NCBI RefSeq assembly: GCF_003933745.1
Contig: NZ_RSEB01000005.1
Span: forward strand, 312,475 to 376,474
Source: Glycomyces terrestris
GTDB taxonomy: Bacteria; Actinomycetota; Actinomycetes; Mycobacteriales; Micromonosporaceae
Direction: 5' to 3'
DNA: 64,000 nt
Part shown: positions 1 to 64,000 of the stretch, piece after piece
How positions within the stretch are numbered: position 1 is the first letter of the stretch
How the letters are laid out: the number at the start of each line of letters is the position of its first letter
Translations under genes and position numbers: made by a program
Notes under the pieces: generated by a model
What the model was told of the DNA's origin: nothing
Database searches by the model: none
The model's input: only the letters and a program-made list of their open reading frames with translations

Positions 1-101
1 CGGCGACGAGATTGTCGTACCCCTGGGGCAGGGTTGTTGTCAGGGGTGCTGCGAATGTCCGATTTGCCGACAACCGCCGAGACACACCCCTTTCACGTTC
101 G

Positions 102-134
102 AGGGCCCGGCATCGCACCGCGATGCCGGGCCCT
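102..134 (-). terminator. Rho-independent-like terminator downstream of ohr
   Basis: A perfect 15-bp stem (102-116 paired with 120-134) closes on the loop ACC. It lies just past the ohr stop codon on the minus strand, so it probably ends the ohrR-ohr transcript. There is no long U-tract, which is usual for hairpin terminators in high-GC actinobacteria. Nothing else could be recognised in 1-101. Confidence 0.7.
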
Positions 135-148
135 GTCGCGTGCGGAGC

Positions 149-577
149 CTAGTCGTCGGCGGCCTGGACCAGGTCGATCTCGACCACGATGTTGCCGCGC
201 GTGGCGTTCGAGTAGGGGCAGACCATGTGCGCCTTCTCGACGAGGCCCTCGGCCACGTCGCGGACGGCGCCGGGGGTGGAGACCTCGAGGATGGCGTTGA
301 GCCCGAAGCCCTCCCCCTCCTTGCCGATGCCGACGCTGGCCTCCACGGTGGAGGCGCCGAGGTCGACCTTGGCCTGGCGGGCGACCGCCTGGAGGGCGCT
401 GTGGAAGCAGGCCGCGTAGCCTGCGGCGAACAGCTGCTCGGGGTTGGCCTTGCCGCCGGGGCCCCCGAGCTCCTTCTGGATGGCGAGTTCGAGGTCGATG
501 ATGCCGTCGTCGGTGGCGACGCGGCCGTTGCGGCCCTCACCGGAGGAGACGGCGTGCGCGACGTAGAGCGGTTCCAT
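149..577 (-). CDS. ohr: Organic hydroperoxide resistance protein Ohr (OsmC/Ohr family)
   Basis: This 142-residue protein is a thiol peroxidase that reduces organic hydroperoxides with electrons from lipoylated proteins in the cytosol. The two catalytic cysteines of the family are visible: Cys57 in AACFHSAL and Cys120 in VCPYSNATRGN. The length matches typical Ohr proteins. I chose the ATG at 577 because the protein then starts MEPLYVAHAV, as in the family; the open frame runs further upstream only into ohrR. The gene lies 11 nt downstream of the ohrR-type regulator on the same strand, so the two almost certainly form an operon that is derepressed by organic peroxide. Confidence 0.93.
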   Translation of the reverse strand: MEPLYVAHAVSSGEGRNGRVATDDGIIDLELAIQKELGGPGGKANPEQLFAAGYAACFHSALQAVARQAKVDLGASTVEASVGIGKEGEGFGLNAILEVSTPGAVRDVAEGLVEKAHMVCPYSNATRGNIVVEIDLVQAADD

Positions 578-588
578 GTGGTGTTCCC

Positions 589-1035
589 TTACTCGTTGGA
601 GGATTCGCGGGTTCGGATGGCGTGGGTGAACTCGTTGAGCCGGTCGCGCAGGGCGACGAGCTCGTCGTAGGACATGCCGGAGGCGGAGCCGACGACCTGG
701 GTGATCTCGCAGCCCTGGCTCTCGAGCGCGGCCCCGGTCGCGGTGAGGTGGACGGTGACGCGGCGCTCGTCGTCCGACTCTCGGCGGCGCTCGACGAACC
801 CGGCGGCCTCGAGCCGCTTGAGGAGCGGGGAGACGGTGCCGGAGTCGAGCTGGAGCTCGTCGCCGAGCTCGGAGACGGTGCGGCCGTCGGTCTCCCACAG
901 CGACATGAGGACCAGGAACTGCGGGTAGGTGAGCCCGAGGCGGTCGAGCATGGGCCGGTACAGCCCGATCACCGCGCGCGAGGCGGTGTACAGGGCGAAG
1001 CAGGCCTGCTCGCGGAGTCTCGGTGTCGCTTCCAT
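589..1035 (-). CDS. ohrR: MarR-family organic peroxide sensor OhrR
   Basis: A 148-residue winged-helix repressor of the MarR family. The N-terminal redox cysteine typical of OhrR is present (Cys12 in EQACFALYTASRA), followed by the wHTH (LQLDSGTVSPLLKRLEAAGFVERRR) and wing. In the family, oxidation of this cysteine releases the protein from DNA and induces ohr. The ATG at 1035 gives the normal N-terminus; a longer frame to 1071 would run through the likely operator at 1053-1075 and is less plausible. ohr follows directly, so the regulator and its target share one transcript and autoregulation is expected. Confidence 0.9.
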   Translation of the reverse strand: MEATPRLREQACFALYTASRAVIGLYRPMLDRLGLTYPQFLVLMSLWETDGRTVSELGDELQLDSGTVSPLLKRLEAAGFVERRRESDDERRVTVHLTATGAALESQGCEITQVVGSASGMSYDELVALRDRLNEFTHAIRTRESSNE

Positions 1036-1052
1036 GCCGAGAACTCTAGTGC

Positions 1053-1075
1053 ACAACTCAGTTGTCCACAACTCA
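1053..1075 (-). promoter_or_regulatory. Probable OhrR operator
   Basis: ACAAC-TCA-GTTGT at 1053-1065 is a perfect inverted repeat with a 3-nt centre. The half-site ACAACTCA is repeated at 1068-1075, 15 bp on. The site lies 18 nt upstream of the ohrR start and resembles the ACAAT/ATTGT dyads bound by OhrR in other actinobacteria. Assignment to OhrR is by position. Confidence 0.6.
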
Positions 1076-1177
1076 ATCGGGCGTGAGGCATCTCCTACCG
1101 AGCCCGGGACCGTAGGAAGCCGCGGGCGGCCCTGGGGCGGCGCGGGCAGCCGCGCCGAGCCCCGGCTCGGTATCGGG

Positions 1178-1741
1178 CTATTCCACTTCGAAGCGGGTCA
1201 CGGTCGCGACGGCGCGGAAGGCCGCGTCGGGGTCGTCGGCGACGGCCTGCGGGAAGTTCCCGGCGAGCAGCAGCTCGGCGAAGCCGTGGACGAGGGACCA
1301 GGCCGCGAGCGCGGTCGGGTTGTAGCCGCCGTCGGCGGGCGGGTCGCCGGCGCCGCGGTAGAGGCCGGCGCGCGAGCGCGCCTCGGCGCGTTGGAGGTCG
1401 GGGTCGTCGGGGTGCAGGAGCTCGGGTCGGAACATCGTCTCGAAGTAGGGCCGGTTGTCGATGGCGAAGCGCACGTACGCGGCGCCGACGGCGTAGAAGT
1501 CGCCGGTGGTCCGCCAGGCGCGGTCGAGGGCGTCGGCGAGGCGCTCGAACCCCTCGGTGGCGACCGCGGTGAGGAGCCCGGCCTTGTCGCCGAAGTGGTG
1601 GGCCGGGGCGGCGTGCGAGACGCCGGCGCGCTTGGCGACGGCGCGCAGGCTGAGGGCGCTCGGGCCGGTCTCGCCCAGCGCCTCGACGGCGGCCTCGATG
1701 AGGGCGCGGCGGAGGTCGCCGTGGTGGTAGCGGTCGGTCAC
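1178..1741 (-). CDS. TetR-family transcriptional regulator with WHG-type C-terminal domain
   Basis: A 187-residue TetR repressor. The N-terminal HTH is clear (LSLRAVAKRAGVSHAAPAHHFGDKAGLL), and the C-terminal ligand-binding half carries the AAWSLVHGFAELLL signature of the WHG-domain subgroup. I chose the GTG at 1741 (VTDRYHHGDLR), the usual N-terminus of this subgroup; the frame could extend 6 codons upstream. The gene is divergent from a small membrane protein at 1868, with two dyads between them that resemble TetR sites. The regulator probably controls itself and the membrane protein. The ligand is unknown. Confidence 0.88.
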   Translation of the reverse strand: MTDRYHHGDLRRALIEAAVEALGETGPSALSLRAVAKRAGVSHAAPAHHFGDKAGLLTAVATEGFERLADALDRAWRTTGDFYAVGAAYVRFAIDNRPYFETMFRPELLHPDDPDLQRAEARSRAGLYRGAGDPPADGGYNPTALAAWSLVHGFAELLLAGNFPQAVADDPDAAFRAVATVTRFEVE

Positions 1742-1762
1742 GGGACCACCGTACCCCAAATC

Positions 1763-1818
1763 TTGACAGTGTCAAATACCGCGGGCTACAATCACCGAGG
1801 AAACTTGACACTGTCAAG
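1763..1818. promoter_or_regulatory. Twin TetR operators in a divergent promoter region
   Basis: Two near-identical dyads, TTGACA-G-TGTCAA (1763-1775) and CTTGACA-C-TGTCAAG (1804-1818), lie in inverted orientation with centres 42 bp apart, about four helical turns. They sit between the divergent TetR gene and the membrane-protein gene, so they are very probably bound by that TetR. The TTGACA in each arm may double as a -35 element. Confidence 0.75.
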
Positions 1819-1867
1819 ACGGCGGCGCGCCTTCCGACTCCGCGCCGCCGTCAGATCGGAGCCCCTG

Positions 1868-2290
1868 ATGTTCGAATCCGCCTTCGCCCTGAGCGACGCC
1901 TCCCGGCTGCTCGCGGGGATCGTCCTGCTCACCGTCGTCACCATCGAGTTCGGCGGCACGTTCCTCGTCCGCGTCGTCTCCGGGAAGGTGCCGCTGACCG
2001 AGTTCCAGAAGTCCTTCTCGCGCGCCGGGCACGCCCACGCCGGCGTCCTGGTGATCCTCAGCCTCGTCGGCCTGGTCCTCGCCGACGCCACCGGGCTGGA
2101 GGGGTTCTGGGGCTGGACCGCCCGCGCGGCGATCCCGCTCGCCGCGATCCTCATGTCCGGCGGATTCTTCGCCGCGATGGCCGGCGCGGGCCGCACCGAG
2201 CCCAACCGGGCGATCGCGGTCCTCTACCTCGGGGCCGCGAGCCTCGCCGCCGGCACGCTGACGCTCGGGATCGGCCTCCTCGCCGCCTGA
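1868..2290 (+). CDS. Small four-helix integral membrane protein, function unknown
   Basis: The 140-residue product has four hydrophobic segments, at about residues 12-34, 58-76, 86-105 and 117-138. Between the first two is a loop containing KVPLTEFQKSFSRAGHAHAG, with a His pair that could bind metal or haem. I do not recognise a named family. It starts at ATG 1868, which follows the twin TetR operators, and it is the obvious target of the divergent TetR regulator. It may take part in efflux or a membrane redox function, but nothing in the sequence settles this. Confidence 0.75.
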   Translation: MFESAFALSDASRLLAGIVLLTVVTIEFGGTFLVRVVSGKVPLTEFQKSFSRAGHAHAGVLVILSLVGLVLADATGLEGFWGWTARAAIPLAAILMSGGFFAAMAGAGRTEPNRAIAVLYLGAASLAAGTLTLGIGLLAA

Positions 2291-2414
2291 GCCGGCGGGC
2301 GCCCGCCCGCGGGACGGACCCCGGCCGCCCGACCCCCGCCCCGCAGGTGGGCGCCCCCTCCTTCCGAGGTCGCGCCGCAGGGCCGCGCCGCGGCGCCGCC
2401 TACACTTGACTCTC

Positions 2415-3488
<1,074 letters not shown>

Positions 3489-3511
3489 GCCGCGGCATTC
3501 GTTGCCGCGCA

Positions 3512-3548
3512 AGCGAGGAGGCCCGCACGATGTGCGGGCCTCCTCGCT
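3512..3548 (+). terminator. Terminator hairpin after ychF
   Basis: A perfect 17-bp stem, 3512-3528 with 3532-3548, closes on the loop GAT. It begins 23 nt after the ychF stop. The next gene converges from the other strand, so the hairpin may work in both directions. Confidence 0.75.
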
Positions 3549-3625
3549 GTGCGGCGGATCGCCGGGAGGTGGGGTTCCCGGCGGTCCGCCTTGTCGGTGT
3601 CGGCCGCCCGCGGGCGGCCATTCGG

Positions 3626-3979
3626 CTATTCGCCGCGCCTGAGCCATCGGAAGCGGCCCTTGGAGAGGTGGGTCTCCTGGGTCGCGAGGTCCCCTGCGAT
3701 GGTGATGTAGGCGGTCTCGACGCGGCCGGCGAAGGTCACGTCGGTGAGGCTGAACCCGCCTTCACGGGCGAGCACGATGAGCGTGGCCTCGTCGGTCCGC
3801 CGCACGTCCGGGCGGACGCCGAGCGTGTCGGCGAAGATCTTGATCTGCTCCGCGAGCTCGGCGTGCTGGGAGTCGTCGAGCGGCAGCGACCGCGAGAGGC
3901 GGCCGTCGTCCGCTACCCAACCGTTGAGCTCCCTCAGTGCGTCCAGCAGCACGTTGTCGTCTTGCTCCGTTCTCCCCAT
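3626..3979 (-). CDS. Pterin-4a-carbinolamine-dehydratase-like protein, degenerate active site
   Basis: The 117-residue product has the general pattern of pterin-4a-carbinolamine dehydratases in its middle: RPDVRRTDEATLIVLA, then REGGFSLTDVTFAGRVETAY. In active members the first block starts with a His pair (HHPE) and the strand ends in TH before GG. Here these are RP and AR, so the catalytic histidines are missing. The fold is probably kept and the enzyme activity lost. The family call rests on pattern recognition alone. The gene stands by itself, convergent with ychF. Confidence 0.5.
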   Translation of the reverse strand: MGRTEQDDNVLLDALRELNGWVADDGRLSRSLPLDDSQHAELAEQIKIFADTLGVRPDVRRTDEATLIVLAREGGFSLTDVTFAGRVETAYITIAGDLATQETHLSKGRFRWLRRGE

Positions 3980-4623
3980 GGCACCGTCGCCATTCGTCGT
4001 CGCCGTTCCGAAGTGCCGCGTTCAGCAGAGCTGCGCCCTGCCGGAGCAGGGCCGCGACCGATCAGTAAGGTTGGTCTGACAAGCGACCCGGCAGGCACGA
4101 GGGGCGTTCGTGTCTGAATTGTCGCCGGATCTTTATCATTTCTGAACCGAGTCTTCCCCGTTGTTCAGCTTCTGTCCAGGGCGGCAAACGGGATTAATCG
4201 GGTATCGCGGACTTCCCAGGACGGTTCTGCTCTTCTTTTGTGCCGACGGACACGATTCCTGACCGCCCGGGCCATGCAACATCATCCGAACGTATGAGCA
4301 ACACGATGCTCACTGGTGTTCACGCATCGTTATGGCTCGTACGAAAGATAACGAAACGACGTCATCCCGGTCACAGCCCCCAGCGCCACCGCCCGATCCC
4401 ATAGCGGCCGGCACGCCCCGCGCCTCACCCCCGGCGGCCCGCATCCCGGCCACACCCAGCGCCACCGGGCGGCCCCAAAACGCTCCGCACGCCCCGCGCC
4501 CCGCCCCTGCGGCCCGCTTCAGCTCCCCTTCAGGTTCCCCCGGCTACGGTCGAAACCGGGGGCCCTTTCCCAGACGGCGACCGCCCCGTCGCCATGCCCC
4601 GGAACCCGCCTAGACTCCGGCCG
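3980..4623. other. Gene-poor, AT-richer intergenic stretch with a 76-bp imperfect tandem duplication
   Basis: About 640 nt lack a convincing gene. Positions 4110-4370 are distinctly richer in A/T than the surroundings. From 4379 a 76-nt unit is repeated: CCCAGCGCCACCG occurs at 4379 and 4455, and GCACGCCCCGCGCC at 4411 and 4487. A 36-codon frame (4294-4404) starts MSNTMLTGVHASLWLV, but no ribosome site or -10 box precedes it. The proline-rich frame 4332-4613 looks like a by-product of the C-rich repeat. No known riboswitch motif was recognised. Confidence 0.5.
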
Positions 4624-5034
4624 GTGAGCGAAGCAAGCACCGCCGGACCGCGCGTCGTCGTCGGCGCCGCGATCCTCGACGGCCGCGCCGTCCTGGCCGC
4701 CGCCCGCGCCTACCCGCCCGAACTCGCCGGCCTGTGGGAGTTCCCCGGCGGCAAGCTCGAACCGGGCGAGACCGAGGCCGAGGCGCTGCGCCGCGAGTGC
4801 CGCGAGGAGCTCGGCGTCGAGATCGAGGTGGGCGAACGCGTCACCGGCGACCTCGCGACCGGCGGCGGCCGGTTCCTGTTGCGCGTCTACTACGCCGCCG
4901 TCGCCCGCGGCGAGCCGCACGCGAAGGAGCACGCCGAGCTGCGCTGGCTCCTCCCCGGCGAACTCGACTCCGTCCCCTGGCTGCCGGGCAACCGGCCCGC
5001 GGTCGACGCGCTGCGGGAGGCGTTGGACGCCTGA
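4624..5034 (+). CDS. Nudix hydrolase, MutT/8-oxo-dGTP diphosphatase type
   Basis: The 136-residue product carries a full Nudix box, beginning GGKLEPGETEAEAL and continuing RRECREELGV, which places the metal-binding glutamates. Size and the short WEFPGGK lead-in match the MutT branch, which hydrolyses oxidised dGTP to limit A:T to C:G transversions. Substrate specificity cannot be fixed from sequence alone. The GTG at 4624 is chosen because TAGACT (4611-4616) ends exactly 7 nt before it, the geometry of a leaderless actinobacterial promoter; the longer frame from 4594 would start inside that promoter. Confidence 0.9.
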   Translation: MSEASTAGPRVVVGAAILDGRAVLAAARAYPPELAGLWEFPGGKLEPGETEAEALRRECREELGVEIEVGERVTGDLATGGGRFLLRVYYAAVARGEPHAKEHAELRWLLPGELDSVPWLPGNRPAVDALREALDA

Positions 5035-5092
5035 AGCCTTCGAGCGAGGAGCGGCACGGAGCCGCGCCGATGCCGCGCTCGGCGCGGCGATC

Positions 5093-5332
5093 GTGTGGGC
5101 GGCGTTCGCCGAGAGGGTCCGCGTCCCGGTGGCGGCCGCGGCGATCGTCACGAAGTCGACGTTCCTAGCGCTCCTGCTCCCCGACCCCGTACTGCGGGCC
5201 GACGTCGCCGCGTTCAGCGTGTACTTCGCCCTGGCCTGCATCGTGCTGCTGGGCGTCCTCATCGTCCTCGAATCGGCCGGTCGGCGCGGACAGATGAACG
5301 CCCGGGCCGAGTCGGACCGGGTCGCGCCTTAG
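5093..5332 (+). CDS. Small two-helix membrane protein, function unknown
   Basis: A 79-residue frame with two hydrophobic stretches, at about residues 10-30 and 42-60, and a charged C-terminal tail. No family is recognised. The GTG at 5093 has no clear Shine-Dalgarno site. The same frame stays open upstream into the Nudix gene without an earlier plausible start, so the start is uncertain. It lies 58 nt after the Nudix gene and its stop codon overlaps that of the convergent PLP enzyme by 4 nt. Confidence 0.5.
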   Translation: MWAAFAERVRVPVAAAAIVTKSTFLALLLPDPVLRADVAAFSVYFALACIVLLGVLIVLESAGRRGQMNARAESDRVAP

Positions 5333-6987
5333 AAGAAGGTGTGGATCGCGTCGACCACGACGCCGCGCTCATCGTCGACGACGGGGATCAGCCGCCACTT
5401 GTCGAAGCTCGTGCACGGGTGCGAGAGGCCGAGTCGAACGGTGTCGCCGACTCGGAGGTCTTCCGTTGCGCCCGTGAGGAACAGGTGCTGGTCGCTGATC
5501 TGAGGGCAGGCGGTTCCGCTGCGGCCCAGCGGGATCGGAAGATCCTGATCGTAGGGGAAGTCGCGTCGGCCGCCGTCGAGGATCGCCAGGCCCGGCTCGG
5601 GCCGGGAGAGGACTCGGGCGCGGCCTTCGAGGGCCGGCAGGAGGTGCGGCCCGTCGCCGCCGCGGGCGGTCGGGGTCGTGCGGGCGTAGCAGCCGTGGTC
5701 GTGGACGAGGTAGGAGCCGGAGCGCAGCAGCACTTCGGCTTCGCCCGCGAGCGGCCCGAGGACGGCGGCGACCCGGTCGAAGTAGGCGCTGCCGCCCGCG
5801 CTGACGACGGGCCGGTCGACCTCGAAGTCCAAGGCGGCGTAGAGCGTTGCGAGGTCGTCGAGGTAGGCGTCGACGGCCGCGATCGCGGCCGGGTCGGTCC
5901 CGGCGGTCACTGAGCCCTCGTACCCGGCGACGCCCGCGAGCCGCAGGTTCGGCGCGGCGGCGACGCGCAAGGCGACGGCGAGCGCGGCCTCGATCCCCCG
6001 CGCACCGGCGCGGCCGCCGGGGGTGCCGAGCTCGACGATGACGTCGATGGTCGTAGAGAAGGCCGCGGAATACCTGTCGATAGTCAGGGTCGAATCGGAA
6101 AAAAGTCCGATGGCAGTGCCTGAGCCGGCCCATACGCTTAGTTGTGCCAGGGTGGCGGGATCAGCGACCTGGTTGGCGATGAGGATGCGCGGCACGCCGA
6201 AGCGGCGGGCCACGCCGGCTTGAAAGGGGGTGGCGACGGTGATGGCGGCGGCTCCGGCTTCGAGTTGCCGGTGCCAGAGCTGAGGGGCCATGGTGGCCTT
6301 GCCATGGGGCGCGAGCGAGAGACCACGCTCGGCGCACCAGGCGGCCATGGCATGGAGGTTGTGCTCAAGCGCTTGAGCGGAGATGGTCACGAGGGGGGTG
6401 GGGAGGGTGGGGGTGGGGGGCCCCGAAGCGATCCACTCGGCGATGGTCCGGCCGTGGGCCGAGGCGGGGATGCCCTTGTGGCGCCAGTCGAGGACTTCGT
6501 CGTAGAGCTCGGCGAGCCGGGCGGTGTCCATGGCCGGAGGGGTGGCGGTGGTCGGGTGCGGGTGCGGGATCAGGCTCAGAGGCGGGCCGGCCGCGGCTGC
6601 GGAGCGTGTCTCGGGATCGAACCGGGGCTGGAGCGCAGCGTTAGTAAGAGTGCCGGGACTAAGCGGCGACTGCGGAGGTTGGGCCGCGGCCGCGTGGCGG
6701 GCGTCGGGGCCGGGGCCGACCGGAGTTCGGGCCGCAGTCGCGAGACGGGCCCCGGGATCGAGCGGCGGCTGGGCCACCGTAACCGCGCTGGCGCTAGTAC
6801 CGGTGCCAGGGCGAGGGCCGATCGGAGCCGGGGCCGCGGAGCCACCGCGGGCTGCGGGGTCGAGCGGAGACTGGGCCACTGGCTCGAGGCGGGCGGCGGA
6901 ATCGGGCGCGGGTCGGGCCACAATCGCGGAGCTGGGCGGCGGCACCGCGGGCTCGCTCGGTCGCGAGGTCGGTTCGGGCTCGGTCAT
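5329..6987 (-). CDS. PLP-dependent amino acid deaminase, D-serine dehydratase/D-threonine aldolase-like, with Pro/Ala-rich N-terminal extension
   Basis: The C-terminal 400 residues (from the Met at 6531) form a fold-III alanine-racemase-type barrel with the PLP lysine in APHGKATM, followed by a D-serine-dehydratase-like domain with the metal pair His and Cys in SHPCTSFDKW. Related enzymes deaminate or cleave D-hydroxy-amino acids. Upstream, about 150 residues are rich in Pro, Ala and Gly and contain degenerate repeats around PLDPxAR, which the family lacks. I give the ATG at 6987. A TTG at 7017 is also in frame, and the true start could be the internal Met at 6531. The gene is divergent from ridA, which would hydrolyse the enamine/imine product. 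Confidence 0.8.
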   Translation of the reverse strand: MTEPEPTSRPSEPAVPPPSSAIVARPAPDSAARLEPVAQSPLDPAARGGSAAPAPIGPRPGTGTSASAVTVAQPPLDPGARLATAARTPVGPGPDARHAAAAQPPQSPLSPGTLTNAALQPRFDPETRSAAAAGPPLSLIPHPHPTTATPPAMDTARLAELYDEVLDWRHKGIPASAHGRTIAEWIASGPPTPTLPTPLVTISAQALEHNLHAMAAWCAERGLSLAPHGKATMAPQLWHRQLEAGAAAITVATPFQAGVARRFGVPRILIANQVADPATLAQLSVWAGSGTAIGLFSDSTLTIDRYSAAFSTTIDVIVELGTPGGRAGARGIEAALAVALRVAAAPNLRLAGVAGYEGSVTAGTDPAAIAAVDAYLDDLATLYAALDFEVDRPVVSAGGSAYFDRVAAVLGPLAGEAEVLLRSGSYLVHDHGCYARTTPTARGGDGPHLLPALEGRARVLSRPEPGLAILDGGRRDFPYDQDLPIPLGRSGTACPQISDQHLFLTGATEDLRVGDTVRLGLSHPCTSFDKWRLIPVVDDERGVVVDAIHTFF

Positions 6988-7037
6988 GGTCACCGCCGTC
7001 GCTCGGGTCGGAATCAATAGGAAGGTATCTTCACTAT

Positions 7038-7445
7038 ATGTCTGAGAAGATCGCGATCCGCACCGACGCCGCTCCCGCCCCCGCGCACGCCTTCCCGCAG
7101 GGGGTGCGCAAGGGCCCGCTGCTCACCGTCTCCGGTCAGGGCCCGGTCGACCCCGCCAGCGGCGAGTACCTGTTCCCCGGCGACGTGCGGGCGCAGACGC
7201 GGCGGACGCTGGAGAACGTCGCCGCGGTCGTCGAGGCCGGCGGGGCCGAGTTCGCCGACGTGATGATGCTCCGCGTGTACCTCAAGGACCGCGCCGACTT
7301 CGCCGCGATGAACGAGGTCTACGAGGCGTTCCTCGCCGAGCGGATCGGCGACCGCGCGCCCTACCCGACCCGCACCACCGTCGTCTGCACGCTCCCGAGG
7401 GCCGAGATGCTGGTGGAGATCGACGCCCTGGCCTGCGTAGACTGA
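7038..7445 (+). CDS. ridA: RidA-family reactive enamine/imine deaminase
   Basis: A 135-residue RidA/YjgF protein. The conserved Arg of the active site is visible in YPTRTTV, followed by LPRAEMLVEIDALA at the C-terminus. RidA proteins hydrolyse reactive enamines and imines released by PLP-dependent dehydratases. TATCTT (7026-7031) ends 6 nt before the ATG, so the mRNA is probably leaderless. The neighbours are a divergent PLP deaminase and, 29 nt downstream, an N-acyl-D-amino-acid deacylase, which supports a role in D-amino-acid breakdown. Confidence 0.9.
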   Translation: MSEKIAIRTDAAPAPAHAFPQGVRKGPLLTVSGQGPVDPASGEYLFPGDVRAQTRRTLENVAAVVEAGGAEFADVMMLRVYLKDRADFAAMNEVYEAFLAERIGDRAPYPTRTTVVCTLPRAEMLVEIDALACVD

Positions 7446-7474
7446 CCCGACGTGCCAGTCGGGGAGGGCGTCGC

Positions 7475-9073
7475 ATGACCGAAACGGACTTCGTGATCCG
7501 GGGCGCCGAGATCGCGGACGGGACCGGCGCGCCCGTGTACCGGGCCGACGTCGCGGTCCGGGACGGCCGCATCGCCGGGATCGGCGAGCGCCTCGACGGC
7601 GCCGAGGCGATCGACGCCGGCGGGCTCGTGCTCGCGCCCGGGTTCATCGACATGCACGCCCACTCCGAGCTCGCGGTCCTCACCGACCGCGAGCACCTCG
7701 CCAAGCTCGGCCAGGGCGTCACCCTCGAAGTGCTCGGCCAGGACGGCCTCTCCTACGCGCCCGTCGACGAGACGACCGCGCCGCAGATGTGGGAGGCGAT
7801 CGCCGCGTGGAACGGCCGCCTCGACGTCGACTTCGACTGGCGCACCGTCGGCGAGTACCTCGACCGCCTCGACCGGGGCGTCGACGGCGAGGGCCTGCCC
7901 GTGAACGCCGCCTACCTGGTCCCCCACGGCACGGTGCGGATGCTCGCGATGGGCTGGGACGACCGGCCGCCGACCGCCGCCGAGCTGGAGGTCATGAAAG
8001 CCCAAGTGGCGCAAGGCATGGAGGAGGGCGCGTTCGGGCTCTCGGCCGGGCTGAGCTACACGCCGGGCATGTACGCGGCGACCGCGGAGCTCGTCGAGCT
8101 GTGCAGGGTCGTGGCGCGGTACGGCGGCTACTTCGGCCCCCACCAGCGCAGCTACGGCGCCGGCGCGATGGAGGGCTACGCGGAGATGATCCAGATCGGC
8201 CGCGAGTCCGGCTGCGCCCTGCACCTCGCGCACGCCACCTTGAACTACGAGGTGAACGCGGGCCGCGCGGCCGAGCTGCTCAAGCTCGTCGACGAGGCCC
8301 TGGACGAGGGCGTGCCGGTCAGCCTCGACACGTACCCGTACCTGCCGGGCATGACGATGCTCGCCGCGCTCCTGCCGAGCTGGTCGCTCGCGGGCGGCTA
8401 CGGGGCCCTGCGTGAGCGGCTCGCGGACGAGGCGGTGCGGGCGCGGATCGTGCACGAGCTCGACGTGACCGGCACCGACGGCGCGAACGGGGTGCCCGCC
8501 GACTGGGCGAGGTACGAGATCGCGAGCGTCGCGGACCCGCGGTTGCGCGGGTACGTCGGGAAGTCCGTCGCCGAGGCCGCCGGGGAGCGGCGGCCCGCCG
8601 AGTTCTTCCTCGACCTGATCGTGCGCGACGACTTCGGGACCGGCTGCCTCATGCACGTCGGGAACGAGGAGAACGTGCGCGCCATCATGCGTCACGGCGT
8701 CCACACCGGATCGTCGGACGGGGTGCTCGCCGGCGACAAGATCCACCCCCGCGCGTGGGGCTCGTTCGCGCGCTACCTCGGGCACTACACGCGGGAGCTG
8801 GGGCTGTTCAGCGTCGAGGAGTGCGTGGCGCACCTGAGCGGCCGCCCGGCCGCTGTGCTGGGCCTGACCGACCGGGGCCTCGTGCGGGAGGGCTACGCGG
8901 CCGACCTCGTGCTCTTCGATCCGGCCACTGTGGACGCCAGGTCGACGTTCGAGGAGCCGCGGCGCCAGGCCGCCGGGGTCCCGTACGTGTTCGTCAACGG
9001 CGCCTTGGCGATCCGGGACGGACGGCGGACCGGTGCCCTGGCCGGCCGGTCGGTGCGCCGCCCCCGGCGGTGA
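7475..9073 (+). CDS. N-acyl-D-amino-acid deacylase (amidohydrolase superfamily)
   Basis: The 532-residue product has the layout of D-aminoacylases: a metal HxH at residues 61-63 (DMHAHSE), GLSYTPGMYA in the barrel, and a distal Asp in GSSDGVLAGDKIHPR. These zinc enzymes release D-amino acids from N-acyl derivatives. The GNCG motif, whose Cys ligates zinc in characterised members, reads GQDG here, with Asp at position 90. The metal site may therefore be altered, or the substrate may differ. GGGGAGGG lies just before the ATG. The gene follows ridA and precedes a galactonate-dehydratase-like gene, probably in one operon. Confidence 0.88.
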   Translation: MTETDFVIRGAEIADGTGAPVYRADVAVRDGRIAGIGERLDGAEAIDAGGLVLAPGFIDMHAHSELAVLTDREHLAKLGQGVTLEVLGQDGLSYAPVDETTAPQMWEAIAAWNGRLDVDFDWRTVGEYLDRLDRGVDGEGLPVNAAYLVPHGTVRMLAMGWDDRPPTAAELEVMKAQVAQGMEEGAFGLSAGLSYTPGMYAATAELVELCRVVARYGGYFGPHQRSYGAGAMEGYAEMIQIGRESGCALHLAHATLNYEVNAGRAAELLKLVDEALDEGVPVSLDTYPYLPGMTMLAALLPSWSLAGGYGALRERLADEAVRARIVHELDVTGTDGANGVPADWARYEIASVADPRLRGYVGKSVAEAAGERRPAEFFLDLIVRDDFGTGCLMHVGNEENVRAIMRHGVHTGSSDGVLAGDKIHPRAWGSFARYLGHYTRELGLFSVEECVAHLSGRPAAVLGLTDRGLVREGYAADLVLFDPATVDARSTFEEPRRQAAGVPYVFVNGALAIRDGRRTGALAGRSVRRPRR

Positions 9074-9188
9074 CCGGCGCGCCCGGTGGAGCGCGGTACG
9101 CCGCGGGCGCTGCGGCCGTCTACGGCGGCCGGGTCAGTCGCCGCCGCCCCGCACCCCCGAGTTTCCCCCACCAGAGATCGAGGTTCCC

Positions 9189-10334
9189 TTGGACATCGCC
9201 AGCATCGAGACCTTCTTCGTCCGCCCCCGGTGGCTGTTCGTCCGCATCGAGACCGCGGACGGGATCGTCGGCTGGGGCGAGCCGATCGTCGAAGGCCGCG
9301 CCGAAGCGGTGGCCGCGGTCGTCGAGATCCTCGCCGAGCGGCTCGTCGGCGCCGACGCCTCCCGGATCGAGGACCACTGGCAGGTCATGACCAAGGGCGG
9401 GTTCTACCGCGGCGGCCCGGTGCTCTCCAGCGCCGTCGCCGGGATCGACCAGGCCCTGTGGGACATCAAGGGCAAGGCCCTCGGCGTCCCCGTGTACGAC
9501 CTCCTCGGCGGCGCCGTCCGCGACAAGGTCCGCGTCTACACGTGGGTCGGCGGCGACACCGTCCAAGCGCTCGCCGAAGACGCCCTGCGCGCCAAGGAGA
9601 GCGGCTTCGACGCCGTCAAGTGCAACGGCGCGGCCCAGCTCGGGCCGATCGAGTCCCCCGCGGCCGTGCGCCGGATCGCCGCGCAGTTCACCGAGCTGCG
9701 CGCCGCGGTCGGCGACGACTTCGACATCGCGATCGACTTCCACGGCCGGTTCTCCACCGCGATGACGCGCCGGGTCCTGCCGCTCCTCGAACCGGTCCTG
9801 CCCCTGTTCGTCGAGGAGCCCGTCCTGCCGGAGTTCTCGCGCGACCTCGCGGCGGTCACCGCCGGCACCTCGATCCCGATCGCCACGGGCGAGCGGCTGT
9901 TCTCGCGCGCCGACTTCCGGGACGTGCTCCCCACCGGGATCGCGGTGGCGCAGCCCGACCTCTCGCACGCGGGCGGGATCTCCGAAGTGCGGCGGATCGC
10001 GGCCATGGCCGAGGCGTACGACGTGGCGCTCGCGCCGCACTGCCCGCTCGGGCCGATCGCGCTCGCCGCGAGCCTCCAGGTGGACTTCGCGACCCCGAAC
10101 TTCCTCATCCAGGAGCAGAGCCTCGGCATCCACTACAACCAGGGCAACGACCTGCTCGACTACCTGGTGGACCCCGCGGTGTTCGCATTCGACGAAGGGT
10201 ACGTCGCACGTCCGACGAAACCGGGCCTCGGCATCGAGGTCGACGAGGCGGCGGTCCGCCAGGCCGCGCGGGAGCCGCACCGCTGGCGCAACCAGGTGTG
10301 GCGCCTCAGGGACGGCACGTTCGCGGAGTGGTAG
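9189..10334 (+). CDS. dgoD: D-galactonate dehydratase-like enzyme (mandelate racemase/enolase superfamily)
   Basis: The 381-residue product matches the length and motifs of DgoD. Metal ligands sit in AIDFHGRFS (Asp and His), FVEEP (Glu) and ATGERLFSR (Glu), and the general acid His is in APHCPLGP. DgoD turns D-galactonate into 2-keto-3-deoxygalactonate. The TTG at 9189 is the only start that gives a family-like N-terminus (MDIASIETFFVRP), and GAGGT lies 4 nt before it. No kinase or aldolase for the next steps is nearby, and the upstream genes concern D-amino acids, so another acid sugar may be the true substrate. Confidence 0.82.
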   Translation: MDIASIETFFVRPRWLFVRIETADGIVGWGEPIVEGRAEAVAAVVEILAERLVGADASRIEDHWQVMTKGGFYRGGPVLSSAVAGIDQALWDIKGKALGVPVYDLLGGAVRDKVRVYTWVGGDTVQALAEDALRAKESGFDAVKCNGAAQLGPIESPAAVRRIAAQFTELRAAVGDDFDIAIDFHGRFSTAMTRRVLPLLEPVLPLFVEEPVLPEFSRDLAAVTAGTSIPIATGERLFSRADFRDVLPTGIAVAQPDLSHAGGISEVRRIAAMAEAYDVALAPHCPLGPIALAASLQVDFATPNFLIQEQSLGIHYNQGNDLLDYLVDPAVFAFDEGYVARPTKPGLGIEVDEAAVRQAAREPHRWRNQVWRLRDGTFAEW

Positions 10335-10339
10335 CGGCC

Positions 10340-10364
10340 GGGCGGAACAAAAGGCGTTCCGCCC
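10340..10364. terminator. Bidirectional terminator between dgoD-like and merR genes
   Basis: GGGCGGAAC (10340-10348) pairs perfectly with GTTCCGCCC (10356-10364) around a 7-nt A-rich loop. The hairpin fills the 35-nt gap between two convergent genes. Confidence 0.7.
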
Positions 10365-10369
10365 CTTGC

Positions 10370-10747
10370 CTACCGGGCCGGCGCGGGTTCCGGCAGCGCC
10401 GCCGTCGCGATGACCTCGTCCAGGATGGACCTGGTGCGCTGGAGGTCCGCGATGGTGCGGTCGATCCGGTCGCGCTCGGCCATGAGCTCCCGGGCGAGGC
10501 TCTCCGTGGTGTGCTCGTTCGGGCCGCCGTCCTCGTCGTGGATGCACGGCAGGACCGAGGCCACCGTGGTCGAGTCGAGCCCGGCGGCGAACAGGACCTG
10601 GATGCGGATGACCCGGTCGACGGCCCGCTCCGCGTACTCGCGGTGGCCCCCGGGCGTCCGCTCCGAGGCGAGGAGGCCGCGCTCCTCGTAGTAGCGCAGC
10701 GAGCGGACGCTGACGCCGGTCCGCTTGGCGAGCTCCCCGATTCGCAT
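10370..10747 (-). CDS. MerR-family transcriptional regulator
   Basis: A 125-residue MerR regulator. The N-terminal winged helix begins MRIGELAKRTGVSVRSLRYYEERGLL, a dimerisation coiled coil follows, and VLPCIHDEDG lies near residue 70. Only one Cys is available, so classical metal sensing with a Cys pair is unlikely. I use the ATG at 10747; an upstream Met 4 codons earlier is possible. The gene is divergent from the old-yellow-enzyme reductase, whose promoter carries a MerR-type dyad in an overlong spacer. The inducer is probably an electrophile that the reductase removes, which is an inference from context. Confidence 0.88.
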   Translation of the reverse strand: MRIGELAKRTGVSVRSLRYYEERGLLASERTPGGHREYAERAVDRVIRIQVLFAAGLDSTTVASVLPCIHDEDGGPNEHTTESLARELMAERDRIDRTIADLQRTRSILDEVIATAALPEPAPAR

Positions 10748-10765
10748 GGCGTGCCTCACAATCCC

Positions 10766-10797
10766 TTGAACCTCACATCGGTGTCAGGTTCTACCGT
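10766..10797 (+). promoter_or_regulatory. MerR-type promoter of the ene-reductase gene
   Basis: TTGAAC (10766-10771) and TACCGT (10792-10797) form a -35/-10 pair with a 20-bp spacer. GAACCT (10768-10773) and AGGTTC (10786-10791) form a perfect dyad across that spacer. Overlong spacers that carry the operator are the hallmark of MerR activation by DNA untwisting. The start codon is 6 nt past the -10, so the mRNA is probably leaderless. Confidence 0.8.
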
Positions 10798-10803
10798 ACC
10801 CGT

Positions 10804-11910
10804 ATGACGAACGAAACGACCGCCCGGCGCCTCTTCGAGCCGACGACGCTCGGGGCCCTGGAGCTCCCCAACCGCATGGTCATGGCCCCGATGACGCGCA
10901 ACCGCGCCACGTTCGAGGGCGTCCCGCTGCCGCTCATGGCCGAGTACTACGGCCAGCGCGCCACCGCCGGCCTCATCGTCGGCGAGGCGTCCACGCCGAG
11001 CCCGTTCGGGTTCACGTACCCCGAGATCGCGGGCCTCTACGACGACGAGCAGGTCGAGGGCTGGCGGGCCGTGGCCGACGCCGTGCACGCCGGCGGCGGG
11101 CGCCTGGTCCTCCAGATCGAGCACGGGGGCCGGATCGGCCACCCGGACAACAACCCGGGCGGGCACCTGCCGCAGGCGCCGTCGGCGGTGCGGCTGCCGG
11201 GCGGGATCCACACGCCCACCGGGCATCAGGAGGCGCCGGTCCCGGTCGAGATGACCGCGGCGGACCTGGAGCGGACGCGGGGCGAGTTCGTCGCGGCGGC
11301 GCGGAACGCGCTGCGGGCGGGCGCGGACGGCGTGGAGGTCCACGCGGCGAACGGGTACCTGCTCAACCAGTTCCTGTCGTCGAGCACGAACCGGCGCACC
11401 GACGCGTACGGCGGTTCGGCGGCGAACAAGATCCGGTTCGTGGTGGAGGTCGTGGAGGCGGTGGCGGCGGAGGTCGGCGCGGAGCGGACGGGGCTGCGGA
11501 TCTCGCCGTGGAACACGGGGAACGGGATCGACGTCTCGGACGGCGACGAGGTGTTCCCGGCGCTGCTGGACGCGGTGTCGCACCTGGGCCTCGCCTACCT
11601 CCACATCGCGCGGGCGCTGCCGGGGGAGCCGCTGTTCGGGAAGCTGCGGGGGCGCTGGACGGGCCCGCTGGTGGCGAATCCGGAGCTGGGCGAGGAGCTG
11701 CCGATCCCGGCGGACGGGGGGCTGGCGAAGGGGGTGGAGCTGCTGGAGGCGGGCGCGGACCTGATCGCGTTCGGGCGCGCGTTCCTGGCGAACCCGGACC
11801 TGGTCGAGCGGTACCGGACGGGCGCGCCGCTGAATCCGGTGCGGGAGGACCGGTCGATGTACGGGCGGGGCCCGGAGGCGTACACGGACTATCCGTTCCT
11901 CGCTTCCTGA
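10804..11910 (+). CDS. Old yellow enzyme-family ene-reductase (NemA-like)
   Basis: The 368-residue product is an FMN-dependent NADPH ene-reductase. Characteristic segments are PNRMVMAPMTRNRA near the N-terminus, LQIEHGGRIGHP, the HAANGYLLNQFLSSSTNRRTDAYGG region with the substrate-binding residues, and ADLIAFGRAFLANPDLV for the phosphate site. Such enzymes reduce activated alkenes, maleimides and nitro compounds and help remove electrophiles. It is transcribed from a MerR-type promoter divergent from a merR gene. A strong hairpin separates it from the convergent subtilase gene. Confidence 0.92.
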   Translation: MTNETTARRLFEPTTLGALELPNRMVMAPMTRNRATFEGVPLPLMAEYYGQRATAGLIVGEASTPSPFGFTYPEIAGLYDDEQVEGWRAVADAVHAGGGRLVLQIEHGGRIGHPDNNPGGHLPQAPSAVRLPGGIHTPTGHQEAPVPVEMTAADLERTRGEFVAAARNALRAGADGVEVHAANGYLLNQFLSSSTNRRTDAYGGSAANKIRFVVEVVEAVAAEVGAERTGLRISPWNTGNGIDVSDGDEVFPALLDAVSHLGLAYLHIARALPGEPLFGKLRGRWTGPLVANPELGEELPIPADGGLAKGVELLEAGADLIAFGRAFLANPDLVERYRTGAPLNPVREDRSMYGRGPEAYTDYPFLAS

Positions 11911-11942
11911 AGCGCCGCAGGAGGATTCGGGACGTGAAGGAA

Positions 11943-11970
11943 GGGGCTCCCCGCCGCGGCGGGGAGCCCC
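11943..11970. terminator. Bidirectional terminator between ene-reductase and subtilase genes
   Basis: A perfect 28-nt palindrome with 14-nt arms (11943-11956 and 11957-11970) lies between two convergent stop codons. In RNA the central four bases would form the loop. Confidence 0.78.
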
Positions 11971-11986
11971 TCGTGCGTCGGTTCGC

Positions 11987-14716
11987 TTAGGACTCGGCCT
12001 CCAGTTCGGCGTCGGCGCCGGTGACCTCGCCGTCGGCGACGGCCGCGTCGACGGTGGCGGTCGCGTAGCCGTCGGCGCTCACTTCGAGGGCGCGGTCGCC
12101 GGGGTCGGTGAAGAGGACGTACTCGCCGTCGGCGCCGGTGACGGCGGCCTGGCCGGAGGCCGCGTCGAGGACGCGGGCGCCGGCGACCGGGTCGCCGGTG
12201 GCGGCGTCGGTGACGGTGCCGCGCACCAGTCCGCCGTCGAGGGCGTCGCAACCGCCGACGCGGACGTTGTCGACCATCCACCAGTAGGCCCAGGTGGCGT
12301 TGTCGGTGAAGTGGAACTTCAGCTGGACGGCGGTCTGGTCGGCCCACGCGGAGAGGTCGACGGTCTCGACCGTGGCCTCGAGGTCCTCGTTGGTGTACCA
12401 GACCTGCTCCCAGGTCGCCCCGCCGTCGGCGGAGAGGAGCACCTCGGCTTCGGAGCCGATCCCGTCGTCCACGAAGAAGTTCGCGAAGGACAGCGTGGGC
12501 TCCGAGGCGGCGCTCAGGTCGAACGGCGCGGTGATCATGTCGGTGTCGGTGAGCAGTTCGATCTCGGACGCGTCGGAGTTGGCCTCGGCGTAGCCGCCGG
12601 AGCCGGGGGTCATGTTGCCGTAGCCCCACGGGTCGTCGAACACCCACGGGAACTCGTCCTCGCCGTTGTTGACGACCTCCCAGCCGGCGGGGGCCGCCAG
12701 GGACTCGAAGCGCTCGTCGAGCACGTCGGACCCGTAGCCGGGGGCCAGGCAGCCCGCGGCGAGCGGCACTTCGACGAGTGCGGCGTCGTCGGGGTCCACG
12801 GTGAGGGCCTCGTAGCCGGGGTAGTCGGTCTCGACGGTGAGCGGCCAGTCCCCTTCGGCGGGGATGACGAGGCTGTACTCGCCGGTGAACGAGTCGGTCT
12901 CGGCGGCGGCCTCGCCGCCGGCGGTCTCGACCGTGGCGTCGAGCGGCCAGCCCTGGCCGCCACCGTCGACGACCCTGCCGGCGACCGTCCGGGTCTCCAG
13001 CAGTTCGATCTCGGCGTCGAAGACCGCGGCGGCGTTGCGGTTCACGCGGACGGTGCCGGTGGCCTCGCCGTAGAGGAACTTCGAGACGGTGACGCGGTAG
13101 CGGCCGGCGGGGATGCGCTCGAACGCGTACTCGCCGTCGGCGTTCGTGGCGGTCTCGCGGACGACGCCGCCCTCGAAGACGAGGCGCGCCCCGGCGACCG
13201 GGTCGCCGTGCTGGTCGGTGACGGTGCCGGAGAGGGAGCCGAACTTGCCGGCCGGGGCCTCGTCGACGGCGTCCTCGACGTCGACGCGGCCGTGGCCGTA
13301 GACGTTGTTCGCCTCCTTGTCGCCGGTGCACTGGTCGTCGGCGGTGTCGACGGCGGTGCCGGTGACGGTCTCGTAGACGGCCTCGTAGTCGCCCTCCAGG
13401 GTGGGCGACGCCGACATGAGGAGGGCGATGGCGCCGGCGACGTGCGGCGCGGCCATGGAGGTGCCGTCGCCGGTGCCGTACTCGTCGCCGGGGAGCGCGG
13501 AGAGGACCTCGACGCCGGGCGCGGACAGGTCCGGCTTCAGGGTCCCGTTCAGGCCGTGGCCGCGGGAGGAGAAGTCGGCGATCTCGTGGTTCTCGTCGTA
13601 GGCGCCGACGGCGATCACGTTCTCGTACACGCCCGGGGTGCTCATGGTCAGGCACGCGTCGCCGTTGTTGCCGGCGGCGAAGACCGGGATGATGCCCGAG
13701 GCGTGCCACAGCTCGACGACCTCGGCGTAGATCGGGTCGTACCCGGGGAGGGTGGTGCCCCAGGAATTGTTGACGACGTGCGGGGCCTTCAGCGGGTCCG
13801 GGTTGCGGCCCTCCGAGTCCGTGGGGGCGGCGATCCACTGGCCGGCCTCGATGAGCGTCTCGATGCTCGGGCAGCAGCCGTTGACCGCGATCCACTCGGC
13901 GTCGGGCGCGACCCCGATGCCGTCGTTGCCGACCATGGTGCCCATGGTGTGGGTGCCGTGGCCGTCGGAGTCGCACGGGTCGTCGCCGACGCAGGCGTCC
14001 TGGATGTCGTAGAAGTTGTAGTCGTGCGTGTAGGTCCCGTCGCCGTTGTTGCCGCGGTAGGAGTCCGCGAGCGCGGGGTGGTCGAACTGCACGCCGGTGT
14101 CGATGTTGGCGACGACGATGCCCTCGCCGGTGAAGCCGTCCTCCCAGACCTCGGGGGCGCCGACGTCGGCCACGCCCCATTCGGCGGCGGCGGTCTGGAC
14201 GGCGTCCCAGGTCTGGAACCCGCCGGTCGCCTCCTCCTTGCCGCCGGGCGCGACCGGCTCGATCATGCCGTACTCGGGGGCGGCCACGATCTGCTCGACG
14301 GTGTCGAGGGCGACGAGGTCGGCGAGGAGGTCCTCGTCGGCCCGGACCTTGATGGTCGAGGCGCCCCAGTAGGTCTCGTAGTCGGCGCCGGCCGCTTCGA
14401 GGGCGGCGACGGCCTCCTGCTGGGAGGTCTCGGCGTAGGCCTTGGCGGCCGCGACCGCGGCGGCGCCCTTCTGCTCCTTCGTGTCGGCGGCGAGCGCCGC
14501 GTCGTAGTCGGGGGCGCCGGTGAAGAGGAGCCACAGCTCCGCGTCGCCCGCGTCGCCGATCTCGGCGACGATGTCGGGGGCGACCTTCTCGGCGATGAGG
14601 GCTTCGGTGGTCTCGGCCTCCTGGGCGGCCGCGCCGGAGGCGACCGCCGCCGGGACGAGCGCGCCCGCGAGGGCGGCGGCGAGGATGCGGCGCGAGCGCC
14701 GCTGTGCAACTGTCAC
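11987..14716 (-). CDS. Secreted subtilisin-like serine protease (S8) with carboxypeptidase-regulatory-like repeats
   Basis: The 909-residue product starts with a signal peptide (MTVAQRRSRRILAAALAG, then a cleavage-like ASGAAA-QEA near residue 31), followed by an I9-like propeptide (about 35-155) and an S8 domain with Asp206 in NIDTGV, His253 in GHGTH, Asn350 in AAGNNGD and Ser420 in GTSMAAPHVAG. After it come two carboxypeptidase-regulatory-like beta domains (about 500-640), a choice-of-anchor/MAM-like jelly roll (about 655-830) and a last regulatory-like repeat. GTG 14716 is preceded by AAAGGAG. It is a close paralogue of the gene at 14942-18280 and follows it on the same strand, but a terminator lies between them. 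Confidence 0.92.
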   Translation of the reverse strand: MTVAQRRSRRILAAALAGALVPAAVASGAAAQEAETTEALIAEKVAPDIVAEIGDAGDAELWLLFTGAPDYDAALAADTKEQKGAAAVAAAKAYAETSQQEAVAALEAAGADYETYWGASTIKVRADEDLLADLVALDTVEQIVAAPEYGMIEPVAPGGKEEATGGFQTWDAVQTAAAEWGVADVGAPEVWEDGFTGEGIVVANIDTGVQFDHPALADSYRGNNGDGTYTHDYNFYDIQDACVGDDPCDSDGHGTHTMGTMVGNDGIGVAPDAEWIAVNGCCPSIETLIEAGQWIAAPTDSEGRNPDPLKAPHVVNNSWGTTLPGYDPIYAEVVELWHASGIIPVFAAGNNGDACLTMSTPGVYENVIAVGAYDENHEIADFSSRGHGLNGTLKPDLSAPGVEVLSALPGDEYGTGDGTSMAAPHVAGAIALLMSASPTLEGDYEAVYETVTGTAVDTADDQCTGDKEANNVYGHGRVDVEDAVDEAPAGKFGSLSGTVTDQHGDPVAGARLVFEGGVVRETATNADGEYAFERIPAGRYRVTVSKFLYGEATGTVRVNRNAAAVFDAEIELLETRTVAGRVVDGGGQGWPLDATVETAGGEAAAETDSFTGEYSLVIPAEGDWPLTVETDYPGYEALTVDPDDAALVEVPLAAGCLAPGYGSDVLDERFESLAAPAGWEVVNNGEDEFPWVFDDPWGYGNMTPGSGGYAEANSDASEIELLTDTDMITAPFDLSAASEPTLSFANFFVDDGIGSEAEVLLSADGGATWEQVWYTNEDLEATVETVDLSAWADQTAVQLKFHFTDNATWAYWWMVDNVRVGGCDALDGGLVRGTVTDAATGDPVAGARVLDAASGQAAVTGADGEYVLFTDPGDRALEVSADGYATATVDAAVADGEVTGADAELEAES

Positions 14717-14736
14717 GAACTCTCCTTTGGGGGGGT

Positions 14737-14757
14737 GGCCCCGGCGGCGCCGGGGCC
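14737..14757 (-). promoter_or_regulatory. Leader hairpin of the first subtilase gene
   Basis: GGCCCCGGCG (14737-14746) pairs with CGCCGGGGCC (14748-14757). The hairpin base lies exactly 20 nt upstream of the GTG start, just before the ribosome site. The paralogous gene has a hairpin at the same distance. Confidence 0.45.
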
Positions 14758-14895
14758 GTTGGGTGTGTTGTCCGGAGTAGTGGGTTTGGTGACTATTGAC
14801 ATGTTGGCAGGGGTAGCTCCACTTTGGGGTCCCCAACGGCTGTACGCCCCGAAGGCCCGTCCGGGTTGCATTGGTTGTGATTTAGGCACAACGGG

Positions 14896-14930
14896 AACCG
14901 CCCCCCGGCGCGGTGCGGCGGGGGGCGGTT
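14896..14930 (-). terminator. Terminator after the second subtilase gene
   Basis: AACCGCCCCCC (14896-14906) pairs perfectly with GGGGGGCGGTT (14920-14930) around a 13-nt loop, 11 nt past the stop codon of the gene at 14942-18280. It separates the transcription of the two paralogues. Confidence 0.65.
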
Positions 14931-14941
14931 TCACTTGCGTC

Positions 14942-17900
14942 TCAGCAGTTCAGCTCCTCCAGGGTGAAGCTCAGGTCGGCGGTGTCGCCGGCGGGGAGGG
15001 CGATGTTGCCGAAGTCGGCGGCGTAGCCGTCCTTGGAGGCGATGATCGTGAAGTCGCCTTCGGGGAACCAGTACGCGTACGTGCCGTCCTCGGCGGTCCA
15101 GAAGTGGAACGCGTCGCCGTCGGCGGAGCGGACCTGGACCTGGGCGTCGCCGATGGGGACGGTCTCGCCCTCGCAGGTGGCGGCGAGGACGGTGCCGGTC
15201 ACCTTGCCCTGTTCGACCGTGGGGACGACGAGCATGGACACGTCGATGACGGGCGAGGGGTGGGGGCTGACGACGTTCGCGGTCAGCTGGGCGGTGTAGG
15301 TGCCCGGCTGGTCGACGCCGCCGGCGGCGGTGGCGCTGGTCTTCACGGTGACGGTGACGGAGCCGCCGGCGGGGACGACGACGGAGTCGGCGCTCGTGGT
15401 CAGCCAGGAGGTGTCGCCGGGGTACTCGTAGCCGAGGATCGCGAACCCGCCGCCGCCGGTCGAGAACGTGACCGTCCCGTCGGCGGTGCCGGTGTTCGTG
15501 AGCCTGACCCGGGTCGACCAGGACGCGCCCTGCTGCACGTAGGTGCTGATGCTCGTCGTGCTGGCGCTGATGTTCGCGACGCCGATCGCGAAGTCGGCGA
15601 CGGTGACGGCGTCGGGGGCGATCGCGACCTGCTCGGTGGCGGAGCCGTGGTCGGCGACGACGGCGGTGAACTCGGACGGGCCCGAGCCGGGAGCGAACAT
15701 CCAGTAGGCGCCGTCGGCGCCGGTGGTCGCCTGGTACCCGGAGGCGGTGTGGGTGACCGCGGCGCCGGCGAAGGGCTCGCCGGTCTCGAGGTCGGTCACG
15801 GTGCCGCGCACCAGGCCGCCGTCGAGCGGGGCGCAGTCGCGGGAGGTGCCGACGAACACGTCGTCGATCTGCCACCACCAGGCCCAGGTGCGGTTGTCGT
15901 GGTAGTGGAACTTGACCTGCGCGGCGGTCGCGTCGGCCCATTCGGACAGGTCGATCGTGACGGTCTGGTTGCGGGCGTTGGCGGTCGGGGCCCACACGGT
16001 CTCCCAGGTGACGCCGGCGTCGGGGCTGAAGAGGACCTCGGCGACGGTGTTGTAGGAGCCCTTGTAGTAGTCGGTCGCGAACGTCAGGACCGGTTCGTCG
16101 GCGGCGGAGAGGTCGAACACCGGGGAGACGAGGTCGGAGTCGAACAGCTTGCTGCCCGAGCCCTGCTCGTCGGAGTCGGCGATCGCGAACCCGCCGGAGC
16201 CGGGGGTGCGGTTGCCGCGGGCGCCCGGGTCGTCGAACTCCCAGGGGGTGACGCCGCGGTCGACGACGGTCCACCCGGCCGGGGCGGCCCCGGTCGCGAA
16301 GCGGTTGCCGAGCGGCGCGTACCCGTACCCGGGCGCGGTGCAGTCCTCCCCGATCGGGACCTCGACGACGAGGTCGGCCGCGGCGACGGCGTCCACGGTG
16401 ACGTCCTGGTAGCCGGGGTAGTCGGCTTCGACGAGGAGTTCCCATTCGCCTTCGGGGAGGGTCAGGGAGAACTCGCCGGTGACCGGGTCGGTGGTGGTGG
16501 AGACCTCGCCGCCGGTGGTGCTCACGGTGGCCGCGAGCGGCCAGCCGTGGCCGCCGCCGTCGACGACGGTGCCGCTGACGGTGCCGGAGGGGACGGCGGT
16601 GAGGACGGCGTCGAAGACGGCGTCCTGGTCGGCGGCGACGGTCACCGAGCCGGTGGTCTCGCCGTACCCGAACTTGGTCACGGTCGCCGCGTAGGTGCCG
16701 GCGGGGATGACGGGGATGGTGAACGTCCCGTCGTCGCCGGTGGTCGCGGTGCGGGTGAACGCGCCGGTGAAGGCGAGTTCGGCGCCGGCGACGGGCGCGC
16801 CGTCCTGGTCGGTGACGGTGCCGGAGATCGAGCCGGTGTCGCCGATCGGGGACGCGAGGACGGCCGCGAGCGCGTCGAGCTTCCCGTGGCCCCACACGTT
16901 GTTGAGGTCGGCGGCGCCGCCGCACTGGTCGTCGTCGACGGGGACGGCGGTGCCGGTGAGGGCCTCGTAGACGCCGTCGTAGTCGCCGTCGAGCGCGGGC
17001 GCGGCCGAGAGCATGAGCGCGATCGCGCCGACGACGTGCGGGGCGGCCATGGAGGTGCCGTTCTTGAGGCCGTAGCCGGTCCCGGGGACCGCGGAGCGGA
17101 CCGCGACGCCGGGGGCGGCGAGGTCGGGTTTGACCTGGCCGTCGCGGCCGGGGCCGCGGGCGGAGAAGTACGCGATCTCGCCGGCCGAGTCGTAGGCGCC
17201 GACGCCGATCACGTTCGGGTACAGGCCGGGCGAGCCGGCCGATTCGCAGCCCTCTTCGCCGTTGTTGCCCAGGGACATGACGGGGATGATCCCGGCGGCG
17301 TGCCAGAGCGCGACGACGTCCTCGTAGAAGGGGTCGTCGACGGACTGGGTGGTGCCCCAGGAGTTGTTGACGACGTCGGGCGCCTTGGACGGGTCGGGGT
17401 CGGAGCCGTCGGCCTTGGTGGGCGCGGCGATCCACTCGCCGGCGTCCAGGAGCGCGGCGGCGCTGGGGCAGCAGCCGTTGACGGCGATCCACTCGGCGCC
17501 GGGGGCGACGCCGATCTGGTTGGCGCCGCCGTCGTCGCCGACCATGGTGCCCATGGTGTGGGTGCCGTGGCCGTTGGTGTCGCAGGGGGCGTCTCCGGCG
17601 CAGGTGTTGGCGACGTCGTAGAAGTTGTAGTCGTGGGTGAAGGTGCCGTCGCCGTCGTTGCCGCGGTACTGGTTCACCAGGGCCGGGTGGTCGTAGTCGA
17701 CGCCGGTGTCGATGGAGGCGACGACGACGCCGGTCCCGTCGTAGCCGAGGTCCCACACGTCGGGGGCGTTGATCGCGTCGACGCCCCACTCGGCGGCGGT
17801 GGTCCCGAAGCCGGAGCCGGCGACGGGCTCGATGAGCTCGTACTCGGGGGCCTGGACGAGGGCGTCCACATTGTCGATCTGGACGAGGTCGGCGACGAGG

Positions 17901-18280
17901 TCCTTGCCGCCGACGGCGCGGACGGTGTTCGAGCCCCAGTAGGATTCGTACTCGACACCGGACCGCTCCAGGAGGTCGATCACGTCCTTCTGCGAGGTCT
18001 CGGCGAACTCCCGGGCCGCTGCAACGGCTTCGGAGCCCTTCTCGGTCTTGGTGTCTGCGGCGAGGGCGGGGCCGAAGTCGGGGGCTCCTTCGAAGCGCAC
18101 CCAGAGTTCGGCCTCGCCTTCGGTCTCGATGAGCGCGAGGAGGTCGGCGGCGGCCTTCTCCTCGATGAGGGCGTCGGTGTCGGACTCGGCGAGGGCGGCG
18201 GTACCGGGCATGGCCGATACCAGCAGGCCCGCGGCCGAAGCGGCGAGGATTCGACGCCATCGTCGTTGCGGATTCGTCAC
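14942..18280 (-). CDS. Large secreted subtilisin-like serine protease (S8) with multiple beta domains
   Basis: The 1112-residue product has a signal peptide (positively charged MTNPQRRWRR, hydrophobic core, cleavage near TAALAES at 32), a propeptide (about 35-150) and an S8 domain with Asp191 in SIDTGV, His238 in NGHGTH, Asn340 in SLGNNGE and Ser410 in NGTSMAAPHVVG. Two carboxypeptidase-regulatory-like repeats, a choice-of-anchor/MAM-like jelly roll (PGSGGFAIADSDEQGSG), a further regulatory repeat, an extra beta-rich domain and a C-terminal regulatory domain ending EELNC follow. The catalytic half is very like the neighbour's, including the shared NGCCPS loop, so the pair arose by tandem duplication. 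GTG 18280 follows a GGAG. It probably degrades extracellular protein. Confidence 0.92.
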   Translation of the reverse strand: MTNPQRRWRRILAASAAGLLVSAMPGTAALAESDTDALIEEKAAADLLALIETEGEAELWVRFEGAPDFGPALAADTKTEKGSEAVAAAREFAETSQKDVIDLLERSGVEYESYWGSNTVRAVGGKDLVADLVQIDNVDALVQAPEYELIEPVAGSGFGTTAAEWGVDAINAPDVWDLGYDGTGVVVASIDTGVDYDHPALVNQYRGNDGDGTFTHDYNFYDVANTCAGDAPCDTNGHGTHTMGTMVGDDGGANQIGVAPGAEWIAVNGCCPSAAALLDAGEWIAAPTKADGSDPDPSKAPDVVNNSWGTTQSVDDPFYEDVVALWHAAGIIPVMSLGNNGEEGCESAGSPGLYPNVIGVGAYDSAGEIAYFSARGPGRDGQVKPDLAAPGVAVRSAVPGTGYGLKNGTSMAAPHVVGAIALMLSAAPALDGDYDGVYEALTGTAVPVDDDQCGGAADLNNVWGHGKLDALAAVLASPIGDTGSISGTVTDQDGAPVAGAELAFTGAFTRTATTGDDGTFTIPVIPAGTYAATVTKFGYGETTGSVTVAADQDAVFDAVLTAVPSGTVSGTVVDGGGHGWPLAATVSTTGGEVSTTTDPVTGEFSLTLPEGEWELLVEADYPGYQDVTVDAVAAADLVVEVPIGEDCTAPGYGYAPLGNRFATGAAPAGWTVVDRGVTPWEFDDPGARGNRTPGSGGFAIADSDEQGSGSKLFDSDLVSPVFDLSAADEPVLTFATDYYKGSYNTVAEVLFSPDAGVTWETVWAPTANARNQTVTIDLSEWADATAAQVKFHYHDNRTWAWWWQIDDVFVGTSRDCAPLDGGLVRGTVTDLETGEPFAGAAVTHTASGYQATTGADGAYWMFAPGSGPSEFTAVVADHGSATEQVAIAPDAVTVADFAIGVANISASTTSISTYVQQGASWSTRVRLTNTGTADGTVTFSTGGGGFAILGYEYPGDTSWLTTSADSVVVPAGGSVTVTVKTSATAAGGVDQPGTYTAQLTANVVSPHPSPVIDVSMLVVPTVEQGKVTGTVLAATCEGETVPIGDAQVQVRSADGDAFHFWTAEDGTYAYWFPEGDFTIIASKDGYAADFGNIALPAGDTADLSFTLEELNC

Positions 18281-18772
18281 GACGGCTCCTGTTCTGTTGG
18301 GCTCCGGGCGCGGGGTGCCGCCCCGGAGCAAGGGGGGTCGCGCGGCGCTCGCGTGGATGCGCGCACGCCGACCAGGACACGGTGCCAGTCCACAAACGAA
18401 CGCACAAGGCCCCACTTTGCATGGTTCGGGCAGGCGTTCACAGAACTCCGGTAACGGCCAGATGATCCAAAGTGAACGAAAGGCCCGTACCGGGAGGGTC
18501 GGTCAGAGCCCGTGAACTCGGGAGATTCCCGTGCAGCGCGGCGGAACCGGGACGCTCCGGCGGCGGAGGTAACGCTTCGTCAACCGCGCGGAAACGGACC
18601 GTCGACATTGAATAGTGACCAAGATCACAAGGAAGGTTGCGCATATCCGTTGGGGCCCTTGGGACTCGCAGCGAGTAGTGGCCGCATTACCCGTTCTGCA
18701 CCCTGCCGGGGCCCGGACGCGGCGAGGCCTCCCGCCGGGAGCGGCGGGGGCCTGGAGTCCGTGCGGGCGGGG
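18281..18772. other. Intergenic region upstream of the large subtilase, with leader hairpin and a CAAAGTGG box
   Basis: No gene is recognised in about 490 nt. GCTCCGGG (18301-18308) pairs with CCCGGAGC (18322-18329), placing a leader hairpin 20 nt before the GTG, as in the paralogue. The minus-strand octamer CAAAGTGG is at 18412-18419 and recurs before the paralogue at 14819-14826. The part near 18600-18660 is richer in A/T. A 12-bp stem with one bulge (18724-18752) probably terminates the next gene. Confidence 0.5.
18724..18752 (-). terminator. Probable terminator after the Gly/Asp-tailed membrane protein gene
   Basis: The segments 18724-18736 and 18741-18752 form a 12-bp GC stem with a single T bulge and a 4-nt loop, 20 nt past the stop codon of the minus-strand gene at 18773-19528. 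Confidence 0.5.
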
Positions 18773-19528
18773 CTACTCGAAGCCGCCGCCGAAGTCGCCG
18801 CCCCCGAAGTCACCGCCGCCGAAGTCGCCGCCGCCCGCGTCGCCGGCGTCCCCGCCCGCGTCGCCGCCGCCGTCGGCGTAGCCGTCCTGGTAGCCGTCGG
18901 CGTACCCGCCCTCGACCGCGCCCATCGCGTACGCGGGCGTGATCAGGGCGTCGAGCACCATCATGCCGACGAACGCGCCCGCCGCGCCCGCGAGCGCGGG
19001 CTGCCACCACGGCGTGTTGTACCAGCCGGCCGGGACGGGGCGTCCGTCCACATTGCCGCCCGGGTAGTAGTGGCGGTTCTCGTCGCTGGGGTCGGGCGAG
19101 CCGGTGTACCGGCGGCCCTCGACCTCGGCGCTCACCGGCTCGGTGAGCGCGCCGGTGCGGCGCTGCCCGCGCATCTGGGGGATCTCCGGACCCGGGTCGA
19201 GGTCCATCGCGGTGCGGGCGGCCCGCACGTAGTGCAGGCCCTCGATCGCGGTCTCGGCCGCGAGCCGGTACTGGTTGATCGTGCGCGCCTGCTCCAGCTG
19301 GGAGCCGGCCGCGGTGTAGCGCTCGCCGGCGTCGGCGAGGGCCTGCCCGGCCGGGAGGTTGTCCCCCGGCGCGGTGAGGTTCATGGTCTGGCCGCCGAGG
19401 CGCTCGTGCAGGCGGCGCGCTTCGGCCTGCGCGTCGGCGAGCTCGGCCTCGGCGCGCTTCTTGTTGTTCCGCGACACGAGGAAGACGACCACGATCGCGA
19501 CCACCAGCAGGGACAACCACAGCTCCAT
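18773..19528 (-). CDS. Membrane protein with Gly/Asp/Phe-repeat tail (DUF1542-like), function unknown
   Basis: The 251-residue product has an N-terminal transmembrane helix (residues 4-19, LWLSLLVVAIVVVFLV), a charged helical segment to about residue 60, a middle domain with LHYVRAARTAMDLDPG, and a second hydrophobic segment near 178-200. The tail has three copies of GGGDF and ends GGGFE. The pattern recalls DUF1542-annotated actinobacterial proteins, but the role is unknown. TAGGCT (minus strand, 19535-19540) ends 6 nt before the ATG, so it is probably leaderless. It shares a 41-nt divergent promoter region with rmuC. Confidence 0.78.
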   Translation of the reverse strand: MELWLSLLVVAIVVVFLVSRNNKKRAEAELADAQAEARRLHERLGGQTMNLTAPGDNLPAGQALADAGERYTAAGSQLEQARTINQYRLAAETAIEGLHYVRAARTAMDLDPGPEIPQMRGQRRTGALTEPVSAEVEGRRYTGSPDPSDENRHYYPGGNVDGRPVPAGWYNTPWWQPALAGAAGAFVGMMVLDALITPAYAMGAVEGGYADGYQDGYADGGGDAGGDAGDAGGGDFGGGDFGGGDFGGGFE

Positions 19529-19569
19529 GTACCGAGCCTACCCGTGGCCGCACGCCTACACTGGCCCGT

Positions 19570-20700
19570 ATGACGTGGGTCCTATTGGCGGCGGTGTGCC
19601 TCGCGGCGGGCGGCGTCGGCGGCTGGTTCGCGGGCCGCTCGCGGCAGGCCGCGGAGCTGGCGGCGGCGACGGCCCGGCTGGAGGCCGCGGCCGAGAACGA
19701 GCACCGGCTGGAGGCCACGCTCCGCGCCGTCGCGTACGAGGCGACCGACCACTCCCGCGACGCCGTCGGGCAGGTCCTCGCGCCGATCGCGGAGACGCTG
19801 GCGCGCTACGAGAACCGGCTCGGGGACGTGGAGCGGGCGCGCGTCGACGCGTACGCGCAGCTGCGCATCCAGCTCTCCGGCGTCGCCGACATCTCCGAGG
19901 GCCTGCGCGAGCAGACCGGGCGGCTCCTCGGCGCGCTCCGGTCGCCGCAGGTGCGCGGCCAGTGGGGCGAGGTGCAGCTGCGGCGCATCGTCGAGGCCGC
20001 CGGGATGGTCGAGCACTGCGACTTCTCCGAGCAGCACACCGGGTCCGTGGACGGGCGCGGCGTCCGGCCCGACCTGGTGGTGCGGCTCTCGGGCGGGCGG
20101 ACCCTCGTGGTCGACGCGAAGGCGCCCCTCCAGGCGTACCTCCAGGCCCTCGAGGTCGAGGACGAGGCCGGGCGCGACGACCTGCTGCGCACCCACGCGA
20201 AGCACCTGCGCCGGCACGTCGAGTCCTTGGCGGGCAAGGAGTACTGGCGCGCGTTCGACGACACGCCGGAGATGGTGGTGCTGTTCGTGCCCGCCGACGC
20301 GTTCCTGGACGCGGCCCTGCGCGGCGACCCGTCGCTGCTGGAGGACGCGTTCGCGCGCGGCGTGGTGATCGCCTCCCCGGCGACGCTCATGGCGCTGCTG
20401 CGGACCGTGGCGCACACGTGGCGGCAGGAGGCGCTGGCGCGGCACGCGAAGGAGGTGCACCGGCTCGGGCGCGAGCTGCACGAGCGGCTCGGCTCGGTCG
20501 CGGGGCACTTCGCGCGGCTCGGCTCGTCGCTGGAGGCGGCGGTCGGGTCGTACAACGCGGCGGTCGCGAGCGTGGAGACGCGGCTGCTGGTGACGGCGCG
20601 GCGCTTCAGCGAACTCGAGGTCGCGGGCGACCCGCCCGAGTCGCCGGCGCCGGTGGTGACCCCGGCGCGGCGCCCGTCGTGGGACGAGCGGATCGGCTGA
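19570..20700 (+). CDS. rmuC: DNA recombination protein RmuC
   Basis: The 376-residue product has a short hydrophobic N-terminus, a helical region (about 25-110), and the PD-(D/E)XK-like RmuC core with RGQWGEVQLRRIVEAAGM, then VRLSGGRTLVVDAKAPLQAYL and EMVVLFVPADAFLDAAL. RmuC limits inversions and unwanted recombination at stalled replication structures. TACACT (19557-19562) ends 7 nt before the ATG, giving a leaderless arrangement. The gene is convergent with ispH, with hairpins in the gap. Confidence 0.93.
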   Translation: MTWVLLAAVCLAAGGVGGWFAGRSRQAAELAAATARLEAAAENEHRLEATLRAVAYEATDHSRDAVGQVLAPIAETLARYENRLGDVERARVDAYAQLRIQLSGVADISEGLREQTGRLLGALRSPQVRGQWGEVQLRRIVEAAGMVEHCDFSEQHTGSVDGRGVRPDLVVRLSGGRTLVVDAKAPLQAYLQALEVEDEAGRDDLLRTHAKHLRRHVESLAGKEYWRAFDDTPEMVVLFVPADAFLDAALRGDPSLLEDAFARGVVIASPATLMALLRTVAHTWRQEALARHAKEVHRLGRELHERLGSVAGHFARLGSSLEAAVGSYNAAVASVETRLLVTARRFSELEVAGDPPESPAPVVTPARRPSWDERIG

Positions 20701-20708
20701 CTCGCGGT

Positions 20709-20850
20709 CGTGCGCCATCCACAGGCGTTCGTGCGCCACCCACAGGGTGGGTGGGCCAGGTATGAGACCATCCCCAACCCCCACCCACCCGGGGAAGCAT
20801 GGCTGCCACTCTGCCGGCGGGTCCGACAGGACGCGCCGCCTGCGGCGCGC
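20709..20850. terminator. Repeat and hairpin region between convergent rmuC and ispH
   Basis: A 21-nt direct repeat (CGTGCGCCATCCACAGG at 20709, CGTGCGCCACCCACAGG at 20730) is followed by an 11-bp stem, GGGTGGGTGGG (20745-20755) with CCCACCCACCC (20780-20790), and a shorter stem CGCGCCGC/GCGGCGCG (20832-20849). The hairpins probably end both convergent transcripts. Confidence 0.5.
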
Positions 20851-20878
20851 GTGTCACCCGATCGGGCGAGGCCCCGGG

Positions 20879-21841
20879 TCAGGCCCGGCCGGCGGCGCGG
20901 AGGTCGGTGACGAGCTCGCGCGGGAGCTGGAAGGTGATCTTCTCGGTCACCGGCTCGAACTCCTCGACGGAGGTGAAGCCGCGCTCGGCGAGGTGCGCGA
21001 GGACGTCCTGCACGAGGTTGTCGGGCACCGACGCGCCCGAGGACAGGCCCACGGTGGTGGCGCCCTCGAGCCAGGCCTCGTCGATCTCGTGCGCGAAGTC
21101 GATGAGGTGCCCGGACCGCGCGCCGTGCTGCACCGCGACCTCGACCAGGCGCACCGAGTTCGAGGAGTTCTTCGACCCGACCACGAGCATCACGTCGCAG
21201 TCGGCCGCGATGTCCTTGACCACCTGCTGGCGGTTCTGGGTGGCGTAGCAGATGTCGTCGCTCGGCGGGCTCTGGAGCAGCGGGAGGCGCTTCTTGAGCC
21301 GGTCGACGGTCTCCATGGTCTCGTCCACCGAGAGCGTCGTCTGCGACAGCCACACGACCTTCTCGGGGTCGCGGATCGTGACGCCGTCGACCGCGTCGGG
21401 GCCGTCGACGAGCTGGATGTGCTCGGGGGCCTCGCCGGAGGTGCCGATGACCTCCTCGTGGCCCTCGTGGCCGATGAGGAGGATGTCGTAGTCCTCCTCG
21501 GCGTACCGGCGCGCCTCCTTGTGGACCTTCGTCACCAGCGGGCACGTCGCGTCGATCGCCTTGAGGCCGCGCTCGGCGGCCTGGTCGTGGACCTCGGGCG
21601 CCACGCCGTGCGCGGAGAACACGACGACGGACCCCGGCGGGACCTCCTCGTTCTCCTCCACGAACACCGCGCCCTTCGCGGCGAGCGTGTCGACGACGTG
21701 GCGGTTGTGCACGATCTCCTTGCGCACGTAGACGGGAGCGCCGTAGAGCTCCAGCGCCTTCTCGACGGTCACCACGGCCCGGTCCACGCCCGCGCAGTAC
21801 CCGCGCGGCTTGGCCAACAACACTCGCTTCGGGTCTGCCAC
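20879..21841 (-). CDS. ispH: 4-hydroxy-3-methylbut-2-enyl diphosphate reductase IspH
   Basis: The 320-residue iron-sulfur enzyme makes IPP and DMAPP in the last step of the MEP pathway. The three cluster cysteines are seen in [27 protein letters not shown] and [11 protein letters not shown], and the [10 protein letters not shown] motif binds substrate. The GTG at 21841 is chosen because the minus-strand TACCAT (21848-21853) ends 6 nt upstream, giving a leaderless start. The xseA promoter is immediately divergent. This ispH/xseA/xseB/DUF4245 grouping is common in actinobacteria. Confidence 0.96.
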
Positions 21842-21897
21842 GCCTCGATGGTATCCGCACGCCCGGTTTGGTCACACCCCACAGTTACGCTTGCCAC

Positions 21898-23208
21898 GTG
21901 ACCGCCGCAGAGCAGAGCAGCGCAGGACCGCCCGCCCAGCCGGGCGCCCCGGACCAGGCCGCGAGGCCGGCCACCGGGCCCGGCGCGCCGATGAGCGCCG
22001 AGAACCCGTGGCCGCTGCGCGTCGTGTCGAAGAAGATCGGCGACTGGCTCGCGCGCCTCGGCGAGGTGTGGACCGAGGGGCAGATCACCGAGATCAGCCA
22101 CCGCGGCCGCACCGTCTACCTGACGCTGCGCGACCCCGCCGCCGAGGTCTCGATGCGCGTCGTCGACTTCACCGGCGCGGTCGCCGCCTGCGACCCGCCG
22201 CTGCGCGACGGCGCCCAGGTCGTCGTCCGGGCCCAGGCCCAGTGGTGGGACAAGAACGGGTCCCTCTCGCTGCACGTGCGCGAGATCCGCCAGGTCGGCC
22301 TCGGCGAGCTCCTCGCGCGGCTCGAGCGCCTCAAGAAGCTGCTCGCCGCCGAGGGCCTGTTCGCGGCCGACCGGAAGAAGACGCTGCCGTTCCTGCCGTA
22401 CCGGATCGGGCTCATCACCGGCCGCGCCTCCGACGCGATGCGCGACGTCCTCAAGAACGCCAAGGCCCGCCTGCCGTCCGCGGACTTCGAGGTCCGCGAG
22501 GTGGCCGTCCAGGGGCCGCGCGCGGTCACCGAGGTGTGCGCGGCGCTCGCCGAGCTCGACCGCGACCCCGAGATCGAGGTCATCGTCATCGCCCGCGGCG
22601 GCGGCTCGATGGAGGACCTGCTGCCGTTCTCCGACGAGACCCTGTGCCGGGCCGTGGCCGAGGCCGTCACGCCCGTCGTCTCCGCGATCGGGCACGAGCC
22701 CGACACGCCGATCCTCGACTACGTCGCCGACTGGCGCGCCTCCACGCCCACCGAGGCCGGGAAGAAGGTGGTCCCCGACCTCGCCGAGGAGCAGCGCGGC
22801 CTGAACATCAGCCGCACCCGGCTGCGCCAGGCGCTCAACGCGATGCTCACCCGCGAGTCCGACGCGCTCGCGGCGATGCGCGCGCGGCCGGTCCTGGCCC
22901 GGCCCGAGACGATGCTCGAGGCCCGGTCCGAGGCGGTCCAGAACCTGGTGCACCGCATCCGGTCCCGCACCAGTTCGCGGCTGGAGCGGTCCTTCGACGA
23001 CCTGGTGCACCTGCGGGCCCGGCTCCGGGCCCTCTCGCCGCAGTCCACACTGGACCGCGGCTATGCGATCGTCACGGACGCGGCGTCGGGAGCGGTCCTG
23101 CGGGACGCCGCCGACGCCGGCGAGGCGGTCGAGGTGCGGCTCGCGGCGGGCGCGCTGCGCGCCGCGGTGGTGCAGACGATCACGGACACAAGGGAGGACG
23201 ACGAGTGA
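21898..23208 (+). CDS. xseA: Exodeoxyribonuclease VII large subunit
   Basis: The 436-residue protein has an N-terminal OB fold (VWTEGQITEISHRGRTVYLTLRD), the nuclease core with RIGLITGRASDA and VIARGGGSMEDLLPF, then SAIGHEPDTPILDYVADWRASTPTEA, and a helical tail ending LDRGYAIVTD. It degrades single-stranded DNA with XseB. The GTG at 21898 is preferred: TACGCT (21886-21891) ends 6 nt before it. The frame extends upstream into the promoter but without better support. The stop overlaps the xseB start by 4 nt, which suggests translational coupling. Confidence 0.95.
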   Translation: MTAAEQSSAGPPAQPGAPDQAARPATGPGAPMSAENPWPLRVVSKKIGDWLARLGEVWTEGQITEISHRGRTVYLTLRDPAAEVSMRVVDFTGAVAACDPPLRDGAQVVVRAQAQWWDKNGSLSLHVREIRQVGLGELLARLERLKKLLAAEGLFAADRKKTLPFLPYRIGLITGRASDAMRDVLKNAKARLPSADFEVREVAVQGPRAVTEVCAALAELDRDPEIEVIVIARGGGSMEDLLPFSDETLCRAVAEAVTPVVSAIGHEPDTPILDYVADWRASTPTEAGKKVVPDLAEEQRGLNISRTRLRQALNAMLTRESDALAAMRARPVLARPETMLEARSEAVQNLVHRIRSRTSSRLERSFDDLVHLRARLRALSPQSTLDRGYAIVTDAASGAVLRDAADAGEAVEVRLAAGALRAAVVQTITDTREDDE

Positions 23209-23411
23209 ACGACGAGCGGTTGACGTACGAGGAGGCCCGGGCCGAACTGGTGGCCACGGTGGAGCGGCTCGAGGCGGGCGGCGCCACGCTCGAGGAGTCG
23301 CTCAAGCTCTGGGAGCGCGGCGAGGCGCTCGCCGACCTGTGCCAGGCCCACCTCGAAGGCGCCCGCGAGCGCCTCCAGGCCCGCACCGGCGGCGAGGCCG
23401 GCGAGGACTGA
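23205..23411 (+). CDS. xseB: Exodeoxyribonuclease VII small subunit
   Basis: The 68-residue product has the XseB signature: LTYEEARAELVATVERLEAG, then LEESLKLWERGEALADLCQAHL. It binds in several copies to the helical tail of XseA. The GTG start overlaps the xseA stop (GTGA), so the two are coupled. The TGA is 12 nt from the end of the convergent DUF4245 gene. Confidence 0.93.
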   Translation: MNDERLTYEEARAELVATVERLEAGGATLEESLKLWERGEALADLCQAHLEGARERLQARTGGEAGED

Positions 23412-23423
23412 GCCGGCGGCGCG

Positions 23424-24017
23424 CTACCGGGCCGCGGCCACGCCTTCGGCGAGCTCGTCGAGGTCCGGGATGCCGTCCGGCTCGGCCGACAGGACGACCG
23501 TGGCGCCGTCGATCTCGGCCACCCACGCCTCGCCGCTGTCGAGCTCGTACGAGGTCCACTGGATGCCGCCGGCCTCGACCGGGGTCCCGGCGCCGGTGAG
23601 GTCCTCGTCGACCTCGGTCGCGGCCCCGCTGGTCTCCGACATCTGGAGGCCGTTGCCGTCCGGCGAGTACCAGCCGGTCCGCAGGGTCGCGGTCTCGCCC
23701 TCGGCGGCGAGGTGCGTCGAGATCGGCTTCCAGTCCTCCGAGAGCTCCGGCTCGATCGCCGGCAGGCCCAGGCTCGCGGCCGTCGCGAGGTTCCCGGCCG
23801 TGTCGACCACGCTCACCTGGCGGTCCGCGGCGATCCAGCCCCAGCCCCAGTACACGAGCCCCAGGGGCACGAGCAGCACCGCCATCGACAGCGCCATGTC
23901 GCGCATCCGCCGGTGCTTCGGGCGGGCCGCCTTCACGGCCTCCGCGTTCGCCTCGGCCGCGGCCTGCGCCGCGTCGGCCTCCCCGGCCCGCTCGGCCTTG
24001 ACCTCTTCGCTGGACAT
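23424..24017 (-). CDS. DUF4245 single-pass membrane protein
   Basis: The 197-residue product has an Ala/Glu-rich cytoplasmic N-terminus, one transmembrane helix (about residues 43-62, LSMAVLLVPLGLVYWGWGWI) and an extracytoplasmic domain with EPELSEDWKPISTHL. Both sequence and position beside xseB match DUF4245, a family of unknown role often found next to exonuclease VII genes. The ATG at 24017 has CAGGAT 6 nt upstream, a weak leaderless-type -10. Confidence 0.85.
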   Translation of the reverse strand: MSSEEVKAERAGEADAAQAAAEANAEAVKAARPKHRRMRDMALSMAVLLVPLGLVYWGWGWIAADRQVSVVDTAGNLATAASLGLPAIEPELSEDWKPISTHLAAEGETATLRTGWYSPDGNGLQMSETSGAATEVDEDLTGAGTPVEAGGIQWTSYELDSGEAWVAEIDGATVVLSAEPDGIPDLDELAEGVAAAR

Positions 24018-24204
24018 GACCCCATCCTGACCGACCGCCGCGCCGGCCCGGGCACCGCCCCGGCGCGGCGTGGCCCACGAGTCCCCCGCCGGGCGCGGCG
24101 AACCGGGACGCGGCCGGGCACGAGGCGCGAATGCGACTTCCGGGCCCGCACCGCCCTGGCATAACCTCTCCGCAGCACTCGCCCCCGATCGGAAGGAGCC
24201 CCCG

Positions 24205-25101
24205 TTGATCCTCGTGGCAGGCGAGAACGTCATCGACCTCGTGCCCGCACCCGGAGGACAGCTCCGGCCCACCTGCGGCGGCGGCCCCGCCAACACCGCC
24301 GTCGCCCTCGCCAGGCGCGGCATCCCCACCGCGCTCGTCGGCTCGGTCGGCGGCGACCACTTCGGCCGCCGCGTCTGGCGCCGCCACATCTCCGCCGGCG
24401 TGCGCCGCGACTGGCTCCAGCGCACCGACCTGCCCTCGACGCTCGGCCTCGCCGTCGTCAACGGCGACGGCACCGCCCACTACGACTACTGGACCACCGG
24501 CACCGCCGACTTCGCGTGGGAGGGCCGGCCCCTCCCCAAAGCCGACCCCGGCAGCGTCGACCTCGTCCACTTCGGGTCCCTCGCGGCCTACCTCGAGCCC
24601 TCCGCGCGCGCCATCGAGCACTGGGTCAACCGCGCCCGCGGGTCCGTCCCCGTCACCTTCGACCCGAACATCCGCCTCAGCGCCATGGGCGAGGCCGCGA
24701 AGGTCCGCGAGCGCACCGAGCGCCTCGTGGGCCTTTCGACCCTCGTGCGCGTCTCCGAGCGCGACCTCGCCCAGCTCTACCCCGAAACGCCCGTCGACCG
24801 CGTCGCCCGCGAATGGCTCGGCCTCGGGCCCGAACTCGTCGTCGTCACCCTCGGCGACGCCGGGTCGGTCGCGTTCCACCGCAACCACGTCACCGAGGCG
24901 ACCGCGCCGCCCGTGGACGTCGTCGACGCGATCGGCGCCGGCGACGCGTTCACCTCCGGGCTCCTCGGCTGGCTCACCTCCGCGGGCTGGATGCGCCTCG
25001 ACCGGCTCCCGTCCTGGGGCAACCCGACCGTGGTCGCCGCGGCCCTGCGGTACGCGTCCCAGATCGCCGCGCAGGCGTGCACCGTCCCCGGAGCGCCCTG
25101 A
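24205..25101 (+). CDS. PfkB-family carbohydrate kinase (fructokinase-like)
   Basis: The 298-residue ribokinase-fold kinase has the N-terminal signature GENVIDLVP with GGGPANTAVALARRG, and the C-terminal DAIGAGDAFTSGLLGWL that holds the catalytic Asp and anion hole. It probably phosphorylates fructose or a related sugar, but the exact substrate is not fixed. The TTG at 24205 is the best start: GGAAGGAG (24191-24198) lies 6 nt before it. The next gene, egtD, has its own leaderless promoter, so the kinase seems to be transcribed alone. Confidence 0.88.
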   Translation: MILVAGENVIDLVPAPGGQLRPTCGGGPANTAVALARRGIPTALVGSVGGDHFGRRVWRRHISAGVRRDWLQRTDLPSTLGLAVVNGDGTAHYDYWTTGTADFAWEGRPLPKADPGSVDLVHFGSLAAYLEPSARAIEHWVNRARGSVPVTFDPNIRLSAMGEAAKVRERTERLVGLSTLVRVSERDLAQLYPETPVDRVAREWLGLGPELVVVTLGDAGSVAFHRNHVTEATAPPVDVVDAIGAGDAFTSGLLGWLTSAGWMRLDRLPSWGNPTVVAAALRYASQIAAQACTVPGAP

Positions 25102-25154
25102 CGCGGCTCGTTCACTCCGCCGCAACTCGGACAATCGCGGACTAGAATCGTCTT

Positions 25155-26135
25155 GTGCCTCAACCGGAACTGCGGATCTGCCTCGCGGACGACGATCTCG
25201 ACGCGAGCCTCCGCCTCGACGCGCGGCGCGGCCTGACCTCGCGCCCCAAGCACCTCCCGATGCGCCTCCACTACGACGGCCGCGGCTCCGGCCTCTTCGG
25301 GAAGCTCACGGAGCAGCCCGAGTACTACCAGACCCGCAGCGAGCGCGCGATCCTGCGCGACCGCGCCCGCGAGATCGCCGCCGCGCTCGGCGCCGAGCCG
25401 GTCTCGGTGATCGAGCTCGGCGCCGGCCGGGCCGAGAAGATCCGGCCCGTGCTCGACGCGCTCGCCGCCGCCGGGCGCCTGGACGCGTTCTGGCCCTTCG
25501 ACGTCGCCGAGGGCGAGGTGCGGGACGTGCTGGCGGAGCTCGCCACCGCGTACCCGGACGCGCACCTCGGGGGGATCGTCGGGGACTTCACCCGGCACCT
25601 CGCGCACCTGCCCGACCACCGCGACACGCGCCTCGTCGCGTTCCTCGGCGGGACCTTCGGGAACCTCCCCGGGCCCGAGCGGGCGCGGTTCCTGCTCGAC
25701 CTGCGCGAGGCCCTGCGCCCGGGCGACCGGTTCCTGCTCGGCGCCGACCTCGTCAAGGACCCGCGGGTGATCCTGGCGGCGTACAACGACGCGGCAGGGG
25801 TGACCGCCGAGTTCAACCGGAACGTGCTGCACGTGCTCAACCACCGCCTCGACGCCGACTTCGAGCCCGGGAACTTCGAGCACGTCGTCACCTGGGACGC
25901 CCCGGCGGCCACCGTCGACATGCGGCTGCGCGCGATGAAGCCGATGGAGGTCGACGTCGCCGGGCTCGGCCTGGAGGTGCGGTTCGCGGTGGGCGAGGAG
26001 ATCCACACCGGCATCTCCGTCAAGTTCCGGCCGGCCGAGCTCGAGGAGGACCTGCGCACGGCCGGGTTCGCGCCGTCGGCGTCGTGGACGGACGCGCGGG
26101 CGAACATGGGCGTGTTCCTCGCCGAAGCGGTCTAA
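25155..26135 (+). CDS. egtD: L-histidine N-alpha-methyltransferase EgtD
   Basis: The 326-residue SAM enzyme trimethylates histidine to hercynine, the first step of ergothioneine synthesis. Family features are LHYDGRGSGLFGKLTEQPEYYQTRSE, the SAM-binding VIELGAGRAEKIRPVL, and FLGGTFGNLPGPER. TAGAAT (25143-25148) ends 6 nt before GTG 25155, giving a leaderless start. The other ergothioneine genes (egtA, egtB, egtC, egtE) are not in this window, so EgtD is either unlinked from them or works alone. The next gene encodes a phosphatase. Confidence 0.94.
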   Translation: MPQPELRICLADDDLDASLRLDARRGLTSRPKHLPMRLHYDGRGSGLFGKLTEQPEYYQTRSERAILRDRAREIAAALGAEPVSVIELGAGRAEKIRPVLDALAAAGRLDAFWPFDVAEGEVRDVLAELATAYPDAHLGGIVGDFTRHLAHLPDHRDTRLVAFLGGTFGNLPGPERARFLLDLREALRPGDRFLLGADLVKDPRVILAAYNDAAGVTAEFNRNVLHVLNHRLDADFEPGNFEHVVTWDAPAATVDMRLRAMKPMEVDVAGLGLEVRFAVGEEIHTGISVKFRPAELEEDLRTAGFAPSASWTDARANMGVFLAEAV

Positions 26136-26174
26136 CGCGGGTGCCGGTCGCGTCCGCGGTTTAGGCTGGCGGGC

Positions 26175-26765
26175 ATGGGAGAGATCGTGCTCATCCGCCA
26201 CGGCGAGACGACCTGGTCGGCCTCGGGCCGCCACACCTCGGTCACCGACCTCGAACTCACCGACAACGGTGTGGCGCAAGCGAAAGCGCTGGGACCGCTG
26301 CTGGCGGGCCGCCGCTTCGCGGCGGTGTGGTCGAGTCCGCGCAAGCGCGCCCTGGTCACCGCCGGCCTCGCCGGGCTCGAGGTCTCGGCCGTGGTCCCCG
26401 AGCTGGCCGAGTGGGCGTACGGCGACTTCGAGGGCCTCACCAGCGAGGAGATCCAGGCCGACGACCCCGAGTGGACACTGTGGACGCACGGTGGGCGGGG
26501 CGAGGGCGGCGAGCGCCCCGAGGCGGTCGCGGAGCGCCTCGACCGGGCCCTCGCCGCGGCCGAGCCGCTGCTCGACGGCGGCGACGTCGCGTTCATCGCC
26601 CACGGGCACAGCCTCCGCGTCGCCGCCGCCCGCTGGCTCGGCCGCCCCGCGCGCGACGGCCGCGACTTCCGCATCGACACCGCGTCCATCGGCGCGCTCG
26701 GCTACGAGCACGGCGGCCACGCGATCAGCATGTGGAACCTGACGGCGGCGATGGCGGCGGGCTGA
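26175..26765 (+). CDS. Histidine phosphatase family protein (phosphoglycerate-mutase-like)
   Basis: The 196-residue product has the RHG catalytic motif at the N-terminus (VLIRHGETTWSASGRH), a second conserved segment WSSPRKRALVTAGLA, and the distal His in VAFIAHGHSLRVAAARWL. Such enzymes remove phosphate from small metabolites through a phosphohistidine. The substrate is unknown. TAGGCT (26162-26167) ends 7 nt before the ATG, so the gene is probably leaderless and independent of egtD. Confidence 0.9.
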   Translation: MGEIVLIRHGETTWSASGRHTSVTDLELTDNGVAQAKALGPLLAGRRFAAVWSSPRKRALVTAGLAGLEVSAVVPELAEWAYGDFEGLTSEEIQADDPEWTLWTHGGRGEGGERPEAVAERLDRALAAAEPLLDGGDVAFIAHGHSLRVAAARWLGRPARDGRDFRIDTASIGALGYEHGGHAISMWNLTAAMAAG

Positions 26766-26824
26766 CCGCCGCGGCGGCAGCGCCGGCCCCGCGGGGCGCG
26801 CGGGTCTGGTAGCGTTCCGGACCC

Positions 26825-27529
26825 ATGAGCCCTCCCCTCCTCCTGCTGCGCTCCCAGGTCGCCCGCGTGCGGGCCCGCACCTGGCTGCTGGCGTTCGCGG
26901 TCGTCCTCGCCGTCGAGCTGGCCGCGGTCGCGCTCGGCTTCGACGCGGTGCGCTGGGTCAGCAAGCCGCTCCTGACGCTGCTGCTCCTCGGCCACCTCAT
27001 CGTCTCGGTCGCGCCCGGTCAGGCGCCCGCGCGCCTGTTCGGGCTGGGCCTCCTCGTCGCGTGCGCCGCCGACACCGCGCTCCTGTTCGACGGCACCGCC
27101 GCGTTCCTGACCGGCATGGGGCTCTTCGCGGTCATGCAGGCCCTGTACATCGCCGCGTTCCTCAAGCTCGGCGCACTGCGCGCCTTCGGGCCCCGGTACC
27201 TGGTGCCCACCTGCTACCTGGCGTTCTGGGCCGGGCTCATCACCGCGCTGTGGACGCGGCTGGGCCCGCTCGCGGCGCCCGTCGCCGTCTACAGCCTGCT
27301 GCTGGTGGCGATGGCCGCGCTCGCGGCGGGACTCGGCATGGTCCGCGCGGGTCGCCTCGCCGGGATCGGCGGGGCCCTGTTCGTCGTCTCCGACCTGATC
27401 CTGGGCCTCGGGGTCGCCGGCTTCGACCTGCCCGGCGCCGACCTGGCCGTCATGTCGACGTACGGCGCGGCGCAGCTGCTCCTGGTCGTCGGCGTGCGTG
27501 GGCACCTGCGACCGCCTGCCGCGCACTAG
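26825..27529 (+). CDS. YhhN-family membrane protein (lysoplasmalogenase-like)
   Basis: The 234-residue product has about eight transmembrane helices and the YhhN features SKPLLTLLLLGHLI and GGALFVVSDLILGLGV, with acidic residues buried in helices (CAADTALLF). Family members hydrolyse the vinyl-ether bond of lysoplasmalogens, but bacterial members may act on other lipids. TAGCGT (26810-26815) ends 9 nt upstream of the ATG. The TAG stop (27527-27529) also forms the start of the -10 box of the next gene. Confidence 0.82.
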   Translation: MSPPLLLLRSQVARVRARTWLLAFAVVLAVELAAVALGFDAVRWVSKPLLTLLLLGHLIVSVAPGQAPARLFGLGLLVACAADTALLFDGTAAFLTGMGLFAVMQALYIAAFLKLGALRAFGPRYLVPTCYLAFWAGLITALWTRLGPLAAPVAVYSLLLVAMAALAAGLGMVRAGRLAGIGGALFVVSDLILGLGVAGFDLPGADLAVMSTYGAAQLLLVVGVRGHLRPPAAH

Positions 27530-27538
27530 GGTCGAGGC

Positions 27539-27778
27539 ATGAAACGCGTCCTGTGGACCCTGGCGTTCGTCGTCGGCGGGTTCTTCATCGTGCGGGCCCT
27601 CATGGAGCCCTTCGTCATCGACTTCTCCGACCCGTCGAGCTACGAGGCCGACTGGGGCGGCCCGAGCCTCGCCGGGGTGCTCCTGGTCCACATGGGCCCC
27701 GGCGTCCTCGCCGCGGCGCTGCTGGTGTGGATGGTGCGGCGGGCCGGCCGCAGGGAGGCCGGGCCCGCCGACGAGTGA
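27539..27778 (+). CDS. Small two-helix membrane protein, function unknown
   Basis: The 79-residue product has one transmembrane segment near residues 4-22, a short extracytoplasmic loop (SDPSSYEADWGGPS) and a second segment near 43-66, then a basic end. No family is recognised. The -10 hexamer TAGGGT (27527-27532) contains the stop codon of the upstream yhhN gene, and the ATG lies 6 nt on. The stop is 3 nt from the stop of the convergent HelD-like gene. Confidence 0.65.
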   Translation: MKRVLWTLAFVVGGFFIVRALMEPFVIDFSDPSSYEADWGGPSLAGVLLVHMGPGVLAAALLVWMVRRAGRREAGPADE

Positions 27779-27781
27779 GCG

Positions 27782-29923
27782 TCAGCCCAGGTCGATGCGC
27801 TTGAGCCGCTGGGTGGCGCGGGTGAGCACCACGTAGGCGACGCCGGGGCCGTGCGACTTGGCGACCGCGTCGAGGTCGACGGCGATCACCGCGTCCCACT
27901 CCAGGCCCTTGGACTCCAAGGGGCCCACCAGGGTCACGCGGCCGTCGTGGACGGCGGCCGCGAGCTCGGCGTGCCGGTCGTACGGCGCGATGACGCCGAC
28001 CGTGCCCTCCACGGACTCGAGCGCCTCGGCCACCGCGCTCGCGAGCTCCGGCAGGAGCGCCTGCGGGTCGACCGTGCGGGACTCGACGGGCACGCCGGTC
28101 TCGCGCACGGCCTCCGGGAGGTCGATGCTGCGCAGGCGCGGCTTCGCCCACTCGGCGGCGTACTCGAAGACCTCCTTGGAGTTCCGGTAGTTCTTCGTCA
28201 GGTGGAACTCGTGGAGGCGGCCGCTGGGGACGGCGCGGCGGCGGGCGTCGGCGCTCTCCTTCGGGCGCGGCCAGCTCGACTGGGCCTCGTCGCCGACGAT
28301 CGTCCACCCGGCGGCGCGGCCGCGGCGGCCGAGCATCCGCCACTGCATCGGCGAGAGGTCCTGGGCCTCGTCGACGATGACGTGCGCGTAGTCCTCGTAG
28401 AACGCGTCGCGGGCCTGGCGCTCGGGCCGGTCGTAGAAGCGGTCCTGGGCGGTCGAGACCTCCTGGATGCCGTCCCACGAGCGGATGCGGTCGCGCCCGC
28501 GCGGCTGCGGCTTGACGCCGAGGAGGAGGCGCAGCTCGTCGAGGAGCGCCACGTCCGGGATCGAGAAGTCCGCCTCGCGCAGCGACGCGGCGACCGCCTC
28601 GATGGACTCGCGCTTGAGGTGGCCCTCGGCCGCCGAGGCGAGGCGGCGCTCGTCGCCGGCCCAGCCCAGGACCTCGGCCGGGTCGAGGTCGGGCCACCAG
28701 TGGTCGAGGAACGTGAGGAACTCCCCGCGCGAGCCGACGTCCCGTGAGAACTTCGCGGGCTCGGCGTCCGGGATCACCGGCTTCACCTTGCGCCACAAGG
28801 CGACCAGGAGCGCACGGCCGGCCTCGGTCTTGGCGAGGTTGGGGCGCGGCTCCTTCTCGAACACGCGGGCGCGGGCGGCGGCGAGGTCGGCGGCGTCGAG
28901 CTTGAACACGTCGCCGCGGTAGACGATCCGCAGCTCGCTCGGGGCGTCCGGCGGGGTCTGGCGGATCAGGCGGCGCAGGATCGGGAGCATCACGGTGCCG
29001 CCCTTCACGGCCGCGACCGCGGGCCGGTCCTGGCGGACCGCCTCGACGCCGGCGTACAGCTCGCCGAGCGAGTACAGGGCGGCGGTCTCCTCGCCGAGGC
29101 TGGGGAGGACGCGGCCGATGTACTTCATGAACACCGCGGAGGGGCCGACGACGAGGATGCCGGCGGCCTCGTAGCGGCTGCGGTCCTGGTACAGCAGGAA
29201 CGCGGCGCGGTGCAGGGCCACCACGGTCTTGCCGGTGCCGGGGCCGCCGGTGATGATCGTGGCGCCGCGCCCGGGCGCGCGGATCGCGGCGTCCTGCTCG
29301 GCCTGGATCGTGGCCACGATGTCGCGCATCCGGCCGGTGCGCTTGCGGCCCAGGGCGGCCATGAGCGCGCCGTCGCCGATCACGGGGAGGCGCTCGGCGG
29401 CGTCCTCGTTGAGGAGGTCGTCGCTGATCTCCTCCACGGCGCGGCCGAACGAGCGGATGACGCGGCGCCGGGCCACGTCCTGGCGGTCGACGGCGGTCGC
29501 GCGGTAGAACGGGGCGGCGGCGGGCGCGCGCCAGTCGACCAGGAGCGTGCGGTACTCCTCGTCGCGCACGCCGAGGCGTCCGATGTGGCGGACCTTGCCG
29601 TCGTCGAAGTCGAGGCGGCCGAAGACGAGGCCCTCGTGCTGGGAGTCGAGGTCGGCGATGCGGCGGGCGGCGCGGTAGACGAACACGTCGCGCTCGAACT
29701 GGGCGCCGGGCACGGTCGCGGCGAGATGGCGGTAACCGGCGTCGCGGTCGCCCACGGCGTCGGCGCGCAGCACGTCGACCCGGTCGTAGACGCGGTCGAC
29801 GAAGGCCTGCTCGATCGCGATCTCCTGCTCGGGGGTGTTCGCGGGATCGGGATCGGGCACTGCGTGGGAGGTGTCGACGTCCTCCGGCTGGCGGGCGTCG
29901 GCGGGGCCTGGTTCCTGGGACAC
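27782..29923 (-). CDS. HelD/HelR-like RNA polymerase-associated superfamily 1 ATPase
   Basis: The 713-residue product has an N-terminal helical region, then motor motifs: Walker A in GGPGTGKTVVALHRAAFLLYQ (about residue 230), Walker B in HVIVDEAQDLSPMQWRMLGRR, GWTIVGDEAQSSW, and motif VI-like GVAYVVLTRATQRLKRI. In actinobacteria HelD and HelR proteins remove RNA polymerase from DNA, and HelR can protect it from rifampicin. The N-terminus VFVYRAARRIADLDSQHEGLVFGRLDF fits this family better than UvrD. No rifamycin-associated element was seen upstream. GTG 29923 follows GCGAGGAG, and a TAGGCT lies 30 nt further up. Confidence 0.85.
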   Translation of the reverse strand: MSQEPGPADARQPEDVDTSHAVPDPDPANTPEQEIAIEQAFVDRVYDRVDVLRADAVGDRDAGYRHLAATVPGAQFERDVFVYRAARRIADLDSQHEGLVFGRLDFDDGKVRHIGRLGVRDEEYRTLLVDWRAPAAAPFYRATAVDRQDVARRRVIRSFGRAVEEISDDLLNEDAAERLPVIGDGALMAALGRKRTGRMRDIVATIQAEQDAAIRAPGRGATIITGGPGTGKTVVALHRAAFLLYQDRSRYEAAGILVVGPSAVFMKYIGRVLPSLGEETAALYSLGELYAGVEAVRQDRPAVAAVKGGTVMLPILRRLIRQTPPDAPSELRIVYRGDVFKLDAADLAAARARVFEKEPRPNLAKTEAGRALLVALWRKVKPVIPDAEPAKFSRDVGSRGEFLTFLDHWWPDLDPAEVLGWAGDERRLASAAEGHLKRESIEAVAASLREADFSIPDVALLDELRLLLGVKPQPRGRDRIRSWDGIQEVSTAQDRFYDRPERQARDAFYEDYAHVIVDEAQDLSPMQWRMLGRRGRAAGWTIVGDEAQSSWPRPKESADARRRAVPSGRLHEFHLTKNYRNSKEVFEYAAEWAKPRLRSIDLPEAVRETGVPVESRTVDPQALLPELASAVAEALESVEGTVGVIAPYDRHAELAAAVHDGRVTLVGPLESKGLEWDAVIAVDLDAVAKSHGPGVAYVVLTRATQRLKRIDLG

Positions 29924-29994
29924 GGCGCTCCTCGCTCGAATTCGGGACGCACCAGCCTAGCGCGCCCCCGCGACACCCGTCCGCCGAAGTTGGA

Positions 29995-30423
29995 CTAGGG
30001 ACGGGTGTCCCACACCCGGTACATCCAGGAGTAGTCGTCGGCGATGTCGTCGAAGCCGAACTGGCGGTACAGGCCCTGGGCGTCGCCGGTGGCGAGGAGG
30101 ACGCGCTTGAGGCCCATCCGCTCGGCGTCGGCGACGATGCGCTCCATGACGAGCTTGCTCAGGCCCCTGCCGCGGGCGGCGCGGTCGACGAAGACGTCGC
30201 TGAGCCAGGCGAAGTAGGTCCGGTCGGTGACCAGGCGCGCGAACGCGACCTGCTTCCCGGAGCCGTCGTAGACGCCGTACGGGAGCGAGTGGTCGATCGC
30301 GTGGTCCATGTCCTCGCGGGTGCGGCCCTCGGCCCAGTACGTGTCGGTCGAGATGACCCGGTGGATCCACTCGCGGTCGAGCCGGTCGGGATCGGTCGAG
30401 ATCTCGTACGCTTCGCTGCCCAT
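29995..30423 (-). CDS. GNAT-family N-acetyltransferase
   Basis: The 142-residue product has the acetyl-CoA-binding RAARGRGLSKLVMERIVADAE and the surrounding GNAT strands (FAWLSDVFVD, MGLKRVLLATGDAQGLYRQFGF). The substrate is unknown. The ATG at 30423 is preceded by GAGGAGGAG. It lies 17 nt after the DUF2306 gene and very probably shares its transcript, under the divergent MerR regulator. Confidence 0.88.
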   Translation of the reverse strand: MGSEAYEISTDPDRLDREWIHRVISTDTYWAEGRTREDMDHAIDHSLPYGVYDGSGKQVAFARLVTDRTYFAWLSDVFVDRAARGRGLSKLVMERIVADAERMGLKRVLLATGDAQGLYRQFGFDDIADDYSWMYRVWDTRP

Positions 30424-30440
30424 GCTGCTCCTCCTCGCGG

Positions 30441-31133
30441 TCAGGCCCTCGCCCCGAGCGTGCCGCGACCTGCCTTGCGCCGCAAATGGATTTCGATGAA
30501 CACGAGGTTGAGCACGATCGAGGAGACGATCGCCGCAGTGTAGGCGGTGTCGAACAGGGGCCCGAAGTCGCCGCCGTAGTAGCCGTCGAGCAGCGGCAGC
30601 TGCACGGCGATGAACAGGCCGAGGTAGACGCGCAGGTTGACGGCGGCGAACGTCGCGGCGAAGTTGCGCAGCATCCAGCGGCGGTGCGACTCGAAGTCCC
30701 GGGCGCGGACCGCGCGGTAGGCGCGCAGCGCTGAGTAGAACCAGAACACGTCGAGGAGGACGAACGTCACCAGCGCGATCGGCCCGGCCGTGGTGAGCAC
30801 CGCGACGACGATGCCGCTGAGGCTGCCGGGCAGGACGCCGGCGAGGAGGTAGACGCGGCCGAGGACGCGGTGGACCCGCGGGTGCCTGCGGCGGATCGAG
30901 CCGAAGAACTGGAAGGGCCCCACCAGGAGCGCGATCCCGGCGGTCACGGCGTGGACGATGAGGAACGGCAGGTGGAACGGCACGTCCTCGCGGATGCCGA
31001 CGCGGGATTCGACGTCGGGGACGAGGTAGGCGGGCAGGGAGTAGAGGACGATCGCGACGCTGAGGATCGCGACGACCGCGACGGCGACGCGTCCGCGGCG
31101 CGCGGGGCGCTTCGTTTCGAGGGTGGCGGTCAT
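30441..31133 (-). CDS. DUF2306 integral membrane protein
   Basis: The 230-residue product has about six hydrophobic helices. Conserved-looking histidines lie in the second (FLIVHAVTAGIALLVGPFQF), in the loop IRRRHPRVHRVLGRVYLLAG, and in SHRRWMLRNFAATFAAV, as in DUF2306 proteins. These histidines could bind metal or haem. The role is unknown. The gene heads an operon with the GNAT gene and is divergent from a MerR regulator, with a 12-bp palindrome in the gap. Confidence 0.82.
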   Translation of the reverse strand: MTATLETKRPARRGRVAVAVVAILSVAIVLYSLPAYLVPDVESRVGIREDVPFHLPFLIVHAVTAGIALLVGPFQFFGSIRRRHPRVHRVLGRVYLLAGVLPGSLSGIVVAVLTTAGPIALVTFVLLDVFWFYSALRAYRAVRARDFESHRRWMLRNFAATFAAVNLRVYLGLFIAVQLPLLDGYYGGDFGPLFDTAYTAAIVSSIVLNLVFIEIHLRRKAGRGTLGARA

Positions 31134-31158
31134 GGGGGGTGCTCCAGGTGTGAGTCAT

Positions 31159-31182
31159 ACTATCGATAGTGACGCTATCACT
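31159..31182. promoter_or_regulatory. Probable MerR operator between merR and DUF2306 genes
   Basis: ACTATCGATAGT (31159-31170) is a perfect 12-bp palindrome. It overlaps a second inverted repeat, AGTGA (31168-31172) with TCACT (31178-31182), and three TATC half-sites occur within 24 nt. The position between divergent genes suggests control of both by the adjacent MerR protein. Confidence 0.6.
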
Positions 31183-31225
31183 CTGAACGAGCCGGAGTCA
31201 ACCGCGCTTCGGGTAAGAAGGAGCC

Positions 31226-31879
31226 ATGCGAATCGGAGAGCTCAGCGCGCGGACCGGGGTGCCGGCGGCCACCATCAAGTACTACGTGCGCGAGGGCCTG
31301 CTCTCCGGCGGCGAGCGCCGCAGCCACAACCAGGTCGAGTACGGCGAGGACCACGTGCGGCGGCTGCGGCTCGTGCGGGCCATGGTCGAGGTCGGCTCGC
31401 TGCCGATCGCGAAGGTCCGGGAGGTGCTGGCCGAGATCGAGGAGCCCGACCGCGACCTCGACAGCACGCTGGGCGTCACCAGTCGGGCGCTCTCGCATCA
31501 CCGCGTGCCCGCGGAGGAGCCGGCCGAGGAGGACCTCGCACTCGCGCGCGCCATCGTGCGCCGCCGCGGCTGGGACGCCGTGCCCGCCGACCACGCCCAC
31601 ATCCGGACCCTCGCCGACGCCATCGGGCGCCTCCGCGAGCTCGGCCTGGCCGACATGGTCGACATGACCGGCGAGTACGCCCGCGCGGCCGAGATCGTCG
31701 CCGAGATCGACCTCTCCCTCCTGTCCACCCGGCGGGAGCGCGACGAGATCCTCGAGGCCATGGTCGTCGGCACGGTCCTGGGCGACGCGATGTTCGAGGC
31801 GCTGCGCCGCATCGCGCAGGTCGAGGTCTCGGCGCGGGTATACCTACGTGGACAACAGGACCCGCAGGGAAGCGAGTAA
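31226..31879 (+). CDS. MerR-family transcriptional regulator with C-terminal helical domain
   Basis: The 217-residue product has a MerR winged helix (MRIGELSARTGVPAATIKYY, then VREGLLSGG), a coiled-coil segment, and a long C-terminal helical domain (about residues 85-205) likely to sense a ligand. It resembles the TcmR-like subgroup that binds small molecules. AAGAAGGAG precedes the ATG. It is divergent from DUF2306-GNAT, its likely targets. Confidence 0.87.
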   Translation: MRIGELSARTGVPAATIKYYVREGLLSGGERRSHNQVEYGEDHVRRLRLVRAMVEVGSLPIAKVREVLAEIEEPDRDLDSTLGVTSRALSHHRVPAEEPAEEDLALARAIVRRRGWDAVPADHAHIRTLADAIGRLRELGLADMVDMTGEYARAAEIVAEIDLSLLSTRRERDEILEAMVVGTVLGDAMFEALRRIAQVEVSARVYLRGQQDPQGSE

Positions 31880-31960
31880 CACTCATCCACACAGGACCGT
31901 CTCCGGCCCTCCCCCATGCCCGTTCATGCGCGAATGGCAATGTCTGCACTTGTCGGGTTT

Positions 31961-32160
31961 TTGACTTCGCAAGTCGATTGGGTGGTTCTACGCTGATTGC
32001 ACGCCCGGAAATGGCGTGGCGGCAAGCTCCAAGCCTGCTCGACAAGAGACTTTGCCGCCATCACCAGGAGGCCGTCCGCCGAAGTGGGGTAGACGGACGG
32101 CCCGCGGCGGGGTCCCGATCACCTGGCCCGGGGCCCCGCCGCCTTTTGGCGGGGCCGGCC
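31961..32160 (+). ncRNA. Candidate structured small RNA with its own promoter and terminator
   Basis: A TACGCT -10 hexamer (31989-31994) follows TTGACT (31961-31966), though with a long 22-nt spacing and with the dyad GACTT-CGC-AAGTC between. The predicted transcript from about 32001 has three hairpins: TGGCGGCAA (32017-32025) with TTGCCGCCA (32052-32060), GGCCGTCCG (32070-32078) with CGGACGGCC (32094-32102), and a terminator-like GGCCCCGCC (32132-32140) with GGCGGGGCC (32148-32156). The sequence is not open in a gene-like way, and the next gene on either side is not co-oriented downstream, so a trans-acting RNA fits better than a leader. No known RNA family is recognised. Confidence 0.4.
32132..32156. 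terminator. Terminator hairpin near the sulfotransferase stop
   Basis: GGCCCCGCC (32132-32140) and GGCGGGGCC (32148-32156) form a 9-bp GC stem around GCCTTTT. It would end the candidate small RNA on the plus strand and may also end the sulfotransferase transcript coming from the other strand. Confidence 0.6.
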
Positions 32161-32192
32161 AGGCGACCCGAAGGTCAGGTGCCGCCGACACG

Positions 32193-33089
32193 TCAGGGCC
32201 GGTTGAGCCATTCGATCAGTTCGGGAGGGCCCATCGTCCGCACGCGCTCGGAGTAGCACTCGAGATCGGCCTCGCTCAAGACCTCTGCCGCCGCCCCCGA
32301 TCCTCCCCTCCGGAAGAACGCCTCGCGGCTCTTCATCACGCCCGACGGGTCGGGCGCGAAGCGGTCGGCCTTCGACTTCATGTCCGCGAAGGTCGCGGCC
32401 TTCACCAGTTCCGGCCAGCGCTCCGGATCGACCTCGATCTCGAGCCAGTCCGCGATGCGCCGCATCTCGCGCTCGAGGTCCGCGGCGAGGTCGGCATAGT
32501 GGACGAGCAGGAGGTTCGGTTGGTCGCGCCGGTTCCAGGCGTCGCCGAGATGGTGCATGACGCCGGGAAGGGCGTCGAGGTCGTCGCGCGGGCCGGCTTC
32601 CCTGCGGATCCAGCCGGCGAGCCACTGGGCGAGCGGCCACGGCGGCTTCGGCTTGCTGCCGGGTTCGGGTCGGGGAGCGCCGACGAGGGCGCGGATGCGG
32701 TCGTGATCGAGGTTGTTGCCCTGGTGGTAGAGGGATACTGCGGCGTCGAGGGGGTGCCGGGCGGCGACGATGTAGCGGGTGTCGGGGCGCAGGGGAATGC
32801 CGTCGAGCGGAGTGTGGGTCTTCATGACGCGGCGGTGGGACTGGGCCGCGAGGCGGGCGTGCATCTCGGCTTCGGGGACGACGAGCCAGTCGACCCACGG
32901 GGAGAGTTCGTGCAGGGGCGCGCCGAGGTCGGGCGTCTGGAGCACGAGGAGGGCGACGATGGCCTGGGTCCAGGTGGTGCCGTGCTTGGAGCGGGTGCTG
33001 ATGACGATGTCGCCGGAGCGGGGCGGGAGGCGGAGCCAGCGGGCGGAGTCCTCGTCGCGGGACTGGTACCGGTGCGGTGCGTCGGGCAT
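32193..33089 (-). CDS. Sulfotransferase domain protein
   Basis: The 298-residue product is a PAPS-dependent sulfotransferase. The 5'-phosphosulfate loop is VISTRSKHGTTWTQAIV, a KTHTPLDGIPL strand follows, and the 3'-phosphate motif is IVAARHPLDAAVSLYHQ. The C-terminal FRRGGSGAAAEVLSE corresponds to the RKG-type segment, here less canonical. Substrates may be small hydroxyl compounds. The ATG at 33089 is chosen because the minus-strand TACGCT (33096-33101) ends 6 nt upstream, a leaderless geometry. Confidence 0.88.
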   Translation of the reverse strand: MPDAPHRYQSRDEDSARWLRLPPRSGDIVISTRSKHGTTWTQAIVALLVLQTPDLGAPLHELSPWVDWLVVPEAEMHARLAAQSHRRVMKTHTPLDGIPLRPDTRYIVAARHPLDAAVSLYHQGNNLDHDRIRALVGAPRPEPGSKPKPPWPLAQWLAGWIRREAGPRDDLDALPGVMHHLGDAWNRRDQPNLLLVHYADLAADLEREMRRIADWLEIEVDPERWPELVKAATFADMKSKADRFAPDPSGVMKSREAFFRRGGSGAAAEVLSEADLECYSERVRTMGPPELIEWLNRP

Positions 33090-33220
33090 GCCCGGAGCGT
33101 AGGCCGGGTCCGCCAACGCGGCGATCGGATTCGGTCGCCTGCCGCCGCGGCGGTTGAGCGGGGGCGGGCGGCTCTCTACGATGGAGTCGACGACCGTCTA
33201 TCTCCAGGAGTGCGATTCCC

Positions 33221-33763
33221 GTGGCCCTCAACTCGTCCATGGTCCCGCTCGGCACGGCCGCGCCGGACTTCTCGCTGCCGGACCTCGACGGCGCGCTGCG
33301 GTCGCTGGCGGACTTCGACGCCCCGGCGCTGCTGGTGGCGTTCACGTGCAACCACTGCCCGTACGTGCGGCACATCGAGCAGGTCTTCGGGTCGTTCGCG
33401 GCCGGGCGGGCGGACCTCGACGTGGTGGCGGTGTGCTCGAACGACGCCGAGAGCCACCCCGACGACGGGCCGGTGGGCCTCGCGGAGCAGGCGGCGCGGG
33501 CGCAGTGGGCGTTCCCGTACCTGGTGGACGCGTCGCAGGAGGTCGCGCGGGCGTACAGCGCGGCCTGCACGCCCGACTTCTTCCTGTACGGCCCCGACCG
33601 CAAGCTCGCGTACCGGGGCGCGTTCGACGGTTCGACGCCGGGCAACGGGGTGCCGGTGACCGGGGAGTACCTCGCGGCGGCGATCGAGCAGGTCCGCAAG
33701 GGCCGGCCGGTGCCCGAGCCGCACTACCCCTCGACGGGGTGCGGCATCAAGTGGCGGGCCTAG
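33221..33763 (+). CDS. Thioredoxin-like (AhpC/TSA-redoxin fold) protein
   Basis: The 180-residue product has the peroxiredoxin/thioredoxin pattern APDFSLPDLDGALRSLADF and a CxxC site in FTCNHCPYVRH near residue 45. Late in the chain are TPDFFLYGPDRKLAYRGAFD and a C-terminal CGIKWR. It belongs to the thioredoxin-family proteins that carry CNHCPY. GTG 33221 has AGGAG 9 nt upstream, and TACGAT (33177-33182) is a likely -10. Its TAG stop overlaps that of the convergent amidohydrolase within CTAG. Confidence 0.88.
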   Translation: MALNSSMVPLGTAAPDFSLPDLDGALRSLADFDAPALLVAFTCNHCPYVRHIEQVFGSFAAGRADLDVVAVCSNDAESHPDDGPVGLAEQAARAQWAFPYLVDASQEVARAYSAACTPDFFLYGPDRKLAYRGAFDGSTPGNGVPVTGEYLAAAIEQVRKGRPVPEPHYPSTGCGIKWRA

Positions 33764-34938
33764 ACGAGGGCGCCGTCGCGGGCGACGACGCGGCCGCCCT
33801 TGACGACGAGCCGGCGCGGGTGGTGTTCGAGGACGGCCTCTGAAGGGTTGCGGCCCTTGACGGCCACGAGGTCGGCGGTGTCGCCCGGTGCGAGGCCGTA
33901 GCCCTCGATCTTGAGCAGGCGCGCGCCGCCGAACGTCGCCGCTTCGAGGGCGAGTTCGATGTCCGCGTCGCGGCTGAAGCCGGCGTTGCGGGCGAACCAC
34001 TGGGTGCGCTGGAGCAGGTCGCCGGTGCCGTAGGGGCTCCACAGGTCGCGCACGCCGTCGTTGCCGATCCCCATGGTGACGCCGGCGGCGTCGAGTTCGC
34101 GCAGGGGCAGGATCTGCTTGGGCGCCACGGAGGTCAGGCCGATCTCGAGTTCGGCGAGGTCGGCGATGAGGCGGGCGCGGGTGGCGTCGTCGGCGTCGCA
34201 GAGGGCGAAGGCGTGGCTGATGACGACCTTGCCGGCGTAGCCGAGGGCGCGGGTGCGCTCGATGATGAGGTCGAACTCGTGGACGCCGAGGTCGCCGCCG
34301 TCGTGGAGGTGGATGTCGATCTCGGCGCCGTACTGGGCCGCGAGGGCGAACACGAGGTCGAGGTGGGTCTCGGCGTCGAGGTCGAACCCGGCCGGGTCGA
34401 TGCCGCCGATGCACTTGACGCCGGCCTTGAGGGCCTCCTCGAGGAGGTCGGCGGTGCCGGGGCTGACGAGGATGCCGGTCTGCGGGAAGGCCACGAGCTC
34501 GACGTCGATGCGCCCGTCGAGGCGGCCGGCGGCTTCGAGGACCGCGTCCACGGCGCCGGTGCCGATCCCGGGGTCCACGTCGACGTGCGAGCGGGCGTGG
34601 GTGGTGCCGGAGGCGACCATGTTCGCCAGGAGCGCGGTGATGTAGTCGGGGTTCGGGACGCCGAACTCCGCGCGGCGGTCGCGGCCGTAGGCGATGGCGG
34701 CGGCCAGGCCCGGGCCGGCGGTGCGCGGCACCCACGGCCCGCCCCACAGCGTCTTGTCGACATGGGCGTGCGCGTCGACCAGCCCGGGGATGACGACGGC
34801 GCCGTCGAGGTCCTCGACGTGCGCGCCCTCGGCGTCGAGCGCGTCGCCGAGGGCGGCGATGCGGCCGTCCCGGACGAGGAGGTCGGTGCGGCCCTCGCGG
34901 CCCCAGAGCCGGGCGTCGCGCAGGAGCAGGTCGGTCAT
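33760..34938 (-). CDS. Amidohydrolase, cytosine deaminase-like
   Basis: The 392-residue metal-dependent hydrolase has the HxH motif in VDAHAHVDKTLWGG, a second ligand set in DIHLHDGGDLGVHEF, VISHAFAL, and the distal Asp in GIGNDGVRDLWSPYGTGD. These match the CodA-like branch, which deaminates cytosine or related rings. The exact substrate is not certain. AAAGGAC precedes the ATG. The gene is divergent from a GntR regulator, and two GGTATACC sites lie in the gap. Confidence 0.86.
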   Translation of the reverse strand: MTDLLLRDARLWGREGRTDLLVRDGRIAALGDALDAEGAHVEDLDGAVVIPGLVDAHAHVDKTLWGGPWVPRTAGPGLAAAIAYGRDRRAEFGVPNPDYITALLANMVASGTTHARSHVDVDPGIGTGAVDAVLEAAGRLDGRIDVELVAFPQTGILVSPGTADLLEEALKAGVKCIGGIDPAGFDLDAETHLDLVFALAAQYGAEIDIHLHDGGDLGVHEFDLIIERTRALGYAGKVVISHAFALCDADDATRARLIADLAELEIGLTSVAPKQILPLRELDAAGVTMGIGNDGVRDLWSPYGTGDLLQRTQWFARNAGFSRDADIELALEAATFGGARLLKIEGYGLAPGDTADLVAVKGRNPSEAVLEHHPRRLVVKGGRVVARDGALV

Positions 34939-34967
34939 GGGTCGGTCCTTTCGCCACCGGGCACCGC

Positions 34968-35002
34968 AGTTAGCGGTATACCGTTAACTCAGACGGTATA
35001 CC
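34968..35002. promoter_or_regulatory. GntR (FCD-type) operators
   Basis: A 22-bp palindrome with one mismatched pair (34968-34989, arms AGTTAGCGGTA and TACCGTTAACT) contains GGTATACC at 34975-34982. A second GGTATACC is at 34995-35002, exactly 20 bp on, on the same helix face. GTATAC-centred sites are typical of FadR/FCD-type GntR regulators. The pair lies between the amidohydrolase and gntR genes. Confidence 0.75.
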
Positions 35003-35036
35003 TTTGACGGGTTTCCGTCCACCGAGAGGGAGCGAG

Positions 35037-35712
35037 ATGAGCCGAGCCGACCAGGTCTACCGGGCGCTGCGCGAGCGCATCGTCACCGTCGGGCTGCGCC
35101 CCGGCGCGCGGCTCATCGAGCGCGACCTCGCCGCCGAGTTCGAGGTCTCCCGCATCCCGCTGCGCGAGGCGCTCCAGCGGCTCGCCGCCGACGGCCTCGT
35201 CACCGCCGTCCCCGGCCAGGGCAGCATCGTCACCGTCCCCACCCCGAAGGACATCGCGGACCTGTTCGACGTGCGCGCCGGGCTCGAACCGGTCGCCGCG
35301 CGGCTCGCCGCCGCGAACGCCGGACCCGAGGACCTGCTCCGGCTCAAGGAGTGCGTCCTCCCCCGCGCCGACCCCGAGTCGCGCACCGAGGCGAACGCGG
35401 CCTTCCACCGCGAGCTCGTGGCCGCCGCCGGGAACCCGCTCCTCGCGCAGATCATGGAGCCGCTGGAGGCCCGCATGCGGTGGGTCTTCCACCTCACCGT
35501 CGAACGCGACCCCGTGCGCCAGCGCGAGGAGCACGCCGAACTCCTCGACGCGCTCATGGAGCCGGACCCGGACCGGGCCGCGGCGATCGCGTACGCGCAC
35601 GTCGAGGACGGCCGGGCGTTCACCCTGGAGGCGGCCCGCCGCTGGCAGCTGGAGGCCGTGGACGCGCGGGAGGCGACCCGCACGCGCCGCCGCCGGGTGG
35701 GCGCGGAGTTAG
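35037..35712 (+). CDS. GntR-family (FCD domain) regulator with a frameshift at its 3' end
   Basis: The N-terminal winged helix (DQVYRALRERIVTVGLRPGARLIERDLAAEFEVSRIPLREALQRLAADGLV) and the FCD domain, with its Asp/His metal residues (DLFDVRAGLEP, NAAFHRELV, EEHAELLDAL, HVEDG), are complete to about 35650. In the given frame no stop occurs until 36626, across the antisense of maf. One base out of frame, a TAG at 35710-35712 overlaps the maf stop within TTAG, just as CTAG does at 33760. I infer that the gene ended there and that one base was gained in the GCC/GGG-rich tail, either naturally or through a sequencing error. Function is probably intact. Confidence 0.7.
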
Positions 35713-36329
35713 CGCCAGAGCTGGTGCAGGGCGATCTCGAGTTCGCCGAGCATGTTGCGCAGCAAGGGCATCGAGAGGCCGATCACGGTGCCGGGGTCGC
35801 CGTCGATGCGGTCGATGAAGGCGGAGCCGTAGCCGTCGAGGGTGAAGGACCCGGCGACGTGGAGCGGCTCGCCGGTGGCGACGTAGGCGGCGATCTCCTC
35901 GTCGGAGACCTCCGCGAAGTGCACGACGGTGCCGGAGGCGCGCACGATCTGCCGGTCGGCCTCGGTGTCGATGAGGCAGTGCCCGGTGTACAGGGTCCCG
36001 GAGTTGCCGCGCATGCGCTTCCAGCGGGAGGCGGCCTCCTCGGGGCCTTCGGGCTTGCCGAGGATCTCGTGCCCGAAGTGGAGCACGGAGTCGCAGCCGA
36101 GGACGAGGGAGCCGGGGGCGACCTGGTCGAGGACGGCCTGGGCCTTGAGCTCGGCGAGGGTGCTCGCGAGCTCGGCCGGGTCGTGGCCCATGACGCGGCT
36201 CTCGTCGACGCCGGAGACGATGACGAGCGGCTCGATGCCGGCGGCCTTGAGCAGTTCGCGGCGCGCGGGCGACTGCGAGGCCAGGACGAACGGGCGCGCC
36301 GCCTCGCTCCGCGGAGCGGGCCGGCTCAA
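35709..36329 (-). CDS. maf: Maf-family nucleoside triphosphate pyrophosphatase
   Basis: The 206-residue product has FVLASQSPARRELLKAAGI, the catalytic GCDSVLHFGHEILGKP, and HFAEVSDEEIAAYVATGEP and SFTLDGYGSAFIDRIDGDPGTVIGLS. Maf proteins hydrolyse modified or canonical nucleoside triphosphates and affect septation in some bacteria. The TTG start at 36329 overlaps the accE stop as TTGA, which suggests coupling. The order accE-maf is typical of actinobacteria. Confidence 0.93.
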   Translation of the reverse strand: MSRPAPRSEAARPFVLASQSPARRELLKAAGIEPLVIVSGVDESRVMGHDPAELASTLAELKAQAVLDQVAPGSLVLGCDSVLHFGHEILGKPEGPEEAASRWKRMRGNSGTLYTGHCLIDTEADRQIVRASGTVVHFAEVSDEEIAAYVATGEPLHVAGSFTLDGYGSAFIDRIDGDPGTVIGLSMPLLRNMLGELEIALHQLWR

Positions 36330-36535
36330 CGGTCCATCCCGCGGCGGGCGGGGACGGCGGTGTCGCGCCAGGAGCGGCGCACGCGCAGCTTCAGGCCGGG
36401 GTTCTGCCAGGAGGCGCGGCGCGCGGGCGCCTCGGACTCCTCGACCGGCCGCGGCAGGGCGGTGATGAGGCCGACCAGGGCGGCCAGCTCCTCGTCGGTC
36501 GGGTTGCCCCGGAGGACCTTGAGCTCCAGACCCAT
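36326..36535 (-). CDS. accE: Acyl-CoA carboxylase epsilon subunit
   Basis: The 69-residue product matches the small epsilon subunits that help assemble actinobacterial acyl-CoA carboxylases: an N-terminal VLRGNPTDEELAALVGLITAL and a basic tail with SWQNPGLKLR and SWRDTAVP. Its Shine-Dalgarno GAGGAG lies in the last codons of the upstream NYN gene, 4 nt before its own start. It is followed by maf with a 4-nt overlap. Its partner accD lies one gene further upstream. Confidence 0.9.
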   Translation of the reverse strand: MGLELKVLRGNPTDEELAALVGLITALPRPVEESEAPARRASWQNPGLKLRVRRSWRDTAVPARRGMDR

Positions 36536-36539
36536 CGCG

Positions 36540-37553
36540 CTACTCCTCGTCGTAGTCGAACTCGCGGTGCACCCGCTCCCAGAACCCGTCGCGGACCCAG
36601 ATCCGCGCTTCGGGGTGGTCGCGTAGAGAGTAGCCGAGTTCCTTCTCGGCTTCCACCAGCAGCTCCTTGTCGATGACGGTGGGCAGCTGGGGGCCGGGCA
36701 GGAGGTCGGCTATGTTGTCGGCGCCCCTGGTCAGGAGCCATTTGTGGCCGACGTACTCGCCGATGGAGCGCACGGTCTCGGGGTCGAGCTTCTCCCCGGT
36801 CTGGGTGGTGCGCACGAACTTGGGCCGGGCCGACTCGGCCTGGGCGAGCGCGTCGGCGGCGGTCATGGTGACGGCCACGGACTGGCGGGTGCCGAAGACG
36901 ACCGCGGGGTTGGGGACGCGCGGCTCGGGCTGGGCCATGGGGGCGCCGACCATGCCGTGGGTGGCCGCGGCGGCGGTGCCGCTCTTGGTGAAGTACGCCC
37001 GGAGCTCCTCGGCCTCGATGGTCTCGACGGTGTCGGACTCCCACACGAGGCGTTCGGCCTGGTTGGTGCCGTAGGGGGGTTCGACGCCCCAGAGGTGGAC
37101 GCGGACGCCGTAGGCCTGGGCGACCTCGACGGCAGGGACCATGTCCTCGTCGCCGGCGAGGAGGATGGCCTCGTGGATGGCGCGGTGGCGGGCCAGGAGC
37201 TCCAGGTCGGAGCGGATCTGGGCGTCGACGCCCTTCTGCTGGCCGCGCGAGTTGAGGTTGCCGAGGCGGACCTTGACGTAGTCCATGTTCGCGATGACGC
37301 GCTGGTCGACGGTGGGGACGCGGTCGCGGGCGGCGTCGAACCAGTAGAGGCGCAGCAGCTCGCCGTCGGAGAGGCGGATCGCGGCGCGTTCGATGAGGGA
37401 CTTGATGAGCTTCTCGGCGTCGACGCGGTAGTCGCGGCGGGAGGTGGCGTCCAAGAGGAGTTCGGCCGCGGCGGCGTAGAGGTAGCCGACGTCGATCAGG
37501 ATCGCGTACCGCCGGGACGGCAGTCCGGGAAGCACTCCTCCGATTGGTGTCAT
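36540..37553 (-). CDS. NYN-domain protein (PIN-like ribonuclease fold)
   Basis: The 337-residue product has a NYN/PIN-like domain (about residues 15-190): YAILIDVGYLYAAAAEL with the first acidic residue, RLYWFDAARDRVPT, then GVDAQIRSDLELLARHRAIHEAILLAGDEDMVPAVEVAQAYGVRVHLWG with the remaining acidic cluster. The C-terminal third may bind RNA. Members are putative metal-dependent ribonucleases. ATG 37553 has GGGAG 8 nt upstream; a Met 6 codons earlier is also in frame. A hairpin at 37575-37593 lies in the leader. The gene sits between accD and accE, an unusual place. Confidence 0.82.
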   Translation of the reverse strand: MTPIGGVLPGLPSRRYAILIDVGYLYAAAAELLLDATSRRDYRVDAEKLIKSLIERAAIRLSDGELLRLYWFDAARDRVPTVDQRVIANMDYVKVRLGNLNSRGQQKGVDAQIRSDLELLARHRAIHEAILLAGDEDMVPAVEVAQAYGVRVHLWGVEPPYGTNQAERLVWESDTVETIEAEELRAYFTKSGTAAAATHGMVGAPMAQPEPRVPNPAVVFGTRQSVAVTMTAADALAQAESARPKFVRTTQTGEKLDPETVRSIGEYVGHKWLLTRGADNIADLLPGPQLPTVIDKELLVEAEKELGYSLRDHPEARIWVRDGFWERVHREFDYDEE

Positions 37554-37574
37554 CGCCCACACTCCCAACATCCG

Positions 37575-37593
37575 GCGGGACGATTCGTCCCGC
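37575..37593 (-). promoter_or_regulatory. Leader hairpin of the NYN gene
   Basis: GCGGGACG (37575-37582) pairs with CGTCCCGC (37586-37593) around a 3-nt loop, 21 nt upstream of the start codon. In RNA it would form a compact stem beside the ribosome site. It could serve autoregulation by the encoded nuclease, but that is only an idea. Confidence 0.5.
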
Positions 37594-37775
37594 TTCCCCC
37601 AGCTGTATAAGACGGTACCCGGATCGGACTCCGGGGATGGGAGTGGTGCGTGCCGCTTCGCGCGGAAATGCGGTTTCCGCCGGTAGCCGGGGCGCGGACG
37701 GGGCGGGACGCGGGGAGTCCTCACCGGATCGGGTGAGACGGGGGCGGCGCGGCCCGGCCGCGCCGCCCGTCCGGT

Positions 37776-39350
37776 CTAGAGCGGGATGTTGCCGTGCTTC
37801 TTCGCCGGCAGCTCGTCGCGCTTGGAGGCGTTCATGCGCAGGCCGCGCACGAGCTGGGCGCGGGTCTCGCGCGGCTGGATGACCGCGTCGATGAGGCCGA
37901 GCTCGGCCGCGACGTACGGGTTGTTCAGCTTCTCCTCGTACTCGGACATGAGCTCGGCACGCTTGGCCTGCTCGTCGTCGGCCTTCGCGAGCTCGCGGCG
38001 GTAGAGGATGTTCACCGCGCCCTGCGAGCCCATGACCGCGATCTCGGCGGTCGGCCACGCCAGGCACAGGTCGGCGCCGACGCCCTTGGAGCCCATGACG
38101 CAGTACGCGCCGCCGTAGTCCTTGCGGCAGACGACGGTGAGCTTGGGGACGGTGGCCTCGGCGTACGCGTAGATGAGCTTCGCGCCGCGGCGGATGATGC
38201 CGTCGTGCTCCTGCGAGGTGCCCGGGAGGAAGCCGGGGACGTCGACGAAGGAGATGATCGGGATGTTGAACGCGTCGCAGAAGCGGATGAAGCGCGCGGC
38301 CTTCTCGGAGGCGTCGATGTCGAGGCAGCCGGCGAAGTGCATCGGCTGGTTCGCGACGACGCCGACGGGCCGGCCGTCGAGGCGCCCGAACCCGGTGAGG
38401 ATGTTCTTCGCGAACAGCGACTGCGTCTCGAGGAACTCGCCGTCGTCGAGGACGGCCTCGACGATCTTGTGCATGTCGTACGGCTGGTTCGCGGAGTTCG
38501 GGATGACCGTGTCCAGCGCGAGGTCGTCGGCGGTGAGGTCGAGCTCGAAGTCCTTGGACTCGTAGGCCGGGGGCTCGTCGAGGTTGTTCGACGGCAGGTA
38601 CGACAGCAGGTGCTTGACGTACTCGAGCGCGTCGGACTCGTCGGAGGCGAGGTAGTGGGCGTTGCCCGCGACCGCGTTGTGGGTGCGCGCGCCGCCGAGC
38701 TCCTCCATGCCGACGTCCTCGCCGGTCACCGCCCGGACCACGTCGGGCCCGGTGATGAACATGTGGCTGGTCTGGTCGACCATGACGGTGAAGTCGGTGA
38801 TCGCCGGCGAGTACACGGCGCCGCCCGCGCAGGGGCCCATGATGAGCGAGATCTGCGGGATGACGCCGGAGGCGCGCACGTTCCGGAAGAAGATGTCGGC
38901 GTACCCGCCGAGGGACGCGACGCCCTCCTGGATGCGGGCGCCGCCGGAGTCGGAGATGCCGATGATCGGGCGGCCGGTGCGCAGCGCCAGCTCCTGGATC
39001 TTGGTGATCTTCTCGCCCGAGACCTGCCCGAGCGAGCCGCCGAGGACGGTGAAGTCCTGGGCGTAGACGCACACCTCGCGGCCCTCGATGGTGCCGTAGC
39101 CGGTGACGACGCCGTCGCCGTAGGGCCGGTTGGCCTCCATGCCGAAGCTGGTGGAGTGGTGGCGGCGCAGGCTGTCGAGTTCGACGAACGACCCCTCGTC
39201 GAGCAGTTCCTCCAGCCGCTCGCGCGCGGTGCGCTTGCCCTTCTCGTGCTGCTTCTCGATCGCCCGGGGGTTCCCGGTGGCCGCTTCGGAGAGGCGCTCG
39301 GCCAGGTCGGCGAGCCGCCCGGCGGTCGTGTGGAAGTCGATGTCGGTCAC
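37776..39350 (-). CDS. accD: Acyl-CoA carboxylase beta (carboxyltransferase) subunit
   Basis: The 524-residue product is a PccB/AccD5-like carboxyltransferase. It has the N- and C-terminal crotonase-like halves, with [20 protein letters not shown], the oxyanion-forming [16 protein letters not shown], and later [20 protein letters not shown] and [14 protein letters not shown]. With a biotinylated alpha subunit, it carboxylates acetyl- or propionyl-CoA. The minus-strand TACGAT (39358-39363) ends 7 nt before GTG 39350, so the mRNA is probably leaderless. It is divergent from birA, which biotinylates the partner subunit, and accE lies downstream beyond the NYN gene. Confidence 0.95.
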
Positions 39351-39392
39351 GCTTCGGATCGTATCGACTGCCCGAGTGGCTACGCTATGCGC

Positions 39393-40190
39393 GTGGACAC
39401 ACCGACGAGAAAGCCACTGGACCGGCACGCCCTCTGGTCGCTGTTGTCGGAGAAGTCCGACTTCTGGACCGAGGTCGACGTGGTCGGCGTCACTGGCTCG
39501 ACGAACGCGGACCTGGCGGAGGCCGCCCGGCACGGCGCCGGGCAGGGCCGGGTGCTCCTCGCCGAGGAACAGGTGAGCGGCCGCGGGCGCCTCGACCGGC
39601 GCTGGGAGAGCCCGGCGCGGGCGAGCCTGATGATGTCGTTCCTGCTGCGGCCGACGCTGCCGCGCGAGCAGTGGGGGACGCTGAGCATCGCCGCCGCGGT
39701 CGCGCTCGAGGAGGCCCTGCACGCCGTGTGCGCGGTCCGCGCGAAGCTGAAGTGGCCCAACGACGTCCTCATCGGCGGCAGGAAGGTGTGCGGCATCCTC
39801 GCGCAGGCCGAGGGGAGCGCGGTGGTCGTGGGCGCGGGCCTGAACGTGTCGCAGACCGAGGCGGAGCTGCCGGTCCCGGGGGCGACCTCGCTGCTGCTGG
39901 CCGGGGCGGCGACGCTCGACAGGGAGGAGATCGCGGCGGCGTTCCTCGCGCACGTCGCGGCCGTGTACCGCACCTGGGAGGAGCAGGGCCCGGCCTCGGT
40001 CGTCGAGCGCTGGGAGCGGAACTCGGACACCCTGGGCCGCCAGGTCGCGGTATCGTTCCCGAACGGCCGCAGCCTCACCGGCCGAGCCGTCGGCATCGAC
40101 GCCGACGGCCGCCTGCGAGTGGACCCCGGGGACGGGCCGGTGGAGACGGTCGCCGCCGGCGACGTCGTCCACCTGCGGCCGCGGGCGTGA
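39393..40190 (+). CDS. birA: Biotin--[acetyl-CoA-carboxylase] ligase
   Basis: The 265-residue product has the ligase core: [26 protein letters not shown], then [12 protein letters not shown] (the GRGR nucleotide loop) and [18 protein letters not shown], with a C-terminal SH3-like domain ending [15 protein letters not shown]. There is no N-terminal DNA-binding domain, so it is a class I ligase. TACGCT (39381-39386) ends 6 nt before GTG 39393; the ATG at 39387 is in frame but would sit inside the spacer. Divergent from accD. Confidence 0.94.
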
Positions 40191-40215
40191 ACCCGCGTCC
40201 GAGAGGAGTGGCGCA

Positions 40216-41220
40216 TTGACCGACCAGGCGAACGGCGGGCAGGCGGCGCCCGGGACCCGGCCGGCCCGGCAGCCTCCGGGCGCGCGCACCGGCCTCGACG
40301 CCGACGGCGAAGGGCTGTACCGGCTCCTGCTGTCCCGCGCCGACGCGACCGTGGCGCAGCTCGCGGCCGAGTCGGGGCGCTCGATCGAGCACGTCCGCAC
40401 CGTCCTGGCGCGCCTCGTCGACGAGGGCTTCGCGGTGATGGTCGCCGACTCGCGCTTCCGGGCCGTGGGCCCCGACGCGGTCCTCGGCGGGCGGATCGCC
40501 TCCCAGCTCGGGGAGGTCCTCGGCGAGTACGAGGCGCTGCGCGAGCTGCTGGAGATCCACCGGGCCGGGCCCGGCGGCGCGTCCGGCGGGCACTGGGAGG
40601 TCGTGACCGGGGCCGTCGCGATCCGCTCCCGGCTGCGCCAGCTCAAGGCCGGGGCCGAGCGCAGCCTGCGCACGTTCGTGCGCCCGCCGATGGTGCTCCC
40701 GGTCCCCGAGGACCGGCTGCACCAGGACCTCCAGGCCCGCGGCGTGTGCCACAAGATCCTGTTCGACCGCTCGGTGCTCGACATCGACCCGTACGCCGAG
40801 TACCTGCGGCACGCGCTCGACTCCGGCGACGAGGTCCGGTTCGCCAAGCGCCTGCCGCTCAAGCTCCTCGTCGTGGACGACCGCACCATCGTCATGGAGG
40901 AGCCCGGCGGGGGCCGGCCGCGCGCGATCGTCACCGGGAACCGCGCGATCGTGGAGCTGGCCGCGGCCCTGTTCGAGCAGCTGTGGTCGAGCGGCATCCC
41001 CGCCACGACCGCGGCCTCGGACGGCGTGCGCCTCGACGAGGACGACGCGGTGCTCCTCGGCCTGCTGATCGCGGGCCTGACGGACCAGTCCATCGCGTCC
41101 AAACTGGGCATCGGACTGCGGACCGTGCAGCGGCGGGTCCGCGAGCTCATGGACCTGGCCGATGTGGACACCCGCATCCAGCTCGGCTGGCACGCGGCGA
41201 AGAACGGCTGGGTGCCTTAG
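40216..41220 (+). CDS. TrmB-like/LuxR-type HTH regulator
   Basis: The 334-residue product has an N-terminal TrmB-like winged helix ([38 protein letters not shown]), a middle domain of unknown ligand (about 110-250), and a C-terminal LuxR-type HTH ([38 protein letters not shown]). This two-HTH layout is widespread in actinobacteria and often without a known role. TTG 40216 is preceded by GAGAGGAG at a spacing of 7. It follows birA by 25 nt and may be co-transcribed with it. Confidence 0.85.
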
Positions 41221-41347
41221 GGTCCGGGCGCGAGCGTCGCTCGGGACCGCGCGCAATCGTGGGGAAAGGGCCGGTGACGAAGTGTTGTACTGTGCTTTTG
41301 AACAATTCACACCGCCCCCGCCCGTTTCTCACTCCTGGAGGTCCGCA

Positions 41348-41872
41348 GTGGGATATCCCGACGACCAGCTCGCCCGCGGCGAGGTTGTCAAGCTCCACAC
41401 CCACCCGCACTGGAAGGAAGGCGTCGCCCCGATCCTGTGGTTCGTGGTCTTCCTGGCGATCGGCGCCATCGCGATCACGTACACGACCCAGCTCGACTGG
41501 GACGGCAAGATCTGGCTCGTCCTCGCCGAGGTCGTCATCACGCTCGCCCTGCTGGTCTGGCTCTCGGTCATTCCGTGGATCCGCTGGCGCTCGACCCACT
41601 ACGTCATCACCGACCAGCGCATCATGTGGCGCGAGGGCCTCGTGACCCGCGAGAGCCGCCACATCCCGCTCGCCCGCGTGAACACCGTCTCCTACACCCA
41701 GAACGTCTGGGAGCGGATCTTCGGCTTCGGCGACATGAACATCGACTCGGCCTCCGACGACGGCGAGATCAACCTGGTCGACGTCCCGCGCGTCGACAAG
41801 ACCAAGGCGCTGCTGTACCAGCTCGCAGAGGACGACCGCGCCCGCCGCGCCGGCGAGGGCGACGGCGCCTAG
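41348..41872 (+). CDS. PH-domain membrane protein (bacterial PH/DUF304 type)
   Basis: The 174-residue product has two membrane helices (about residues 28-48 and 57-78) followed by a bacterial PH domain: RWRSTHYVITDQRIMWREGLVTRESRHIPLARVNTVSYTQNVWERIFGFGDMNIDSASDDGEINLVDVP. The role is unknown. GTG 41348 is supported by CTGGAGG just upstream. GtrA lies convergent on the other side of a terminator. The pairing of PH-domain, GtrA and birA genes is also seen in mycobacteria. Confidence 0.9.
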   Translation: MGYPDDQLARGEVVKLHTHPHWKEGVAPILWFVVFLAIGAIAITYTTQLDWDGKIWLVLAEVVITLALLVWLSVIPWIRWRSTHYVITDQRIMWREGLVTRESRHIPLARVNTVSYTQNVWERIFGFGDMNIDSASDDGEINLVDVPRVDKTKALLYQLAEDDRARRAGEGDGA

Positions 41873-41886
41873 CCCGACGCACGCCC

Positions 41887-41916
41887 AAGGCCCGCACCGG
41901 ATTCGGTGCGGGCCTT
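41887..41916. terminator. Bidirectional terminator between PH-domain and gtrA genes
   Basis: AAGGCCCGCACCG (41887-41899) pairs perfectly with CGGTGCGGGCCTT (41904-41916) around GATT, between convergent genes. The A/T ends give short A and U tracts in both directions. Confidence 0.85.
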
Positions 41917-41930
41917 CGTCGTCCGCGGGC

Positions 41931-42464
41931 TCAGGCGCGCTCGAGGGCCTCGCCGGGCAGCGCCTCGGCGGACTCGGGGCTGTTGAAGATCCAGGTGCGG
42001 TAGGCGAAGAAGCGGAAGACCGAGCCGAGGCCGACGCCGAAGACGTTGGCGGCCAGGTTCACCGCGATCGCGTTGTCGAAGTACTGCGGCCACACCTGCG
42101 CGAGTCCCGCGTTGGCCCAGATGCAGGCGAGCGCGATGAGCAGGCCGATGCCGTTGAAGAAGAAGTAGAGGGCGTACTGGCGGTGGGCGGCGGCGGTGCC
42201 GCGGCGCTCGCGCCAGGTCCAGTGCCGGTTCCCGAAGAACGCGAGCGTCATCGCCAGGACGGCGGAGAGGATCTTCGCGTACCAGTACGACCAGTCCATG
42301 CCGAGGTACAGCAGGTTGAACAGGCCGACGTCGACCACGTAGGCCGTGCCGCCGACCCCGGCGAACTTGAGGAGCTCGCCGGCGTGGCGCTTGACGAGGC
42401 CGGCGGCGCGCGCGATCGGGCCCCGGTCTCGCTCCGGGGATGCAGGGGTCTCGGTCGTGGTCAT
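41931..42464 (-). CDS. GtrA-family membrane protein
   Basis: The 177-residue product has four transmembrane helices and the GtrA signature: LLKFAGVGGTAYVVDVGLFNLLY, SAVLAMTLAFFGNRHWTW, and FRFFAYRTWIF near the end. GtrA proteins are thought to help move lipid-linked sugars across the membrane. The minus-strand TAGGCT (42473-42478) ends 8 nt before the ATG, so the transcript is probably leaderless. Confidence 0.9.
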   Translation of the reverse strand: MTTTETPASPERDRGPIARAAGLVKRHAGELLKFAGVGGTAYVVDVGLFNLLYLGMDWSYWYAKILSAVLAMTLAFFGNRHWTWRERRGTAAAHRQYALYFFFNGIGLLIALACIWANAGLAQVWPQYFDNAIAVNLAANVFGVGLGSVFRFFAYRTWIFNSPESAEALPGEALERA

Positions 42465-42517
42465 CAGGGCCAAGCCTACCCGCCGGGGCGCCCGCGCGGG
42501 ACGGCCGAGCGGGCCCC

Positions 42518-45043
42518 CTACGGCGCGACCGCGGGCTGGGCGACGGCGACGACGCCGACGACGAACGGGTCGTCGCCGCGCTCGAAGCGGACCACGGCCT
42601 CCTCGCCGGTGTGCGCGCGGTGGACGCGCACGTCGACGCCGAACGCGTACCAGTCGGGGTTGTCGACGGCGCCGTTCGCGTGGCAGGTGGCGGGCTCGCC
42701 GAGGCTCTGGCCGCCGGCGCTGAGGTCGTCGCCGCGCAGGTACGCGGAGCCGCCCCACAGGGTCGCGGCGACCTCGACCTCGCCGCCGCCCTCGATCTCG
42801 ATCTCGGTGTCCGCGGCGGCCGCGCCGTCGTAGACCGCGACCTCCCTGGCATCGGCGCCGGGCTCGGCGTAGACGACCGTGAGCGACCAGCCGGCCCAGT
42901 GCGGCTCCAGGCAGTGCGCGCCCGCGTCGACCGGCCAGGCCTGGCACGGCGAGGTCGGCAGCTGGTGGTTGTCGGCGGCGACCCAGTACTCGCCGCCGCC
43001 CGCGACGAGGCCGGTGACGTCGGCGAACGCCTGCACGCCCGGCTCGGCGTCGGTGAGCGCGTCGGCCGCGAGGTCGGTCCAGGAGCCGCCGGGGCCGTGA
43101 AACGACACCGAGGTCGGCAGGTCCTCGTGGACGCCGGCCCAGTACAGGCCCGCCCAGCGGATCTCGGCGCCGCCGGGGACGTCAAGGACCGCGCCGGAGG
43201 CGGCCTCGCCTTCCCGGCCGGCGGGCGCGTCCCCGGGCTTGTACGCCTTCATCGGCCAGCGGTCGCCCGCGCCGAGGAGCGCCGCCTCGCGGCAGCCGGG
43301 CAGGGAGCAGGTGAGCCAGGTGTTGCCGGAGGCGGTGACGCCGGTGGCGTCGAGGCTGGCGTAGCCGACGGTGCTGCCGGCGGGGGCGATCGGGACCTGG
43401 AGCGCGGTGGTGCCGGAGATCCCCGGGCCCTCGACGGTGACCTGAAAGGTCTGGTAGCCGCTGACGTCCTCGCCGATGCTGATGCGCACGTTCGCCTCCG
43501 CGGGGCTCGGCATGCGCGCGATCGAGCACTGCACGGTGGCGCCCTCGACGCAGGTCCAGCCGGGGTCGGCGGTCTCGGAGGCGAGGGCGACGCCTTCGGG
43601 GAGGACGATGTCGAGCAGGACGCGGTCGCTCGCGGCGGCCTGGCCGTGGCCGAGCCGCGCGGACTCGGGGGCGCGCTCGGTGCGGGGCGCGGCGGCGCCG
43701 CCAGTGCCGTCGGCGGCTTCGCCGGTGCCGCCGGGGGCTTCGAGCCGAATCGGGAGGACCGCTTCGCCGCCCGCGACGAGGCCGCTGGTGCCGAGGCCGT
43801 GCGCGATGCCGTACGAGGCGGGCTCGGCCCCGGGCGCGGGCTCCTCGGCCGGGTCCTCGGGGTCCGGTTCCGGCGCCGGGTCGGCCGGGTCCTCGGGCGC
43901 GGGGTCCTCCGGGTCGGGTTCGGGCTCCTCGTCCTCGGGTTCGGGTCCGGGCTCGGCGGGCTCGGTGACGGCGGGCGCCTCGGGCGCGGCCTGCGGCTCG
44001 TCCTCCTCCTCGCCGGAGGTGAGCGCGAAGACGGCGACGGCGGCGACCACGGCGGCCGCGGTGCCGGCCGCGAGGGAGCCCTTGGTGCCGAGCTGCTGCA
44101 CGATCCGGCGGATCCAGTTCGCGGCCGCGACGAACGGCGCGCCCACGGCCGCGAGGAACCCGCCGACGGCGACCCCGGCCGCGGAGACCGCGCCGGCCGC
44201 GAGGTACGGGGACGCGGCGCCGCCGAGGAAGACCGCGGCGACGACGACGCGCAGGCCCGAGTTCAGCTCGGTGAGCTCCGCGAACAGGAGGTTGCAGGTG
44301 ACGCACGAGTCGAGGTGGTCGTCGACCTTCTGCACCTCGCGCTCGCCGAGCTTGCCGCGCACGCGCGCGCCGAGCCGGTCGACGGTCCAGCGGCACTCCT
44401 CGCGCGGGGAGTCGGCGGCGTGCTCGGTGAGGTAGTTCTGGCGGAGCTTCTCGCGGGCCCGGTACGCGAGCGCGGAGACCCCGTTCGGGGTCATGCCGAG
44501 CATCGTGGCGATCTTGGCCGGGGAGTCCTCCTCGACCTCGGTGTGCCACAGGACCATCCGCCAGCGCTCGGGGAGCTTGCCGAAGGCGAGGGCGGCGTAG
44601 CGGCGCTCCTGGCCCTCGACGGCGGGGTCGACGAAGACCTCGCCGGGGTCGTGGGGCGAGAGGTCGTCGGTGAACTCGACCTTCTTGTCGCGGCGGAGCC
44701 GGTCGTAGAAGGTGTTGCGGAGGGTCTGGAGCATGTAGGGCCGGAAGGCGAGGTCGGGGCCGCCGCCGTCGCGGAAGGTGTGGAGGAGCTTGGCGAAGGT
44801 CTCGGAGACGAGGTCGTCGGCGCCGGCGGGGTCGCGGGAGAGGATGCGCGAGAGGCGGCGGGCGGCATGGACGTGGCGCTCGTAGAGGACGGCGTACGCG
44901 GTGGTGTCGCCGCGGCGGGTGGCGGCGATGAGCTCGGGGTCGGAGCGGTTCGCGGGGTCGTCGTCGGGGTCGCGGGGGGCCTGGTCAGGCGCGGCGCCGG
45001 GTTCTAGGCCGCGGGGATCGCCGGCGGGTACGGTCTCGGGCAT
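42518..45043 (-). CDS. ECF sigma factor fused to a zinc anti-sigma motif, membrane helices and a secreted domain
   Basis: One 841-residue chain joins parts that are usually separate. Residues 35-115 are sigma region 2 (LYERHVHAARRLSRILSRDPAGADDLVSETF), and 150-205 are region 4 (PERWRMVLWHTEVEEDSPAKIATMLGMTPNGVSALAYRAREKLRQ). A zinc anti-sigma motif follows: Cys217, then His243-x3-Cys247-x2-Cys250. Hydrophobic segments span 265-306 and 323-342, then a Pro/Glu/Asp linker (345-400), and then an extracellular part with DUF11-like and DUF3344-like beta domains (IRWAGLYWAGVHEDLP, WAGWSLTVVYAEPG). ECF groups with C-terminal extensions of this kind are known in actinobacteria. AAGGAG lies 12 nt before the ATG. 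Release of the sigma part would need proteolysis or a shape change. Confidence 0.88.
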   Translation of the reverse strand: MPETVPAGDPRGLEPGAAPDQAPRDPDDDPANRSDPELIAATRRGDTTAYAVLYERHVHAARRLSRILSRDPAGADDLVSETFAKLLHTFRDGGGPDLAFRPYMLQTLRNTFYDRLRRDKKVEFTDDLSPHDPGEVFVDPAVEGQERRYAALAFGKLPERWRMVLWHTEVEEDSPAKIATMLGMTPNGVSALAYRAREKLRQNYLTEHAADSPREECRWTVDRLGARVRGKLGEREVQKVDDHLDSCVTCNLLFAELTELNSGLRVVVAAVFLGGAASPYLAAGAVSAAGVAVGGFLAAVGAPFVAAANWIRRIVQQLGTKGSLAAGTAAAVVAAVAVFALTSGEEEDEPQAAPEAPAVTEPAEPGPEPEDEEPEPDPEDPAPEDPADPAPEPDPEDPAEEPAPGAEPASYGIAHGLGTSGLVAGGEAVLPIRLEAPGGTGEAADGTGGAAAPRTERAPESARLGHGQAAASDRVLLDIVLPEGVALASETADPGWTCVEGATVQCSIARMPSPAEANVRISIGEDVSGYQTFQVTVEGPGISGTTALQVPIAPAGSTVGYASLDATGVTASGNTWLTCSLPGCREAALLGAGDRWPMKAYKPGDAPAGREGEAASGAVLDVPGGAEIRWAGLYWAGVHEDLPTSVSFHGPGGSWTDLAADALTDAEPGVQAFADVTGLVAGGGEYWVAADNHQLPTSPCQAWPVDAGAHCLEPHWAGWSLTVVYAEPGADAREVAVYDGAAAADTEIEIEGGGEVEVAATLWGGSAYLRGDDLSAGGQSLGEPATCHANGAVDNPDWYAFGVDVRVHRAHTGEEAVVRFERGDDPFVVGVVAVAQPAVAP

Positions 45044-45400
45044 CGTGCGCCGGTGCTCCTTCCTGGTTGCGCCGAGCTCGTACGATCGGGGGGCTCGGAG
45101 GCGTCTCTCTGCGAGAGCGGGCGGGTCGACTGGATTGGAGGAGTTCTCGCTGTCTCCCTTGGCTTAACGATCGAGTCGGCCTCCGGTTGCGCCTTGGACG
45201 CACGGTGTCCCCGAACGGGACATTCCACGGAGTTTAGGGCAAAAACCCGCCATAGTCGTGAATTGTGATGCGATTGTGACCAGGTGTGATGGTATTGGGA
45301 CTTCCCGCCCGGGTTCCAGCGGTCTGTCGGAAATACGTCAGGCGATTGCGTACCGTGGGGTAACGCAGACTGTGACGCGAACGACGCAAGGAGGTGAGCG
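45044..45400. promoter_or_regulatory. Divergent control region between the sigma fusion and the GlpR-like gene
   Basis: The 357 nt hold no gene. TGTCCC (45206-45211) and GGGACA (45217-45222) form a dyad. Three TGTGA copies, at 45264-45268, 45275-45279 and 45285-45289, are spaced 11 and 10 bp, one helical turn each, as in OmpR-type response-regulator sites. A further TGTGA is at 45371-45375. AAGGAGGTGAGC before 45401 is a strong ribosome site. An ECF-type promoter for the sigma gene was not identified with confidence. Confidence 0.5.
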
Positions 45401-46222
45401 ATGCCCGCTTCGGTACTGCTGGCGCTGCTGGTCGGCACGGCCCTGCTGGCCCTGACCCCGGCCCTGGTCCGCCGGTACGACCCCGACGAGCGGATGATCG
45501 AGGACCGCTCGACCTCCGACGCGCGGGTGCTCACCCGGGAGGGGGCCCGGCCCCCGCGTCCCGCCGCGCACCGGACCGTCCCGCTCGATCCCGCCACCAC
45601 CCCGGACGAATCGGGTGAAACGGGCGCTTCGCTCGACGACATGCTTGCGTCCCAAGGATCTCGGCGCACGCCGAACGCGCGCGGGTGGGAGCGGCGCGGC
45701 ACGCGCCGCGGCGACTCGGTACGGTTGGAGACCGACCAGTCGTTGACCGGCGAGGACCCCGAGATGCACGAGCAGGCCAGGCTCCGGCAGATGCGCGCCG
45801 AGTGGTGGCGGCGGCGCCACCGCCGCATCCTCTACGTGCTCATCGCACTGACCCTGCTGGAGCTCGCCGGCGTCGCCGTCGCGGGCCCCGGCTTCTGGAT
45901 CGGCGCCGGCGTCGCCATCGCGGCCCTCGGCGGGTACGTGTGGTTCCTGCGCGAGCGCGCCAAGAGCCTGCGCCCCCGCCGCCGCCCCAAGGCGATGCTC
46001 ACCGCCGAGCCCGAGCACGAGGAGGTCGGCCCGCCGACCTACGTGCCCGAGCAGCCCGACGGCGACTACGTCGAGGAGGACACCCGCGAGTCGTTCCTCT
46101 TCGCGGACGACGACGAGGACGACGAGCCCGCCCCGCCGCCGCGCCCCGACCCGCGCCGCCCCGACGGCCCCGCGGGCGTGCGCGGGCGCTCCTACGAGGC
46201 CCCGGCCAAGCTCGAGCGCTGA
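45401..46222 (+). CDS. Three-helix membrane protein, possibly GlpR-like divisome protein
   Basis: The 273-residue product has an N-terminal membrane helix (residues 3-22), a disordered cytoplasmic stretch with MIEDRSTSDARVLTREG, a basic coil (123-142), two closely spaced helices (143-161 and 163-183), and a long acidic and proline-rich tail. The layout recalls GlpR, the membrane partner of a gephyrin-like divisome protein in actinobacteria. That match is only to layout, and glp itself is not in the window. The ribosome site AAGGAGGTGAGC is near-perfect. trmB follows 24 nt on. Confidence 0.65.
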   Translation: MPASVLLALLVGTALLALTPALVRRYDPDERMIEDRSTSDARVLTREGARPPRPAAHRTVPLDPATTPDESGETGASLDDMLASQGSRRTPNARGWERRGTRRGDSVRLETDQSLTGEDPEMHEQARLRQMRAEWWRRRHRRILYVLIALTLLELAGVAVAGPGFWIGAGVAIAALGGYVWFLRERAKSLRPRRRPKAMLTAEPEHEEVGPPTYVPEQPDGDYVEEDTRESFLFADDDEDDEPAPPPRPDPRRPDGPAGVRGRSYEAPAKLER

Positions 46223-46246
46223 CCAGGGCCCTACACTTGCCCGGTT

Positions 46247-46936
46247 ATGCCTGATGAGGAACCGCAGCACCGCCACATCCTGACGTTCAACTTCCGCCAG
46301 GGCCGCAACAAGCCCCGCCACGACGAGGCCTTCGCGCGCCTGTGGCCGCGCTACGGCCTGGAGTGGCGGCCGGAGGACGGTCGGCTCGACTTCGCGGCGC
46401 TGTTCGGGCGCACCGCGCCGGTGGTGCTCGAGATCGGCTCCGGCAACGGCGAGGCCGCCGCCGCGATGGGCGACGCCGACCGCGACCGCGACCTCCTCGC
46501 CGTCGAGGTCTACCCGCAGGGCATCGCCGACCTCATGGACCGCGCCGAGGAGCGCGGCCTCGACAACCTGCGCATCTACCAGGGCGACGCGCTGCCGCTG
46601 CTGTGGCACGGGATCGCGCCGGAGGCCCTCGACGAGATCCGGGTGTACTTCCCCGACCCCTGGCCCAAGAAGCGCCACCACAAGCGCCGCATCATCCAGA
46701 CCGAGCACGCGCGCACCATGGCCGGACTGCTGCGCCCGGGCGGACTCCTCCACTGCGCCACCGACATCGCCGACTACGCCGAGCAGATGCTCGAGGTGCT
46801 CACGGCCGAGCCCGCGCTGGAGAACACCGCCGAGGGCTACGCACCGCGGCCCGAGCGGCGGCCGGTGACCAAGTTCGAGCGCCGCGGCGTCAAGGCCGGC
46901 CGCGACATCTTCGACCTCGTCTTCCGGAAGCGGTAG
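46247..46936 (+). CDS. trmB: tRNA (guanine-N7)-methyltransferase
   Basis: The 229-residue SAM enzyme methylates G46 in the variable loop of tRNA. Family features are LTFNFRQGRNKP, the SAM loop VVLEIGSGNGEAAA, the substrate segment RVYFPDPWPKKRHHKRRIIQ and the C-terminal PVTKFERRGVKAGRDIFDL. TACACT (46232-46237) lies 9 nt before the ATG, so the mRNA may be leaderless or have a very short leader. Convergent with dgt. Confidence 0.94.
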   Translation: MPDEEPQHRHILTFNFRQGRNKPRHDEAFARLWPRYGLEWRPEDGRLDFAALFGRTAPVVLEIGSGNGEAAAAMGDADRDRDLLAVEVYPQGIADLMDRAEERGLDNLRIYQGDALPLLWHGIAPEALDEIRVYFPDPWPKKRHHKRRIIQTEHARTMAGLLRPGGLLHCATDIADYAEQMLEVLTAEPALENTAEGYAPRPERRPVTKFERRGVKAGRDIFDLVFRKR

Positions 46937-46947
46937 AGCGGCGCCGC

Positions 46948-48192
46948 TCAGGCGGCGGTGAGCCGCCGGTGCCACGACTCCGCCGACGCGTCCGTCAGCG
47001 ACGCGACCTGGTCCACGACCGCCCGCAGGCGCGCCGCGTCGTCCCCGGCGCGCGCGTACGCCTCGGCGAACATCGGGTCGAGCGCGTCCGCGCCCCGGTC
47101 GCACAGGAGCGCGACGAGGTCGTGGAGGATCTCGCGCTGGCGCGTGTACCAGGAGGCGGAGGTGCGCGGCTGCATGACGTACCGCCAGGCGATCCCCTTG
47201 AGGAGGGCGCACTGGACGCGCTCCTCGGCGGGGACGACGAGGTCGGCGTCGTAGCGGCGCAGCTGCCCGTCGCCGAACTGCTCGCGGGTGGCCCGCGCGG
47301 CGGCCTTCACGAAGCGGCCCACGGTGTTCGAGGTGAAGTTCTTCAGGGCGACCTGGGCGCCGAAGGAGCCGTCGTAGTCGTGGAGGGCCGCGAGCGCGGG
47401 GTCGCGCAGGAGGTCCTTCAGGGCCTCGCCGAGGGCCGCGGGCGACTCGTCGGTGTAGCGGCCGGCGGCGGCCTCGCAGACGGCGGCCTGCTCGCCGGCG
47501 TCGTCGAGGAGCTTCGCGAGGTTGATGTACTCGCCGTAGATGCCGTCCTCGACGTCGTGCACGGAGTAGGCGACGTCGTCGGACCAGTCCATGACCTGCG
47601 CCTCGAGGCACTTGGCGCCGGCGGGGGCGCCGCCGCGGAACCATTCGAAGACCGCCCGGTCGTCCTCGTAGAACCCGAACTTGCGGACGCCTTCGTCTGC
47701 GGCCCAAGGGTATTTGCACATCGCGTCGAGTGAGGCGCGGGTGAGGTTGAGGCCCACGGACGCGCCGTGCTCGTCGAGGGTCTTCGCTTCGAGGCGGGAG
47801 ACGACGCGGAGGGTCTGGGCGTTGCCCTCGTAGCCGCCGCAGGGCCCGGACACCTCGTGGAGGGCGTCCTCGCCGTTGTGGCCGAACGGCGGGTGGCCGA
47901 GGTCGTGGGCGAGGCCGGCGACGTCGGCGACGTCGGGGTCGCAGCCGAGCGCGGAGCCGAGCTCGCGGGAGATCTGGGCGACCTCGAGGGAGTGGGTGAG
48001 GCGGGTGCGCAGGAAGTCGTCGGTGCCCGCGGTGTGGACCTGGGTCTTGTCGGCGAGGCGCCGGAACCCGGCGGAGTGGAGGATGCGGGCGCGGTCGCGC
48101 TGGAAGGGGCTGCGCGTCGACCCGGGTTCGGCCACCAGCCGCGCCGCCGAGGGCCAGCGCTTGGCCAGCGGGTGCAGTGCGGGATCGGTCAC
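46948..48192 (-). CDS. dgt: Deoxyguanosinetriphosphate triphosphohydrolase-like protein
   Basis: The 414-residue HD-domain enzyme hydrolyses dNTPs to nucleoside and triphosphate. The HD-domain ligands are His67 (LTHSLEV) and His96-Asp97 (LAHDLGHPPFGHNGEDAL). DKTQVHTAGTDDFLRTRLTHS is the typical lead-in, and LMDWSDDVAYSVHD-type residues (here QVMDWSDDVAYSVHDVEDG) follow. GTG 48192 is chosen because the minus-strand TAGGCT (48200-48205) ends 7 nt upstream; the frame extends to 48225 without support. Confidence 0.93.
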   Translation of the reverse strand: MTDPALHPLAKRWPSAARLVAEPGSTRSPFQRDRARILHSAGFRRLADKTQVHTAGTDDFLRTRLTHSLEVAQISRELGSALGCDPDVADVAGLAHDLGHPPFGHNGEDALHEVSGPCGGYEGNAQTLRVVSRLEAKTLDEHGASVGLNLTRASLDAMCKYPWAADEGVRKFGFYEDDRAVFEWFRGGAPAGAKCLEAQVMDWSDDVAYSVHDVEDGIYGEYINLAKLLDDAGEQAAVCEAAAGRYTDESPAALGEALKDLLRDPALAALHDYDGSFGAQVALKNFTSNTVGRFVKAAARATREQFGDGQLRRYDADLVVPAEERVQCALLKGIAWRYVMQPRTSASWYTRQREILHDLVALLCDRGADALDPMFAEAYARAGDDAARLRAVVDQVASLTDASAESWHRRLTAA

Positions 48193-48231
48193 GCTGTCGA
48201 GCCTAGCGCGACCGATCCCCGGCACCGCGTC

Positions 48232-50070
48232 TCAATCGGTCAGGTACAGGCGCAGGACGCCGGTGCCGTCGCCGCCGTCGGAGCCGTGGGCCCACGCGAA
48301 CGCCGAGAGCGGTTCGCCGCCGTCGAAGTCCTCCGGGTAGGTCTCGACGGCCGCGGCGAGGTCGACCCAGACCGCGACGGCGGCCTGGTCGGGCGCGGCG
48401 GCGGCGAAGTCGCTGAAGCGGGCGTCCTCGGCGAGGGTCCCGGAGGCGGTCTCGCCGCCGGTGTAGGAGATCTCGGCGCCGTCGGCGGTGACGCCCTCGG
48501 GGAGGGCGCCGCCCTCCTCGGCGACGAGCTCCTCGACGAGGGCCTGGAGGTCGGCGGCGCGGTCCTCGGCGAGGTGGGCGGAGAGCAGCATCGACTCGGG
48601 GTTGACGCCCTCGTCGGCGCTGAAGTCGCCGGCGACGCTGAGGTCGGCGCCCGCGAGGAGGTCGGTGATCTCGGTGACCTGGGCCTGGATCTCCTCGGCG
48701 GTGGGCCCGGTGTCGTAGTCGTCGACCCAGGGGTCCTCCTCGGTGCCGGCGGTCCAGTACCGGTTCTCGAGTTCGAAGTAGCGGGACTCCTCTTCGGGGG
48801 TGAGGGTCCCGGCGTAGTAGCCGGTCTCGAGTTCGAGGTACTCGGCGTACTCCTCGGCGGTGAGGGGGTCGAGGGCCGGTTCGGCGGGTTCGGCGGTGGC
48901 CTCGCCGTAGAGGAGGCCGTAGGCGCCGAGCCACTCCTCAGTGAGCTCGCCGATGTCCTCGGGGACGTGCACGGTGGCGGCGAAGTCGGCGGCGGGCAGC
49001 TCGCCCATGCCGGCGAGGAGGTCGCCGGAGCCGGTCCAGGGGTCGTCCCGGTCGCCGAAGAGGCGGTAGGAGAGCTCGAAGCCCTGGTCGAAGGCGGAGA
49101 AGCCGGCGATGAGCTGCCCGGAGTAGAACTCGGAGAACATGTCGGCGTCCTCGCCGGTCATCTCGGCGAGCTCGGCGACGGCGTCCATGTCGACCCAGTA
49201 GACGGCGAGCTGGTCGCCGTCGAGCCAGGAGCGGGCCTCGTCGTAGTCGGCGGAGGCCGAGAGCGGGTCGGCGCCGGCCTCGCTCCGGGCGGCCTCGAGC
49301 GCGGCGGCGGCGTCCTGCTCGCCGACGACCATGAGGACGTGGTCGTCCTCGACGGTGTAGGCCATCTGGTCCTCGGTGGCGCCGGCGGCGGCGCGGATGC
49401 TCGCGAGGCCGTCCTCGGCGGCGCCCGCGTCGGTGCTCGCGAGGCTCACGACCGCGTACGGCTGGTCCTGGTAGGTCCACATGGCGAGGCCGTGGCGGTT
49501 GCCGATCCAGGAGGTGAGGTCCTCCTCGGCGTCCACGCCTTCGAGGCCGGTCTCCTCGAGGAGGTCGGTCAGGAGGTCGTCGGTGGAGTCGTAGTCGAGG
49601 TCCTCGAACTTCGAGAGGTGCTCGAGGAGCTTCGGGGTCTGGTCGAGCGAGGGGTCGAGGTTGACCTCGAGGTACATGCCCGCGGACGCGGGGAAGCTCT
49701 CGGCCGGGTCGGGGCCGCCCTTGAGGACGAACTTGAAGAGCACGACCGCGCCGACGGCGGCGATGAGGACGACGGAGAGGATCGCGGCGACCGCGACCTT
49801 CGCGCCGCGGCCGCCGCGGGGCTGGGGCGGCGGCACCGGGACGTACGCGCCCGGCGGGAGGTACGGCGGCTGGCCGGCCTGGGGCGCACCGGGTTCGACG
49901 TACGGGACGGGCTGGTAGGCGCCCTGCGGGGACTGCTGGGGCTGGTAGGCGCCCGGCGGAGACTGCTGAGGCTGGTACGCGCCCGGCGGCGGCTGCTGCG
50001 GGCCGGGGCTGCCGTACGCGGGGCCGCTGGGCGGGCCCGGGTACTGCTGGGGGTTGGCGTCGCTCGACAT
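48232..50070 (-). CDS. DUF3352 membrane-anchored protein with Pro/Gln-rich repeats
   Basis: The 612-residue product starts with a cytoplasmic Pro/Gln/Tyr-rich stretch holding repeats of PGAYQPQQSP (about residues 25-60), then a membrane helix (about 89-113), and an extracellular DUF3352-like region with FPASAGMYLEVNLDPS and LTSWIGNRHGLAMWTY. The middle is acidic. The function is unknown. The minus-strand TAGCGT (50077-50082) ends 6 nt before the ATG, so the gene is probably leaderless. Confidence 0.85.
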   Translation of the reverse strand: MSSDANPQQYPGPPSGPAYGSPGPQQPPPGAYQPQQSPPGAYQPQQSPQGAYQPVPYVEPGAPQAGQPPYLPPGAYVPVPPPQPRGGRGAKVAVAAILSVVLIAAVGAVVLFKFVLKGGPDPAESFPASAGMYLEVNLDPSLDQTPKLLEHLSKFEDLDYDSTDDLLTDLLEETGLEGVDAEEDLTSWIGNRHGLAMWTYQDQPYAVVSLASTDAGAAEDGLASIRAAAGATEDQMAYTVEDDHVLMVVGEQDAAAALEAARSEAGADPLSASADYDEARSWLDGDQLAVYWVDMDAVAELAEMTGEDADMFSEFYSGQLIAGFSAFDQGFELSYRLFGDRDDPWTGSGDLLAGMGELPAADFAATVHVPEDIGELTEEWLGAYGLLYGEATAEPAEPALDPLTAEEYAEYLELETGYYAGTLTPEEESRYFELENRYWTAGTEEDPWVDDYDTGPTAEEIQAQVTEITDLLAGADLSVAGDFSADEGVNPESMLLSAHLAEDRAADLQALVEELVAEEGGALPEGVTADGAEISYTGGETASGTLAEDARFSDFAAAAPDQAAVAVWVDLAAAVETYPEDFDGGEPLSAFAWAHGSDGGDGTGVLRLYLTD

Positions 50071-50149
50071 CCTTCGACGCTACGGCACGTGTGCAACGGC
50101 CGTATCCCGCGAACGTGCCAATACGGCCGCAGTGGACGCCCGCAGGCCC

Positions 50150-50908
50150 TCAGAACTCGAAGACCTGCCCGGGGCGGACGACGTCGACGGGGCCGGTGTA
50201 GGCGGCCTTCGCCTCGGCGAGGGTCGCCTCGCGGGAGTTCCACGGCTCGACCAGGTGGGTGAGGAGGAGGCGTCCGGCGCCGGTCTTGGTGGCGTACTCC
50301 CCCGCCTCCTTGCCGGTGAGGTGGACGTCCTTCGGGTTGTCGCGGCCCTCGATGTAGGAGGCCTCGGCGAGGAACACGTCGCAGTGCGCGGCGAGGGACT
50401 CCAGGGCCTGGCAGGGGCCGGAGTCGGAGGTGTACGCCAGGGACGAGCCGGCGTGCTCGACGCGGACGCCGTAGGTCTCGACCGGGTGCGCGACGCGCTC
50501 GACGGCGACCGAGAGCGGGCCGAGCCGGAACGAGCCGGTGCGCAGTTCGCGGAAGTCGTAGACGTCGCGCAGCGACGGGTGGCACAGCTCGCCCTGGCCG
50601 CCGTACGCGGCGACGATGCGGTCGGCGACGCCGGTGGGCCCGTACATGGGGACCGGGTGCTTGGGGGCCTCGGGCGCGTAGCGGCGCATGACGGCGTAGC
50701 CGCAGGCGTCGAAGAAGTGGTCGGCGTGGAGGTGCGTGACGATCACGGCGTCGATCAGGTGCGGGTCGACGTGCTTCTGGAGCTCACCGAGCGAGCCGGT
50801 CCCGAAGTCGATCAGCAGCCGGTAGCCGCCCGCCTCGACCAGGTAGGCCGAGCAGGGCGTGTCGGGCGCCGGGAACGAGCCGGCGCATCCGATGACCGTG
50901 AGTTTCAT
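50150..50908 (-). CDS. MBL-fold hydrolase, Rv1339-type cyclic nucleotide phosphodiesterase-like
   Basis: The 252-residue metallo-beta-lactamase-fold protein has THLHADHFFD (residues near 58-67) as the HxHxDH site, DSGPCQALESL and LTHLVEPW as further metal ligands. The N-terminus MKLTVIGCAGSFPAPDTPCSAYLVE and its place after murI match M. tuberculosis Rv1339, an atypical class II cAMP phosphodiesterase. The substrate here is inferred from that. It starts 6 nt after the murI stop, in the same operon. Confidence 0.85.
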   Translation of the reverse strand: MKLTVIGCAGSFPAPDTPCSAYLVEAGGYRLLIDFGTGSLGELQKHVDPHLIDAVIVTHLHADHFFDACGYAVMRRYAPEAPKHPVPMYGPTGVADRIVAAYGGQGELCHPSLRDVYDFRELRTGSFRLGPLSVAVERVAHPVETYGVRVEHAGSSLAYTSDSGPCQALESLAAHCDVFLAEASYIEGRDNPKDVHLTGKEAGEYATKTGAGRLLLTHLVEPWNSREATLAEAKAAYTGPVDVVRPGQVFEF

Positions 50909-50914
50909 GGCAGA

Positions 50915-51718
50915 TCACACCTTGTCCAGTACGGCTGCGGCCGCGCTCGGGAACAGGTTCCCCAGGAACCTCCGGGAGGTCCTGGTGAACGCCTCCGGGT
51001 CCCCCGTGGCGAGGAACCGGTGCGCGGGCGGGTCGGTCCTGGCGGTCAGCAGCTCGTGCTCGGTGAGCACGCGGTAGAGTTCGCGGGCGCACTCGCTTGC
51101 GGAGTTCACCAGTGTCACGTCCTCTCCCATCACCAGTCCTATGAGTCCCGACAGCAGCGGATAGTGGGTGCAGCCCAACACGACCGTGTCGACGCCGGAC
51201 TGCTGTAGCGGCTCAAGGTACCCCTGGGCGAGGCCCAGGAGCTGTCGGCCGGTTGTCACACCGCGTTCCACGAAATCCACGAACGCCGGGCAGGCGACCG
51301 CGGTCACCTCGACGTCCGGGACGGCGTTGAAGGCGTCCAGGTACGCGCCCGAGGAGATCGTGGAGACCGTCCCGAGGACCCCGACCCGGCCGGTGCGCGT
51401 CGTGGCGACGGCGCGGCGGACGGCGGGCCGGATGACCTCCACGACCGGGATGTCGTAGCGGTCGCGGATGTCGGCCAGGCTCGCCGCCGAGGCCGAGTTG
51501 CAGGCGATCACGAGCGCCTTGACCTCCTGTTGGACCAGGTGGTCGCAGACGTCGAGCGACAGCTTGCGGACCTCGGCGATGGGCCTGGGACCGTACGGGA
51601 CATGGGCGGTGTCGCCGACGTAGACGAGTCGCTCGGCCGGCAGCAGTTCGCTGATCGCCCGCGCGACGGTCAAACCTCCGACACCGGAGTCGAAGATCCC
51701 GATGGGCGCGTCGTTCAT
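50915..51718 (-). CDS. murI: Glutamate racemase
   Basis: The 267-residue product has [17 protein letters not shown], the first catalytic Cys in [12 protein letters not shown] and the second in [15 protein letters not shown]. It supplies D-glutamate for peptidoglycan. The ATG at 51718 gives the standard N-terminus, and the minus-strand TACGCT lies 8 nt upstream. The Rv1339-like MBL gene follows 6 nt after the stop. Confidence 0.95.
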
Positions 51719-51952
51719 GGGCTCCGAGCGTACGTCCAAACCGCCGTTCAGCGCCCCTGCTCGGCACGGGAATGTCGCCAAAATGACAACGTGTCGATCG
51801 CCACACCGACAGTGCGCGGCGCGCGGATATGTCGGGGTCGGCGGGCACGATCGGGAGGCGGTCCCCGCCTCGGGGAGGGCGCCCCTCCCACCCTGGGCGG
51901 GAGGTCCGCCCGCGGGCGTGCGGGGCCACTCGGGCGGCGGGCGCGGCGGGGC

Positions 51953-52378
51953 TCAGGCCAGGCGCAGCATCATGAACGCGGCCAGGAGCGTGACCGTCGA
52001 GGCGGCCATGAACATCCAGGGCACGCCCTTGAAGCGCACGGTCGCGAAGGCCATCATCGCCAGCATCATGCCGACGACGCCCACGGTGATGAACGCGGGC
52101 GTGAACCAGGCGGGGCCCTCGCCGAAGATCTTGAACAGGCCCACGATCGACGAGGCGACGCCCGCGAGCACGAGGACCAGGGCCCAGGCCGCGACGCCCG
52201 CGAGGCGGCGCAGCCGGACCGCCGGCTTCTCGGGGAGGCGCGGGCCCGAGACGGCGGCGCCCTCCACCTTGAGCGACAGCCCCTGCTGCGGGGCCGCCTC
52301 CGGTTGCGGCGCAGCGCCTTGGCGCGGGACGCCGCCGGGCTTGCCGATGGTGAACGTGCGCGGGTCGCCGGTGGTCAT
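51953..52378 (-). CDS. Small three-helix membrane protein, function unknown
   Basis: The 141-residue product has a proline- and glutamine-rich cytoplasmic N-terminus (about 60 residues) and three membrane helices at about residues 62-80, 92-112 and 119-140. No family is recognised. In mycobacteria the matching place between cysM and murI is held by a rhomboid protease gene; this protein is too short and lacks its GxSG motif. The minus-strand TAGCCT (52385-52390) ends 6 nt before the ATG. The gap down to murI holds only GC-rich imperfect repeats. Confidence 0.75.
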   Translation of the reverse strand: MTTGDPRTFTIGKPGGVPRQGAAPQPEAAPQQGLSLKVEGAAVSGPRLPEKPAVRLRRLAGVAAWALVLVLAGVASSIVGLFKIFGEGPAWFTPAFITVGVVGMMLAMMAFATVRFKGVPWMFMAASTVTLLAAFMMLRLA

Positions 52379-52509
52379 CCACTCAGGCTAGCAACCCACT
52401 GAGGACTCCTCAGGAGTGCGTCCGGCGGCGGTGGGGCGGGCCTCGCGGACCCGGGCGCGCACGCGACGGGGCCGGACCGCGCGGTGCGCGGTCCGGCCCC
52501 GTCGGTCGC

Positions 52510-54356
<1,847 letters not shown>

Positions 54357-54513
54357 GTCAGCAAGCGTACACGCGCCGACACCGCCGCTCCAGCCCTCGT
54401 TCAGAGCGTGAGACGAAGCTCGCGACCTGGGGCGGAAGGGAATAAGGAGCGGTCCGTGAGCGCCGCTCGCGCAGGAGGCCCGCGCCTCGGCGGGGTGCAT
54501 TACGCTCACCCCT

Positions 54514-55809
54514 ATGTCCGTCACGCTCCCGCGCACGCCCCTGTACACCGACCACTACGAGTACACGATGCTGGAGGCCGCCCTCCGGGACGGCACCGCC
54601 GAGCTGCCGTGCGTGTTCGAGGTGTTCGGGCGCCGCCTGCCCACCGGCCGCCGCTACGGCGTCGTCGCCGGGATCGGGCGCCTCTCGGAGGCGATCGAGC
54701 GCTTCCGCTTCGAGGACGACGACCTCGAGGACCTGACCTCCCGCGGGGTGGTGCGGGAGTCGACGGCCGAGTGGCTCTCCGGCTACCGGTTCAAGGGCGA
54801 CATCGACGTGTACGCCGAAGGCGAGCTGTACTTCCCCGGGTCGCCGATCGTCACGGTGACGGGGACGTTCGCCGAGTGCGTGCTGCTGGAGACGCTGACG
54901 CTCTCGATCCTCAACCACGACAGCGCGATCGCGAGCGCGGCGGCGCGCATGGTGACCGCCGCGCGCGGGCGCCCGATCCTGGAGATGGGGTCGCGGCGCA
55001 CGCACGAGGCGGCGGCGATCGCGGCCTCGCGGGCGGCGTACCTGGCCGGGTTCGCGGCGACGTCGAACCTGGAGGCGGGCCGCCGGTACGGGGTGCCGAC
55101 CTCGGGCACGAGCGCGCACGCGTTCACGCTGCTGCACGTCTCGGAGACGGCGGCGTTCCAGGCGCAGATCGACGCGTTCGGGACCGACACGACGCTCCTG
55201 GTGGACACGTACGACATCTCGCAGGGCATCCGGAACGCGATCGCGGTCGCGGGGCCGCGGCTGCGGGCGATCCGGATCGACTCGGGCGACCTCGACGTGA
55301 TGGCCACGAGCGCCCGGGAGCTGCTCGACGAGCTGGGCGCCAAGGACACCAAGATCGTGGTCTCCGGCGACCTGGACGAGTACTCGATCGCGGCGCTGGC
55401 GGCGGCGCCGGTGGACATCTACGGCGCGGGCACCGCGGTCGTGGTCGGCTCGGGCGCGCCGACGGCGCAGCTGGTCTACAAGCTCGTCGAAGTGGAGGGC
55501 CGGGCGGTCGCGAAGCGCTCGGAGCACAAGGGCACCAACGGGGGCCGCAAGATCGCGGTGCGCCGGCACAAGCCGACCGGGACCGCGGTGGAGGAGGTCG
55601 TGGTGTCCCAGGGGGAGCCGGACGCGCAGCCCGGTGACAAGCGGCTCCAGACGCCGCTGTTCCGGGGCGGGGAGCTCACCGCGCAGCCGTCGCTGGAGCA
55701 GTCGCGGGAGCTGCTGCGCCAGCGGTTGATCTCGATCCCTTGGGAGGGACTGAAACTGTCGCCCGGGGACCCGGCGATCCCGGTGGTCCAGAAGCACGGC
55801 GGCGAATAG
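54514..55809 (+). CDS. pncB: Nicotinate phosphoribosyltransferase
   Basis: The 431-residue product converts nicotinate and PRPP to nicotinate mononucleotide in NAD salvage. Features include TDHYEYTMLEAALRDGTAELPCVFEVFGRRLP at the start, EMGSRRTHEAAAIAASRAA with catalytic residues, and IRIDSGDLDVMA and YGAGTAVVV in the phosphate-binding barrel. TACGCT (54501-54506) ends 7 nt before the ATG, so it is leaderless. The nearby mec-cysO-cysM set has the same neighbour in mycobacteria. Confidence 0.94.
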   Translation: MSVTLPRTPLYTDHYEYTMLEAALRDGTAELPCVFEVFGRRLPTGRRYGVVAGIGRLSEAIERFRFEDDDLEDLTSRGVVRESTAEWLSGYRFKGDIDVYAEGELYFPGSPIVTVTGTFAECVLLETLTLSILNHDSAIASAAARMVTAARGRPILEMGSRRTHEAAAIAASRAAYLAGFAATSNLEAGRRYGVPTSGTSAHAFTLLHVSETAAFQAQIDAFGTDTTLLVDTYDISQGIRNAIAVAGPRLRAIRIDSGDLDVMATSARELLDELGAKDTKIVVSGDLDEYSIAALAAAPVDIYGAGTAVVVGSGAPTAQLVYKLVEVEGRAVAKRSEHKGTNGGRKIAVRRHKPTGTAVEEVVVSQGEPDAQPGDKRLQTPLFRGGELTAQPSLEQSRELLRQRLISIPWEGLKLSPGDPAIPVVQKHGGE

Positions 55810-55961
55810 TCCCGTTCGCCCCCAGGGCCCGCGACCGGGAGTCGGGCGGCCGTGACGCTGTGCCTGTCACACCCGACCTGCGCTTCCGGGATACGATGCC
55901 GTTGCCCCCTGTCCGTGTTCCCCCGCGACGTTCCCGCGATCCTCCGAAAGGAACCGCCCCA

Positions 55962-56735
55962 ATGGTCTTCAGCAAGCTCAAAGCCATTCTCGGTAGTGGC
56001 ATCCAAGTCGACACGCTCCTGCACGAGAAGCACGTCGTCCCCGGCGGGACCCTCAAGGGCGAGGTGCGGATCTCCGGGGCCGAAGTGGACGCCTCCGTCG
56101 AGAGCGTCGAGATCGAGTTCACCGCCCTGGTCGAGGACGACAGCAAGGGCGAGGACGCGGCCGGCGCGGTCCACGACTACTTCAAGACCGAGATCTCGGG
56201 CAAGTTCGACCTCGCGAAGGGCGCGGCGCACCCGATCCCGTTCGAGGTGCAGGTCCCCTGGGAGACCCCGTTCAACAACGTAGAGGAGCGCCCGCTGGTG
56301 GGCGGCATGAAGCTCGGCGTCTCGACGCACCTCGCGCTGGACCAGGCCCTGGACAAGGGCGACCTCGACTGGCTGACGGTGGAGGCGCTGCCGGTCCACA
56401 AGGCGGTGTGGGAGGCGCTGGAGTCCCTCGGCTTCGCGTTCCAGGAGACCGACCTGGAGCTCGGGACGATCCAGGGGGCGACCGTGCCGTTCTACCAGGA
56501 GGTCGAGTTCTGGGCGACCGAGGGCGAGTTCCACGGGCGCATCCGCGAGCTGGAGGTCGTGTTCGTGGCCGGCGAGGCGAACACCGACGTGGTGTTCGCG
56601 GCCGACAACGCCGCCGAGCTCCTGGCGCCCGACCTGAACTCGACGATCCGGTTCTCGGTGCCGACCGCGTCGACCGACGCGGTGGAGACCGTCAAGGCGC
56701 AGCTGACCCAGCTGGCGGCCCAGAAGGGCGTGTAA
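55962..56735 (+). CDS. Spo0M-like arrestin-fold protein
   Basis: The 257-residue product begins MVFSKLKAILGSGIQVDTLL and has the paired beta-sandwich of Spo0M: VVPGGTLKGEVRISG, VESVEIEFTALVEDD, HPIPFEVQVPWETPFNN and HLALDQALDKGDLDWLTVEALP. In Bacillus it affects sporulation and cell shape. In actinobacteria its role is unclear. GAAAGGA precedes ATG 55962. A terminator hairpin follows. Confidence 0.9.
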   Translation: MVFSKLKAILGSGIQVDTLLHEKHVVPGGTLKGEVRISGAEVDASVESVEIEFTALVEDDSKGEDAAGAVHDYFKTEISGKFDLAKGAAHPIPFEVQVPWETPFNNVEERPLVGGMKLGVSTHLALDQALDKGDLDWLTVEALPVHKAVWEALESLGFAFQETDLELGTIQGATVPFYQEVEFWATEGEFHGRIRELEVVFVAGEANTDVVFAADNAAELLAPDLNSTIRFSVPTASTDAVETVKAQLTQLAAQKGV

Positions 56736-56757
56736 GCCCAGCTCAAGACGTCCGGAG

Positions 56758-56787
56758 GGCGGTCCCGCGAGTCATCGCGGGGCCGCC
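56758..56787 (+). terminator. Terminator after the spo0M-like gene
   Basis: GGCGGTCCCGCGA (56758-56770) pairs with TCGCGGGGCCGCC (56775-56787) with one T-G wobble, loop GTCA, followed by TTT. It lies 22 nt after the stop codon. Confidence 0.78.
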
Positions 56788-56835
56788 TTTCCGCGTGTCC
56801 GGCGAAAACCCGGGGCCCGGGCTTGCGCATCCGTC

Positions 56836-56863
56836 TACGTATACGTATAGTCTATACGTATAC
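56836..56863. promoter_or_regulatory. Large inverted-repeat operator upstream of the EXLDI gene
   Basis: GTATACGTATAG (56839-56850) and CTATACGTATAC (56852-56863) form a perfect 25-bp inverted repeat around one T. Each arm also contains the 10-bp palindrome TATACGTATA or its equivalent, so several dimers could bind. It ends 36 nt before the start codon of a protein with a ribbon-helix-helix-like N-terminus, a likely autoregulator. Confidence 0.75.
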
Positions 56864-56899
56864 GGAGGGCACCCCTGGAAAGGAGGTTAAGATGCCGCT

Positions 56900-57418
56900 A
56901 TGCCCAACAAGACGATCTACGTCTCCGACAGCGACCTGCCGATCTACAACCGGGCGCAGGAGCTGGCCGGAGGGAACCTCTCCAAGGCGATCTCGATGGC
57001 GCTCAAGCGCTACGTGGACGCCGAGGAGGGGCGCCTGGAGGGCTACAAGGAGATCACCGTCCACGTCGGCCCGGGCACCGGCCGCAACCGGCAGCGCCAG
57101 CGCTTCACCGGCGTCAAGCTCGGCGAATGGGTCTGGTCGAACCAGAACAAGGCCGAGATCTACCGCGTCTACCGCTCGCGGTCGGGCAAGTTCGTCGTGC
57201 ACGTCGAGAAGACGCCCGACTACGTGCAGGTCACCAATGAGACCGGGCTGCGCAAGCTCCTCGGCCTGGGCGAGCAGGTCTTCGCCTCCAACACCGGGGA
57301 CTCGACCCTCGAAGTGGTCGAGACGCTCGAGGAGCTGAAGACGAAGATCCCCGCCGAGCTGTACGAGATGGTCGCCGCGACCGCCGAGGCCCCGCCCGTG
57401 CAGGACCTCGACATCTAA
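56900..57418 (+). CDS. EXLDI-family protein with ribbon-helix-helix-like N-terminus
   Basis: The 172-residue product starts with NKTIYVSDSDLPIYNRAQEL, then NLSKAISMALKRYVDAEEG, the strand-helix-helix pattern of CopG/ribbon-helix-helix DNA-binding proteins. A beta-rich middle domain follows (WSNQNKAEIYRVYRSRSGKFVVHVEKTPDY). The C-terminus is DLDI, which matches the motif that names the EXLDI family. AAAGGAGG lies at 56879-56886. The 25-bp operator upstream suggests autoregulation, and the drug-exporter-like ABC genes follow, so it may control these too. Confidence 0.82.
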   Translation: MPNKTIYVSDSDLPIYNRAQELAGGNLSKAISMALKRYVDAEEGRLEGYKEITVHVGPGTGRNRQRQRFTGVKLGEWVWSNQNKAEIYRVYRSRSGKFVVHVEKTPDYVQVTNETGLRKLLGLGEQVFASNTGDSTLEVVETLEELKTKIPAELYEMVAATAEAPPVQDLDI

Positions 57419-57490
57419 GCGCCGCAAGGCCCCCGCGCCTCACGCGATCCCGAACCGCGTCCGACCGGGGCGGAGCCCTGCCCGCTGAAA

Positions 57491-57518
57491 GTCCACAGTA
57501 GACAAGTCCACAGTATAC
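57491..57518. promoter_or_regulatory. Direct-repeat operator with GTATAC core between EXLDI and the ABC genes
   Basis: GTCCACAGTA occurs at 57491-57500 and again at 57506-57515, 15 bp apart. The second copy runs into GTATAC (57513-57518), the core of the large operator before the EXLDI gene. The EXLDI protein could bind here too. Confidence 0.5.
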
Positions 57519-57617
57519 ATGAGACTGCGAGTCGGCCCGTGATCGACCTCGGGATGCTCCTCACCCTCTACCCGCCGCGCCGCGGCCTGACGGCCCCCGA
57601 GGGCCCGCGTCAGGACG

Positions 57618-57683
57618 GTGTCAGCACCGTGTCAGCGGACACGGCCACAGTACCCACATGCCCGGCGCGGGACACCGCGCCGG
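57618..57683 (+). promoter_or_regulatory. Operator-like dyad and leader hairpin before the ABC ATPase gene
   Basis: CCGTGTC (57627-57633) and GACACGG (57638-57644) form an 18-bp inverted repeat. GTGTCAGC is also repeated directly at 57618 and 57629, 11 bp apart. Downstream, CCGGCGCGG (57662-57670) pairs with CCGCGCCGG (57675-57683) around GACA, 34 nt before the start codon. The dyad suits a TetR- or PadR-type repressor. Confidence 0.5.
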
Positions 57684-57717
57684 AACCGGAACCCGAACCA
57701 CCGCGAAAGAAGGAAGC

Positions 57718-58659
57718 ATGACCGCCAAGCCCCTGGCCATCGAGGCCCGGAACCTCGCCAAGTCCTACGGCGAGAACGACGTGCTCAAGGGCATCGACAT
57801 CGAGGTCCCCGCCGGCACCGTCTTCTCCCTGCTCGGCCCGAACGGCGCCGGCAAGACCACCACCGTGAACATCCTCTCGACGCTCATCCCCGCCTCCGGC
57901 GGCCGGGCGAGCGTCGGCGGGCACGACGTGGCCGCCCAGGCCGACGCGGTGCGCGGGTCCATCGGCGTCACCGGCCAGTTCGCCGCCGTCGACGGCCTGC
58001 TCACCGGCCGCGAGAACCTCCACCTCATGGGCCGCCTCAACCACCTGCCCAAGCAGGAGGTCCGCCGCCGCACCGAGGACCTGCTCGAGCGCTTCGACCT
58101 GGTCGAGGCCGCCAAGCGCCCGCCGGCCACCTACTCCGGCGGCATGAAGCGCCGCCTCGACATCGCGATGTGCCTCATGGGCGACCCGAAGATCATCTTC
58201 CTCGACGAGCCCACCACCGGCCTCGACCCGCGCAGCCGCCGCACCATGTGGTCGATCATCCGCGACCTCGTCAAGGCCGGCACCACGATCTTCCTGACCA
58301 CGCAGTACCTCGAGGAGGCCGACGAGCTCGCCGACCGCATCGCGGTCCTCGACGGCGGCAGGATCGTCGCCGAGGGCACGCCCGAGCAGCTCAAGCGCAT
58401 GATCCCCGGCGGCCACGTGGGCCTGCGGCTCCACCGCGCCGACCAGGTCGAGCGCACCGCCCGGGCCCTGGGCGCCGGCTCCTTCGACGCCGAGCAGCTC
58501 ACCGTGCAGGTCCCCTCGGACGCGTCCGTGGACTCCCTGCGCAAGATCCTCGACACCCTCGACCGCGAGGGCATCGAAGTGGACGAGTTCACCGTCCACA
58601 CCCCCGACCTCGACGACGTCTTCCTCGCCCTCACCGGCCAGGCCAAGGCCGACGCGTAA
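57718..58659 (+). CDS. ABC exporter ATP-binding protein, daunorubicin-resistance (DrrA) type
   Basis: The 313-residue ATPase has Walker A in LLGPNGAGKTTTVNILSTLI, the Q-loop region GVTGQFAAVDGLLTGRENL, the signature TYSGGMKRRLDIAM, Walker B in IIFLDEPTTGLDP and the H-loop replaced by Q in FLTTQYLEEADELADRI, as is usual in DrrA proteins. The C-terminal domain ends VHTPDLDDVFLALTG, which is also typical. It powers export of a hydrophobic compound with the permease that follows 39 nt on. AAGGAAG precedes the ATG. Confidence 0.93.
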   Translation: MTAKPLAIEARNLAKSYGENDVLKGIDIEVPAGTVFSLLGPNGAGKTTTVNILSTLIPASGGRASVGGHDVAAQADAVRGSIGVTGQFAAVDGLLTGRENLHLMGRLNHLPKQEVRRRTEDLLERFDLVEAAKRPPATYSGGMKRRLDIAMCLMGDPKIIFLDEPTTGLDPRSRRTMWSIIRDLVKAGTTIFLTTQYLEEADELADRIAVLDGGRIVAEGTPEQLKRMIPGGHVGLRLHRADQVERTARALGAGSFDAEQLTVQVPSDASVDSLRKILDTLDREGIEVDEFTVHTPDLDDVFLALTGQAKADA

Positions 58660-58698
58660 CCCGCCCCGAACCACGACTTCCCAGAAGGAGACGCTTCC

Positions 58699-59484
58699 AT
58701 GAGCACCCTCGCCCACTCCGTGTCCGACACCTCCACCATGCTCCGCCGCCAGCTCAAGCACATGCTGCGCTACCCGTCCCTGACGCTCATGCTCGTCGGC
58801 ATGCCGGTGGTCTTCCTGCTCCTGTTCGTGTACGTCTTCGGCGGCACCATCGGCGACGGCCTCGGCGGCCCCACCGGCGGACGCGAGGCGTACCTGACCT
58901 ACCTGACACCCGGCATGCTGCTGATGGCGATCGTCGCCGCGGTGCAGGGCACCGCGATCAGCGTGGCCATGGACATGACCGAAGGCATCGTCGACCGGTT
59001 CCGCACCATGTCGATCGCCCGCGTCTCCGTCCTCACCGGACACGTGATCGCCTCGATGATCCAGTCGTTCCTGTGCATGGTCGTGCTCATGGCCGTCGCC
59101 GTCGCGATCGGCTTCCGGCCCGAGGCCGACGCGCTCGGCTGGCTCGGACTCGTCGGCGTCCTCGCCCTGATCTCCTTCGGCCTCACCTGGCTGACCGTGG
59201 GCCTCGGCATGACCGCCAAGACCGTCGAGGAGGCGTCGAACACCCCGATGCCGCTCATGCTGCTGCCGTTCCTCGGCTCGGCGTTCGTCCCCACCGACTC
59301 GATGCCGACCGCGATCCAGTACTTCGCCGACTACCAGCCCTTCACCCCGTTCATCGAGGTCACCCGCTCGCTCCTGTTCGGGAACGCGGTGGACGGCGTC
59401 AACCTGGCCCTCACGGTCGCCTGGTCGCTGGCCTTCGCGCTGATCGGCTACCTGGTCTCGAAGAAGAAGTTCAACAAGCGCTGA
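58699..59484 (+). CDS. ABC-2 type exporter permease (DrrB type)
   Basis: The 261-residue permease has six membrane helices, the first at about residues 29-49 and the last ending near KKKFNKR. The DrrB-type pattern includes YLTPGMLLMAIVAAVQGTAISVAMDMTEGIVDRFRTMSIAR and the loop FADYQPFTPFIEVTRSLL. GAAGGAGA lies before the ATG. It forms the transporter with the ATPase encoded upstream. The substrate is unknown. Confidence 0.92.
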   Translation: MSTLAHSVSDTSTMLRRQLKHMLRYPSLTLMLVGMPVVFLLLFVYVFGGTIGDGLGGPTGGREAYLTYLTPGMLLMAIVAAVQGTAISVAMDMTEGIVDRFRTMSIARVSVLTGHVIASMIQSFLCMVVLMAVAVAIGFRPEADALGWLGLVGVLALISFGLTWLTVGLGMTAKTVEEASNTPMPLMLLPFLGSAFVPTDSMPTAIQYFADYQPFTPFIEVTRSLLFGNAVDGVNLALTVAWSLAFALIGYLVSKKKFNKR

Positions 59485-59518
59485 GCGCCGCGAGGCTGAC
59501 ACAGGAGATCCCACCCGG

Positions 59519-59544
59519 AGGCGGGCCGCGACCGCGGCCCGCCT
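59519..59544 (+). terminator. Terminator after the ABC permease gene
   Basis: AGGCGGGCCGCG (59519-59530) pairs perfectly with CGCGGCCCGCCT (59533-59544), beginning 35 nt after the permease stop. Confidence 0.65.
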
Positions 59545-59570
59545 CGCCGCGTCGCGGGGAGCGCGGACGC

Positions 59571-59607
59571 CGCGACGGGGGCGCCCGTTCCGGGCGCCCC
59601 CGTCGCG
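59571..59607. terminator. Second, bidirectional terminator between permease and DUF1707 genes
   Basis: A perfect 17-bp stem (59571-59587 with 59591-59607) closes on TTC. It lies 20 nt past the stop of the convergent DUF1707 gene and probably ends that transcript. Confidence 0.78.
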
Positions 59608-59626
59608 GTCGTGCGGATGGCGGGCG

Positions 59627-60214
59627 CTACCAGCGCCACCAGAGGAAGCGGCGTTCGTAGCGGACGACGACGCGGCCGTAGCGGCTCGTCCCGGTGAGGT
59701 GGATCCGGGGTCCGTCGACGGCCTTGTGGCACTTGTTGACCACGGTGCCGCCGTGGAGGTCGACGCCGTCGTCCACCGCGGAGGCGTTCGGCGGGAGGAT
59801 CACGGTGACATGCGAGTGGACGAGGTCGACGTCGAGTTCGACGTCGTCGGCGGCGAACACGGCCTCGCGGCAGTCGAGCCGGACGCCGCTGTGCTTCTGC
59901 CGGGTGGTGATGCGGGCCGGGACGGTCCAGGCGCCCTGGCGCCTCACCTGGCTGTGCACCGGGTTGAGCACCAGGGCGGGGGTGTCGGCGACGGGCTTGG
60001 GCCGCTTGGGGACCGCGAGCGCGCGGCCGTCCTCGGGGAGGTCGGCGAGGAGGCGCTCGACGTCGCGGTAGGTCTTGGCCTCGTACACGCGGCTGGAGCG
60101 CTCGGCGAACTCGTCGAGGTCGAGCCGGCCCTCCTCGGTGGCGGCCTGGAGGCGGCCGATCAGGGCCTCGCGGTCGGCGTTGGAGAGGCGGATGTCGGGA
60201 TCGGGTGCGGACAT
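59627..60214 (-). CDS. DUF1707 (SHOCT-like) domain protein
   Basis: The 195-residue product has the DUF1707 motif at residues 8-60 (IRLSNADREALIGRLQAATEEGRLDLDEFAERSSRVYEAKTYRDVERLLADLP), then a beta-rich C-terminal domain with VNPVHSQVRRQGAWTVP and HVTVILPPNA, similar to cell-wall-active antibiotic-response proteins. There is no membrane helix. The role is unknown. AAGGAAA precedes the ATG. Confidence 0.9.
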   Translation of the reverse strand: MSAPDPDIRLSNADREALIGRLQAATEEGRLDLDEFAERSSRVYEAKTYRDVERLLADLPEDGRALAVPKRPKPVADTPALVLNPVHSQVRRQGAWTVPARITTRQKHSGVRLDCREAVFAADDVELDVDLVHSHVTVILPPNASAVDDGVDLHGGTVVNKCHKAVDGPRIHLTGTSRYGRVVVRYERRFLWWRW

Positions 60215-60287
60215 GGCGGTTTCCTTCTGCTGGTTCCGCCACCGAACATACCGGTTCCCCGGTTCCCGCTCCAGTCCTCTCCGGAGC

Positions 60288-60740
60288 TCAGGCGTGGCAG
60301 CAGAACTCGTTGCCCTCGGGGTCGGCCATGAGGATCCACTTGGCGCCGTCCTCGTCGAAGGCGCCGAGGCGGATCGCGCCCAGGGCCTCGAGGCGGTCGG
60401 CCTCGGCCTCGTACCGGTCGGGGCCGTAGTGGAGGTCGAGGTGGAGGCGGTTCTTCACGGTCTTGGCCTCGGGCACGGTCTGGAACAGCAGGCGCATGCC
60501 CTTGCCGACGCCGCTGTGCGGGTCGAAGGGGGCGTCGGGGTCGCGGACGGCGGCGGCGGTCCTCCAGCCCTTGCGGCCGTGGACCTCGACGGTCTGGTCC
60601 TCGGTGACGACCCCCTGCTCGAGCAGGGTGGCGATGAGCCCGGAGTGGTCCTCCACGACGTACCCCATCGCCCCGGCCCAGAAGTCGGCGAGGCGGTGCG
60701 GGTCGGCGCAGTCGATGCAGATCTTGAATTTGACGGCCAT
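60288..60740 (-). CDS. VOC-family (glyoxalase/bleomycin-resistance-like) protein
   Basis: The 150-residue product has two beta-alpha-beta-beta-beta modules: FKICIDCADPHRLADFWAGAMGYVVED and NRLHLDLHYGP with WILMADPEGNEFCC at the end. The metal ligands of active members (His and Glu) may be met by HLDLH and GNEF. The substrate is unknown. The minus-strand TACGAT (60747-60752) ends 6 nt before the ATG, so the gene is leaderless. Confidence 0.87.
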   Translation of the reverse strand: MAVKFKICIDCADPHRLADFWAGAMGYVVEDHSGLIATLLEQGVVTEDQTVEVHGRKGWRTAAAVRDPDAPFDPHSGVGKGMRLLFQTVPEAKTVKNRLHLDLHYGPDRYEAEADRLEALGAIRLGAFDEDGAKWILMADPEGNEFCCHA

Positions 60741-60777
60741 GCCCCGATCGTAGGACGGGGGTCCGACACCCGCGCCG

Positions 60778-61902
60778 CTATTCGCCTTCGATGTACGCCT
60801 GGGCGTTGGCGAAGTACCCGTCGATCTCCTCCTGCCAGGCCACGATCTCGGTCTCCTTGCCGATCAGGCGCTCGGTGTACATGCGGGCCCAGTCCTCCTC
60901 GGGGCCGTCGCGCAGGCCGGCGTCCTCGGCGCAGCGGGCGAAGTCGAGGGCGATGGTGGTCTCCAGGGCCTGCGGGTCGTCGGTGCGGTCCCGGACCTCG
61001 TCCGGGATCTCCGGGACGACGACCTCCTCGCCGTCGAGCTCGGCCGTCAATCCGGCGTCGAAGACGCCGTTGGCGATGAAGTCGTAGGTGTCGAGCCAGC
61101 CGTACTCGTCGAACTCGAAGCCCTCGTATCCGCCGTCGACCAGGCAGTCGAGGAACGCCTCCTCCTCGTCGGCGTAGTCCTCGGACAGCTCCGCGTACAG
61201 CTCGCCGTCGCCGACCGAGGTCAGCGGGCTCTCGCCGGGCCCGGGCTCGACCCAGTAGTCGCCGTCCTCGCCCTCGTGGAGCTCCGGCTCCCCGTAGACG
61301 GCGGTGATCGTCTCGAGCTCGCAGCCGCCGAAGGGCGGCTGCTCGAGGTCGAACCCGTCGTCCCCGGCCTCGAACGCCTCGCTCGCGGCCTGCTGGTACT
61401 CGTAGCGCTCGTCGCCCATGAAGGCGCGCTCCCACTCCTCCCGGTACTCCTCGGTCTGCGCGTCGAACTCGGCGCCGCCCTCGTCGAAGGACGGGTCCCA
61501 CCAGCCCTGGTCGTCGGCGGTGAACGCGATGAACTCCGGGTCGGCGCGCATCTCCTCGGCGGCGGGGGTGTCGAGGAAGAAGGGCCACATGGCGAAGCCG
61601 AACCGCTCGGCCTGCTCGACGGTGGGGATGCGGGCGTACGGCGAGGCGAAGCCGGTGAAGCGGTCGGGGATCGTGTTGCCGGACAGGGCGAGCGGGTCGT
61701 GGACGGTGAAGCCGTGGTCCTGCATGCACAGCGAGCCGATGCGCTGCTCGAGGAGGACCAGCTCCCAGGCGGTCTCGGAGCCGTTCACGATCGCCTGCTC
61801 GATGCGGGCGACGTCCTCGTCGGTGACCTCGGCCGGCTCCTCTGCGGTGCAGGCGGTCAGGAGGAGCGGTAGGGCGAGGAGCGGGAGTGCGGTTCGGCGC
61901 AT
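60778..61902 (-). CDS. Acidic lipoprotein, function unknown
   Basis: The 374-residue product starts with a lipoprotein signal, MRRTALPLLALPLLLTAC, with the lipid-bearing Cys at residue 18. The mature part is very acidic, rich in Glu, Asp, Trp and Tyr, and holds several Cys residues (SLCMQDHGF, GGCELE, FLDCLVDGGY, FARCAEDAGL) that could form disulfides. Short SLCMQDHGF- and CLVDGGY-like segments also occur in uncharacterised actinobacterial lipoproteins. No catalytic motif was recognised. Confidence 0.85.
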   Translation of the reverse strand: MRRTALPLLALPLLLTACTAEEPAEVTDEDVARIEQAIVNGSETAWELVLLEQRIGSLCMQDHGFTVHDPLALSGNTIPDRFTGFASPYARIPTVEQAERFGFAMWPFFLDTPAAEEMRADPEFIAFTADDQGWWDPSFDEGGAEFDAQTEEYREEWERAFMGDERYEYQQAASEAFEAGDDGFDLEQPPFGGCELETITAVYGEPELHEGEDGDYWVEPGPGESPLTSVGDGELYAELSEDYADEEEAFLDCLVDGGYEGFEFDEYGWLDTYDFIANGVFDAGLTAELDGEEVVVPEIPDEVRDRTDDPQALETTIALDFARCAEDAGLRDGPEEDWARMYTERLIGKETEIVAWQEEIDGYFANAQAYIEGE

Positions 61903-61995
61903 CGGCGGAGCCTTCCGGAGATCGGCGGTCGGGGCGGCAGTCCCTAATATGCGCCCCGTCCGCCGGCCGGTTGCCTCCGGCCCGGGTGTTCCGGA

Positions 61996-62862
61996 TCAGA
62001 CGTGGTCGCGCCAGGAGTGCCGCGGATCGTAGCCGAGCACGGTGCGCGCCTTGTCGATCGACAGGAGCGTCTCGTTGCCGGAGACGGGCCGCCGGAGCTC
62101 CAGGTCGGGGTAGTAGCGGGCGACGAGGTCGGCGGTGGGGGTGGTCATGACGGTGTCCGGGGAGGCGATCACGAAGACCTCCTTGCCGGTGCCCTCGCGT
62201 TCGAGGGCGCGGCGGACCGCCAGGGCGCCGTCCCTGGCGTCGATGTAGGACCACAGGTTCCACCGGCGCAGCTCGGGGTCGGCGTCGAACGCGGGGAAGG
62301 CGGCGTAGTCCTCGGGGTACATGACGTTCGAGAAGCGCAGGCCGGTGGCCTTGAGCCGCGGGTCCCAGCGGCAGAACTGGTCGACCATGGCCTCCTCCAT
62401 GGTCTTCACCAGGGAGTAGGTGGACTCGGGGCGCGGGGCGTACTCCTCGTCGACCGGGAGGTACGGCGGCGGGGTCTCGAACGGGAGGCCGAGGACGGTC
62501 TCGCTGGAGGCCCACACGATGTTGGTGATGCCGGCGAGGCGCGCGGCCGCGAACACGTGGTAGGTGGTGAGCATGTTGTTGCGGAACACCGCCGAGTTCG
62601 GCTGGAGCCCGGGCGCGGGGACCGCGGCGAGGTGGACGACCGCGTCGAAGCCGTCGAAGCGGTCGTCGATGCGGGTCAGGGCCTCGACGGCCTGGCCGTA
62701 GTCCGTGAAGTCCACATTGGAGTAGGGGAAGGCGAAGGGGTCCGGGTGGTCGGGCGAGGGCCGCCGGTCGAGGTTGACGACCTCCCAGCCGTGCTCGACC
62801 AGGTCCCGCACGCAGGCCCTGCCGAGCTTGCCGCTGCCTCCGGTGACCGCCACGCGCGCCAT
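61996..62862 (-). CDS. NAD-dependent epimerase/dehydratase (extended SDR)
   Basis: The 288-residue Rossmann-fold enzyme has VAVTGGSGKLGRACVRDLV for NAD(P) binding, VVHLAAVPAPG, an active-site Ser in VWASSETVLG, and YSLVKTMEEAM with the Tyr-x3-Lys pair. It is probably a sugar-nucleotide or related epimerase or dehydratase. GGGGGAGC lies before the ATG. Its promoter carries a 14-bp palindrome in a 19-bp spacer, which suggests MerR-type control. Confidence 0.88.
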   Translation of the reverse strand: MARVAVTGGSGKLGRACVRDLVEHGWEVVNLDRRPSPDHPDPFAFPYSNVDFTDYGQAVEALTRIDDRFDGFDAVVHLAAVPAPGLQPNSAVFRNNMLTTYHVFAAARLAGITNIVWASSETVLGLPFETPPPYLPVDEEYAPRPESTYSLVKTMEEAMVDQFCRWDPRLKATGLRFSNVMYPEDYAAFPAFDADPELRRWNLWSYIDARDGALAVRRALEREGTGKEVFVIASPDTVMTTPTADLVARYYPDLELRRPVSGNETLLSIDKARTVLGYDPRHSWRDHV

Positions 62863-62894
62863 CGCGCTCCCCCTTCGTCGGTGTGAACGCTCGC

Positions 62895-62926
62895 AGCCTA
62901 CGTCCTGGAGTGCACTCCATGACAAC
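62895..62926 (-). promoter_or_regulatory. MerR-type promoter upstream of the epimerase gene
   Basis: On the minus strand, TTGTCA is followed after 19 nt by TAGGCT (62895-62900). TGGAGTGCACTCCA (62906-62919), a perfect 14-bp palindrome, fills most of the spacer. The overlong spacer and central dyad are typical of MerR activation. No merR gene is adjacent. Confidence 0.65.
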
Positions 62927-62967
62927 CCCGCAGGTCGCGGGTGGCGACCGGTCGTCCGCCGAGCGCG

Positions 62968-63624
62968 TCAGGGGCGCCCGACGGCGAGGGCCTCGAAGTC
63001 GACGACGAGGTCGGCGCGGTGGCGGGTGGCGCGGATGCGCGCCGCGTTGCGCTCGTCGACCTCGGCCACCCAGCGGCGCGCGGCCTCGGGGCTCTTGCCG
63101 AAGCGCTCATGGCGGGCCACCAGGCGCTCCAGGCGCAGCGGCTCGGGCGTCTCGCAGTACCAGACCTCGGTGAGCGCGGCGCGCACCGCGGGCCAGGGGC
63201 CGTCCTCGTCGAGCAGGTAGTTCCCCTCGGTCGCCACGACCTCGGCCTCAGGCGGGACCGCGATCGACCCGGCCACGGGCTCCTCGACGCGGCGGTCGTA
63301 CTCGGGCGCGTAGACGACGGCGCCGCGGTCGGCCGCGAGGCGTTCGAGGAGGGCGCGGTAGCCGTGGCCGTCGAAGGTGTCGATCGCGCCCTTGCGGTCG
63401 CGCCGGCCCAGGCGCACCAGCTCGGCGTTCGCGAGGTGGAAGCCGTCCATGGGGACCTGCACGGCCGGGGTGCCGGCCGCGGCGAGGGCGCGCGCGAGCC
63501 AGGCGGCCGCGGTCGTCTTGCCGGCGCCGGGGCAGCCGGCGATGCCGATGAGGGTGCGCCCGTCCGCGCCGCCGAGGGCCTTGACGCGGTCCAGGAGCGC
63601 CTGGGGGTCGTCTGCGTAGTCCAC
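62968..63624 (-). CDS. Nucleoside/sugar kinase-like P-loop protein
   Basis: The 218-residue product has a Walker A in GIAGCPGAGKTTAAAWLARAL, an acidic motif in VPMDGFHLANAEL, a DTFDGHGYRALLERL segment and an EGNYLL strand. The pattern is that of uridine-kinase/phosphoribulokinase-like proteins of the fructose-transport kinase (FrcK-like) group. The substrate is not known. GTG 63624 is chosen because the minus-strand TAAGTT (63631-63636) ends 6 nt upstream, a leaderless geometry. Confidence 0.85.
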   Translation of the reverse strand: MDYADDPQALLDRVKALGGADGRTLIGIAGCPGAGKTTAAAWLARALAAAGTPAVQVPMDGFHLANAELVRLGRRDRKGAIDTFDGHGYRALLERLAADRGAVVYAPEYDRRVEEPVAGSIAVPPEAEVVATEGNYLLDEDGPWPAVRAALTEVWYCETPEPLRLERLVARHERFGKSPEAARRWVAEVDERNAARIRATRHRADLVVDFEALAVGRP

Positions 63625-63701
63625 GCGCCGAACTTAGCCCAGGGCGCGCCGGGCGGGCGGCGCCGGTGCGCGGTGCGGTCGCGGGCGCGTCCGGGGACGG
63701 G

Positions 63702-63762
63702 TTGACGGCCACTGGACCCTAGAGCTACGATGCATAGAACAGCAAGGCATAGAAGTTCTAGG
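63702..63762 (+). promoter_or_regulatory. Promoter and operator of the padR gene
   Basis: TTGACG (63702-63707) and TACGAT (63726-63731) form a housekeeping-type promoter with an 18-bp spacer. GCATAGAA occurs at 63732 and 63747, 15 bp apart, directly downstream. CCTAG (63718) and CTAGG (63758) flank the set. Repeats overlapping the transcription start suggest repression, probably by PadR itself. Confidence 0.6.
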
Positions 63763-63784
63763 TAACGAAGGAGGCGCTCCCCTC

Positions 63785-64000
63785 ATGCACATCGCAAAAG
63801 ACCTCGTGGCGGCCTCGGCCACCCCGCTCGTCCTCGGCATCCTCGCCGAGGAGGAGAGCTACGGGTACGCGATCCTCAAGGAGATCAGCGACCGCTCCGG
63901 CGGCCGCCTGGAGTGGACCGAGGGCCTGCTCTACCCGCTCCTGCACCGGCTCGAGCGGCTCGGCCACGTCGAGTCGTCCTGGCGCACGCCCGAAGGCGGG
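63785..64000 (+). CDS. PadR-family transcriptional regulator (cut by the window edge)
   Basis: The first 72 residues are visible. They form a PadR winged helix: MHIAKDLVAASATPLVLGIL, then EEESYGYAILKEISDRSGGRLEWTEGLLYPLLHRLERLGHVESSWRTPEGG. The gene continues past 64000. AAGGAGG lies shortly before the ATG. PadR proteins often repress exporter or membrane-protein genes, which may follow outside the window. Confidence 0.88.
   Translation, partial: MHIAKDLVAASATPLVLGILAEEESYGYAILKEISDRSGGRLEWTEGLLYPLLHRLERLGHVESSWRTPEGG

Follow-up and report, generated by a model that had tools for sequence, protein, structure and literature searches.

The intergenic small RNAs of actinobacteria, of which 6C RNA is an example, are short and rich in stem-loops, with conserved motifs in their unpaired loops and a terminator-like last hairpin. 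Ms1, which binds RNA polymerase, and 6S RNA each form a single long rod with a central bubble. In a survey of Ms1, neither the RNA nor its synteny was detected in the Glycomycetales (PMC9130861). RNA polymerase is also bound by studied members of the HelD family, and HelD recycles this enzyme in mycobacteria (PMC11464796, PMC7749160). Here we describe, from a 64,000-nucleotide stretch of DNA of the soil bacterium Glycomyces terrestris (hereafter called the window), a new structured RNA family whose known distribution is so far confined to Glycomyces and close relatives of this genus.

Like the 6C-type RNAs, this RNA is short, intergenic, and rich in stem-loops, and it combines conserved loop motifs with a terminator-like last hairpin. 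In contrast to 6C RNA, its loops carry GUGGGGUAG and ACCUGGCC rather than runs of C, and it has no Rfam match. It resembles Ms1 and 6S RNA in being noncoding and in lying beside a gene whose product is related to a factor that binds RNA polymerase, an enzyme that Ms1 itself binds; it differs from them in forming three separate hairpins instead of one rod, and its synteny is not that of Ms1. Rfam 15 yielded no match at the gathering threshold, and the matches of a permissive search lay far below the gathering scores, none of them being credible, in agreement with a previous sequence-only reading that the element resembles no known RNA family. We found no report of this RNA in the open-access literature searched, a scope outside which most subscription papers lie; the one paper there that covers both Glycomyces and small RNA is the Ms1 survey, and there was nothing for Stackebrandtia.

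The conserved sequence, promoter included, spans approximately positions 31925–32147 of the window. It lies in an intergenic stretch (31880–32192) between a MerR-type regulator gene (31226–31879, + strand) and a sulfotransferase gene (32193–33116, − strand), the latter being the nearest gene downstream and convergent with the RNA. The sequence-only reading had proposed a novel small RNA at 31961–32160, in a stretch without genes and with no same-strand gene before 33221. The description of the genes is correct, and the small RNA itself is supported by its conservation, its covariation, and the absence of a shared reading frame. The proposed range is incomplete, as it misses part of a conserved upstream block that begins at about 31925.

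The segment 31990–32165 folds somewhat better on the + strand than its shuffles (MFE z = −2.3), and the folds of single sequences are broadly consistent with three hairpins, hereafter called H1, H2, and H3. The covariation exceeds that of all 500 shuffles in the number of paired cells, the number of cells changed on both sides, and the covariation score. The whole structure has 33 double-change cells, as compared to 10.7 in the shuffles; such counts are inflated by the kinship of the sequences, but partners slid by 1–3 columns give at most 10. The compensatory changes that the earlier reading expected of a genuine RNA are thus present, and they support all three hairpins, H3 most strongly.

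H1 (32009–32067, + strand) consists of an inner helix (32018–32025 with 32052–32059) and a weaker outer helix, with a conserved internal CTGCTCGAC. The inner helix shows double changes at four pairs, and it lies where the first stem had been placed, with TGGCGGCAA (32017–32025) pairing with TTGCCGCCA (32052–32060). The outer helix shows one-sided changes and no double changes, and is remodeled in a second Glycomyces subclade. Outside Glycomyces, H1 is poorly kept and does not occur in the same form. H2 (32070–32102, + strand) is likewise found where the second stem had been located: GGCCGTCCG (32070–32078) pairs with CGGACGGCC (32094–32102), the loop contains the invariant GTGGGGTAG (32084–32092), and at two pairs both partners have changed, in 8 and 5 sequences, respectively.

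H3 (32104–32142, + strand), the probable terminator, has 14 pairs (32104–32117 with 32129–32142) and a loop (32118–32128; ATCACCTGGCC) with a conserved ACCTGGCC. Among 26 distinct sequences from four genera, 98.1% of its cells are paired, as compared to 44–59% for slid partners; in the same four genera, H3 has 39 double-change cells versus 9.4 in the shuffles, and double changes occur in 8 of the 14 pairs. The third stem had been assigned a wrong geometry, at 32132–32156, which joins the 3′ arm of H3 to a partial copy of H3 further downstream. These positions can pair, and do so strongly only in L001, L032, L034, and L040, and partly in L036. Partial inverted or repeated copies of H3 lie directly downstream of it in the window (32121–32170), L032, and L034, and in these few species give an alternative hairpin, which is the third stem of the sequence-only reading. 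A TTTT run (32144–32147, + strand) follows H3 in the window, while T runs are present in only some relatives and absent in many.

Which strand forms the RNA? In H2 and H3, G–U cells outnumber A–C cells by 15 to 2, which favors the + strand. The minus strand has the better fold z-score (−4.0), but the promoter lies on the + strand and the excess of G–U over A–C cells also argues for it; we thus rejected a minus-strand RNA.

The conserved sequence is present as a single copy in each of the 22 Glycomyces genomes. A genome-wide DNA pattern derived from the RNA mainly matches Glycomyces contigs, and its matches in other organisms (Halopseudomonas, Rhodoferax, Gemmobacter, and others) were taken as chance. 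The edges of the conserved sequence are sharp: in the alignment of the whole intergenic region, the mean pairwise identity is 79–89% for the hairpins and for the upstream block, as compared to 33–42% in the flanks, which do not align among Glycomyces. Conservation is highest in H3 and in the upstream block. The neighborhood is broadly alike in the 20 loci examined, where the RNA persists while the genes for MerR, the sulfotransferase, the thioredoxin-like protein, and others are variably present. The conservation beyond the window, for which the sequence-only reading had asked, extends to relatives in three further genera.

The upstream DNA block (31925–31966, + strand) contains TGTC (31951–31954) and, 8 bp later, GACT (31963–31966). 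A further ATGTCTG is present at 31940–31946. Within 31935–31966, the mean pairwise identity reaches 88.9%, versus 42% in the flank. The −10 element TACGCT (31989–31994, + strand), which had been recognized before, begins 22 bp after GACT, and in all 22 genomes TAnnnT keeps its T, its A, and its final T without change while the middle bases vary. The promoter claimed earlier was therefore right in its −10, but the promoter is more elaborate than was stated, as it includes the further upstream motif and reads TGTC-N8-GACT-N21/22-TAnnnT. A TTGACT is present at 31961–31966, but the 22 bp that separate it from the −10 exceed the spacing of an ordinary −35 element. Because of this distance, and because its center is near −42, TGTC-N8-GACT is probably bound by an activator and would not serve as a −35 element. 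Transcription would start near 32000–32002. Scans with generic consensus promoters and terminators gave no site here, whereas the comparative evidence for a promoter and a terminator of its own (the invariant TAnnnT, the covarying H3, and the T run in the window) is good.

PafBC-type promoters carry tTGTCRgtg, followed after 8 nt by TAnnnT (PMC5656591). The promoter described here is alike in its TGTCGG core upstream of TAnnnT, but its TGTC is located 33–34 bp before TAnnnT and is followed by the GACT block, a spacing unfit for PafBC, which we therefore rejected as the activator. The neighboring MerR was also rejected as the regulator, since tblastn finds no MerR gene beside the RNA in L075, L079, and L080, where the site persists.

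The upstream motif is nearly private to Glycomyces and its close relatives. Genome-wide, exactly two copies are found in 14 of 15 Glycomyces tested and one in G019, and a reversed-pattern control gives near zero. Of 399 sampled genomes from the order, 11 genomes of the clade contain the motif, as do 2 of the 388 others. In the 13 Glycomyces loci inspected (L195, L183, L184, L186–L190, L192, L194, L196, L204, and L207), the second copy is located upstream of a membrane protein gene whose product has ~174 residues. In the window's genome (L195), it is located just after ispG, at G000:C1:1021196-1021238 on the − strand, and the membrane protein has no Pfam match. In all 13 loci, an inverted TGTCGG-like copy lies 75–87 bp downstream of the second motif copy, which suggests a protein-binding site.

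Outside Glycomyces, the covariance model matches sequences in two other genera, represented by G034 (E 1e-12) and G033 (E 1e-6). When the whole order was searched, weak matches also appeared beyond the clade, and these were taken as chance. In both G034 and G033, the HelD/HelR-type motor protein gene known from the window (27782–29923, − strand) lies divergently to the RNA. In a third genus, g5—probably Stackebrandtia—relatives of the RNA are found upstream of the closest HelD genes in 5/5 genomes. Among these five, the covariance score is good in one genome (L145, E 2e-5) and modest in two others, and in the last two it does not reach significance at the locus; the homology in g5 is therefore argued mainly from the promoter, the position, and the CCTGGCC motif in the last hairpin. 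In G028, the promoter and the terminator are present with a different middle. The RNA is divergent from a HelD-type gene in all three further genera, as it is in every genus looked at, and the promoter motif is present at 8/8 of the closest helD loci and 0/17 of the more distant ones. In the window, GNAT, DUF2306, and MerR genes separate the RNA from helD. These genes may be later insertions, since helD directly adjoins the RNA, as its divergent neighbor, in one Glycomyces (L080). The HelD/HelR-type protein of the window scores far below the cut-offs of the curated HelD and HelR models, and it possibly represents a separate subfamily.

Considering the structure, the promoter, and the neighborhood, we propose with good confidence that the locus is a stand-alone, factor-activated noncoding RNA gene, with a transcript of ~145 nt that would act in trans. 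Transcription would begin from the housekeeping-type −10 (TAnnnT), which lacks a good −35, with the aid of an activator bound at TGTC-N8-GACT, and would end at H3. The transcript would display GUGGGGUAG on H2 and the ACCUGGCC loop on H3, and it would most likely act through these exposed loops, which could base-pair with mRNAs or bind a protein. A scan of the neighboring gene starts revealed no enrichment of loop complements, except for a non-specific 6-mer near the helD start, and we rejected pairing to neighboring genes for want of a specific signal.

Could the RNA instead be a 5′ leader, such as a riboswitch or an attenuator? In many Glycomyces, a gene for an AhpC/TSA thioredoxin-like protein starts ~190–320 nt after the matched RNA start on the same strand, and H3 could serve as its attenuator. 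However, the window and at least seven other Glycomyces have an intervening convergent gene or no thioredoxin-like gene, a different gene lies downstream in G033, and in the two g5 loci checked the adjacent downstream gene reads towards the RNA. Many loci thus have convergent or different genes in place of the constant co-oriented gene that a leader would precede. With a convergent neighbor downstream in the window, several other Glycomyces, and the two g5 loci, a leader role is unlikely.

Since conservation peaks at H3 and in the upstream block, the locus might comprise only a conserved terminator and a protein-binding DNA site, the RNA itself being functionless. Between the promoter and the terminator, however, H2 with its invariant loop and the internal CTGCTCGAC of H1 are conserved as well, and H2 shows double changes. 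We regard such an arrangement as quite unlikely.

The absence of a shared reading frame bears on whether the transcript is a small mRNA for a short peptide. Indels shift the frames among Glycomyces, leaving none of useful length in common, and no conserved frame crosses the stems; the presence of such a frame is what the sequence-only reading had named as speaking against its proposal. The sole shared frame is GTG GGG TAG—a start, one codon, and a stop—in the H2 loop (32084–32092), which is invariant in the 22 Glycomyces and could be taken in favor of translation. An AGGAGG-like sequence lies ~12 nt upstream of it in most Glycomyces. We rejected it as a functional start-stop frame, as it is lost in L107 and L145. 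The upstream ATGTCTGCACTTG block was likewise rejected as a leader peptide, as one genome lacks the start and the stops vary; the changes in this block are mostly at first and second codon positions. Upstream of helD in L146 and L178, the same type of promoter precedes short open frames that are rich in Trp and Cys and have good ribosome-binding sites (MLVNVGLGVAVIAGWWGWHCWCWW and MLISIGATVLGWGHWCGSCFW, respectively); a coding role is therefore possible in these two loci. The remaining relatives have no such peptide, and for the family a peptide-coding function appears very unlikely.

Finally, the linked HelD-family gene and the lack of detected Ms1 or Ms1 synteny in the Glycomycetales could point to an RNA polymerase-binding counterpart of Ms1 or 6S RNA, but with three tandem hairpins in place of the rod, no Rfam match, and a synteny unlike that of Ms1, this identity is highly improbable.

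The stand-alone noncoding RNA gene may still be related to HelD in function: the synteny suggests, as a lead, a link to RNA polymerase recycling and a part in the stress response to which HelD belongs. In a more speculative and doubtful extension, the RNA and HelD, as a factor that rescues stalled RNA polymerase, would constitute a divergent stress module, with an activator shared with the ispG-adjacent membrane protein gene, and the RNA, acting on either RNA polymerase or transcription-stress targets, would replace Ms1 in the Glycomycetales. The present analysis adds a well-supported RNA family to an order in which Ms1 was not detected. The nearly private promoter motif provides a handle on the regulator of the RNA, and through the divergent helD link a role in RNA polymerase recycling can be tested directly.

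Follow-up and report, generated by a model that had tools for sequence, protein, structure and literature searches.

Closest Described Systems

The fusion of an ECF sigma factor to a membrane-bound regulatory module within one polypeptide has been described before, and we draw here on those parts of the cited articles that were available to us. The best-known actinobacterial example is SCO4117 of Streptomyces coelicolor (ECF52), for which the succession of sigma factor, zinc finger, membrane segment, Pro-rich stretch and ectodomain has been published and regulated proteolysis proposed (PMC5826349). A SCO4117 gene cut down to its sigma part activates its own expression, and development of the corresponding strain is still delayed, albeit less than in the knockout (PMC5826349); this phenotype is not that of a regulator which is plainly "constitutively on". 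In the same partial literature, SCO4117 is the sole actinobacterial member with a published mutant. Release by proteolysis has also been predicted for ECF48 and ECF53 (PMC8999054, PMC10766802), and some members of ECF52 and ECF53 bear predicted glycosyl hydrolase and carbohydrate-binding domains (PMC10766802). In Pseudomonas putida, the ECF243 protein IutY is cut by Prc and RseP, thereby releasing its sigma factor, and is described as the only fused case tested (PMC8999054).

Here we analyze a gene of Glycomyces terrestris that lies in a window of 64,000 nucleotides of contig NZ_RSEB01000005.1, the whole stretch of DNA considered. Its product shares with SCO4117 an ECF sigma factor, a zf-HC2 domain, one or more membrane helices, a Pro-rich stretch, an extracytoplasmic binding domain and an actinobacterial host (PMC5826349). 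A preliminary description of this DNA had regarded the exact domain order as possibly new, a suggestion that we withdraw since this order is the one published for ECF52 in the sections of PMC5826349 at hand. Having a zinc domain and one or two membrane helices on the same chain as the sigma factor, with proteolysis expected, is also reminiscent of ECF53 and ECF48, by description only (PMC8999054), and IutY likewise unites anti-sigma and sigma factor in one membrane protein (PMC8999054). Unlike the protein studied here, IutY belongs to Gram-negative iron cell-surface signalling, and the available part of PMC8999054 describes no zinc finger, Pro-rich stretch or Ig ectodomain for it. The overall plan is already known from ECF52 and, in outline, from ECF53 and ECF48.

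Other properties set the Glycomyces terrestris protein apart. Whereas the SCO4117 type bears an NPCBM domain, it bears Ig-like and DUF3344-like domains, and 12 of 12 NPCBM loci lack the downstream GtrA-family gene found here. These outside domains are of the same kind as those of DUF3344/DUF11 fibrillar-adhesin-like proteins (PMC9210967, seen in part), but are joined here to a transcription factor. As far as we have seen, four elements are apparently new: a lineage that differs from the NPCBM type, a recurrent DUF11/DUF3344-like sensor, how broadly ectodomains are swapped, and the link with GtrA; of these, the swapping and the conserved GtrA neighbour were absent from the preliminary description. 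The literature available to us in part mentions no sigma factor with a DUF3344-like ectodomain, none with an adjacent GtrA gene, no such separate lineage and no such breadth of swapping, a statement that excludes the 2021 ECF reclassification, Huang 2015 and Pinto 2019, which may list such ectodomains.

A Single Chain with Sigma Regions and a Zinc Anti-Sigma Motif

The gene is a single open chain without internal stop over 841 residues, and is organized as follows (coordinates in the window).

42518..45043, minus strand: whole gene, membrane-tethered ECF sigma factor, 841 aa (ORF and homologs)
44681..44887, minus strand: sigma region 2, residues 53-121 (Pfam PF04542, 38.1 bits, cut-off 24)
44444..44590, minus strand: sigma region 4, residues 152-200 (Pfam PF08281, 26.7 bits, cut-off 25.7)
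44294..44395, minus strand: zinc anti-sigma motif zf-HC2, residues 217-250 (Pfam PF13490, 30.4 bits, cut-off 22.2)
44018..44254, minus strand: membrane region, residues 264-342, strongest segment 324-342 (hydropathy scan)
43820..44017, minus strand: acidic Pro-rich linker, residues 343-408 (composition)
43373..43816, minus strand: Ig-like (DUF11-like) part, residues 410-557, with invariant C498 and C506 (structure model, fold search, profiles)
42539..43360, minus strand: DUF3344-like part, residues 562-835, with C579 and C584 (profile overlaps DUF3344 in homologs L134 and L135)

The protein is an ECF sigma factor in that both sigma regions pass their family cut-offs (Sigma70_r2, E 1.3e-9; Sigma70_r4_2, E 4.2e-6; both Pfam), and its sigma part reaches 63.3 bits against a cut-off of 42.9 for TIGR02937 of NCBIfam. 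The zf-HC2 match (E 4e-7, Pfam) contains the H-x3-C-x2-C signature and upstream ligand of ZAS domains. The preliminary description had named Cys217, His243, Cys247 and Cys250 as zinc ligands, and these four residues are invariant in 37/37 aligned rows, our protein among them. It had also placed sigma regions 2 and 4, the zinc motif, hydrophobic helices, an acidic Pro-rich linker and an ectodomain of about 440 residues on one chain, an architecture borne out by the ORF, Pfam, hydropathy and composition. The placement of the start codon is supported by GGAAGGAGC, which directly precedes it in 19/19 Glycomyces upstream regions. Neither of the two genes flanking the sigma gene gives a zinc anti-sigma match.

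A sequencing error joining two genes near residue 210 or 345 had been named as one finding that would refute this architecture. At both places, the reading frame is open in the gene's own locus and in one locus from each of 21 same-genus genomes (L004-L023 and the fragment L025). Homologs were matched in 21/21 other same-genus genomes searched, in 63/101 relatives' genomes at E <= 1e-20 (own genome included) and, using the first 345 residues, in 139/394 class-wide genomes at E <= 1e-25. Moreover, 19 named records encode a close relative, 18 from Glycomyces and one from a metagenome-assembled actinomycete. Nothing was found in favour of a fusion created by sequencing error or gene prediction, and we reject it as virtually inconceivable because the same fusion is conserved in all 21 other same-genus genomes and in relatives of other genera.

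Membrane Region, Linker and Ectodomain

A 19-residue Kyte-Doolittle scan places hydrophobic segments at residues 264-282, 288-306 and 324-342, the last being the strongest. Judging by its function, the sigma-bearing N-terminus is expected to be cytoplasmic, and the RR and K within residues 307-322 suggest that this stretch also stays in the cytoplasm. The last helix would then direct the C-terminal part outward, whether residues 264-306 form a hairpin or lie along the membrane. The linker beyond it counts 21 Pro and 27 Asp/Glu among its 66 residues, and its pLDDT is mostly below 50 in a full-length structure model that is weak overall (pTM 0.53).

The ectodomain comprises 437 residues (~405-841). 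Its Cys pairs 498/506 and 579/584 are kept as pairs in 37/37 and 36/37 aligned rows, respectively, in keeping with an extracytoplasmic location. Of the 37 rows, 22 have C700, 23 have C711 and 17 have Cys787, which lacks a partner Cys.

An AlphaFold2 model of the ectodomain built on the 37 aligned rows is confident (mean pLDDT 88.5, pTM 0.88). A fold search with this model likens the first ~150 residues to Ig-like domains of adhesins and integrins: the CLIPPER adhesin domain 9ifr was retrieved by Foldseek with a probability of 1.00 (E 2.8e-3), and its structural alignment with the model gives Z 9.1 for 113 aligned positions at 3.8 A. Among solved folds, the best alignments were obtained with integrin leg domains, macroglobulin domains of the complement/A2M type and the fibrillar-adhesin CLIPPER domain, with Z of ~9-10 that modestly exceed the tool's usual best of 7-8, in VIA-align rows which cover mostly model residues 1-324 and barely sample the second part of the ectodomain. 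Likeness to an Ig-like fold says nothing on function. The second part is beta-rich in the predicted model; its Foldseek matches are scattered and superpose poorly, the top one being a GH115 enzyme (rmsd 18.7 A), and include some carbohydrate-binding modules. Against the sequences of solved structures, the ectodomain profile gave two weak matches (E 0.018 for the streptococcal R4 surface protein, and 0.092).

The DUF11 and DUF3344 labels of the preliminary description hold through homologs. The 841-residue protein itself matches neither family at E <= 1 in Pfam and does not reach the cut-off of DUF3344 (PF11824). Homolog L135 scores 31.0 bits for DUF3344, above the cut-off of 27.2, and L134 scores for both families below cut-off; the DUF11 (L134) and DUF3344 (L134, L135) stretches sit within regions matched by our ectodomain profiles. 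Two other labels were set aside, namely DUF6484 at residues 805-832 (Pfam, E 0.03, below cut-off) and PADLOC PD-T4-6 (E 0.002), which falls on residues 328-404, that is on the membrane helix and low-complexity linker rather than on the ectodomain. Pfam, PADLOC and the best 25 of 49 NCBIfam families provided no useful ectodomain label. No further copy of the ectodomain was found elsewhere in the genome, and NPCBM is absent from the protein, PF08305 having no match in the genome at E <= 0.001.

Exchange and Loss of Ectodomains Across the Family

After five matched loci were left out (two of G068, one of G073, two of G074), 161 extracted proteins yielded 134 distinct ones once copies and proteins shorter than 180 aa were removed; L156 was also left out. 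The first tree contains 123 rows, i.e., 121 of these proteins and two outgroups, 13 near-identical Glycomyces rows having been removed; 15 of its rows are cut by a locus end, and their ectodomain labels may be wrong. The second tree retains 83 rows, six of which are truncated by a locus end; the 40 rows taken out by hand, both outgroups among them, had long branches or were near-duplicates.

Of 54 homologs scanned at E <= 0.05, all carry sigma regions 2 and 4 and 52 carry the zinc motif. An NCBIfam scan of the same 54 homologs at E 1e-30 assigned no family. Beyond the membrane helix, relatives bear varied outside domains, including NPCBM, DUF642 (L132), ricin-B lectin (L136, L139), F5/8C (L082), I-set (L139), Big_6 (L140) and DUF11 (L080). 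Custom profiles detect the DUF3344-like ectodomain in 38 of the 123 rows of the first tree; it recurs in many actinobacterial relatives and is not unique to the Glycomyces terrestris gene. The carbohydrate module of SCO4117 is a different domain.

NPCBM occurs in 12 of the 123 rows, all in one clade, which excludes the Glycomyces terrestris protein on the sigma/zinc tree (support 99 in the first tree, 100/98 in the 83-row tree). As in the SCO4117 type, the sigma part of our protein is followed by a zinc finger, a membrane helix and a Pro-rich stretch; the protein lacks the C-terminal NPCBM and is not placed with the NPCBM rows. Homologs L122, L123 and L127 show the SCO4117-type architecture, and the NPCBM rows belong to a large-genome genus that is presumably Streptomyces. 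On the 83-row sigma/zinc tree, at least 15 changes are required among five ectodomain classes, an approximate number given that six rows are cut and that classes were assigned by custom profiles and length. As judged from these sequences, ectodomains have been swapped across the family.

A subclade of seven short proteins (203-310 aa; L075, L076, L078, L079, L081, L087, L088) is devoid of ectodomain and membrane helix. Four of them (L075, L076, L078, L079) keep the sigma part and the zinc motif, L081 lacks the first Cys of the motif, and L087 and L088 lack the motif as well. Because both the ectodomain and the membrane helix are lost there, the sensor appears dispensable in this subclade.

All seven short homologs have two GtrA-family genes directly 3', so that the sensor seems to have been lost naturally while these neighbours stayed in place. 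At the other extreme of length, very long members were found (L071, 1376 aa; L072, 1296 aa; L149, 1258 aa; L141, 1335 aa), with scores for outside domains of the DUF11/CARDB type in L071 and L141. Finally, L143:2418-5326 encodes two back-to-back sigma homologs of 562 and 408 aa, each with a zinc motif and a membrane helix.

A GtrA-Family Gene as Downstream Neighbour

The gene following the sigma gene belongs to the GtrA family, its product scoring above the Pfam cut-off, and is one of only two GtrA matches in the whole genome.

41931..42464, minus strand: GtrA-family gene, 177 aa, 53 nt downstream of the sigma gene (Pfam PF04138, 75.8 bits, cut-off 26.1)

Counted by locus rather than by genome, some genomes contributing two or three, the 450 nt downstream contain the start of a GtrA gene in 19/19 Glycomyces loci. 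Among 49 loci of other relatives, 4 were too short to judge; of the remaining 45, 26 have a GtrA start in that interval and 19 do not. With the interval widened to 1.5 kb, the count for these other relatives rises to 30 of 43 loci, while a same-strand upstream control (up to 1.1 kb) found GtrA in 0/49. At the class level, where five relatives have a DUF3344-like ectodomain, none of 37 judged loci (38 chosen with flanks, one too short) has a GtrA neighbour. On the 83-row tree, where GtrA labels were set by hand, the 31 GtrA-linked rows (27 within 450 nt, 4 within 1.5 kb), which share ancestry and are not independent counts, all fall inside one 40-row clade (support 96/93; L029 within it left unjudged). 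Outside this clade stand 43 rows, of which 27 were judged, all without GtrA, and 16 left unjudged (15 with short flanks, and L134). Within its clade, the GtrA link persists through ectodomain change and even loss.

On the divergent side, the neighbouring genes encode a small membrane protein and TrmB, and matches to them were almost confined to Glycomyces. TrmB, a label given by eye from the sequence, adjoins the gene in Glycomyces and in the fragment L025/L051 only, flanks elsewhere spanning 1.5-6 kb; as a neighbour common to SCO4117-type genes it was rejected, being absent from all NPCBM loci.

Proteins of the GtrA family have been proposed to export lipid-linked sugars that serve to build surface polymers, according to the parts of three reports available to us (PMC11127046, PMC13390465, PMC7775120). 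The neighbour may help to decorate the cell surface with sugars, and its conservation next to the sigma gene suggests that signal and output both concern surface glycan.

Proposed Mechanism and Alternatives

We consider it fairly probable that the protein is a one-piece surface sensor whose sigma factor is released by proteolysis and which is tied to cell-surface glycan assembly. The fused zinc anti-sigma domain would keep the cytoplasmic ECF sigma half inactive in cis, and the last membrane helix (324-342) would carry the acidic Pro-rich tether and the Ig-like/DUF3344-like ectodomain outside. The trigger would be a surface change, most likely in the state or ligand of cell-wall or surface glycan, upon which a first protease would cut the exposed linker; a site-2 protease (M50) would then cut within the membrane, thereby freeing the sigma factor to direct transcription of surface-glycan genes. 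Inhibition in cis and stepwise release are modelled on SCO4117 and IutY, which they probably resemble. Genes of the M50 family are present in the genome, and likewise in 14/14 control genomes. The preliminary description had already envisaged that an outside signal could release the sigma part without a separate partner. The idea is reasonable, considering that the protein is one chain and that adjacent genes give no zinc anti-sigma match, and its proteolytic form had been published for ECF52.

Release could also occur without proteolysis, either through a ligand that shifts the helix so that the zinc domain lets go while the sigma factor stays tethered and acts close to the membrane, or through redox sensing by the zinc domain, a scheme that we regard as unlikely. 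Zinc domains of the ZAS class can sense redox, and the short homologs L075, L076, L078 and L079 retain sigma part and zinc motif with the membrane part gone. Conformational change is moreover allowed by the proposal of Pinto and Mascher, as quoted in the accessible part of PMC5826349. Nevertheless, a tethered sigma factor would presumably reach few promoters, the long acidic linker, disordered in the model, looks like a cleavage-prone stalk, and IutY, the case documented in the available part of PMC8999054, is cut. The resemblance of the ectodomain to adhesin-type domains, together with the listing of a DUF3344 cluster, of ambiguous function, among adhesin-like proteins (PMC9210967, seen in part), could instead mean that the membrane part serves chiefly for adhesion or anchoring to the wall, with a sigma factor constitutively or developmentally active and blind to outside signals. 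Such an arrangement seems improbable to us: a zinc motif invariant in 37/37 rows needs a reason if the sigma factor is always active, and fusion to a sigma factor would be odd for a plain adhesin.

We put forward, more tentatively, a further reading that we hold to be rather doubtful. The sigma factor would read a surface polymer via its swappable outside domain and would control, or be controlled by, the adjacent GtrA sugar-lipid exporter, both forming one operon across several actinobacterial families. If true, these proteins would constitute a distinct class of one-piece surface-glycan sensors that couple transcription with the export of glycan.

Bacterial surface sensing by sigma factors that carry their outside domain on the same chain has been little tested. 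In the present family, a common sigma/anti-sigma core occurs with many naturally swapped ectodomains and, in some members, with the ectodomain naturally lost, and the GtrA neighbour in one large clade points to a likely target process; signal and output are therefore directly testable.

Upstream Elements

The preliminary description had proposed to look for a dependent promoter upstream of the gene and elsewhere in the genome, and this search did not find one. The single ECF-like pattern tried, GGAAAT-N13-16-CGTA, has 4 matches in the genome and 2 for the control, i.e., no clear enrichment, and a scan for sigma-70-type promoters found none. One ECF-promoter-like sequence with a short spacer, GGAAAT-N14-CGTA at 45329-45354 (plus strand), is kept in 16/19 Glycomyces upstream regions; it precedes and faces the divergent gene at 45401-46222, not the sigma gene.

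Alignment of the 19 Glycomyces upstream regions also revealed a tandem element.

45264..45301, minus strand: two tandem GTCMCAATNNCATCACA elements upstream of the sigma gene (alignment of 19 Glycomyces upstream regions)

The two halves of each copy lie 11 nt apart, the copies have 0 and 2 mismatches, and each is recognisable with loose patterns in 18/19 Glycomyces upstream regions. With up to 3 mismatches, the genome contains 6 such sites, both upstream copies included, versus 1 for the control. The tandem copies are possible activator sites, and their arrangement may resemble direct repeats of the MtrA type.
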